Positions 1-40,996 of a stretch of DNA of 40,996 nt are shown piece after piece. This DNA comes from Patescibacteria group bacterium (GTDB taxonomy: Bacteria > Patescibacteriota > Patescibacteriia > Patescibacteriales > UBA12465): assembly GCA_027858435.1 (NCBI GenBank), contig JAQICS010000057.1, positions 1 to 40,996 of the forward strand. The letters run 5' to 3'. The notes under the pieces were generated by a model that did no database searches, was not told the origin of the DNA, and saw only the letters and a list, made by a program, of their open reading frames with translations. The position numbers and the translations under genes are program-made. The stretch's first letter is position 1. Every line of letters begins with the position of its first letter.

Positions 1-90
1 GATGAGAGTGTTGAAGAGATGAAAGAAATCTCTAGTAAGACGGATAAAACAAATATTGACAAAATATTAGAGGATTTAAAAAACATGTAA
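1..90 (+). CDS. 3' end of a truncated CDS (C-terminus ...KTDKTNIDKILEDLKNM*)
   Basis: Open frame from base 1 to TAA at 88-90, directly upstream of the next ORF; product unknown. Confidence 0.5.
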   Translation, partial: DESVEEMKEISSKTDKTNIDKILEDLKNM

Positions 91-95
91 AATAT

Positions 96-1376
96 ATGGA
101 TTACGAAAAAAACCAAAAAAACTTAGAAAACAAAAATGAAAACCAAGAAAATCAAGAAAATAGTTTTGAGGATCCTTTTAATCCAGAAAATAATATTGAT
201 GATATTAAAGATAGTGCAATTGAAAAAGGAGAAGAAAAAATAGAAAGCAGCGAAGAAAATTTAAATAATAGTTTTGATGCTTTATCGGAATCTGTAGAAA
301 ATGATGCGGAAATTACCTCTGAAATGTCTGAAGTTAAAAATAAAGCAGAAGAAAAAATTAATTCTAGTCACGAAGATTTTAAGAAAAAAGTTGAAAGTGT
401 TAATAATGATGAAGAAAAGGAAAATGTAAATGAGAAAAAAGAAGAAAAAGTAGAAAAAGAAAACAATAATTTTGAGAAAGAAACTGAAGTAGTAAATAAT
501 ATTAAAGAAGCTAACATAGAAATAAATAAACTTAAATTAGAATATAAAAAAGCTAAAGGAAGTGAAAAAGAAAATATTAAAGCAGAAATAGAAAATAATA
601 AAGAAAAAATTAGAGAAAACAAGAAAGAATATTTAGATATTTCTGCTAATAATATTTCAATTGAAATAAGAGAAGAGCTTGAAAAAAATCCAGAAAAATT
701 TGATGAACTTACAAACAAAGCTTCTCTGTCAGCTTTGGAAAAATTAGATGAAAGTGTAGCAGAATCAGTTTCGGAAAAAAAGAGTAATGAAAGAATTAAA
801 AAGGCCTTTGCTAAAATAGGAAAACACCTACCAAAAAATAAATATGCTCAAGCAGCTATGGTGGCGGGAATAGTAGCCACTGGAACTGTAGCGGCTACTA
901 CTAGTGGTTTAGGAGTTTTAGCATTTGGTACTAAAATGGCTATTATGGCTGGAAAATCTATGGCTGGAGTTCTAGCAGGTGAAAAAATAGCTGATTTTGT
1001 AGAGAAAAATATAGACAAACGTCAAGAAAAGAAAGAGAATAAGATGGTAGAAAAATTAGATGGATCTTTAGATAGTTTAATCGATCTTCATGAGAAAAAA
1101 ATGAAATCTAAGAAAGTAAATGAAAGAATAAAAAAATACTCAAAAATAGGAACTCATCTTTTAATGGCTGGTAGTTTTATTGGTGGAATGGATATATTAC
1201 ATCAGGGAATATCTAGTGCTGTTAGTCATGGGGCTGAGCAAGCTGCCAGTCACGGATCACACACTTTGAGTACAGTATTTGAACATAGTTTTAAACATGC
1301 TGGCTATGATATAGGCGGAGATAAATTTGTTCATAAATCTACCCATGCTCACAAAGACATGAAAAAAGCTGCTTAA
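96..1376 (+). CDS. hypothetical protein, highly charged K/E/N-rich N-terminal half, Gly/Ala-rich hydrophobic segments in C-terminal half
   Basis: 426 aa ORF; hydrophobic stretch AAMVAGIVATGTVAATTSGLGVLAFGTKMAIMAGKSMAGVLAG. Confidence 0.72.
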   Translation: MDYEKNQKNLENKNENQENQENSFEDPFNPENNIDDIKDSAIEKGEEKIESSEENLNNSFDALSESVENDAEITSEMSEVKNKAEEKINSSHEDFKKKVESVNNDEEKENVNEKKEEKVEKENNNFEKETEVVNNIKEANIEINKLKLEYKKAKGSEKENIKAEIENNKEKIRENKKEYLDISANNISIEIREELEKNPEKFDELTNKASLSALEKLDESVAESVSEKKSNERIKKAFAKIGKHLPKNKYAQAAMVAGIVATGTVAATTSGLGVLAFGTKMAIMAGKSMAGVLAGEKIADFVEKNIDKRQEKKENKMVEKLDGSLDSLIDLHEKKMKSKKVNERIKKYSKIGTHLLMAGSFIGGMDILHQGISSAVSHGAEQAASHGSHTLSTVFEHSFKHAGYDIGGDKFVHKSTHAHKDMKKAA

Positions 1377-1435
1377 AAACTTGACTAAAAATATAAATTC
1401 GTTAATATATTAGTATAAACTAAAAAAAACTGATT

Positions 1436-1576
1436 ATGGAAAGCAACGTTATTTGGTATATCGGCGCAGGAGTTGCAATATTTTTATTAGCTCTTTTATA
1501 TGCAGATTTAAAAGAAAAAAAAGAAAAAAAAGAAAAAAAAGAAAAAAAATTAAAAGAAAAAGAAAAAGAGAGTTAA
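1436..1576 (+). CDS. small single-TM protein with lysine/glutamate tail (46 aa)
   Basis: ATG at 1436, MESNVIWYIGAGVAIFLLALLYADLKEKKEKKEKKEKKLKEKEKES*, followed at once by an intrinsic terminator; below the length cutoff of the supplied ORF track. Confidence 0.45.
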   Translation: MESNVIWYIGAGVAIFLLALLYADLKEKKEKKEKKEKKLKEKEKES

Positions 1577-1579
1577 ACA

Positions 1580-1612
1580 AGCCACCTCAATTAAAGGTGG
1601 CTTTTTCTTTTC
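1580..1612 (+). terminator. intrinsic terminator
   Basis: AGCCACCT-caatta-AAGGTGGCT hairpin followed by TTTTTCTTTTC. Confidence 0.8.
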
Positions 1613-1642
1613 TTGATTCTTAAAACGTGATAAACTCACTAT

Positions 1643-4267
1643 ATGAACAAAAAAGAAGAAAGAATAATTATCATTGATGGAAACGCCTTAATTCATCGCA
1701 GTTTTCATGCTATTCCTCCCACCCTTAGAACTAAAGATGGGCTTTTAGTGAACGCGGTTTTTGGCTTTAGCTCTTTTCTTTTAAAGGCTTTGACGGAATT
1801 TAAACCAGAATATGTAGTCCTAACTTTAGATAGAGCCGGAAAAACTTTTAGACATAAAGAATTTTCTGACTATAAAGCAAACAGAGTTAAAGCTCCGGAT
1901 GACTTGTATGAGCAAATTCCTTTAATTAAAGACCTAGCTAATGCTTTAAATATTTCCATTTTTGAATTAGACGGCTTTGAAGCTGATGATTTAATTGGCA
2001 CAATTTGTAATAAACTAGATGATAATAAGGATTTAGAGAAAATAATTATAACTGGTGACCTAGATACATTGCAGTTAATAAACAATAACACTAAGGTATA
2101 TACTATGAGTCGTGGTCTTTCAGATAGTGTTATATATGATATATCTAAAGTTAAAGAAAGATATGGACTAAAGCCAGAACAAATTATTGACTACAAAGCT
2201 TTAAGGGGAGATCCAAGCGATAATATTCCTGGTGTAAAAGGAATAGGAGAAAAAACGGCAAGTCAGCTATTAATTGACTACAAGAATTTAGATAATTTAT
2301 ATAAAAAAATAGAAGATGAAAAGTCCGATAAAATTAAAGAAACAATAAAAAATCTCTTAATTGAATACAAAAAATATGCCTATCTTAGCCAAAGTTTAGC
2401 CACTATAGACAAAAATACTCCAATTAAAATATCTTTAAAAGATTTAAAATTTCCAGATTTTGATGTAAATGAAGTAATTGAGCTTTTTAAAGACTTAGGA
2501 TTTAATTCACTAATTAAAAGACTTGATTCTTTTGCTAGTAACACTTTAAAGAAGGAGCAAATTTCGTTATTTGATAATAATAATAATTCTTTTTTAAAAA
2601 TAAATCGCAAAGAATTAGAAGATAAATTAAATAAAATAAAGAATAAAGAAGAGATATTTATCTCAAGTATTAAATCTGAGCAAGATGAAAACTTTATTTA
2701 CCTTTCATCTCAGTCTTTAGGAAATATTAAGGTAAATATAGAAGAAAACTTTTCTTCTTTAAAAACATTTTTAGAAAATGGTAACAATAAAATAATTGGT
2801 CACAACTTAAAGAGAATAAAAATTAATTTAAACAAAGAAAATATTAATTTAAATGGCATTTATTTTGATACAATGATAGCCGCTTATTTATTTGAACCAA
2901 GTAAAAGAAATTATGATTTAAATAAGCTTGCCTTTTCTGAATTTGGTTTTGAAAAAGAAGAAAAGCTAGAAAATAAGGAAGAAGTTGAGATAATTAAAAA
3001 ACTATATAATAAATATTTTAAAAAACTTAAAGAAGAAAATCTTGATGAACTGTTTTTTGATATAGAAATGCCTATTGTTGAAATTCTAGCAAATATGGAA
3101 ATAACTGGAATACATCTCGACAAAAAACCAATTGAAAAATTAAGTAAAAAAACAGAAGATAAGTTAAAAAAACTTGAGGAAGAAATTCATAGTCTAGCTA
3201 AAGAAAAATTTAATATTAATTCCACCAAACAACTAAAAGAAGTATTGTTTGAAAAATTAGAGCTACCAACTAAGGGGATTAAAAAAACTAAAACCGGTTT
3301 TTCAACTGCTGAAGATCAATTAGAGAAACTAATAGATGTTCACCCTATCGCTAGCAAACTTCTTAAATACCGTGAATACAGTAAACTTTTAAATACATAT
3401 TTAAAACCACTTCCCTTAATCGTTAACTCAAAAACTAAAAGAATTCACAGTCATTTTCATCAAACTATTGCTGCCACTGGTAGATTATCCTCAAGTGAGC
3501 CTAATTTACAAAATATTCCTAACCGTAGTGAAGACGGAACACTAATTCGTCAAGCTTTTGTAGCTAAAACTGGTTGGAAACTTTTAAACTTTGACTATTC
3601 ACAAATTGAATTAAGAGTCAGTGCCTATTTTTCTAAAGACAAAAAAATGACTCAAGCATTTAAAGAAGATAGAGATATTCATAGAACTACTGCTGCTTCT
3701 ATTTACAACGTTTCTGAAAAAGAAGTTAGTCCTAAAATGAGACAAGCTGCTAAAGCAATTAACTTTGGAATAATTTATGGACAAGGACCTCACGGATTAT
3801 CTCAATCAACAGAACTTTCATATTCTGAAGCTAAAGAATTTATTGCTAAATATTTTGAAACCTATCCTGATATTAAAAAAATGACAGATGGTTTTATTGA
3901 TTTTGCTAAAGAAAATTTGTATGTAGAAACACTGCTTGGAAGAAAAAGACCACTTCCAGAAATTACTTCATCTATTCCAATGATTGAAAAGTCAGCTCAA
4001 AGAATGGCCATTAACACACCTATTCAAGGAACAGCCGCTGATATAATTAAAAAGGCAATGATAGATGTATATTCGGAAATAAATGATAAGTCAGATGAAA
4101 TTAAATTAATTCTTCAGGTTCATGATGAGTTGATATTTGAGGTAAAAGAAGATTATATAGACAAATATCAAAACAAAATAAAAGATATAATGTCAAAAGC
4201 AATTGATATTGGTATTCCATTAAAAATTAAAAGCTCTTTTGGTGATAATTGGAGTCAATTAGAATAA
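1643..4267 (+). CDS. polA: DNA polymerase I
   Basis: 874 aa; N-terminal 5'-nuclease (DGNALIHRSFHA, GDPSDNIPGVKGIGEKTA) and family A polymerase motifs (DYSQIELRV, RQAAKAINFGIIYG, QVHDELIFEV). Confidence 0.98.
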   Translation: MNKKEERIIIIDGNALIHRSFHAIPPTLRTKDGLLVNAVFGFSSFLLKALTEFKPEYVVLTLDRAGKTFRHKEFSDYKANRVKAPDDLYEQIPLIKDLANALNISIFELDGFEADDLIGTICNKLDDNKDLEKIIITGDLDTLQLINNNTKVYTMSRGLSDSVIYDISKVKERYGLKPEQIIDYKALRGDPSDNIPGVKGIGEKTASQLLIDYKNLDNLYKKIEDEKSDKIKETIKNLLIEYKKYAYLSQSLATIDKNTPIKISLKDLKFPDFDVNEVIELFKDLGFNSLIKRLDSFASNTLKKEQISLFDNNNNSFLKINRKELEDKLNKIKNKEEIFISSIKSEQDENFIYLSSQSLGNIKVNIEENFSSLKTFLENGNNKIIGHNLKRIKINLNKENINLNGIYFDTMIAAYLFEPSKRNYDLNKLAFSEFGFEKEEKLENKEEVEIIKKLYNKYFKKLKEENLDELFFDIEMPIVEILANMEITGIHLDKKPIEKLSKKTEDKLKKLEEEIHSLAKEKFNINSTKQLKEVLFEKLELPTKGIKKTKTGFSTAEDQLEKLIDVHPIASKLLKYREYSKLLNTYLKPLPLIVNSKTKRIHSHFHQTIAATGRLSSSEPNLQNIPNRSEDGTLIRQAFVAKTGWKLLNFDYSQIELRVSAYFSKDKKMTQAFKEDRDIHRTTAASIYNVSEKEVSPKMRQAAKAINFGIIYGQGPHGLSQSTELSYSEAKEFIAKYFETYPDIKKMTDGFIDFAKENLYVETLLGRKRPLPEITSSIPMIEKSAQRMAINTPIQGTAADIIKKAMIDVYSEINDKSDEIKLILQVHDELIFEVKEDYIDKYQNKIKDIMSKAIDIGIPLKIKSSFGDNWSQLE

Positions 4268-4295
4268 ATTAAATATTTTATTTACTAACATAACT

Positions 4296-5645
4296 ATGAA
4301 AAATAAAAAAATAAAAAAAATTGCTCTTTTAGGATTAGGTCTTGAAAACCAATCTATGCTTAAATTACTTGATAAACATAATGCACCAGTTGAAATCACT
4401 ATTTGTGATTATAGAGATGAGAGTAAACTAAAAGATATTAAAGTTAAAAACATTTCTCTTAAATACCAATGTGGTGTTAAATTTAATTCTGATTTAGAAA
4501 AGTTTGATATCTTATACCGCTCACCTGGTTGGTCACTATCATGTCCAGGAATCAAAAAAGCGAAAAAATACGGAACAGAAATTAGCAGTCCAATAAATTT
4601 CTTTTTTGAAACTTGTCCGAGTAAAAACATTATTGGAATTACTGGTAGCAAAGGAAAAGGAACTACCGCTACTTTAATTTATAAAATAATAAAGAAACAT
4701 CTAGAAGAAAAACTAGAAAAAGAAAGCAAAGAAAAAAATAAAAATGTTTGGCTTGGAGGAAATATTGGTATCGCTCCTTTAACTTTTTTAGAAAAAATAA
4801 ATAGCAATGATTTTGTGGTTTTAGAATTATCAAGTTTTCAACTAGAAGACTTAAATTATTCTCCTAAATACGCAGTTATTACCAACTTATTCAAAGAGCA
4901 TCTATCACCAGCTGACCCTAAAAACCCGAACTACCACTCCTCTTTTACTAAATATTTTCAAGCTAAATTAAACATTGCTTTAAATAAAGAAAATAAATAT
5001 TTAATTGTTAATGAAAAGCTAAAAAATAAAATTGAAGCGGAAAAAATAAATAGTAAAATAATATACTTTACTAAAAGTGAATTAGAATCTAAACTATCTG
5101 GTGAGTATAATAAAGAAAATATAGATGCTGCCTCAAAATTAACTTCTTTGTTAAAAATAAACAAAAAAACAATTAAAAAGGTAATAAAAAATTTTAAAAA
5201 CTTAGAACATCGTTTAGAAAAAGTAGCTAACATTGAAGGAGTTAGATTCTTTGATAATAGTTTTTCTACCACTCCTGAAAGTACAATTTGTGATCTTGAT
5301 TCTTTTGAAGAAAAAAATATTATTCAAATTGCTGGTGGAGCTGATAAAGGAGCTGATTTTAAAAGTTTAGCTAAAAAAATTAAAGAAAAAACTAAGTTTT
5401 TAATTCTTCTTCCTGGATCTGGTACTGATAAGATTATAAAAGAACTAGAAAAAATAAATTATCCTATAGATAAATTATTTTTAGCAAAAAATATGAAAGA
5501 AGCAGTCAAAAAATCTATTATTAAAAGCGTATCGGGAAATGTTGTCTTGCTTTCAACAGGCTGTGCTAGTTTTGGAATTTTTAAAAACTATAAAGAAAGA
5601 GGAGATTTGTTTAAACAATATGTTAAAGAACGAGCAGAACAATAA
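4296..5645 (+). CDS. murD: UDP-N-acetylmuramoylalanine--D-glutamate ligase
   Basis: Mur ligase pattern: GITGSKGKGTTATLI, LGGNIG, LELSSFQLE, HRLEKV, FDNSFSTTPEST. Confidence 0.92.
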   Translation: MKNKKIKKIALLGLGLENQSMLKLLDKHNAPVEITICDYRDESKLKDIKVKNISLKYQCGVKFNSDLEKFDILYRSPGWSLSCPGIKKAKKYGTEISSPINFFFETCPSKNIIGITGSKGKGTTATLIYKIIKKHLEEKLEKESKEKNKNVWLGGNIGIAPLTFLEKINSNDFVVLELSSFQLEDLNYSPKYAVITNLFKEHLSPADPKNPNYHSSFTKYFQAKLNIALNKENKYLIVNEKLKNKIEAEKINSKIIYFTKSELESKLSGEYNKENIDAASKLTSLLKINKKTIKKVIKNFKNLEHRLEKVANIEGVRFFDNSFSTTPESTICDLDSFEEKNIIQIAGGADKGADFKSLAKKIKEKTKFLILLPGSGTDKIIKELEKINYPIDKLFLAKNMKEAVKKSIIKSVSGNVVLLSTGCASFGIFKNYKERGDLFKQYVKERAEQ

Positions 5646-6447
5646 AATAGGAATTTTTGACTCTGGTTTAGGTGGTTTGAGTGTTTTAAAACATCTTTTA
5701 AATGACTTACCTGAATATGAGTACATATATTTAGGAGACAACGCAAGACTTCCCTATGGAGATAAGTCAGAAGAAAAAATATATGAATATAGCCGTGAAG
5801 CTATAGAGTTTTTATTTAAAAAAGGTTGTAATTTAATAATAATTGCCTGCAATACTGCCTCAGCCCAAGCGCTACCAAGACTACAAAAAGAATTAATTAA
5901 CGAAAAGAATGATAAAAGAAGAATACTTGGAGTGATAAGACCACTAGCGGAACATGTTTCTTCTTGTCATTTTAAAAAGGTTGGAGTAATTGGCACGAAA
6001 TCTACAATTAATTCACATGCCTATCAATTAGAAATTAAAAAAATAAATCCAAAAATAGAAGTTATAGAAAAAGCTACCCCACTTCTTGTTCCTTTAATCG
6101 AAAATTCCTGGTCAAAAAAACCAGAAACAAAAATGATTTTAAAAAAATATTTAAAATCATTAAAAGATAAGGAAATTCAAAGTCTTGTTTTAGCTTGCAC
6201 TCACTATCCTCTTCTTTTAAAAGATATTAGACGAATTTGTGGTAAAAATATTGATGTGCCTGATCCTGGAAAAATAGTATCACTTAGTTTAAGTGACTAT
6301 ATTGATCGTCACAGTGAATTAAAACTTAACAAAAACAAAGAAAATAAAGTTACTTTTTTTGCTACAGATGAGCAAGAATTATTTAAAGATTTAGGGTCTA
6401 AGTTTTTAGGTAAAAAAATTAAAGAAATTAAAAAAGCTAAATTATAA
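5620..6447 (+). CDS. murI: glutamate racemase
   Basis: IGIFDSGLGGLSVL, YLGDNARLPYG, IIIACNTASA, LACTHYPLL; likely start is Met 28 of the 5539 ORF (MLKNEQNNKIGIFDSG), overlapping murD by 26 nt. Confidence 0.95.
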   Translation: MLKNEQNNKIGIFDSGLGGLSVLKHLLNDLPEYEYIYLGDNARLPYGDKSEEKIYEYSREAIEFLFKKGCNLIIIACNTASAQALPRLQKELINEKNDKRRILGVIRPLAEHVSSCHFKKVGVIGTKSTINSHAYQLEIKKINPKIEVIEKATPLLVPLIENSWSKKPETKMILKKYLKSLKDKEIQSLVLACTHYPLLLKDIRRICGKNIDVPDPGKIVSLSLSDYIDRHSELKLNKNKENKVTFFATDEQELFKDLGSKFLGKKIKEIKKAKL

Positions 6448-6448
6448 T

Positions 6449-7417
6449 ATGATAATACTTTTTCATGGTGAAGATAGTTATCGCTCAAAAAAAGCATTAG
6501 CTGATCTTAAAAACAAGTTCATAAAAGATGTTGATCCTGAAGCAAACAATCTCTTTACTCTTAGTGGAGAGAAAATTGATGTAAAGAATTTTGAAGAAAC
6601 AGTTAAAAATACTTCTCTTTTTTCTTTTAAAAGATTAATAATTATTGAATGTTTATTTAAAAACAAAAAGACATCAATTTTTGACCCTATTTTAGAAATT
6701 ATTAAAACACAAGAAAATAAAACAGAAGATACTATAATCTTCTATGAAGATGAAAAAACACAAGACAAAAAATTAACAAATAAGCAAGGAAAAAAATTAT
6801 TTAACTTTTTAAAAGAACAAAAATTTTCTAAAGAATTTAAAAAATTAAGCCAACAAGGTAAATTAGTTTTTATCCAAAAAGAACTTAACGGTTATAATAA
6901 AAAAATAACTAATTCAGCAGCTAACTTTCTATTAAATTCTTTTTCAAATGATAATTGGGCTCTTATGAACGAGTTAAAGAAAATATCATTTTCAATTGAT
7001 AAAGAGATTATCACTCTTGAAGATGTAAAAAAGGTAAGTAAAGAAATATTTTATGAAGATATTTTTACTTTAACCGATGCAGTTTCACAAAAAGACACAA
7101 AAAAATCATTAGAATTACTGGAAAAACAAAAATTAGCTGGTCTTAGCAATGATTTTCTCTTGACAATGCTTGTTAGGCATTTTAAAATACTTCTTTATGT
7201 AAAAGAAAGTTTCCTAAAAGGTAAAGATCAGGGCACAATTGCTAGTAATTTAAAACTACACCCTTTTGTCGTCAAAAAAAGTTTAGCACAAATAAATAAA
7301 TTTGATTTTAATGAATTAAAAGATATTTTAAATAAATTAATTGAAATTGATTATAAAAATAAAAGTGGAAAAGCCAATCTTTCACACGCATTATTTTCCT
7401 TTGTCACCTCAATATAA
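6449..7417 (+). CDS. holA: DNA polymerase III subunit delta (HolA-like)
   Basis: 322 aa; ILFHGEDSYRSKKAL start, size and overall pattern of the delta/AAA+ clamp loader family. Confidence 0.82.
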   Translation: MIILFHGEDSYRSKKALADLKNKFIKDVDPEANNLFTLSGEKIDVKNFEETVKNTSLFSFKRLIIIECLFKNKKTSIFDPILEIIKTQENKTEDTIIFYEDEKTQDKKLTNKQGKKLFNFLKEQKFSKEFKKLSQQGKLVFIQKELNGYNKKITNSAANFLLNSFSNDNWALMNELKKISFSIDKEIITLEDVKKVSKEIFYEDIFTLTDAVSQKDTKKSLELLEKQKLAGLSNDFLLTMLVRHFKILLYVKESFLKGKDQGTIASNLKLHPFVVKKSLAQINKFDFNELKDILNKLIEIDYKNKSGKANLSHALFSFVTSI

Positions 7418-7515
7418 TTTTAAAAACATCATTTATTTCAATAACTTGCTTTTTTCTTTTTTGTTTGTTATAGTTTCTCCAGGATTTTTTGCTAGTTTTT
7501 TGTAAATAAAAATGC

Positions 7516-7592
7516 GGGCAATTAGCTAAGTTGGTTAGAGAGCAACACTGATACTGTTGAGGTCGGAGGTTCAAATCCTCCATTGCCCACCA
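7516..7592 (+). tRNA. tRNA-Ile(GAT), CCA encoded
   Basis: Acceptor GGGCAAT/ATTGCCC, anticodon loop CTGATAC, T arm GGAGG-TTCAAAT-CCTCC, 3' ACCA. Confidence 0.92.
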
Positions 7593-7601
7593 ATAAAATA
7601 T

Positions 7602-7674
7602 AGCGGGATAGAGCAGTTGGCAGCTCGCCAGGCCCATAACCTGGAGGTCGTCGGTTCGAGTCCGACTCCCGCAA
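7602..7674 (+). tRNA. initiator tRNA-fMet(CAT)
   Basis: Acceptor GCGGGA/TCCCGC with A1xA72 mismatch, A11:U24 in D stem (GAGC/GCTC), anticodon loop CCCATAA, T arm GTCGG-TTCGAGT-CCGAC. Confidence 0.88.
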
Positions 7675-7681
7675 CAAGTTT

Positions 7682-7753
7682 GCCTCGGTAGCTCAGTGGT
7701 AGAGCAAAGGACTGAAAATCCTTGTGTCGTCAGTTCGATTCTGACCCGAGGCA
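7682..7753 (+). tRNA. tRNA-Phe(GAA)
   Basis: Acceptor GCCTCGG/CCGAGGC, anticodon stem AAGGA/TCCTT with loop CTGAAAA. Confidence 0.93.
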
Positions 7754-7782
7754 CAAAAAACCGATACACTCGGCTATTTTTT

Positions 7783-7857
7783 CGGGGTGTGGCCCAGTTG
7801 GTCTAAGGCGCCTGGTTTGGGACCAGGAGATCGTGAGTTCAAATCTCACCACCCCGA
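7783..7857 (+). tRNA. tRNA-Pro(TGG)
   Basis: Acceptor CGGGGTG/CACCCCG, anticodon region CCTGG-TTTGGGA-CCAGG. Confidence 0.93.
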
Positions 7858-7924
7858 CCCTTGATTTTTATTCAATATCGTGTTAATCTAGGACTGATCT
7901 AATAATTAAACAAATACATTCAAT

Positions 7925-8185
7925 ATGCCAAACAAGAAATCGGCAGAAAAAGAGCTAAGAAAAACAAAAAAAAGAACTATAGATAATAAGAAAGTATCAG
8001 CAAATGCTAAGGCTTTGGTTAAAAATAGTTTAAAAAAAGTTGCTGCTAATGACAATTCTGCTAAAGAAGATATGCCAAAAACAGTAAAAGCTCTTGATAA
8101 GGCTGCTAAAAAAGGTGTTATGACTAAAAAAACTGCTTCTAGAAAAAAATCTAGATTAATGAAAAAAGTTAACAAGATTAAATAA
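7925..8185 (+). CDS. rpsT: 30S ribosomal protein S20
   Basis: 86 aa basic protein MPNKKSAEKELRKTKKR...VKALDKAAKKGVMTKKTASRKKSRLMKKVN. Confidence 0.92.
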   Translation: MPNKKSAEKELRKTKKRTIDNKKVSANAKALVKNSLKKVAANDNSAKEDMPKTVKALDKAAKKGVMTKKTASRKKSRLMKKVNKIK

Positions 8186-8268
8186 TATTATTTAATTTTA
8201 ATTATAATTAATTTACACTTTTTCTTGGATAAAGCCATAAGCTTTTTCTCGGTTAAAGCGAAAACAAC

Positions 8269-8643
8269 ATGTTAGACAAAAAATCAAAAGAAAAAATCAT
8301 TAAAAAATATCGTGTTCACGAAACAGATACTGGTTCTTCTCAAGTTCAAATTGCTATTTTAACTGAAGAAATTAAACAGTTAACTGAACACTTAAAAGAT
8401 CATAAACATGACTTCTCTTCTCGTCGCGGTCTTCTAAAAAAGGTTAGCGAAAGAAGAAAACTTCTAAAATACCTAAGAAAGGAAAATGCAGATGAATTCA
8501 AAGATTTAGCAACAAAGCTAAAACTAAAAGTTGCTAAAAGATTAGAGGTTGAAGAACAAGAAGAATTAAAGAAGGATAAAAAAATTACTACCCCAGAAGC
8601 TGCAGAAGAAGTTGAAGAGGAGGTCGAAAAGACTGAAGAATAA
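8269..8643 (+). CDS. rpsO: 30S ribosomal protein S15 with acidic C-terminal extension
   Basis: HETDTGSSQVQIAILTEEIKQLTEHLKDHKHDFSSRRGLLKKVSERRKLLKYL. Confidence 0.97.
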   Translation: MLDKKSKEKIIKKYRVHETDTGSSQVQIAILTEEIKQLTEHLKDHKHDFSSRRGLLKKVSERRKLLKYLRKENADEFKDLATKLKLKVAKRLEVEEQEELKKDKKITTPEAAEEVEEEVEKTEE

Positions 8644-8653
8644 AAAAATTAAT

Positions 8654-9196
8654 ATGTTAAAACATAAGGAACAGAGAATTGGTATACTTGTAGACGTGGC
8701 TAATGTTTATCATTCAGCCAAGAATCTTTACGGAAAAAAAGCTAGTTTCAATGAAATACTTAAAGAAGCAGTGGCTGATCGAAAACTTATTCGAGCCACT
8801 GCTTATGCTATACGGACAGAAAACAACGAAGAGGCACCTTTTATTGAAGCTTTAGAGCAGCAAGGCTTTGAGGTTAAACTTAAAGATTTGCAAATTTTTG
8901 CTGGTGGTTCTAAAAAAGGTGATTGGGATGTCGGTATTACCATTGATGCTTTAAAATTAGCCAATAAACTTGACGTTATCGTGATCGTTTCTGGTGATGG
9001 TGATTATCTACCTTTAGTTTCTTACTTACAAAACAACAAAGGTTGTTTAGTGGAAATAATGGCCTTTAAAAAAACCTGTTCTTCTAAGTTAATAGAAGAA
9101 GCAGATGATTTTACTGATCTTAGCGCGGAAAAAAGATTTTTAATAAATGATAATTATTCTAAAAATAAAAAAAAGTATAAGCAAAAGAAAAATTAA
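8654..9196 (+). CDS. NYN domain (LabA/DUF88-type) putative nuclease
   Basis: RIGILVDVANVYHSAK, KKGDWDVGITIDALKLA, VIVSGDGDYLPLVSYL; start taken at Met 15 of the 8612 ORF. Confidence 0.85.
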   Translation: MLKHKEQRIGILVDVANVYHSAKNLYGKKASFNEILKEAVADRKLIRATAYAIRTENNEEAPFIEALEQQGFEVKLKDLQIFAGGSKKGDWDVGITIDALKLANKLDVIVIVSGDGDYLPLVSYLQNNKGCLVEIMAFKKTCSSKLIEEADDFTDLSAEKRFLINDNYSKNKKKYKQKKN

Positions 9197-9229
9197 ATAA
9201 CATTTAAAAATTAATAATAATTAATTTGA

Positions 9230-9279
9230 CCGTTAAATAGATAGCGCTGTATCAGTTATACAGTTCTGTAATTTAACGG
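9230..9279 (+). promoter_or_regulatory. structured 5' leader of pnp (nested stem-loop)
   Basis: CCGTTAAAT (9230-9238) pairs with ATTTAACGG (9271-9279), enclosing CTGTAT-cagtt-ATACAG (9247-9263). Confidence 0.6.
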
Positions 9280-9296
9280 CCAAACAAGTAAATTTT

Positions 9297-11534
9297 ATGG
9301 AAAAAGTATTTTCAAAAGAGTGGTTAGGCCGCACTCTATCTATTAAAACAGGCAAAATAGCCAAACAAGCTGATGCAGCTATTTGGGTTCAATACGGTGA
9401 AACAGTAGTTCAAGCAACTGTTGTTCAATCTAAGACAGAGCGTGGTGTTGATTTCTTCCCTCTTATGGTTGATTTAGAAGAAAAACTATACGCAGCTGGT
9501 ATTATTAAAGGTTCTCGCTGGATTAAAAGAGAGGGTCGCCCAACCGACCAAGCAGTATTAACTGGTAGAATGATTGATAGATCAATTAGACCTCTTTTTG
9601 ACGAAAGTGATCGACGTGATGTTCAAGTTATTATTACCGTTTTATCTGTTGATCAAGAAAATGATCATGACATCATATCTCTTGTAGCAGCTTCTGCTGC
9701 CCTATCTATTTCCGGAGTTGATTGGAAAGGTCCAATTGGTGGAATTAGAGTTGGCTTAATTGATGATAAATTTATTCTAAACCCAACTTATAAAGAACAA
9801 GCTGAAAGCTCACTTGATTTAATTGTGGCTGGAAATGAAGAAAAATCAATTATGATTGAAGCTGCGGCTGATGAATTACCAGAAGAAAAAATGGCAGAAG
9901 CAATTGCTCTTGGTCAAAAAGAGATGCAAGGCGCTATTTCTTTAATTAAGGAATTAAAAGAAGGTGTTGAAATAAAAGAAAACACTGTTAAAGTTGAAGA
10001 AAAAACTGAAGAAGAAATTGCTATTGAAAAAGAACAAGAAGAAAATCTTAAATTAGGCGAAGAATGGTTAAATGAAAATATTTCAAATATTTTATTCAAT
10101 CAAAAATATTACAGCAAAGGAGAAAGAAAAGCAGCCGTGTCTGCTATTAAAGATGGTTTAAAAGAATATTTAAAAGAAAAAGGAATTGAAAAAGATAAAG
10201 CAGCTACTGTAGTGAAAAAATTAGTAGAAAAAAAAGTTGATGAAGAAATTACTAGAGCTATTACTGAAGAGAAAAAGAGAGTTGATGGTAGAGCACTTGA
10301 TGAAATTAGAGATTTATCAGCTGAGGTTAGCTTACTTCCTAGAACTCATGGTTCATCATTGTTTTCACGAGGAGAAACTCAAGTAATGTCAATTATTACT
10401 TTAGCTGGTCCTGGAATGGAACAATCACTTGAAGGATTGGAAGGTCAAAGCACTAAAAGATACATGCATCATTACAACTTTCCCCCATATTCAGTTGGAG
10501 AAACTTCTCCTTTAAGAGGAACCGGTAGAAGAGAGGTTGGACATGGTGCTCTAGCTGAAAGAGCTCTACAACCTATGATTCCAAGTAAGGAAGAATTCCC
10601 ATATACAATTAGAGTTGTTAGTGAAACACTTGAATCAAATGGTTCATCATCAATGGCCTCTACTTGTGCTTCAACACTAGCCTTAATGGATGCTGGTATA
10701 CCAATTAAAAAACCAGTAGCTGGAATAGCAATGGGTCTTGCTTCTACTAAAAATTTAGAAAAATGGGTAGTCTTAACAGATATCCAAGACTTAGAAGATG
10801 GAGATGGAGGAATGGACTTTAAAATCACTGGAACAGACAAAGGTTTAACTGCTATTCAACTTGATACTAAAACAATGGGTATCACTAATGAAATAGTTAA
10901 CCAAACTTTAACTCAAGGAAGAAAAGCTTTAAATGAAATACTTGATGTAATAACTACTGCAATTCCTGAACCAAGAAAAGAAATGTCACCTCATGCTCCA
11001 AGACTTGTTAGCTTTAAAGTTGATCCAGAAAAAATCGGAGCTATTATTGGTCCTGGCGGAAAAATAATTAATAAGATTATTGAAGAAACTGATGTATCTA
11101 TCGATATCGAAGATGATGGACAAGTTATTATCTGTGGTAGTAATGCTGAAATGGTTAAAAACGCAGTTGGTCAAGTTAAAGAAATTGTTAAAGAATTTGA
11201 AGCTGGGGAAATTATCGAAGGTAAGGTTGTTAGAATACTTGACTTTGGAGTTTTCGTAGCCCTAAATGCTAATCAAGACGGAATGGTTCATGTTAGTGAA
11301 TTAGCTCCATACCGTATTGAAAAACCTAGCGATTTCTTAACTGTTGGTGATGTAGTTACTGTTAAGATTAAAGAAATTGATAGCCAAGGAAGAATCAACT
11401 TAACTATGAAAGGACTTGAAGAAAATGCGCAGTTATGGAAAGATGAAAAAGGTAAATCTACTAGCAACAGCTTTGGAAACAAAAACAATTACAACAATAA
11501 TTCAAGAAAACCTAATTTTAATAACAAAAAATAA
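9297..11534 (+). CDS. pnp: polyribonucleotide nucleotidyltransferase
   Basis: 745 aa; two RNase PH-like domains, KH (IGPGGKIINKIIEET) and S1 (GKVVRILDFGVFVAL) domains. Confidence 0.98.
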   Translation: MEKVFSKEWLGRTLSIKTGKIAKQADAAIWVQYGETVVQATVVQSKTERGVDFFPLMVDLEEKLYAAGIIKGSRWIKREGRPTDQAVLTGRMIDRSIRPLFDESDRRDVQVIITVLSVDQENDHDIISLVAASAALSISGVDWKGPIGGIRVGLIDDKFILNPTYKEQAESSLDLIVAGNEEKSIMIEAAADELPEEKMAEAIALGQKEMQGAISLIKELKEGVEIKENTVKVEEKTEEEIAIEKEQEENLKLGEEWLNENISNILFNQKYYSKGERKAAVSAIKDGLKEYLKEKGIEKDKAATVVKKLVEKKVDEEITRAITEEKKRVDGRALDEIRDLSAEVSLLPRTHGSSLFSRGETQVMSIITLAGPGMEQSLEGLEGQSTKRYMHHYNFPPYSVGETSPLRGTGRREVGHGALAERALQPMIPSKEEFPYTIRVVSETLESNGSSSMASTCASTLALMDAGIPIKKPVAGIAMGLASTKNLEKWVVLTDIQDLEDGDGGMDFKITGTDKGLTAIQLDTKTMGITNEIVNQTLTQGRKALNEILDVITTAIPEPRKEMSPHAPRLVSFKVDPEKIGAIIGPGGKIINKIIEETDVSIDIEDDGQVIICGSNAEMVKNAVGQVKEIVKEFEAGEIIEGKVVRILDFGVFVALNANQDGMVHVSELAPYRIEKPSDFLTVGDVVTVKIKEIDSQGRINLTMKGLEENAQLWKDEKGKSTSNSFGNKNNYNNNSRKPNFNNKK

Positions 11535-11601
11535 TTAATATTGACTTTTTAATAATAATTAGTTACTATTATCCAATAAAATTAACTGAATAAGAAAAAT
11601 T

Positions 11602-12051
11602 ATGTTAGCAATCAAATTATCCCAAAGAGGAAAAAAGAATAAAAGGATGTTCCGCCTAGTAATTTCTGAAAAAAGCCGTGACCCATTTGGCAGAGTTTTA
11701 GAATCACTTGGTTCATATAATCCCCATTCTAAAGAATTAATCGCTAAAAGCGATAGAATTAACTACTGGATTTCTAAAGGTGCACAAATGACTCCTAGTG
11801 TTAATAATCTTTTAATCGCCAACAAATTAATTGAAGGTGACAAGAGAGCTGCTTCAAAACCAGGAAAAAAGAGTGAAAAGCGTCAAGCTCAAATTCAAGC
11901 TAAAGAAGAAAAAAGAAAAGCTGAAGCTGAAAAGAAAGAAGAAGCAAAAAAAGAAGAGGTCAAAGAAGAACCTAAAGAAGAGGTCAAAGAAGAGCCTAAA
12001 GAAGAAAAGAAAGAAACAGAAGTAGGAGAAGAAAAGAAAGAAGATAAATAA
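11602..12051 (+). CDS. rpsP: 30S ribosomal protein S16 with long K/E-rich C-terminal tail
   Basis: MLAIKLSQRGKKNKRMFRLVISEKSRDPFGRVLESLGSYNPHSK, WISKGAQMTPSVNNLL. Confidence 0.95.
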   Translation: MLAIKLSQRGKKNKRMFRLVISEKSRDPFGRVLESLGSYNPHSKELIAKSDRINYWISKGAQMTPSVNNLLIANKLIEGDKRAASKPGKKSEKRQAQIQAKEEKRKAEAEKKEEAKKEEVKEEPKEEVKEEPKEEKKETEVGEEKKEDK

Positions 12052-12052
12052 A

Positions 12053-12082
12053 TTGACAACAAAACACTAAATTTGTTATGAT
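12053..12082 (+). promoter_or_regulatory. sigma70-type promoter upstream of the KH-domain gene
   Basis: TTGACA (12053-12058), 18-nt spacer, TATGAT (12077-12082). Confidence 0.65.
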
Positions 12083-12185
12083 AGTAACATAAAGCCTTGA
12101 TAAAGGCCGTTATTTAATAAATATCTTCATATTTTAAATTTATGACAATTGTTATAATTTAAGAACTTGAAGACGAAAGAAAACT

Positions 12186-12521
12186 ATGGAAGAACAAGAC
12201 AAGGAGTTTTTAGAAATGGTGGTAAAAAGCATCGTTAACCACCCAGACGATGTAGTAGTTGATCGTACGATCGATGAAAGAGGAGTCTTATTAACTCTTA
12301 AGACTAATCCTGCTGACATGGGCTATGTTATTGGACGTAAGGGCCAAACAGCTCAATCAATCAGAACTCTATTAAAAATCATCGGTGCTAAGAATAATTC
12401 TCGAGTTAACCTCAAGATTTATGATCCAGAAGGAGATAATCGTCAAGAATCTCGTTCAGAAGAAAAACCTTCTAACGATGAAAAAGTTGACACTTCTGCT
12501 TTAGATGATTTAAATATCTAA
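12186..12521 (+). CDS. KH domain RNA-binding protein (KhpA/YlqC-like)
   Basis: VKSIVNHPDDVVV...GYVIGRKGQTAQSIRTLLKIIGAKNNSRVNLKIYDPEG. Confidence 0.87.
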   Translation: MEEQDKEFLEMVVKSIVNHPDDVVVDRTIDERGVLLTLKTNPADMGYVIGRKGQTAQSIRTLLKIIGAKNNSRVNLKIYDPEGDNRQESRSEEKPSNDEKVDTSALDDLNI

Positions 12522-12539
12522 ATAGAAATATTTGAAAAA

Positions 12540-12571
12540 AGATCCTGTATTTATATAGGGTCTTTTTTTTA
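12540..12571 (+). terminator. intrinsic terminator
   Basis: AGATCCTGTA-ttta-TATAGGGTCT followed by a T run. Confidence 0.75.
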
Positions 12572-12618
12572 TTATCAAAACTGGACTTTTTTTTCGTTTT
12601 CTTTTAAACTTAATTGTT

Positions 12619-13623
12619 ATGAAAAATTATGAAGAAAAACTTAAAAAAGCCTGGCAGATAATTGTAAATAGTAAAAATGTATTACTTATTGGCCACCTAT
12701 CCCCTGACTCTGATGCTCTTTCATCGGTAAGTGTTTTTATTGATGTTCTATCATCTCTTCAAATAGACTACTACGCCTTTACTCTTCTTAAAAAAGAAAA
12801 TGAATACGAATATATTCCTCATAGTGAAAAAATACAAAACACTCCGCCCAAGACTTTAAAAAATTTTGATGCAATTATTGTCTTTGATTGTGGTTCAATT
12901 GAGAGAACCGCTCTTGAAAAAGAGATTCTTGAAACAAAGATAAATAAGTCTGCATACATAATAGATATTGACCACCACCAGAAAGCTTCAAATTACGCTG
13001 ACATTGAAATTAGACGACAAGATAAGGCTTCAACCAGTATGATTGTTTATGATGTTTTAAAAGCTAACAATTGGCCTATTACTAAAAACATTAGCGAAGC
13101 AGTTCTAAGTGGAATAATTGGTGATACTGGTTGCTTTACCCATTCAAATTCTTCAGCTGAAGCAATTAAAGTAGCAGCTGAAACATTAAGCTATGGCGCC
13201 GCTTTTCATAAAATAATTAAAGAAAGTACCAATAAAAGCAATCTTTTATCTCTAAAGATTTGGGGGAAAATGATTGATAATATTCATTTTAATAGAAAAA
13301 CTGGTTTAATAAGCTCGGGTATTACAGAGAAAGAATTAAATGACTTAGAAGATAATGAAGAAGATGATAAAGCCGTAGAGGACCTATTTGGAATAATAGT
13401 TTCATTTATCTGTTCAATTAAGGATGTAAAAGTGGCTCTTCTTTTGCGCGAAGAAAAGGGTATTATCAAAGGTAGCTTAAGAACAAATCAAGACTATATT
13501 GATGTTTCAAAAATTGCTTCTCAGTTTGGTGGAGGTGGACACAAAAAAGCAGCTGGATTTTCTCGCAAAGGGTATTTAGAGAGAACAGAAACTGGCTGGA
13601 AGATAAGAAATATACAAAAATAG
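12619..13623 (+). CDS. DHH/DHHA1 phosphoesterase (NrnA-like oligoribonuclease/pAp phosphatase)
   Basis: GHLSPDSDALSS, VFDCGS, IDIDHHQKAS, GIIGDTGCF, FGGGGHKKAAGF. Confidence 0.9.
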   Translation: MKNYEEKLKKAWQIIVNSKNVLLIGHLSPDSDALSSVSVFIDVLSSLQIDYYAFTLLKKENEYEYIPHSEKIQNTPPKTLKNFDAIIVFDCGSIERTALEKEILETKINKSAYIIDIDHHQKASNYADIEIRRQDKASTSMIVYDVLKANNWPITKNISEAVLSGIIGDTGCFTHSNSSAEAIKVAAETLSYGAAFHKIIKESTNKSNLLSLKIWGKMIDNIHFNRKTGLISSGITEKELNDLEDNEEDDKAVEDLFGIIVSFICSIKDVKVALLLREEKGIIKGSLRTNQDYIDVSKIASQFGGGGHKKAAGFSRKGYLERTETGWKIRNIQK

Positions 13624-13660
13624 TAATATTTGCTATATTTAAAGCATAAAGATATTCTTT

Positions 13661-14032
13661 ATGGTTACAAAAAAAGAAATAAAAAAGTTAAAGTTATCAG
13701 CTAGAATTAGTGGAACTATACTTCTTTTAATAATCCTACCTCTTTATCTTGGTGGCTACCCTCTTCCTAGTTTTAGTTTGTCTTTTTTTGAAAATCTTTG
13801 GCTAATTATTATACCTATTTTTCTAGCCGGATTTATAATTGGCTGGAAATGGGAAAAACTAGCAGGATACACTATTACTATTCCTATTATCCTAGGTTTT
13901 GTTATTTCCATTATAGTTAATAAAAGTCCCGCCATATTAATGGCCCTACCCTTAATTCCCGGAATACTTTATTTAACTTATTATTACCAAAATAATAAGT
14001 TAAATACTAAAACAAATAAAAAATTCAATTGA
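13661..14032 (+). CDS. small integral membrane protein
   Basis: 123 aa, about four hydrophobic segments, located between nrnA-like gene and trmD. Confidence 0.6.
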   Translation: MVTKKEIKKLKLSARISGTILLLIILPLYLGGYPLPSFSLSFFENLWLIIIPIFLAGFIIGWKWEKLAGYTITIPIILGFVISIIVNKSPAILMALPLIPGILYLTYYYQNNKLNTKTNKKFN

Positions 14033-14051
14033 ATAGATCTTAAATACAATT

Positions 14052-14717
14052 ATGAAATTTAATGTAATTACAATTTTTCCAGAAATTATAAACTCCTATT
14101 TCCAAGAAGGAATTTTAAAAAAAGCGGTTGATAATAAATATATAAAAATAAATACTATTAATCCCCGGGATTTTACCACTGATAAACATCAAACTGTTGA
14201 TGATACTCCCTACGGTGGTGGAGCAGGGATGCTTCTTAAAATAGACCCTCTTTATAAAGCTTTAAAATCCATTAAAGCTAAGAAGGGTTTAAAAACAAAA
14301 AAAATCGTTCTTCTTTCAGCTAGTGGAAAAAAATGGAATCAAAAAAAAGTTAAAGAATATTCAAAGTTAAAAGAGTTAACGTTAATCTCTGGGCGCTACG
14401 AAGGCGTAGATGAGCGAATTAAGGAATTTATAGACGAAGAGATATCAATTGGTGATTATGTTCTCACAGGCGGCGAGCTAGCCGCTCTAACTATTATTGA
14501 TTCGACAACTAGGCTTATCCCTTCTGTTCTAGGAAACAACGAAAGTATAATTGAAGAATCTCATAGTCAAGAAGGAATAGGTGAGTACCCACAATACACC
14601 AGACCGGAAACTTTTAAAATAGGAAATAAAAGATTAACAGTTCCAAAAATTCTCTTATCAGGTGATCATAAAAAAATTAAAGAATGGAGAGAGAATAAAT
14701 CTAAGAAGCTTTCTTAA
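14052..14717 (+). CDS. trmD: tRNA (guanine-N1)-methyltransferase
   Basis: MKFNVITIFPEI, DDTPYGGGAGML, LISGRYEGVDERI, SIGDYVLTGGELA. Confidence 0.97.
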   Translation: MKFNVITIFPEIINSYFQEGILKKAVDNKYIKINTINPRDFTTDKHQTVDDTPYGGGAGMLLKIDPLYKALKSIKAKKGLKTKKIVLLSASGKKWNQKKVKEYSKLKELTLISGRYEGVDERIKEFIDEEISIGDYVLTGGELAALTIIDSTTRLIPSVLGNNESIIEESHSQEGIGEYPQYTRPETFKIGNKRLTVPKILLSGDHKKIKEWRENKSKKLS

Positions 14718-14746
14718 TAAACTTATATATTTCTAGATAAGAAAAA

Positions 14747-14773
14747 AGAACCTTATATTAAGGTTCTTTATTT
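14747..14773. terminator. bidirectional intrinsic terminator between convergent genes
   Basis: AGAACCTTA-tat-TAAGGTTCT with A-rich left flank and T-rich right flank. Confidence 0.8.
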
Positions 14774-15307
14774 TTAAAATAACAAATGAACAAACAAAGC
14801 TACAGAAATAATTGAAAGAGTTGCTGAAAATAAAACTGGTTTGTGTTCTCCAATTTTAAACCAGGCAATAAATAAAATAACAGCAACCACAACAGAGTAA
14901 AATGCAACTAATAGACCACTTATTTCCATTCTAATCAAAGCTGTTAAAACTTGTGCCCAAATAGTCCAATACATAAATAGTGTATAAAAGCCCCAAGTTT
15001 CTCTTTTAATCTCTTTTTTACTGTCTAAGTCATCTTCTTCATTTTTATCAATCTTTTTTTTCACAGTCTTGCTTATTCTTTGCATTAGACTGGATAAAAA
15101 AGAAAGAAAGAAGAGAAAAAAACTGAGCGATCCTAATGAAATATCGGCAATATAATTATTGCTAATTAAATTAAAAGAGAAAAATACATAAAATATTATT
15201 GTAAAAAACAATATATTCAATAAACTTTGCCAATATCTTTTTGTTTCAACTAAACCAATTCCAATCCATAGAATTGAAAGAACGAAAATTACGATAATTT
15301 TTTCCAT
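14774..15307 (-). CDS. membrane protein of unknown function
   Basis: 177 aa with multiple hydrophobic segments. Confidence 0.65.
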   Translation of the reverse strand: MEKIIVIFVLSILWIGIGLVETKRYWQSLLNILFFTIIFYVFFSFNLISNNYIADISLGSLSFFLFFLSFLSSLMQRISKTVKKKIDKNEEDDLDSKKEIKRETWGFYTLFMYWTIWAQVLTALIRMEISGLLVAFYSVVVAVILFIAWFKIGEHKPVLFSATLSIISVALFVHLLF

Positions 15308-15310
15308 TTT

Positions 15311-15856
15311 TTATAATTTTAGTGATAAAACAAATGAAATTAAAAGGAGTAAAAAACTAGTTATAAAATAAATATTTCTATAACCATTTTTATAGCCCGA
15401 CATTACTTGAAAGACAGCTGCACAAAAAAGAGCAACAATAATTGCTATAGATACAACTAATAATTCATCAAAGTTTAACAAACATAAAATCCATATTAAA
15501 AAAACTAAAAAGAAAATAAAGTATATAACCGGTAAGGTTTTTAATAAAAACCTATCGTACTTAACCTTTTTGTTTTCTTTGTTTTTTAATCCATGAAAAG
15601 TTTTTTGTGTTCCACTAAAAACAAAAAATGAAGTTAATGAAAAAATTATCATCATTTGTTTAGAAATTTCTTTAAGAAAAATAAAGAAACTATCTGGGTC
15701 ATATTCTCCTCTGTTTGTCGCAATTATAAATAAAAACGAGCTTGTAAACAGATAAATTACTACAACGATAGCTAGTTTATAGCCAAACTTTATCCTAATT
15801 AAAGCTAAAAATAGCAAAATTAAGAAAAATATTATTCCAATCAGTTCAACGCTCAT
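15311..15856 (-). CDS. membrane protein of unknown function
   Basis: ORF to 15907; start proposed at Met 18 (MSVELIGIIFF); multiple hydrophobic segments. Confidence 0.6.
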   Translation of the reverse strand: MSVELIGIIFFLILLFLALIRIKFGYKLAIVVVIYLFTSSFLFIIATNRGEYDPDSFFIFLKEISKQMMIIFSLTSFFVFSGTQKTFHGLKNKENKKVKYDRFLLKTLPVIYFIFFLVFLIWILCLLNFDELLVVSIAIIVALFCAAVFQVMSGYKNGYRNIYFITSFLLLLISFVLSLKL

Positions 15857-15898
15857 GATATTTAGTTTTAAATGTTCGAAAATATTAATTAACAGTTT

Positions 15899-15927
15899 AT
15901 AATACAAAAATTTTAGCTATATGTCAA
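15899..15927 (-). promoter_or_regulatory. sigma70-type promoter for the 15856/15307 membrane protein pair
   Basis: Minus strand TTGACA (15922-15927), 17-nt spacer, TATTAT (15899-15904). Confidence 0.6.
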
Positions 15928-15978
15928 CAAAAAAACCGTTTTTGTTAGTTATCAGTGATAATGTCATAGTAGATGTTC

Positions 15979-16004
15979 AATAGAAATGTCATAGTGGCGG
16001 GACA
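15979..16004. repeat. 26-bp direct repeat, left copy
   Basis: AATAGAAATGTCATAGTGGCGGGACA, identical to 17263-17288. Confidence 0.95.
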
Positions 16005-16005
16005 T

Positions 16006-16028
16006 TATGTTCCATAGCTTGAACATTA
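16006..16028. repeat. 23-bp dispersed imperfect palindrome, copy 1
   Basis: TATGTTCCATAGCTTGAACATTA, identical to 36915-36937; ATGTTC-N8-GAACAT dyad. Confidence 0.95.
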
Positions 16029-16036
16029 GCATATAT

Positions 16037-16079
16037 AAAAAAGAAAAAGGGTTATCCACGTTGATATTGTGAATAACCC
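16037..16079 (-). terminator. intrinsic terminator of the orphan gene
   Basis: GGGTTAT (16049-16055)/ATAACCC (16073-16079) hairpin; minus-strand continuation is TTTTTCTTTTTT. Confidence 0.8.
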
Positions 16080-16163
16080 CTAAAAATTTGTCTTGATCGC
16101 CTTCGGCGAAAATTCAAGAATCAAGAAATCAAAAGACTCAAAAATTCAAAACATCAAGGTTCA

Positions 16164-17027
16164 CTACTGCGGAAGCAAAGCCGACGCGGACCCGGAGCAA
16201 CTAGAGGGAAAGCCAACCTCGCCGTCGCCGAAGCCAACCTCGCCGTCACGGTACCAGAAGTACGGGGCGCTCGAGAAGCCGCTATCGGCATCACCAGCAC
16301 AGTCGATCCAAAGATCATTATCGTGCTGAAGCCGTTCCGGGTGTGTTAGAATCATAATCGCGATGGCAAAAGCCCCAAGACCGAATTCGCTGGCGTTCAT
16401 GACTTCGAGTGCCCGGCGAACCGAAAAACCCCTGTAACGAAGACCAAACTGAGCTGGAACGATGAGAATATCGTAATCCTTCTGTTCATCACCGAGCTTC
16501 TGGAATGCCTTGCTGGACTTCTGCGACTGACGGAGATACTGCGGACCGAGCAAGCCTTCACGGCAGTTGTAGAACACGTCGATTCTGGTCTGCTTGATCA
16601 GGTCGAGCACCTTCTGTAGGGCTTTGCCGTAAGTCGGTGCGATCTTCTCCCACCTCGGAATAGCGAACCATCCCTCGGCGTTTGGGGGAAGTTCTACTTC
16701 AGCCAGTTTCTCATCGGCGTAGCCAATCCCGGGGAACAACTCGCGCAACCGGTTGGTCTGCTCAGTGATTCCCCTTCCCTTGGGCTTGTAGCCGGAGAGG
16801 TAGCCGGAGAGGTAGCCGTAGTTGGATATCCTTTCCTCATCTTTAAACTGATTGCTCACGGTGAGTTCACGGATAGCGGTCACGATCCTTGCCTGGAATT
16901 TGTCGCCATTTTTAAAGAGTTTCTGAAACCCATCTTTGTTAGGTCCAACTTCGGTAAGTGCCTTGTCTGCAGCGTCTTCGACAAACCTTTTATACTGCTT
17001 TTTCTGTCCTGCGGTGATCACTTTCAT
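16164..17027 (-). CDS. orphan protein of unknown function encoded by a GC-rich gene
   Basis: 287 aa, composition clearly unlike neighbours; SD AAGGAGG just upstream of ATG at 17027; bracketed by promoter and terminator. Confidence 0.82.
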   Translation of the reverse strand: MKVITAGQKKQYKRFVEDAADKALTEVGPNKDGFQKLFKNGDKFQARIVTAIRELTVSNQFKDEERISNYGYLSGYLSGYKPKGRGITEQTNRLRELFPGIGYADEKLAEVELPPNAEGWFAIPRWEKIAPTYGKALQKVLDLIKQTRIDVFYNCREGLLGPQYLRQSQKSSKAFQKLGDEQKDYDILIVPAQFGLRYRGFSVRRALEVMNASEFGLGAFAIAIMILTHPERLQHDNDLWIDCAGDADSGFSSAPYFWYRDGEVGFGDGEVGFPSSCSGSASALLPQ

Positions 17028-17089
17028 AGTGTCATCCTCCTTAATTTTAGATTTACCCGAATCGCTCGAGTTAAGCGACTTGCTTCTTT

Positions 17090-17145
17090 ATGAAGCGAGT
17101 ATAGTAAAAACCCTTTATTTAGGACGTTCACTATACTCGCTTCAT
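17090..17145. repeat. 16-bp perfect inverted repeat in the orphan gene leader
   Basis: ATGAAGCGAGTATAGT (17090-17105) and ACTATACTCGCTTCAT (17130-17145), 24-nt loop. Confidence 0.95.
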
Positions 17146-17207
17146 AACAGTAAAAACAATAAAACCTTTAATTTACCTACTTTTAAAGGAACTTATATTA
17201 ATGACTA

Positions 17208-17236
17208 ATTATAGTAAAATATGACAAATATGTCAA
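17208..17236 (-). promoter_or_regulatory. consensus sigma70 promoter of the orphan gene
   Basis: Minus strand TTGACA (17231-17236), 17-nt spacer, TATAAT (17208-17213). Confidence 0.8.
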
Positions 17237-17262
17237 GCTAAGAAAATAAAATGTAATTTCAA

Positions 17263-17288
17263 AATAGAAATGTCATAGTGGCGGGACA
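17263..17288. repeat. 26-bp direct repeat, right copy
   Basis: AATAGAAATGTCATAGTGGCGGGACA, identical to 15979-16004. Confidence 0.95.
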
Positions 17289-17317
17289 CAAAAAAAACCG
17301 TTTTTAGCGGCTTTTTT
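17289..17317 (-). terminator. intrinsic terminator of the infB-rbfA operon
   Basis: Minus strand AAAAAAGCCGctaaaaaCGGTTTTTTTT. Confidence 0.6.
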
Positions 17318-17319
17318 AT

Positions 17320-17652
17320 TTAATCTTCTATTGTTTCGTTGATCAATTTCTCTATTTTCTCTGCCTCTCTTTCGGTGGCATCAAACTCCCATATTAAATG
17401 AGGTATTTTTCTTAATTTAACTCGTTTCTTTAAAATACCTACCAACTGACTAGTTGAGGATTTTAGTTTTCTAAGAGCACTTCCAGCTAAATTATCAGGT
17501 AGTATAGAAAACCTAACCACAGCTTTCTTTAAATCTGGATCACATTTTACATCTGATATTGTAATAAGTGCTCCTTCTATTCCTACCTCTTTATTTACTG
17601 CTTCTGATAATTCTTCAAGAAGTAGTTCATTTATTCTATCTATTTTTGACAT
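17320..17652 (-). CDS. rbfA: ribosome-binding factor A
   Basis: MSKIDRINELLLEELSEAVNKEV...LRKIPHLIWEFDATEREAEKIEKLI; downstream of infB. Confidence 0.9.
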   Translation of the reverse strand: MSKIDRINELLLEELSEAVNKEVGIEGALITISDVKCDPDLKKAVVRFSILPDNLAGSALRKLKSSTSQLVGILKKRVKLRKIPHLIWEFDATEREAEKIEKLINETIED

Positions 17653-17656
17653 CTGA

Positions 17657-19633
17657 TTATAATTTACCTATTATCTTTTCTTCTTGATAAAATTTAAGGA
17701 TATCTCCTTCTTCAATAACTGGCTTACCTTCAAATTTAATTCCGCATTCAACTCCCTTTTCCACTTCCTTAACATCTTGTTTAGCTGACTGAAGTTGAGT
17801 TATTTTTCCAAGAGCAATAAAATTATCATCTCTTATAACTTCAACAAAAGAATTATTTCTTGCTACTCCATCAACGACTTTTCCTCCCACAATTTGATTA
17901 TCATTTTCTGTTCTAAAAATTGCTAAAACTTTTAGACTACCTAAATCAATTCTATTAATTTCTGGTTTAATTAAAAGTTGCATTTGTTCTTTAGCATATT
18001 TAATTAAATCATAAATAACGGAAAAAGTTTTAACTGTAATTTGTTTTTCTCTAATTTGAGTTTCAACGGCTGGTGGAGTTTTTACATTGAAACCAAGTAT
18101 TTGTGCCTCAGAATCTTCTGCTCTTTTTACATCACCTTCTGTGATATATCCAAGCCCTTTACTTAGTATTTTTACTTTAACTTTCTCATTATTAAGTTTC
18201 ATCAATGATTCTTCAATTGCTTCAGCTGAACCAAGAAAATCAGCTTTTATAATAATATTAAACTTTGAAATATCGCTGTCAGCAACTTCTTCTGAGGAAG
18301 TGTTATACATGGCACTATTTCTGTTGTTTCTACTTTTTATTTTATTAGCCTTTACTTTTTCTCCATCGCCAACTGTTAAAATATCACCAATTGAAGGAGC
18401 AATTTTTAAACCAAGTACTTTGGCTGGCATAGATGGCCCCGCTTCAGTTATTTCTTCTCCATTATAGTTTTTTAGTGATTTAACTTTTCCATAAATTACA
18501 CCATTAAAACAAAGCTGATCTCCAACTCTCAATGTTCCATTTTGAACTAATATGGTTGCCAGTGGTCCAACTGCTTTATCAACATTTGATTCAATAACAG
18601 TTCCAGCTGCTTTAGTATTAGGGTTTGCATGCAAGCTTCCACTTTCAGTTTCAGAAAGAAGAAGTATCATATCTAACATTTCTTCAATACCCTCTTTTTC
18701 TAAAGCTGATATATTTGAACAAATTGTTTTTCCTCCCCAATCTTCTGGAATTATATTTAACTCAGTTGATAATTCTTGTTTAACTCTGTTAACATCAGCT
18801 GCCTCTTTATCAATTTTATTTATCGCTACCAAATAAGGAATATTAGCTGCTTTAATTATTTGAAAAGCTTCAACGGTTTGCTGTTTAACACCATCATCAG
18901 CAGCTACCACTAAAATAGCAATATCAGCTACTTTAGCACCACGACTTCTCATAGCTGTAAAAGCTTCGTGTCCAGGAGTATCAATAAAAGTTAACTTGTT
19001 ATTTTTTCTATTTATTTGATAAGCACCAATATGCTGAGTAATACCTCCAGCTTCTCCGCCAATAACATCTGTGCTTCTAATTGTATCTAGCAATCTAGTT
19101 TTTCCGTGATCAACATGTCCCATTACTACAATTACTGGTGGTCTTTCTTCTAAATTACCTTCTTCCTCTTTTGATAAAATATTTTCTAACTTTTTCTCTT
19201 CCTTATCATCTTCATCTAGTGTATTATCAGCTTCTTTTACCTCTAAATTTAAGTTTTCTCCCACAATCATAGCCGTATCAAAGTCAATTTTTTCATTTAT
19301 TGAAGCAAAAACTCCGTTTTTCATTAACTCAGTTAATACTCTATTAATCGGAATGCCGGCTAAATCCGCATAATCTCTAACAGAAACAGATTTTGGCACT
19401 TCTATTATCTTTTTTTCTTTAGGTAGATCCTCAATTGCTTTTTGTTTTTCCTCATCAATCTTTTTATTCTCCCATTCTCTTCTTAAACGTGGCCAATCCC
19501 TGATAATCTTCTTTGCAGTATTATTATCTACCTTAATTGCCTTTTTACCAACAGAAAAACCGAATTCTGGTAATAAATTCTTTAATTCTTGGGGTGATAT
19601 TCTTAATATTCTTGCTAACTCTGATATATTCAT
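17657..19633 (-). CDS. infB: translation initiation factor IF-2
   Basis: VVVMGHVDHGKTRLLDTIR, DTPGHEAFTAMRSRGA, AINKID; 658 aa. Confidence 0.98.
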   Translation of the reverse strand: MNISELARILRISPQELKNLLPEFGFSVGKKAIKVDNNTAKKIIRDWPRLRREWENKKIDEEKQKAIEDLPKEKKIIEVPKSVSVRDYADLAGIPINRVLTELMKNGVFASINEKIDFDTAMIVGENLNLEVKEADNTLDEDDKEEKKLENILSKEEEGNLEERPPVIVVMGHVDHGKTRLLDTIRSTDVIGGEAGGITQHIGAYQINRKNNKLTFIDTPGHEAFTAMRSRGAKVADIAILVVAADDGVKQQTVEAFQIIKAANIPYLVAINKIDKEAADVNRVKQELSTELNIIPEDWGGKTICSNISALEKEGIEEMLDMILLLSETESGSLHANPNTKAAGTVIESNVDKAVGPLATILVQNGTLRVGDQLCFNGVIYGKVKSLKNYNGEEITEAGPSMPAKVLGLKIAPSIGDILTVGDGEKVKANKIKSRNNRNSAMYNTSSEEVADSDISKFNIIIKADFLGSAEAIEESLMKLNNEKVKVKILSKGLGYITEGDVKRAEDSEAQILGFNVKTPPAVETQIREKQITVKTFSVIYDLIKYAKEQMQLLIKPEINRIDLGSLKVLAIFRTENDNQIVGGKVVDGVARNNSFVEVIRDDNFIALGKITQLQSAKQDVKEVEKGVECGIKFEGKPVIEEGDILKFYQEEKIIGKL

Positions 19634-19783
19634 TTTATCGTTTATTATTATTTAATTTATACTTAATATTACTTTATAATACTTTATTTATATGCTTTAG
19701 TCAATTCTACTCTTTTCAAATTCAAAATTATATGATAGAGTATTAGTGGAGTTTACTTTATTAATAAACAGATTTTTCGGACA

Positions 19784-19906
19784 ATGAATAAGCTAGGTGA
19801 AAACGAAAAACTCAATTTTGATCGTAATTCAAATATGAAACCCCTAAATATTGTTGTAAAATTAGACAAAAAACTATTCAATAAACTAAGAAAAAGCGGT
19901 TTTTAA
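19784..19906 (+). CDS. possible small ORF (40 aa) upstream of rny
   Basis: ATG at 19784 to TAA at 19904-19906: MNKLGENEKLNFDRNSNMKPLNIVVKLDKKLFNKLRKSGF*; no homology known. Confidence 0.2.
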   Translation: MNKLGENEKLNFDRNSNMKPLNIVVKLDKKLFNKLRKSGF

Positions 19907-19966
19907 ACCGTTGTCTTAACGTTTAACCTAAAAAAAATTATTCTTTTCGAAAAATCCATTAAAAAT

Positions 19967-21490
19967 ATGGATTATTTGCGTTATGCATTGTATTTAATTT
20001 TACCGGTAGCTAGTTTTTTTCTTGGTCACCTATATTTTAAGAAATCTACAGGAAAAAAGATCAATAATGCTTCAGAAAAAGCCGAGAAAATTTTAAGCGA
20101 TGCAAAATTAAAAGAAAAAGACATTCTTCTAAAAGCTCAGGATAGATCAATTTCAATTATTGATGAAGCTAAAAAAGAAGAGTCATCTAGAAGAAAAGAG
20201 CTTAGTCAGCTACAAAACAGACTAGAGCAAAGAGAAAACTCTTTCTCACAAAAACTACTTGAACTACAAGAAAAACAACAAAAACTATACGACAAGGTAG
20301 CTGAAGTAGAAGAAATTAAAGAAAGAATTAAAAAGATTAAAGAAGAACAAGAAGCAAAGATTGCTGAAATTTCTGGTATTAGCCAAGAAGAAGCTAAAGA
20401 AATGCTTCTTAAGTCTGTAGAACAAAATGCTAAAGAAGATCTACTAGTTCGTTTTAGAAAATTAGAAGAATCTTCAGAGGATAAGATTGAAGAAAAAGCA
20501 CGCGACATGCTAGCTCTTTCTATGCAAAGAATGGTTTCAGCCTATACTGTTGAATTAACTACAACAACTGTTGATCTTCCAAGTGATGAAATGAAAGGAA
20601 GAATTATTGGTCGTGAAGGAAGAAACATTAAAGCAATTGAAAACATGACTGGTGTTGAGATAATTGTAGACGATACTCCAAATGCTATTACTATCTCTGG
20701 CTTCTCATTAATTAGAAGACATATTGCTAAAAAGACTCTTGATTACTTAATCAAAGATGGTAGAATTCATCCAACTAAAATTGAAGATGCGGTTGAAACA
20801 GCTAAAAAAGAAATTGCAGTTGATATTAAAAAAGCTGGTGAAGAAGCGATGTATGAAGTTGGTATCGCTGGCTTTGATCCAAAATTAGTACAAATCATTG
20901 GTAGATTAAAGTATAGAACTAGTTATGGTCAAAATGCTCTACGTCATTCAATTGAAGTAGCTCATTTGTCAGCAATGCTAGCAGAAGAATTAGGAGCTGA
21001 CGTTACCCTAGCTAAAAAAGGCGGACTCCTTCATGATATTGGAAAAGCGGTTGATCACGAAGTACAAGGAAATCATACAGAAATTGGTCGTGATATTGCC
21101 AAAAAATTCAATCTACCTGAAGAAATTATTGCTCCAATTGCTAGTCATCATGATGATAAACCAGCCAGCCTTGTTTCTGTTATTGTAAAAGTAGCAGATG
21201 CTATTTCCTCTGCCCGACCAGGTGCTAGAAGTGATAATTACGAAAACTACCTACAACGTCTTGAAGAGTTAGAAAAATTAGCTGGTCGCTTTCCTGGTGT
21301 CGAAAAAGTTTATGCAATTCAAGCTGGAAGAGAGGTTAGAGTTTTTGTTCAACCAGATAAGATTGATGATTATAAATCATATAATCTTGCTCGTGATATT
21401 GCAAAACAGATAGAAAGTGAGTTAAAATACCCAGGAGAGATTAAAGTTAATGTAATAAGAGAAATGAGAGCAATAGAATATGCACGCTAA
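19967..21490 (+). CDS. rny: ribonuclease Y
   Basis: N-terminal TM plus coiled coil, KH (GRIIGREGRNIKAIENMTGVEIIVDDTP), HD (RHSIEVAHLS...GLLHDIGKAVDHEVQGNH). Confidence 0.96.
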   Translation: MDYLRYALYLILPVASFFLGHLYFKKSTGKKINNASEKAEKILSDAKLKEKDILLKAQDRSISIIDEAKKEESSRRKELSQLQNRLEQRENSFSQKLLELQEKQQKLYDKVAEVEEIKERIKKIKEEQEAKIAEISGISQEEAKEMLLKSVEQNAKEDLLVRFRKLEESSEDKIEEKARDMLALSMQRMVSAYTVELTTTTVDLPSDEMKGRIIGREGRNIKAIENMTGVEIIVDDTPNAITISGFSLIRRHIAKKTLDYLIKDGRIHPTKIEDAVETAKKEIAVDIKKAGEEAMYEVGIAGFDPKLVQIIGRLKYRTSYGQNALRHSIEVAHLSAMLAEELGADVTLAKKGGLLHDIGKAVDHEVQGNHTEIGRDIAKKFNLPEEIIAPIASHHDDKPASLVSVIVKVADAISSARPGARSDNYENYLQRLEELEKLAGRFPGVEKVYAIQAGREVRVFVQPDKIDDYKSYNLARDIAKQIESELKYPGEIKVNVIREMRAIEYAR

Positions 21491-21518
21491 TATATAATTT
21501 TAAGATAACAACAAAGCT

Positions 21519-21806
21519 ATGAACAAAGCTCAACTTATCGAAAAAATAAGTCAAACTGTTAATGGTGTTAATAAAAACAAAGCAGAAGAAGTTATTGATG
21601 CTTTAACTGACACTATTGTAGAAGAATTAAAAAATGACAACGAGGTTACGCTAACCGGTTTTGGTACTTTTCTATCTAGAACTAGATATTCTCGTGGAGG
21701 TGTTAATCCACAAAAACCTAGCGAAAGAATTACCATACCAGCTGTTAAAGTAGCTAAGTTTAGAACTGGATACAATCTAAAGCAAGTTTTAAAAGGTAAA
21801 AGGTAA
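21519..21806 (+). CDS. hup: HU-family DNA-binding protein
   Basis: MNKAQLIEKISQ...VTLTGFGTFLSRTRYSRGGVNPQKPSERITIPAVKVAKFRTG. Confidence 0.95.
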   Translation: MNKAQLIEKISQTVNGVNKNKAEEVIDALTDTIVEELKNDNEVTLTGFGTFLSRTRYSRGGVNPQKPSERITIPAVKVAKFRTGYNLKQVLKGKR

Positions 21807-21840
21807 ACACATATAAAATGAAGCTAATTGCTTCATTTAA

Positions 21841-21914
21841 GCGCCTGTAGCTCAATTGGATAGAGTACTTGGCTTCGGACCAAGGGGTTGTAGGTTCAAG
21901 TCCTACCGGGCGCA
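21841..21914 (+). tRNA. tRNA-Arg(TCG)
   Basis: Acceptor GCGCCTG/CGGGCGC, anticodon region CTTGG-CTTCGGA-CCAAG. Confidence 0.93.
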
Positions 21915-21969
21915 CTGTAAAAGGTTGACTAATGTTTTATAATAATGTTTAATGGTTCTAGAAAGTTCT

Positions 21970-22046
21970 GGCTGGGTAGCTCAGTTGGTTAGAGCGTAGC
22001 ACTCATAACGCTAAGGTCGCGGGTTCAATTCCCGCCCCCGCCACCA
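21970..22046 (+). tRNA. CAT-anticodon tRNA (elongator Met or Ile2), CCA encoded
   Basis: GGCTGGG/CCCCGCC acceptor with one mismatch, loop CTCATAA, T arm GCGGG-TTCAATT-CCCGC, ACCA. Confidence 0.87.
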
Positions 22047-22051
22047 TTTTT

Positions 22052-22124
22052 GCGCTGTTAGCTCAGTTGGTAGAGCAGCTCCCTCTTAAGGAGATGGTCG
22101 TAGGTTCGAATCCTACACGGCGCA
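22052..22124 (+). tRNA. tRNA-Lys(CTT)
   Basis: Acceptor GCGCTGT/ACGGCGC, anticodon loop CTCTTAA, T arm GTAGG-TTCGAAT-CCTAC. Confidence 0.9.
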
Positions 22125-22231
22125 CTTTATTAAAATAGATAGAAATATCTATTTTTTTTAATATTTTTTCTGTTGCTACTTAGTTGATATTTTGTTATAA
22201 TTTATAAAGTTCATAAATAAAAAAAATACAT

Positions 22232-23506
22232 ATGAAAATCAAACAAGTATATGTTGGTAGTTGGTATCCTCGAACTTTATTTCACTTAAATGAAATGTAC
22301 CAATTTTTATTAACTGGTGAAAGCTATGTTAATCTTGATAAAGAAAAATTAAAAAAACTTAAAAGTGAATTAAATCCAACTGAAGTCGAACTTAAACAAA
22401 ACAAAGGACAAAGTTATTTAAAAGCTAAATTTGATATTTATCAATTTGAAAGTTTTGAAAGCGGTTTATCATTATTTTCTTGTGATTGTCTAAGTGATGA
22501 TTTAGAAGAAATGAAAGGAGAAACTAAAAAAATGAGTGAATTTGCTTTTAAAAAAGTTTTTTCTTCCTTTAATTACCTCTACAGCTTAGGAGCTCCGATT
22601 CCTAAAGTTTTTTCTGCTTTAAAATCTGTTATGCCTTTTGTTTTTGTAACTGAGGGAATTAGCAAAGAAGAGGTTGAAAATTTTTTGAAAACTCGTGGTG
22701 AAACAATCACTAAAGAATTTTCAAGTGAAAAAGCTGAAGTGTATTATGGTAGTAATACTATTATTATTGACGGGGATTTAAAATTTGCTAAAAGAATTGT
22801 CAAAGAATGTGTTTATTATCTTCATGATGCAGAAGCTCAATTACATAAAATACTTAATCTTCACCGCTATATCTGGGATGAAGTTAGCTCAATTAAATCA
22901 TCAAAAACTATTAAATATAAAGATTTACCTAAAACAAGAGATTTATTAACTGAAATTGAATCAGACGTAATATTTTTTGAATCTCGAATAAATCAACTTA
23001 AAAATGTTTTAGAAACACAGAAAAAAAGAGTTTCTCAGTTTGCCCAAGAAGAAGATGATTATATTTGGGATGTTTTTGAGGACGGTTTTCAATCTTTACA
23101 AGGATCAGAAAAATACGTTAAAAATCTTTGGCAAATGACTAGAGACTATGTCAGTGGTGCCACAAATTTGATTAACACAATATATCAAGAAAGTTCTGAT
23201 AAACAGGTAAACACCTTACAATTTGTCTTTATCATAGCGGCTGTAGCTTCACTAGTTGCTTTAGGTGAAGTAGTTTCTGCTGATATAGTAGGAAAGATTA
23301 ATATGGAAACCGGATTAATAACAGCAACTGAACATTCATTCTCTTGGATGTCTCTTTTAAAACTTAGTTTCTTTTCAGTTATTACTGGTGGTGTTATTTA
23401 TTACCTATGGGAAAAATTATATCATCACTTTGCTGGCTCTAAAATATCTGATCCAAAAATGATAAAACAATCAAAACTTAACAAAGCTAAAAAAATGTTT
23501 AATTAA
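22232..23506 (+). CDS. hypothetical protein with long helical region and two C-terminal TM segments
   Basis: 424 aa; coiled-coil-like region then TLQFVFIIAAVASLVALGEVV and LLKLSFFSVITGGVIYYLWEKL. Confidence 0.75.
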   Translation: MKIKQVYVGSWYPRTLFHLNEMYQFLLTGESYVNLDKEKLKKLKSELNPTEVELKQNKGQSYLKAKFDIYQFESFESGLSLFSCDCLSDDLEEMKGETKKMSEFAFKKVFSSFNYLYSLGAPIPKVFSALKSVMPFVFVTEGISKEEVENFLKTRGETITKEFSSEKAEVYYGSNTIIIDGDLKFAKRIVKECVYYLHDAEAQLHKILNLHRYIWDEVSSIKSSKTIKYKDLPKTRDLLTEIESDVIFFESRINQLKNVLETQKKRVSQFAQEEDDYIWDVFEDGFQSLQGSEKYVKNLWQMTRDYVSGATNLINTIYQESSDKQVNTLQFVFIIAAVASLVALGEVVSADIVGKINMETGLITATEHSFSWMSLLKLSFFSVITGGVIYYLWEKLYHHFAGSKISDPKMIKQSKLNKAKKMFN

Positions 23507-23514
23507 TTTAATTC

Positions 23515-24099
23515 ATGAATATAATAATATTTGGCTCCCCTGGAGCAGGAAAAGGAACTCAGGCTAAGATTATTGCTGAATCAGAAAACCTTTCCCATCT
23601 ATCAAGCGGCGAATTATCTCGTCAAATGGTAAATAATAAAGAATTTGGTGAAACTATAAAAACCAGTTTAGCTAAAGGAAATTTAGTTCCCAATAATATA
23701 ATAATAGATATAGTTGAAGATTATATTATTAAAAATAGAAAATTAGATGGCTTTATCTTCGATGGTTATCCTAGAAACATCGGTCAAGCTAAAACATTGG
23801 ATAAATTAACCCAAAAAGAGAATACTAAAATTGATTTAGTAATAAATCTAGAACTAGACGAAAAAGAAGCTTTAAATAGGATTTTAAAAAGAGGGGAAAC
23901 TTCTGGTAGAAGTGATGATAATCTTAAAACTATTAAGAATAGGTTAAAAGTATACAAAGAAAGGACTGAACCATTGTTAGATTACTATAAAGAGCAGGAT
24001 AAGCTATATACAATCGATGGACGAAAAACTATTAAACAAATTGGAAAAGATATAAAAAAAATTATCAAAGAATACAAACAAAAAGAAAGAGCTAATTAA
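23515..24099 (+). CDS. adk: adenylate kinase
   Basis: MNIIIFGSPGAGKGTQAKII, FDGYPRNIGQA, GRSDDN. Confidence 0.97.
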   Translation: MNIIIFGSPGAGKGTQAKIIAESENLSHLSSGELSRQMVNNKEFGETIKTSLAKGNLVPNNIIIDIVEDYIIKNRKLDGFIFDGYPRNIGQAKTLDKLTQKENTKIDLVINLELDEKEALNRILKRGETSGRSDDNLKTIKNRLKVYKERTEPLLDYYKEQDKLYTIDGRKTIKQIGKDIKKIIKEYKQKERAN

Positions 24100-24115
24100 A
24101 GCTCTTTCTTTTTTT
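24084..24115 (+). terminator. intrinsic terminator of adk
   Basis: AGAAAGAGCT-aattaa-AGCTCTTTCT followed by T run. Confidence 0.8.
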
Positions 24116-24178
24116 GTTGTTAAGTATTAATTTATATTTATTAATTAACATTTAACAATCTATATTACATCTTGTAAA

Positions 24179-25228
24179 TTATTTATCTTCATTTTCTTTA
24201 CTCTCTTTCAATTTGTTAACAATTTTATTTCTAATATCAGCCATCATTTTTTTATCACCCTTTAAAGTCTTTTTCGCACTTTCTCTACCAAGACCGAGTT
24301 TTTCTTCTCCATAGGAATATGAATTACCACTCTTTTTAATTACTCCATTTTCAACACCAAGATCTAATAAATCACCAGAAATTGAAATTCCTTCATTATA
24401 CATAATATCAAACTCGCATTTCCTAAATGGAGCTGCTACTTTATTCTTAACAATTTTTGCTTTAACTCTATTACCAATTATTTTTTCTGCTTGTTTTATT
24501 TGAGCTGCTCTTCTTACCTCGATTCTAACAGAGCAATAAAATTTTAGAGCATTACCACCACTAGTTGTTTCTGGATTACCAAAGAAGACACCAATTTTGT
24601 TTCTAATTTGATTAATAAAGATAACAACTGTTTTTGTTTTAGAAATTATAGCAGTTAATTTTCTTAATGCTTGACTCATTAGTCTTGCTTGAAGACCCAT
24701 GTGTTGATCACCCATTTCTCCCTCAATTTCTTTCTGTGGAACAAGAGCAGCCACACTATCAATTACAATTACATCTACTGCATTTGAGCGAACAAGAGTT
24801 TCTACGATGTCTAAGGCTTGTTCTCCGCTGTCTGGTTGAGATAGAAGCATCTCTTTGATGTTAACACCAATTTTAGCTGCATACTCAGGATCAAGAGCGT
24901 GTTCAGCGTCAACAAAAGCGGCTATACCACCAGTCTTTTGTACTTCAGCTACAATATGTTGAGCTAAAGTTGTCTTACCAGATGATTCCGGTCCATATAT
25001 CTCAACTATTCTTCCACGAGGTACACCACCAACACCAGTAGCCATATCAAGTGAAAGACAACCAGTTGAAATCGCATCAACATTAGTATTTTGTTTATCA
25101 CCAAATTTCATAATTGCTCCTTCACCAAACTTACTTTTAATTTGTGAAATTGCATCTAATGCAGCTTCTTCTTTCACGTTATTTTTTTTCTCAGGAGTTT
25201 CTTCCTTTTTTGTTTTTTTATTTACCAT
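24179..25228 (-). CDS. recA: recombinase RecA
   Basis: [72 protein letters not shown]. Confidence 0.99.
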
Positions 25229-25321
25229 ATAATTTAATCTAATTATTAACTAATATTAATTGTATTGTAACATATTTACTTAAGAAAATATAGAACTAAA
25301 GTTAAAGATATTTTAAAATAA

Positions 25322-25777
25322 TTAGTTATTTTTTTCAATGTTTGATAGAAAATCTTCTAACTTATCTTGTTGATTTTTTAAGTCATCACTATCATAATTA
25401 ATTTCAACTTTTTTTTCTCCTATTCCCATTTTTTCTTGCCATTGTTTTTTAATTTCATTTATATTAATACCTTCCATTTTTTCTAAAAAATCTCCTTTAA
25501 TTTTAGAGAAACTAAAATTACTATCATTTTCTAAATTACTTTCTTCATTTGTTTCTAGATCTTCCGTTTCTTTTATATCTTGATTGTTTTTAATAAAAGA
25601 AAGGTTTGCAATGCTTTTGGTTCCAGCGCTCACAAAATTTAAAACTTCTTTAGTGATATTATTTACCCTTCCTTTTTCTTCATTTCCTTCTTCACTGTTA
25701 CTAAAAGCAACACTAGCAATAGCTGCTAATACTATAAAGGCAATAATTAATACCACTGTTTTAATTGGTTTAAACAT
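25322..25777 (-). CDS. hypothetical protein, N-terminal TM/signal anchor, acidic
   Basis: 151 aa; MFKPIKTVVLIIAFIVLAAIASVAFSNSEEGNEE. Confidence 0.65.
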   Translation of the reverse strand: MFKPIKTVVLIIAFIVLAAIASVAFSNSEEGNEEKGRVNNITKEVLNFVSAGTKSIANLSFIKNNQDIKETEDLETNEESNLENDSNFSFSKIKGDFLEKMEGININEIKKQWQEKMGIGEKKVEINYDSDDLKNQQDKLEDFLSNIEKNN

Positions 25778-25778
25778 T

Positions 25779-26519
25779 TTATTTATTTAATAATAATTTA
25801 GCTAATTCTAATTCCTGGTGTGTATTTATCCCGATTGACTCTTTAGCTTCTATTATTACTGAATTAACTATCTTGTTATCTAAATTAGCTAGAGATGTAA
25901 GATCTGTTAAATAATATTCGTGCTTATTATTATCATTATTTAATTTAGAAATATTATCTTTTAACCAGAAATAATTAAAAGCCATTATCCCTGGGTTTAA
26001 CTCTTTAATTTCTTTTTCTTTTTCACTAGCATCTTTAAACTCTGTAATTTTTATAATATCTTCATTGTCATTTCTAATTATTCTTCCCCAGTGATAGGTA
26101 TTATATCTCCAGCTTTCAAAATCAGCTACTGTAATTGGTGTAAGTGTTACAGAATTAGTTTCAATTTCATTTAGTTTTAACAAAGATTCTTTTCTTAAAA
26201 ATGGATGATCTCCATATAACACAATAACTTTATCTGTGTCTTTACTAACTGCGTTTAAACCACAATTTACGGCATGTCCAGTTCCCAGTTGCTCAGATTG
26301 AATAACATATTCTAAATTATAATTTTTTAAATTATCTTTTATTAAATCAATATTTTCCTCTGAAACAACCAAAATTGGCTTTTCATCTATTCCTGTTTCA
26401 AAAACAGTATCTAACAAATATTTTATTATCGGCGTATCGTTTAAGGGTGTTAATACTTTGGGTAAGTCTTGACCCATTCTAGTTCCTTTACCAGCGGCTA
26501 AAATAATTATTTTTGTCAT
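25779..26519 (-). CDS. nucleotidyltransferase, GlmU N-terminal (UDP-GlcNAc pyrophosphorylase)-like, single domain
   Basis: MTKIIILAAGKGTRMGQDLPKVLTPLNDTPII, GTGHAV, VLYGDHPFL; 246 aa. Confidence 0.85.
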   Translation of the reverse strand: MTKIIILAAGKGTRMGQDLPKVLTPLNDTPIIKYLLDTVFETGIDEKPILVVSEENIDLIKDNLKNYNLEYVIQSEQLGTGHAVNCGLNAVSKDTDKVIVLYGDHPFLRKESLLKLNEIETNSVTLTPITVADFESWRYNTYHWGRIIRNDNEDIIKITEFKDASEKEKEIKELNPGIMAFNYFWLKDNISKLNNDNNKHEYYLTDLTSLANLDNKIVNSVIIEAKESIGINTHQELELAKLLLNK

Positions 26520-26561
26520 AATATAGTCTCTTATACTTTAATATTATCATTATTTAGCTAA

Positions 26562-26592
26562 TAAAAAAACCCTGCTTAATATAACAGGGTTT
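26562..26592 (-). terminator. intrinsic terminator
   Basis: AACCCTG (26568-26574)/CAGGGTT (26585-26591), T run on minus strand. Confidence 0.75.
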
Positions 26593-26615
26593 CAATTAAT
26601 GTTTAAATTAATTTT

Positions 26616-27278
26616 TTAAGGCTTTTTAACAATTTTCTTTTTTTCTTTAATCGGATTTTCCTCTTTTTTGTTTTTTACCATTAAAACTACAAAACTTGAG
26701 GTCAAACGAGTTTCATAAAAAGTATTAGCGAGTTCCTTTTTTAAGTTTAAATAAACTACTAATGCTCCTTGCGAATGCATGTATGAAGTATCTCTTGTTT
26801 CAATTACATTAAAAAGACCTTTTGGTTTTTTAATTACTTTTTTAAAAGCAATCAAATCAGCGAGGTCGGCTTCTTCATATCCAGCTTCTTTACCGCAATC
26901 CAATGCTTGTTTAATTTTAAAATAATCATAACGAAATTTTAATAAAACAAAGTCTTTAAACCGGTTTTGTTCTTCATTGATTAAATTAAGTTTAAGCCTA
27001 GTGTTGTTTTCTTTTTCTCGCTTTGCTTCATTATAATCTACGAACATTTCACCGGTAATAAAGTTAAATTCACCTTTATCAATTTCATCGTCTTTTAAAC
27101 AATAATCATCAATATACTTACGTTTTAAAACATAAGTAATCATTGATAAAACTAAGGCAAAAAAAACAAAAAGATTCCAGTCAAAAGGAAATTCCTTATC
27201 AATAAATAAACCAATGGGAATTAAAGTAACAATTATTCCCGCAAATAATCCGAAAATAAAAAATAATTTTTTTTCCAT
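26616..27278 (-). CDS. membrane protein of unknown function
   Basis: 220 aa, two N-terminal hydrophobic segments. Confidence 0.65.
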   Translation of the reverse strand: MEKKLFFIFGLFAGIIVTLIPIGLFIDKEFPFDWNLFVFFALVLSMITYVLKRKYIDDYCLKDDEIDKGEFNFITGEMFVDYNEAKREKENNTRLKLNLINEEQNRFKDFVLLKFRYDYFKIKQALDCGKEAGYEEADLADLIAFKKVIKKPKGLFNVIETRDTSYMHSQGALVVYLNLKKELANTFYETRLTSSFVVLMVKNKKEENPIKEKKKIVKKP

Positions 27279-27376
27279 AATATACAGTTTTTGATTTTAA
27301 AGTTCAATTAACAGAATACTTTATCATTAATTCAATATAATGTCAATATATTTTTTGGGTAATAAAAAACACCATT

Positions 27377-27494
27377 GTTCTGGCGGTGACCTACTTTCCC
27401 AGGGCTCAGGCCCAAGTATCATCGGTGCTGGAAGGCTTGACTTCTGAGTTCGGTAAGGGATCAGGTATGACCCTTCCGCTCAAACCACCAGAAC
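27377..27494 (-). rRNA. rrf: 5S ribosomal RNA
   Basis: Minus strand TTCTGGTGGTTTGAGCGGAAGGGTCATACCTGATCCC...CCGAACTCAGAAGTCAAGCC...; terminal helix extended by flanking ACACCATTG/CAATGGTGT. Confidence 0.93.
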
Positions 27495-27583
27495 AATGGT
27501 GTCTTTTACGTTTATTTCCGTAAAAAACTGAATGTTAAAATATTTCCATTTTTATTCTATAAAAACAAAAGTGTGAGAAAATC

Positions 27584-30522
<2,939 letters not shown>

Positions 30523-30718
30523 GATTTTCTCACGCTTTTATTTTTATACGGTTAATACAAAAATGCGTAAAGGTATTTTCTTTTTACAGCTTTTTTGTTT
30601 CCGGACGAAAAGTTTGGAAACAAAAATAAAAATACCTAACTAATATTTTAATTTAATAAAAATTTTGATGTCTTTACTCTAACATTCAGTTGTTAAGGAA
30701 CAAAAGAGGCGTTAAAAA

Positions 30719-30736
30719 AACCGCTTCGTGGCGGTT
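30719..30736 (-). terminator. intrinsic-terminator-like hairpin in the 23S leader
   Basis: Minus strand AACCGC-cacgaa-GCGGTT followed by TTTTT. Confidence 0.6.
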
Positions 30737-30846
30737 CTAAATAAGTGCAAAAAATAGCATCAATTAGAATCGCTTTTTAACATGGTTTTTTATTATCTTG
30801 TTCATATTTTATATAGGCAAAATATTACCTCTTTAAACTGCTACCT

Positions 30847-30874
30847 ATTATAATGATTTTAAAAATAATGTCAA
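30847..30874 (-). promoter_or_regulatory. consensus promoter upstream of 23S rRNA
   Basis: Minus strand TTGACA (30869-30874), 16-nt spacer, TATAAT (30847-30852). Confidence 0.75.
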
Positions 30875-30890
30875 GCCCTTTAAAATCAAA

Positions 30891-30920
30891 TAAAAACAAG
30901 CTTTTTAAAGTGCTTGTTTT
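30891..30920 (-). terminator. intrinsic terminator downstream of pilT
   Basis: AAAACAAGC (30893-30901)/GCTTGTTTT (30912-30920), T-rich on minus strand. Confidence 0.65.
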
Positions 30921-30948
30921 TAAGTATATTTGATAGTTTATTTTTATT

Positions 30949-32004
30949 TTATTTTTCTAACATTTTAGGATCTTCCATTTGATTTTCCGCTGTTTTCTTT
31001 TCTATAATTCCTTTCTCATATAATTCTTTAATGTGTCTATCAAGCGTTATCATTCCAATTGAAGAATTTGTTTCAATTGTACTTTTTATCTGAGCAATTT
31101 TTCCTTCTCTAATTAAATTAGCAATTGCTTGATTTTTAATTAATATTTCTCTAGCAGCAATTCTTCCTCCTCCTTTTTTAGATAATAATCTTTGAGAAAT
31201 TACCGCCGTCAAAACACCAGATAACTGTGACCTTATTTGGCTCTGTTGATGAGGAGGAAAAATATCAATTATCCTATCAATAGTTTGAGCTGAATTATAG
31301 GTATGTAGAGTAGCTAGAACTAGGTGTCCAGTTTCCGCTAATGTAACGGCGGAAGATATTGTTTCCAAATCTCTCATTTCTCCTAACATAATAATATCAG
31401 GGTCTTGTCTTAAAACGTGTTTTAAGCCAGATGAAAAACTATTCATATCCATACCTAATTGACGTTGTGATATTATACTTTTTTCTGGATTAAAAATATA
31501 TTCAATTGGATCTTCTAAAGTTATTATATTAGCTCCTCTATTATTGTTAATATAATTTATCATAGACGCTAGTGTGGTTGACTTACCACAACCAGTTGGA
31601 CCAGTAACTAAAATAAAACCTTGAGGAAGATTTAATAAATCTTTAACAACTTTAGGCATACCGATTTCATCAAGAGTGGGAATATACTCATTAATCACCC
31701 TAGCCACAATTGCAATATTTTCTCTTTCAAAAGAAAAGTTAATCCTAAAACGATAATCATTTATGGTATAGGCGATATCATAATCTTTTTTCTCTAGAAA
31801 TATTTTATATTGCTCGTCAGTTAAAATATTTTTTGTATATTTTTCTAAATCACTTTCACTCAATTCTTTGTCTTCATATTCAGAAATTTCTGAAAGATGA
31901 TAAAGTTTTCCATCAATTCTAAAAATAGGTTCTTGATCAAATTTTAAGTGAATATCTGAAGCTTTTTTTTCTCCAGCAATTGTATATAGTTCTTTTAAAG
32001 TCAT
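30949..32004 (-). CDS. pilT: type IV pilus twitching motility ATPase PilT
   Basis: ASDIHLKFDQEPIFRIDGKL, LVTGPTGCGKSTTLASMINYIN, LGEMRDLETISSAVTLAETGHLVLATLHTYNSAQTIDRIID. Confidence 0.96.
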   Translation of the reverse strand: MTLKELYTIAGEKKASDIHLKFDQEPIFRIDGKLYHLSEISEYEDKELSESDLEKYTKNILTDEQYKIFLEKKDYDIAYTINDYRFRINFSFERENIAIVARVINEYIPTLDEIGMPKVVKDLLNLPQGFILVTGPTGCGKSTTLASMINYINNNRGANIITLEDPIEYIFNPEKSIISQRQLGMDMNSFSSGLKHVLRQDPDIIMLGEMRDLETISSAVTLAETGHLVLATLHTYNSAQTIDRIIDIFPPHQQSQIRSQLSGVLTAVISQRLLSKKGGGRIAAREILIKNQAIANLIREGKIAQIKSTIETNSSIGMITLDRHIKELYEKGIIEKKTAENQMEDPKMLEK

Positions 32005-32008
32005 ATTT

Positions 32009-32713
32009 TTATTTATCCCAAGATAATTTTTTTATACCGTTAATAGCCGCTGCTACTTGTCCTTCTTGTTTAGAAAAACCAATTCCTTTGGAGATTAATT
32101 TTTTATCTAAATATAGTCCAATTGTAAATTTTTTGGCATGATCTGGACCACTTTCTTCAATTATTTCATAATGAGGTGTAACCCCTTCTTTTTCCTGAGC
32201 TTTTTCTTGAAAGTATGATTTAGGGTCTAAATATATTTCATTAGCTAAAACCTCATCTAAGCGACTAACTATGTTTTTTAAAACAAATTTTTTAGCTTCT
32301 TTTATTCCTCTATCTAAATAAATAGCTCCGATAATAGCCTCAACCGCATCAGCTAAAATATACTGACGTGATTTTTTGTTTTTATCTTTCGCTTCACCTT
32401 TAGAAAGATAAAGATATTTTTCAATTTCCAGCTCTGGAGTAATTTCATAGAGTATCTTTGAATTAACAAGTGAAGCTCTCCAATTAGTTAGATCTCCTTC
32501 TGGAGTATCTGGAAATTCATTGTATAAGTATTCTGTTACAATTATTTCTAAAACAGCATCCCCTAAAAATTCCAGTCTTTCATTGTGACCGATTTTAAAA
32601 TCAGGATGCTCATTTAGATAAGAACGATGGACCAACGCCTGTTTTAACAGAAGCTCGTCCTTAAACCTTATCCCAAGCTTATCTTGTAAAGCTTGTAAAT
32701 CTTTTTTATTCAT
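32009..32713 (-). CDS. rnc: ribonuclease III
   Basis: HNERLEFLGDAVLEIIVTEYLY, ILADAVEAIIGAIYLD, C-terminal dsRBD. Confidence 0.97.
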   Translation of the reverse strand: MNKKDLQALQDKLGIRFKDELLLKQALVHRSYLNEHPDFKIGHNERLEFLGDAVLEIIVTEYLYNEFPDTPEGDLTNWRASLVNSKILYEITPELEIEKYLYLSKGEAKDKNKKSRQYILADAVEAIIGAIYLDRGIKEAKKFVLKNIVSRLDEVLANEIYLDPKSYFQEKAQEKEGVTPHYEIIEESGPDHAKKFTIGLYLDKKLISKGIGFSKQEGQVAAAINGIKKLSWDK

Positions 32714-32760
32714 ATTAAATTTTAAAAAATTAATTAATTTTTAATTTTTTTATTTTTTAC

Positions 32761-33258
32761 CTATTTATTTGTGTCTTCTTTAATTTCTTCTTTCTTTTCT
32801 TCTTCTTTATTTTTTCCTTTTTCATCCTTATTATCTCTATTTTGAATCTCTGGTTTATCGTTATATAGAGCTCCTAAAACTCCATTAACAAATTTACCAG
32901 ATGAATTACCACCAAAACTCTTAGCAACCTCAATTGCTTCGTTTATTGAAACACGTGGTGGAGTTTCGGTGTATAAAAGCTCATACATTCCTAGTCTTAA
33001 AATATTTCTATCAACTGCAGTTATTTGATCAAGAGGCCATTCAGTTGCATATTTTACAATATATGAATCTATTTCATCTATTTTTTCTTTAACACCAAAC
33101 ACTAAGTCACGCACAAAACCCCCATCATCAAAATGTGGAGCAAAGTACGAAAAATTATCAGCTATAATATTCTCAATATCACCATCTTTCCGACCGTTAA
33201 AATCCCAAGCAAATAAGGTTTGTAAAGCGATTGTTCTTGATAAGTGACGATTGGACAT
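32761..33258 (-). CDS. nusB: transcription antitermination factor NusB
   Basis: [61 protein letters not shown]. Confidence 0.93.
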
Positions 33259-33263
33259 ATTGC

Positions 33264-33467
33264 TTATTTAGTTTTTTTAGTTGTTGATTTAAGTTCTTTC
33301 TTTTCTACCTCTCTTCCTTTGTAGAATCCGCATTCTGAACAAGCAGTGTGAGGTTTAATAGCGCTACCGCATTTAGGGCACTTATTTAAAGTGTTTTTCT
33401 TAAGAGCTAAATGAGCTCTTCCCATATGGGTTTTGCTGTGTGTTTTTTGTTTTTTTGGATGTGGCAT
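33264..33467 (-). CDS. rpmF: 50S ribosomal protein L32
   Basis: [22 protein letters not shown], zinc-ribbon [25 protein letters not shown]. Confidence 0.93.
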
Positions 33468-33557
33468 ATATTTTTTATAATTCTGTCATATGTAGTATAA
33501 CCAATTATACCTTTTAGTCAATATTAACAGTTTTTATTATTTTATATTTTATATTAA

Positions 33558-35459
33558 TTATTCTTTATTTTCTTCTTTTTCCTCGCTTTCACTTTCCTCT
33601 TTTTCTGAATTATCTTCAGCTTTTTCATTCTCGTTTCCAGGTTTTGGACCAATAATCTTTTCAAAAACTTCTTTTTCAATAGTTTCTTTATCAAGTAGTT
33701 CTTTAACAATTTTTTCTAAAGATTCTTTTTCAGATCTAATTATATCCAATGCTTTTTCTTGACCTTTTTCAATAAGTGAAGAAATTTCTTCATCAATCTT
33801 TTCAGCTACTTTTTCACTATAATCTCTTTGTTCGTGGATTTCTTTTCCTAAAAATATCATTTCATCCTTTGCACCATATGTTCTTGGTCCTAAATTTTTG
33901 CTCATTCCGTAATCAGTGATTAAGTGTCTAGCAATAGCGGTAGCTCTTCTTAGATCAGAGGTTGCACCTGTTGTTACTTCACCAAATATTTCTCTTTCTA
34001 CAGTATGGCCAGCTAAAAGAACTGCAATTTCTGAAGTAAATTCTGAACGTGAATGCATGTGCCTATCTTCAGATGGCACCTTTAAAGTGTAGCCACCAGC
34101 TGAGCCACGAGCAATTATGGACACCTTGTGGACAGGATCAGCTCCAGGGATAAAGTGAGAAACAATAGCGTGAGCAGCTTCGTGATAGGCAGTAATTTTC
34201 TTTTCTTTGTCGTTTATCACCCTGCTTCTTCTCTCAGGTCCCATCATAACTTTTTCGATTGCTTCTAAAAGATCTTCATTTTTTATCTTTTTTCTTCCAT
34301 TTCTAGCAGCAAGTATTGCACCCTCATTTAGAATATTGGCTAAATCTGCACCAGCTAAACCTGGAGTTCTTTCAGCAATTGTTTTTAAGCTAACATTTTC
34401 ATCAAATGGTTTCATGTTACTGTGAACCTTTAAAATTGATTCTCTGTCTTTTAAATCAGGCATTTCAATAACCACTCTTCTATCAAATCTTCCTGGTCGA
34501 AGTAGTGCTGGGTCTAAAACATCTGGTCTGTTAGTAGCCGCAATTACTATCACATTTTGATTTGGCTCAAATCCATCCATCTCAACTAGTATTTGATTTA
34601 ATGTTTGTTCTCTTTCATCATGACTACCTCCAAGTCCAGCCCCTCTTTTTCTACCAACAGCATCAATTTCATCAACAAAAATAATACAAGGAGCAGTCTT
34701 TTTAGCCTTTTCAAATAATGATCTAACACGAGAAGCACCAACACCAACAAACATTTCCACAAACTCAGAACCTGACATATGGAAAAATGGTACTTCTGCT
34801 TCACCAGCTACTGATCTAGCCAGTAATGTCTTACCAGTTCCCGGTGAACCTAAAAGCAAGACACCTCTAGGTATTTTAGCACCCAAGTCTTTAAACTTCT
34901 TGGGATATTTTAGAAAGTCTACAACTTCTTTTAATTCTTCTTTAGCTTCTTTAGCGCCAGCTACATCTTTAAAGGTAGGCTTTTCTTTTCCATCTACTTT
35001 AAAACTTTTAGCTGAACTTTGACCAAAACTCATGGCTTTAGAATTAGCACCTTGAACACCTCTCATCATGAAAAATATAATCAGACCGAATAGAAGGAAA
35101 GGAATAATGAATGGTAATAAAGTTGTTAACCATAGATCCCAACCACTTTTTTCTTTAATAGAGATATCTACTTGTCTTAATTTTTCTTGATCAACAGAAA
35201 AGTTACTCATTAAATCAGAAAATGACTCACCCACTTCTTTTTTAACTATTTCTTGTCCACCTTCCTTTAAATCAACTAAAATCTCATTTTCCTCAACTGT
35301 TATTTGTGAAATTTTTTCATTTTCTATTCTAGATATTAGTGCATTTACTCCAACTTCAGTTGGCTCTTCGCTTTTATTTTCAAAAAAATATGTAAAAACA
35401 GATGTTAGGAGTAAGAAAACTACTATTAAAATTAGAAAATTTCTAAATAAATTCTTCAT
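33558..35459 (-). CDS. ftsH: ATP-dependent zinc metalloprotease FtsH
   Basis: N-terminal [42 protein letters not shown]. Confidence 0.98.
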
Positions 35460-35514
35460 TGTTTAATTTTTATTAATTATAATTATATTATAAAGGTAAA
35501 AGGCAGTTTTGGCA

Positions 35515-35549
35515 ATTTAAAAAAACCTTGTTTTAAACAAGGCTTTTTT
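35515..35549 (-). terminator. intrinsic terminator downstream of rpsA
   Basis: CCTTGTTT (35526-35533)/AAACAAGG (35535-35542), T run on minus strand. Confidence 0.7.
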
Positions 35550-35557
35550 AAATATCT

Positions 35558-36763
35558 TTATTTTTTCTCTTCCTTCTCTTCTGTATCTTCTTTATCTTCT
35601 TCCGTTTCTTCTTTTTCCTCTTCCTTATCTTCTTTATCTTCTACCTTGCCTTCTTTCTTTTCTTTTTTTGGCTTATCACTTATCGGCTTTAAACCTAAGC
35701 GATGTTCTTCTGGTGAAATACTGACAATTTCAAATTCTTTTTCTTCATCTACTTGATATGCTTCAGAAATCTTTTCCTTAGAATCAAGTCCTAATTGACT
35801 GATATGAGCTAGACCATGAATTTCTTCATCAAGTTTAACAAATAGTCCAAATGGATTAATCTTTAAAATTGTTCCATTAATAGTTTGTCCAACCTTATAT
35901 TTTGAACTAGCTTCAAGCCACGGATCTTCCATTAATTTTTTAGCACTTAAGAAAACTTTAGCACCATCAATTGAAATGATTTCCGCTTTAATACCGTCAC
36001 CAACTTTAAATAATTCATTTGGAGAATCAATTCTTTGCCAAGCTAATTCAGAAATATGAATTAAGCCTTCAATGTTTTCACCAAAAGTAACGAAGACACC
36101 GAAATTAGTAATCGCAGTGATTCTACCATCAACTTGAGTACCTATTTTATATTTATCAAGAGCTGGTTTTTGTTTTTTATTCCAAACATCTTTCTCAGAG
36201 AAAATAATCTTTCCTTCTTCTTCATCTAAGGTAATAACCATTACTTCAAATTCAGTACCTACAAATGATTTTAATTTTTCTAATATTTTTCCTTTATCAC
36301 CACCTGATACACGTGGGTAGTTTTCAGGAGCTAATTGAGAAACTGGTAGGAATCCATCAATTTGACAATAACGACTGATAAGACCACCTTTATTAGCGTC
36401 ACTAATCTTAACTGTAATAGTTTCTTTATTTTTATGAGCATCTCTTAACTCATTCCATGCTTTTTCTTGTCCAACTAATTTAAATGATAACTCAAGTTCT
36501 CCATTTTCATTCTCAGTATCAATAACTGCTGCTTCAATTTCATCACCAGGCTTTAATTCTCCATATTCAGGAACCTCATTATATAATTCTGGTCCACGAA
36601 CTACTCCCATTAAAATACCATTGATATCTAATTTTACTTCTGATTTAGAAGCTGAAACTACACGACCCTTAATAATATCTCCTACTTGAGGAATTTTAAT
36701 ATCGTCGTTTTCTAACATTTTTTCAAAATCAATATCGTGATTTTGATCTTTATTATTTTCCAT
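35558..36763 (-). CDS. rpsA: 30S ribosomal protein S1 (four S1 repeats) with K/E-rich tail
   Basis: Repeats GDIIKGRVVSASKSEVKLDI, GTQVDGRITAITNFGVFVTFGENIEGLIHISEL, GQTINGTILKINPFGLFVKLDEEIHGLAHISQL. Confidence 0.95.
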   Translation of the reverse strand: MENNKDQNHDIDFEKMLENDDIKIPQVGDIIKGRVVSASKSEVKLDINGILMGVVRGPELYNEVPEYGELKPGDEIEAAVIDTENENGELELSFKLVGQEKAWNELRDAHKNKETITVKISDANKGGLISRYCQIDGFLPVSQLAPENYPRVSGGDKGKILEKLKSFVGTEFEVMVITLDEEEGKIIFSEKDVWNKKQKPALDKYKIGTQVDGRITAITNFGVFVTFGENIEGLIHISELAWQRIDSPNELFKVGDGIKAEIISIDGAKVFLSAKKLMEDPWLEASSKYKVGQTINGTILKINPFGLFVKLDEEIHGLAHISQLGLDSKEKISEAYQVDEEKEFEIVSISPEEHRLGLKPISDKPKKEKKEGKVEDKEDKEEEKEETEEDKEDTEEKEEKK

Positions 36764-36771
36764 ATTATTTT

Positions 36772-36851
36772 AGCTCAATTCTTTTTTTCCAATAAAAAAC
36801 TGAGCTTAACCCCGTCTAAACGAAGCTCTTTGGCTGCCTTCACTCCAAAGA
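36772..36851 (-). promoter_or_regulatory. structured rpsA leader (two candidate hairpins)
   Basis: TCTTTGG (36827-36833)/CCAAAGA (36845-36851); AGCTCA (36772-36777)/TGAGCT (36801-36806). Confidence 0.4.
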
Positions 36852-36884
36852 TTTAATTATAGGCATTTATTAATTTGTTTATAT

Positions 36885-36913
36885 ATTCTAATAGATATAT
36901 TGTTAATTGTCAA
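36885..36913 (-). promoter_or_regulatory. sigma70-type promoter of rpsA
   Basis: Minus strand TTGACA (36908-36913), 17-nt spacer, TAGAAT (36885-36890). Confidence 0.65.
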
Positions 36914-36914
36914 C

Positions 36915-36937
36915 TATGTTCCATAGCTTGAACATTA
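36915..36937. repeat. 23-bp dispersed imperfect palindrome, copy 2
   Basis: TATGTTCCATAGCTTGAACATTA, identical to 16006-16028. Confidence 0.95.
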
Positions 36938-36973
36938 AAAAAAGAAAAAAGGTCACTTCCGAAGATAGTGACC
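36938..36973 (-). terminator. intrinsic terminator with UUCG tetraloop
   Basis: Minus strand GGTCACT-a-TC-TTCG-GA-AGTGACC then TTTTTTCTTTTTTT. Confidence 0.85.
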
Positions 36974-37183
36974 TTTAATAGTTTTAGATACCGCGTTTTT
37001 TTGCGCTTACGCACAGAGCTTCGGTTCTATAATTATTCTTCTCCATTTTCATTCCTTCGACAAATCTAGATCTTTATACCTTAGCTACTGTTCTGGGTAT
37101 TTTACCCTTTAACTTGGGACAATAAACTGCGCTGATTGATTTTAATTTTAGCCCAAGCTTTCTCTAAAACTACACTTTTTTAT
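36945..37183 (-). ncRNA. candidate structured non-coding RNA (about 240 nt), family not recognised
   Basis: Consensus promoter upstream, terminator downstream, no long ORF; 10-bp closing helix TAGTTTTAGA/TCTAAAACTA (37163-37172 with 36979-36988) and internal helices. Confidence 0.6.
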
Positions 37184-37189
37184 GTCTTA

Positions 37190-37217
37190 ATTATATCATA
37201 TAATCTTAATTTGTCAA
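37190..37217 (-). promoter_or_regulatory. consensus promoter of the candidate ncRNA
   Basis: Minus strand TTGACA (37212-37217), 16-nt spacer, TATAAT (37190-37195). Confidence 0.8.
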
Positions 37218-37225
37218 TGTATAAA

Positions 37226-38550
37226 GGGCTCTACGTTGAAAAGTGTGTATAGCTCCAGAGCAAAGCGAAGGGCAAAAGACCTAGAATAAGCTTCCTGACA
37301 TAAGTCTCCACATTCTTGAAGCCGAATGATTTTCTTTTGATTAATTTACACTTAGTATGAAGCCCTTCCGTGTAAGCGTTAGTAATCCGACATTTAAAAT
37401 AATTTAATATTTCTTGCTTCCAATGTGTCATGGTTCGACCCAATTCTTTGAGCTCATCTTCCTTAGAATTTCTTAACTCTGAAATTAATAATCCTATTTT
37501 CTCTTTAGCCTCGTTATATTTTGTCGCTCGGTAAAGTAACCGAACTCTTTCTTTAGCTAGGTAGGCCTCAAACAGTTCCGGAAACAGACTAAAATATTTA
37601 TTCATTTTGTCTTTATCGCTCTCCGTCAAATCTTCTCTATTTTTATTCAACTCTTTTTTAATCGGTATCGCCATTCTCCTAGCTGACTGCAAAGTAGTCC
37701 TAACTTTCTGTAGGTGCATGAGAGCGCAAGCCACCACATGATAGTGATCAATGACAATAACCGCCTTAGGAAAATTGGCTACTAGCAGCCGATAATGCTT
37801 ATTAGTCATATCCATCGCCACTCCCTTCACTTTAGCCCGTATTTCCGGGCTTAAACGCTTCAGGAAGCGTTCTAAATCAACTTGATGCTCTGAAGGAAGA
37901 ATGGTTAGTAGTTCTCTCAATTTTACTTCTGTAATTGTTAGTACCATATCTAACCCGCGAAAACTTTGGCCGTCCAGTCCCAAATATATCTCTTCTAATT
38001 CGGATAATCGTTTGACTTTCTCATCCAGTAATTTAAACGGATCAACATTATCATACAAACTATTTTTGAGCGCCTGATAGCCGATTTTATTTACCGTGCC
38101 TACTTCATTAAACGAATTCTTGGCCAAATAGCCTAACGACTGTTTAACGAAATTATCACTAACTCGAGAATATTTTTTAATGCTGGGCAATTCCTCGGAA
38201 AATACTTTCCGACATTTTAAACAAACCAATCTATCTCTTTTTATCTTTAGATAGATTAACTTTTCTTGAAAATGACTATGCTTTTTTAACCGATAATTAC
38301 CTTTGGCATGGCAAGATATTTTCAAACTTCCACAACCGGGGCACTTATTTTTATAACCTTTCTTTTTTCTTACTTTAACGATTAATTTTTGCTTTTTTGT
38401 TTCTTCCGTTGATTCTACTTTATAGCCTTGTATTTCTAGAAAATTTAGGATATTATTTTTCATAGAAGAGTTTTGTTAATTTTTAGCTTATATTCACTAA
38501 TATATTAACAAAATTCTTCTTTTTTATACACACTTTTCGACATAGAGCCC
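37226..38550 (-). mobile_element. ISL3-family insertion sequence, about 1325 bp
   Basis: TIRs GGGCTCTACGTTGAAAAGTGTGTATA (left) and GGGCTCTATGTCGAAAAGTGTGTATA (right, inverted), 24/26 identical, bracketing an intact transposase. Confidence 0.93.
37231..38463 (-). CDS. ISL3-family transposase
   Basis: N-terminal zinc finger (CPGC...CLKC), LGLDGQSFRG, GVAMDMTNKHYRLLVANFPKAVIVIDHYHVV, NAYTEGLHTKCKLIKRKSFGFKN. Confidence 0.95.
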   Translation of the reverse strand: MKNNILNFLEIQGYKVESTEETKKQKLIVKVRKKKGYKNKCPGCGSLKISCHAKGNYRLKKHSHFQEKLIYLKIKRDRLVCLKCRKVFSEELPSIKKYSRVSDNFVKQSLGYLAKNSFNEVGTVNKIGYQALKNSLYDNVDPFKLLDEKVKRLSELEEIYLGLDGQSFRGLDMVLTITEVKLRELLTILPSEHQVDLERFLKRLSPEIRAKVKGVAMDMTNKHYRLLVANFPKAVIVIDHYHVVACALMHLQKVRTTLQSARRMAIPIKKELNKNREDLTESDKDKMNKYFSLFPELFEAYLAKERVRLLYRATKYNEAKEKIGLLISELRNSKEDELKELGRTMTHWKQEILNYFKCRITNAYTEGLHTKCKLIKRKSFGFKNVETYVRKLILGLLPFALLWSYTHFST

Positions 38551-38558
38551 TAAATCTA

Positions 38559-38587
38559 TTGACAATATTATAAAAGTGTGATATATT
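38559..38587 (+). promoter_or_regulatory. promoter of the 38696-40885 gene pair
   Basis: TTGACA (38559-38564), 17-nt spacer, TATATT (38582-38587). Confidence 0.65.
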
Positions 38588-38695
38588 CTTATGAACACAA
38601 TGAGATACTTTTTTATCGTTTTGATGATAAAAAAGGCAGACGTATAGGGCAAAGGTAGCTCTTTAAAAACTGAATATAAACTATAAAAAATAGAT

Positions 38696-39988
38696 ATGGT
38701 ACAGAGAAACAGTAACAACAGAACCAGTGGAGGTAATACAAATAATTACCAACCAGAAATGGCTATAAGAGTTAGTCCTACTAGTCAAATAATTGACAAC
38801 GTCTGCGAAGTCTCATTAGAGGTTTCCGTACTCTTGAAAAACCGACCAATGGTTAATCAAGAGGTAATACTTAAAGAAGGCAATTCTCGAATTGCTCAAC
38901 CAAACACTGCCGGCAGTACCGGAGTAGATGGAATAGTAACACTTAATGCAAATTTTCCACTTCGTGATAAAGAGTATCAAAAGGTTTTAAGAATTTCATT
39001 AACAGGTAAAGCGGAATCTTTAAATGTACCGCTGTTAATACCCGCTAAGACTGAAAAGAAAAAACAAAAAAACATCTCAGAGTCTTTAGTGGTTATGAAA
39101 TACCAGAACGATAATGGTCAAGCTTCCTTTAAATGTCGAGTTCTAACAACCGATGGTGATGGAGTTCCAAAAAAGCAAGTAACTATTTGGTATAAAGGTT
39201 CTAATAAAAAAAGAACAACTGATAACAATGGTGAAGCGTTTTTTTATCCTTCTTCAATAATTGAGCCTGGAGAAGAAAACGCAATTACGTTTTCTGTTTC
39301 AGGAATTAAGGAATCGGCTAAGTTGAAACTACGTCGTAAGAAAAAACTTAAACAAGCCAAAGCTTTTTCTAGTAAATGGTGGTTAGGAGTTAATAATGGA
39401 CGAGCATTTATTCTAATGCTTCTAGCAATTTTCTTTTGGATTTTAGCTATTGGCGTTGGTTTTGGTGATCCAATTATTAGCAGAAAGTTATTTGTCGATG
39501 AAAATGGAATATCACCATATCAAAAATTGTATAACGAAACATTGCTTGAGTATGGACAAGAAATTAAAACCTTTGAGAGTGATGATTATTTCTTTTTTGA
39601 AAAGATCCCTAAGAAAAGTATTTGGAAAATAGCTTTCTTTTTAACGATAGCTTTCTTTATTTACTTTCCAATTGCTGCTCGTGAGGAAATAGCTGACGCC
39701 CTTGATGATGTCAGGTTAAAACTTGTTGACAAGGGCTCGGTAAAAGTTGATGATCCTTTCTTTGAAAAATTGCTTGCTTCAACTGAATCTCTTGGTTTTG
39801 CTTCGAACAAAAGCAACAAAGGAGTTCAATTTGGAGGAACAAAATCATTTGGTCTTTCAGGAGGTGGTGCAAAAAACCCTCAGGGAAAAGAAGATGATAA
39901 AGCTTTTGGTTCATCAATGTGGAGCTATATGGCACTTGACATTGCCACAGACCTTCTGATGGGTATTGTTAAAAGAGTATTTAAGTAG
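38696..39988 (+). CDS. hypothetical membrane protein with N-terminal Ig-like repeats
   Basis: 430 aa; two repeats of Big_1-like pattern (GDGVPKKQVTIWYKGSNKKRTTDNNGEAFF), then TM segments FILMLLAIFFWILAIGVGF and IAFFLTIAFFIYFPIA. Confidence 0.75.
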   Translation: MVQRNSNNRTSGGNTNNYQPEMAIRVSPTSQIIDNVCEVSLEVSVLLKNRPMVNQEVILKEGNSRIAQPNTAGSTGVDGIVTLNANFPLRDKEYQKVLRISLTGKAESLNVPLLIPAKTEKKKQKNISESLVVMKYQNDNGQASFKCRVLTTDGDGVPKKQVTIWYKGSNKKRTTDNNGEAFFYPSSIIEPGEENAITFSVSGIKESAKLKLRRKKKLKQAKAFSSKWWLGVNNGRAFILMLLAIFFWILAIGVGFGDPIISRKLFVDENGISPYQKLYNETLLEYGQEIKTFESDDYFFFEKIPKKSIWKIAFFLTIAFFIYFPIAAREEIADALDDVRLKLVDKGSVKVDDPFFEKLLASTESLGFASNKSNKGVQFGGTKSFGLSGGGAKNPQGKEDDKAFGSSMWSYMALDIATDLLMGIVKRVFK

Positions 39989-40009
39989 AAACCTTAAAAT
40001 CTTTATGTA

Positions 40010-40885
40010 ATGGAAGAAAATAATGAAAATCAAGATAATCAAACAATAGAAAACAATAACGATAATAATAAAGATTCTTTCTTTGTTAAACGCAAGCAAG
40101 AAATTGCTGCCGTTGTTGGTTTGATTATTCTTACTTTGCTCACCCATATTAGCTTATTTACTGTTCTACTTATAGGACTGTATTTAATAGCTACTGCTAT
40201 AATGAGCAAAAAAGCAACTAACTTAAAAACTCTAGCAAAGCTAATGAATATTATTTTAATAATATCTTTTGCTTACTTGGGTGTTTCAGAGATTATGTCT
40301 AGAAGTGCTGAGAAAAAATTTAATATTGGAGAAAAAATAGATCAAACTTTTTCTCAGCTTATGCCAGGTGATAATGAAATTAGGGCTGCTGATATTTTTG
40401 AAGATGAAAAGAAAAAAGCAGTAGAAGACTTTAGACCTTATTACCGTCAGCTTTTAAACGAAGGACGTGTTGAAGAGGCAGCTGAAATCTTTACTAAGTT
40501 TGAAGAAAAATGGAATTTTAAAGTACAAATTCAAAAAGCTGAAAGGACAAGAAAGAGTGAAACTAAAAAAGTGGATCAAAAAGGTGTGAGTCAAAATATT
40601 AAAAAATACTCGAGACCAAGTCCGCCAGTAATTAAAGATTCAATCTTTTATCCAGGAACTTACGAAATAGAAGTCAATAAAATAACTGATTTCTATATTG
40701 TTCCTGAATCTGATAATAAATATCAGTACTTTACGTTAGATTCTGAAGATAGAGAATATCAATTGATATTTTCAAACAAGAATTTGTATAATGCCAACTC
40801 ACAGATTTATGAGAAAGAATTGCGATTTAAACTGAAGGCAACTGGTAATGACAAGAAAGAAAAAATTACTATGACCGTTAGTTAA
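40010..40885 (+). CDS. hypothetical protein with N-terminal TM segments
   Basis: 291 aa; AAVVGLIILTLLTHISLFTVLLIGLYLIATAIM, co-directional with 38696 gene. Confidence 0.7.
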   Translation: MEENNENQDNQTIENNNDNNKDSFFVKRKQEIAAVVGLIILTLLTHISLFTVLLIGLYLIATAIMSKKATNLKTLAKLMNIILIISFAYLGVSEIMSRSAEKKFNIGEKIDQTFSQLMPGDNEIRAADIFEDEKKKAVEDFRPYYRQLLNEGRVEEAAEIFTKFEEKWNFKVQIQKAERTRKSETKKVDQKGVSQNIKKYSRPSPPVIKDSIFYPGTYEIEVNKITDFYIVPESDNKYQYFTLDSEDREYQLIFSNKNLYNANSQIYEKELRFKLKATGNDKKEKITMTVS

Positions 40886-40893
40886 AATAATAT

Positions 40894-40924
40894 GAGGGTG
40901 ATTAAAACAATCATCCTCTTTTTT
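40894..40924 (+). terminator. intrinsic terminator
   Basis: GAGGGTGATT-aaaac-AATCATCCTC followed by TTTTTT. Confidence 0.8.
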
Positions 40925-40996
40925 ATTTACCAATATTATTAATTTGTGTTATAATATCTTTACAAACATAATTTAATTATATGAAAAAAATAAAAA

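Follow-up and report, generated by a model that had tools for sequence, protein, structure and literature searches.

An insert at 15943–17288 of the window (by which we mean the whole analysed stretch of 40,996 nucleotides, taken from one MAG of a Patescibacteria group bacterium) is probably, at roughly 0.7 by our own estimate, an orphan target cassette of a diversity-generating retroelement (DGR) that was split from its retroelement and delivered by an IS1202-type insertion. In relatives, the gene is rewritten from a neighbouring template repeat, at template adenines; the unit in the window retains the leader, gene and 3′ hairpin without the template, Avd or reverse transcriptase (RT), and the only RT detected in its genome works with a different template. 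The rbfA terminator received an insertion of the transposition type, as a 51-bp IS end and a 15-bp duplication show; ISNCY/IS1202-type transposition may have brought the unit in or, as an alternative step, a small IS relic may have inserted with the unit gained later. Short of a matching template and RT arriving in trans, the variable protein would now be frozen.

Architecture and ends of the insert

Two exact copies of a 26-bp repeat lie on the same strand at 15979–16004 (starting with the IS subterminal motif AATAGAAATGTCATA) and 17263–17288 (where an ACA tip adjoins the right target-site duplication), the expected number of 26-mer repeat pairs in shuffled sequence being 0 even at 3 mismatches. 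As a preliminary description of this region had reported, these direct repeats enclose one self-contained minus-strand transcription unit, and we recovered each of its parts: a promoter (TTGACA-17-TATAAT, 17208–17236, 12/12 consensus match), a structured 5′ leader (17028–17156) with a long hairpin at 17088–17147, a small hairpin and a Shine-Dalgarno site (AAGGAGG), the gene for a 287-aa DGR-type variable protein (16164–17027), and a terminator-like hairpin (GGGTTATCC.../...GGATAACCC, 16049–16081, read by eye), all on the minus strand. Hairpins resembling the last were also seen at L003, L004 and L023.

The insert itself extends beyond the 26-mers, running TGT...ACA, and its flanks (CA7CCGTTTT and CA8CCGTTTT) repeat 15/16 bp of the rbfA terminator in direct orientation, with the left target-site duplication (CAAAAAAACCGTTTT) at 15928–15942 matching the right one, inside the rbfA terminator at 17289–17304, bar one extra A. 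Such a 15/16-bp match is equalled by 3e-5 of random AT-rich intergenic pairs, the left duplication adjoins an IS tip defined independently from another copy (on contig C60, below), and the flanks joined without the insert read as an unbroken rbfA terminator and, after it, the promoter of a membrane-gene pair. This two-gene pair (14774–15907), which was not found at the corresponding site in congeners, does have its own promoter (TTGACA-17-TATWAT), as had been described, and because that promoter abuts the target-site duplication we take it to predate the insert.

The first 51 bp of the insert (15943–15993, TGTTAGTTATCAG...AATGTCATA) match, at 51/51 positions, the left terminus of an intact ISNCY/IS1202-like element on contig C60 of the same genome. 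That element is 1495 bp long, runs TGT...ACA, encodes a 442-aa transposase (ISNCY_2; NF033594 at 348 bits) and carries three copies of AATAGAAATGTCATA in its ends, which agrees with the published features of the IS1202 family (TGT/ACA tips, a size of ~1.5 kb, a transposase of ~441–457 aa and a duplicated internal site, that is, an extra transposase site within each end; PMC10132070). The window insert departs from this family in that its right end is atypical, it contains no transposase and it carries a passenger gene; the absence of an internal transposase had been noted before together with the consequence that mobility would be in trans, and the C60 ISNCY_2 is a candidate for that role. At its right tip the insert differs from the right end of the C60 element, so that there is no inverted left/right pair, and the right end has a TGT tip with the transposase motif reversed. 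The earlier suggestion that the repeats are the ends of a transposable element holds for the left copy, which starts 36 bp inside a TGT-starting IS end, but not for the 26-mers as two inverted ends, and the anticipated transposase with the same ends is present with an identical left end but a different right one.

A third copy of the 26-mer, 65% identical, at 15954–15979 shows the left 26-mer to belong to a longer array that is an IS end, and we infer that the two 26-mers are the shared right halves of two IS-derived relics in direct orientation. Searching for the 26-mer in this and related genomes, as had been proposed, gave no further copy in the genome itself, and its last 20 bases at up to 2 mismatches were absent from 110 other genomes of the order except for a single 2-mismatch site in G069; finding no such copies, we rejected the 26-mer as a multicopy IS of the family or order. 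Neither a solo element nor a second copy was seen, and we rejected flanking direct repeats as a family feature: repeats of at least 13 bp were absent from 47 of the 48 other family loci tested, the remaining one (L109) having one 13-mer. A relative IS (L061, in G017; 52% identical) has a perfect 15-bp duplication, TATAAGAAAAGGTCA, at a terminator (by eye), close to but just under the range published for the long-duplication subgroup of IS1202 (16–28 bp; PMC10132070); the putative duplication of the window insert is 15/16 bp with its one A indel. Both of these IS1202-like insertions in the group sit in intrinsic terminators (at 17298–17310 in the window).

Two other accounts of the repeats have to be weighed against delivery of the whole cassette by an IS1202-type insertion. 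A 62-bp IS relic (15943–16004, TGT...ACA) might have entered the terminator first, and a circle bearing the 26-mer might then have recombined in, leaving the 26-bp direct repeats; the left relic does by itself start with TGT and end with ACA, the 26-mers are exactly direct, and a circle accounts for the absence of an inverted right end, but we found no recombinase, no circle and no other copy of the relic or of the 26-mer, and we regard this sequence of events as possible though rather unlikely. Far less credible is a role for the 26-mers as an upstream regulatory site common to the two neighbouring promoters of cassette and membrane pair: each does lie upstream of a minus-strand TTGACA-17-TATWAT promoter, yet the left one is within the 51-bp IS end that is found elsewhere with a transposase, and the membrane-pair promoter is older than the insert.

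The gene family and its link to DGRs

Compared with Pfam, NCBIfam, PHROGs and PDB sequences, the 287-aa protein had no match at the thresholds used. We found 19 related loci, several of them partial, mostly in Patescibacteria with two in Acidobacteria MAGs, and a scan of the phylum showed a patchy distribution (28 of 384 other genomes). Seven relatives (L003, L005, L006, L007, L011, L013, L023) possess a template-like repeat ~0.4–0.5 kb from the gene, and in fixed 60-base windows the best matches (50–54 identical) have every template/gene mismatch on a template A. Avd and RT adjoin the family gene in these same seven, with Avd antisense to RT (tblastn; the Avd of L003 scores 83.7 bits in NCBIfam against a cut-off of 80). 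Given these adenine-only differences and the adjacent Avd and RT, the 287-aa gene is, by sequence relationship, a member of a DGR target family, and its earlier characterization as an orphan gene, if taken to mean one of obscure origin, is not supported. For the window gene itself, whose adenine-directed differences could be judged only against the relatives' templates, mismatches at A make up 23/47 and 24/47 in the two longest C-terminal alignments, where A is about 25% of template bases.

The family thus described resembles the variable-protein genes of Patescibacteria DGRs (cf. DGR clade 2, PMC8144416) in its C-terminal variable repeat, positioned in the window at 16165–16293 (minus strand) by homology to the relatives' template repeats, and the relatives resemble Patescibacteria DGR loci in their adenine-directed template differences with Avd and RT as neighbours of the gene. 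On the 3′ side of the variable repeat, ~54 nt past the stop codon, the window gene has a candidate DGR hairpin (TCGCCGAAGGCGA, 16097–16109, minus strand), as in phage BPP-1 (PMC3240598); of the 48 family genes put through a perfect-stem scan, 21 (the window's among them) have a short G+C-rich hairpin at most 110 nt away, and some of these hairpins may be terminators. A conserved stretch of ~250 nt that looks like the 5′ part of a DGR RNA precedes the template repeat, between gene and template, at L005, L006, L007, L011, L013, L019 and L023, and LOOT RNA (RF03000) occurs a few kb from two DGR target loci (L003, 5048–5167; L013, 8038–8150).

The AlphaFold model of the 287-aa protein has a mean pLDDT of 87.4, and Foldseek against the PDB returned nothing significant (best E 0.58), its weak, non-significant C-type-lectin matches, TvpA (2y3c) among them, only hinting at such a fold for the predicted structure. 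Presumably the 287-aa protein functions in binding and has a C-terminal face that is variable. Within its coding sequence, in-frame tandem duplications (16210–16247, 17 bp exact with 21-bp spacing; 16788–16811, 12 bp) suggest length change by slippage.

The cassette was correctly described as richer in G+C than its surroundings (a peak of 0.54 vs about 0.24–0.34), and GC3 is 0.63 in the 287-aa ORF vs 0.15–0.20 in rbfA, infB, pnp and a membrane gene. Across 48 family genes (including L087, which runs off its contig) mean GC is 0.56 vs 0.44 in the flanks, with 46 GC-richer than their flanks, while the RT genes at six family loci lie at 0.27–0.43. Family genes have a mean third-position A of 0.12, vs 0.43–0.54 in the window's rbfA, infB, pnp and rny; in family genes such as L007, L013, L104 and window 16164–17027 it is strikingly rare even in AT-rich hosts, while adjacent RT genes look host-like. 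Since GC-richness is a family-wide trait, even beside host-like RT genes, it does not date the transfer, and we rejected it as a sign of recent acquisition. Better evidence that the cassette was acquired is its absence from congeners: none of 15 has a family member, and their rbfA flank, where looking for an empty site had been proposed, has no such insert: a terminator and a DHH-type gene come after rbfA there, with trmD instead in G014. The idea of an acquired mobile cassette is supported as to acquisition but not as to GC proving recency. No match was found in phages, plasmids or viral contigs, and we rejected a phage or plasmid as the carrier.

Probable separation of the target from its retroelement

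The window copy differs from known DGR targets in having no template, Avd or matching RT and in being carried in an IS-type insertion. Its genome has one RVT_1 match, on contig C65, where the neighbouring Avd-like ORF scores below the Avd cut-off and the template-like stretch is unrelated to the 287-aa gene. This second, unrelated DGR (G000:C65, L025) comprises the Avd-like ORF at 275–619, the template-like stretch at ~770–930, ending in an NGFSV-type (FGE-sulfatase-like) stretch, and the RT at 1261–2406 on the minus strand. The genome contained no second match to the 3′ part of the 287-aa gene. A putative template-RNA remnant at 16023 (GCTAATGT) was set aside as likely chance, the 8-mer occurring 4 times in the window with both strands counted.

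A matching template could be missing from the assembly (92.75% complete, 70 contigs), in which case a DGR in the 7% of the genome left unassembled might still act remotely on the 287-aa gene as a live target. Two relatives' genomes (G123, G129) do have RTs of the family's clade elsewhere, distant from the gene, but the assembled genome has neither such an RT nor a matching template, and an RT of this clade was likewise not seen in 10 of the 19 relatives' genomes, an upper bound given that several loci and genomes are partial. We consider a live remote target improbable and favour a target cassette that has been split from its retroelement.

The leader RNA and possibly portable targets

Aligning 12 leader sequences, from members picked because the hairpin was present, we obtained an 18-pair consensus stem in which 12 pairs show compensatory changes and 93% of cells are paired, vs 35–51% in slid controls. 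Rfam yielded no family for the leader at the gathering threshold, and a sub-threshold plastid 3′ UTR match was discarded as its identity. A leader model (R1) run on 370 genomes placed its six best matches (E < 1e-15, although R1 E-values are rough), the window's included, directly upstream of family genes. Among the weaker matches (1e-8 to 1e-4) are sites upstream of further GC-rich genes whose C-termini are DGR-target-like (L118, L119, L120, L121, L129), of which L118 has its own adenine-directed template (54/60 identical, all mismatches at A) and encodes a protein without resemblance to the 287-aa protein; some weak matches (L122, L123, L124) had no DGR-target-like gene. Among the scanned family members, L005, L006, L008 and L011 gave no R1 match, so the leader is common rather than universal.

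We tentatively extend this to a broader proposal, somewhat less likely to be right than wrong, that Patescibacteria DGR targets are portable cassettes, made up of structured leader RNA, gene, 3′ hairpin and terminator, which pass between genomes without the retroelement, IS-type insertion being one of the routes, with a leader general across non-homologous target families. An RT-centred survey would, as such a survey itself states, miss targets remote from the RT (PMC8144416), and the leader RNA could find those that were missed. The pairing of adenine-poor, GC-rich target genes with host-like RT genes next to them lends itself to direct testing. The setting here is a short transposon-like insert in the genome of an ultrasmall bacterium, and if our reading is true, hypermutation targets would move alone in bacteria that presumably live on host cells.
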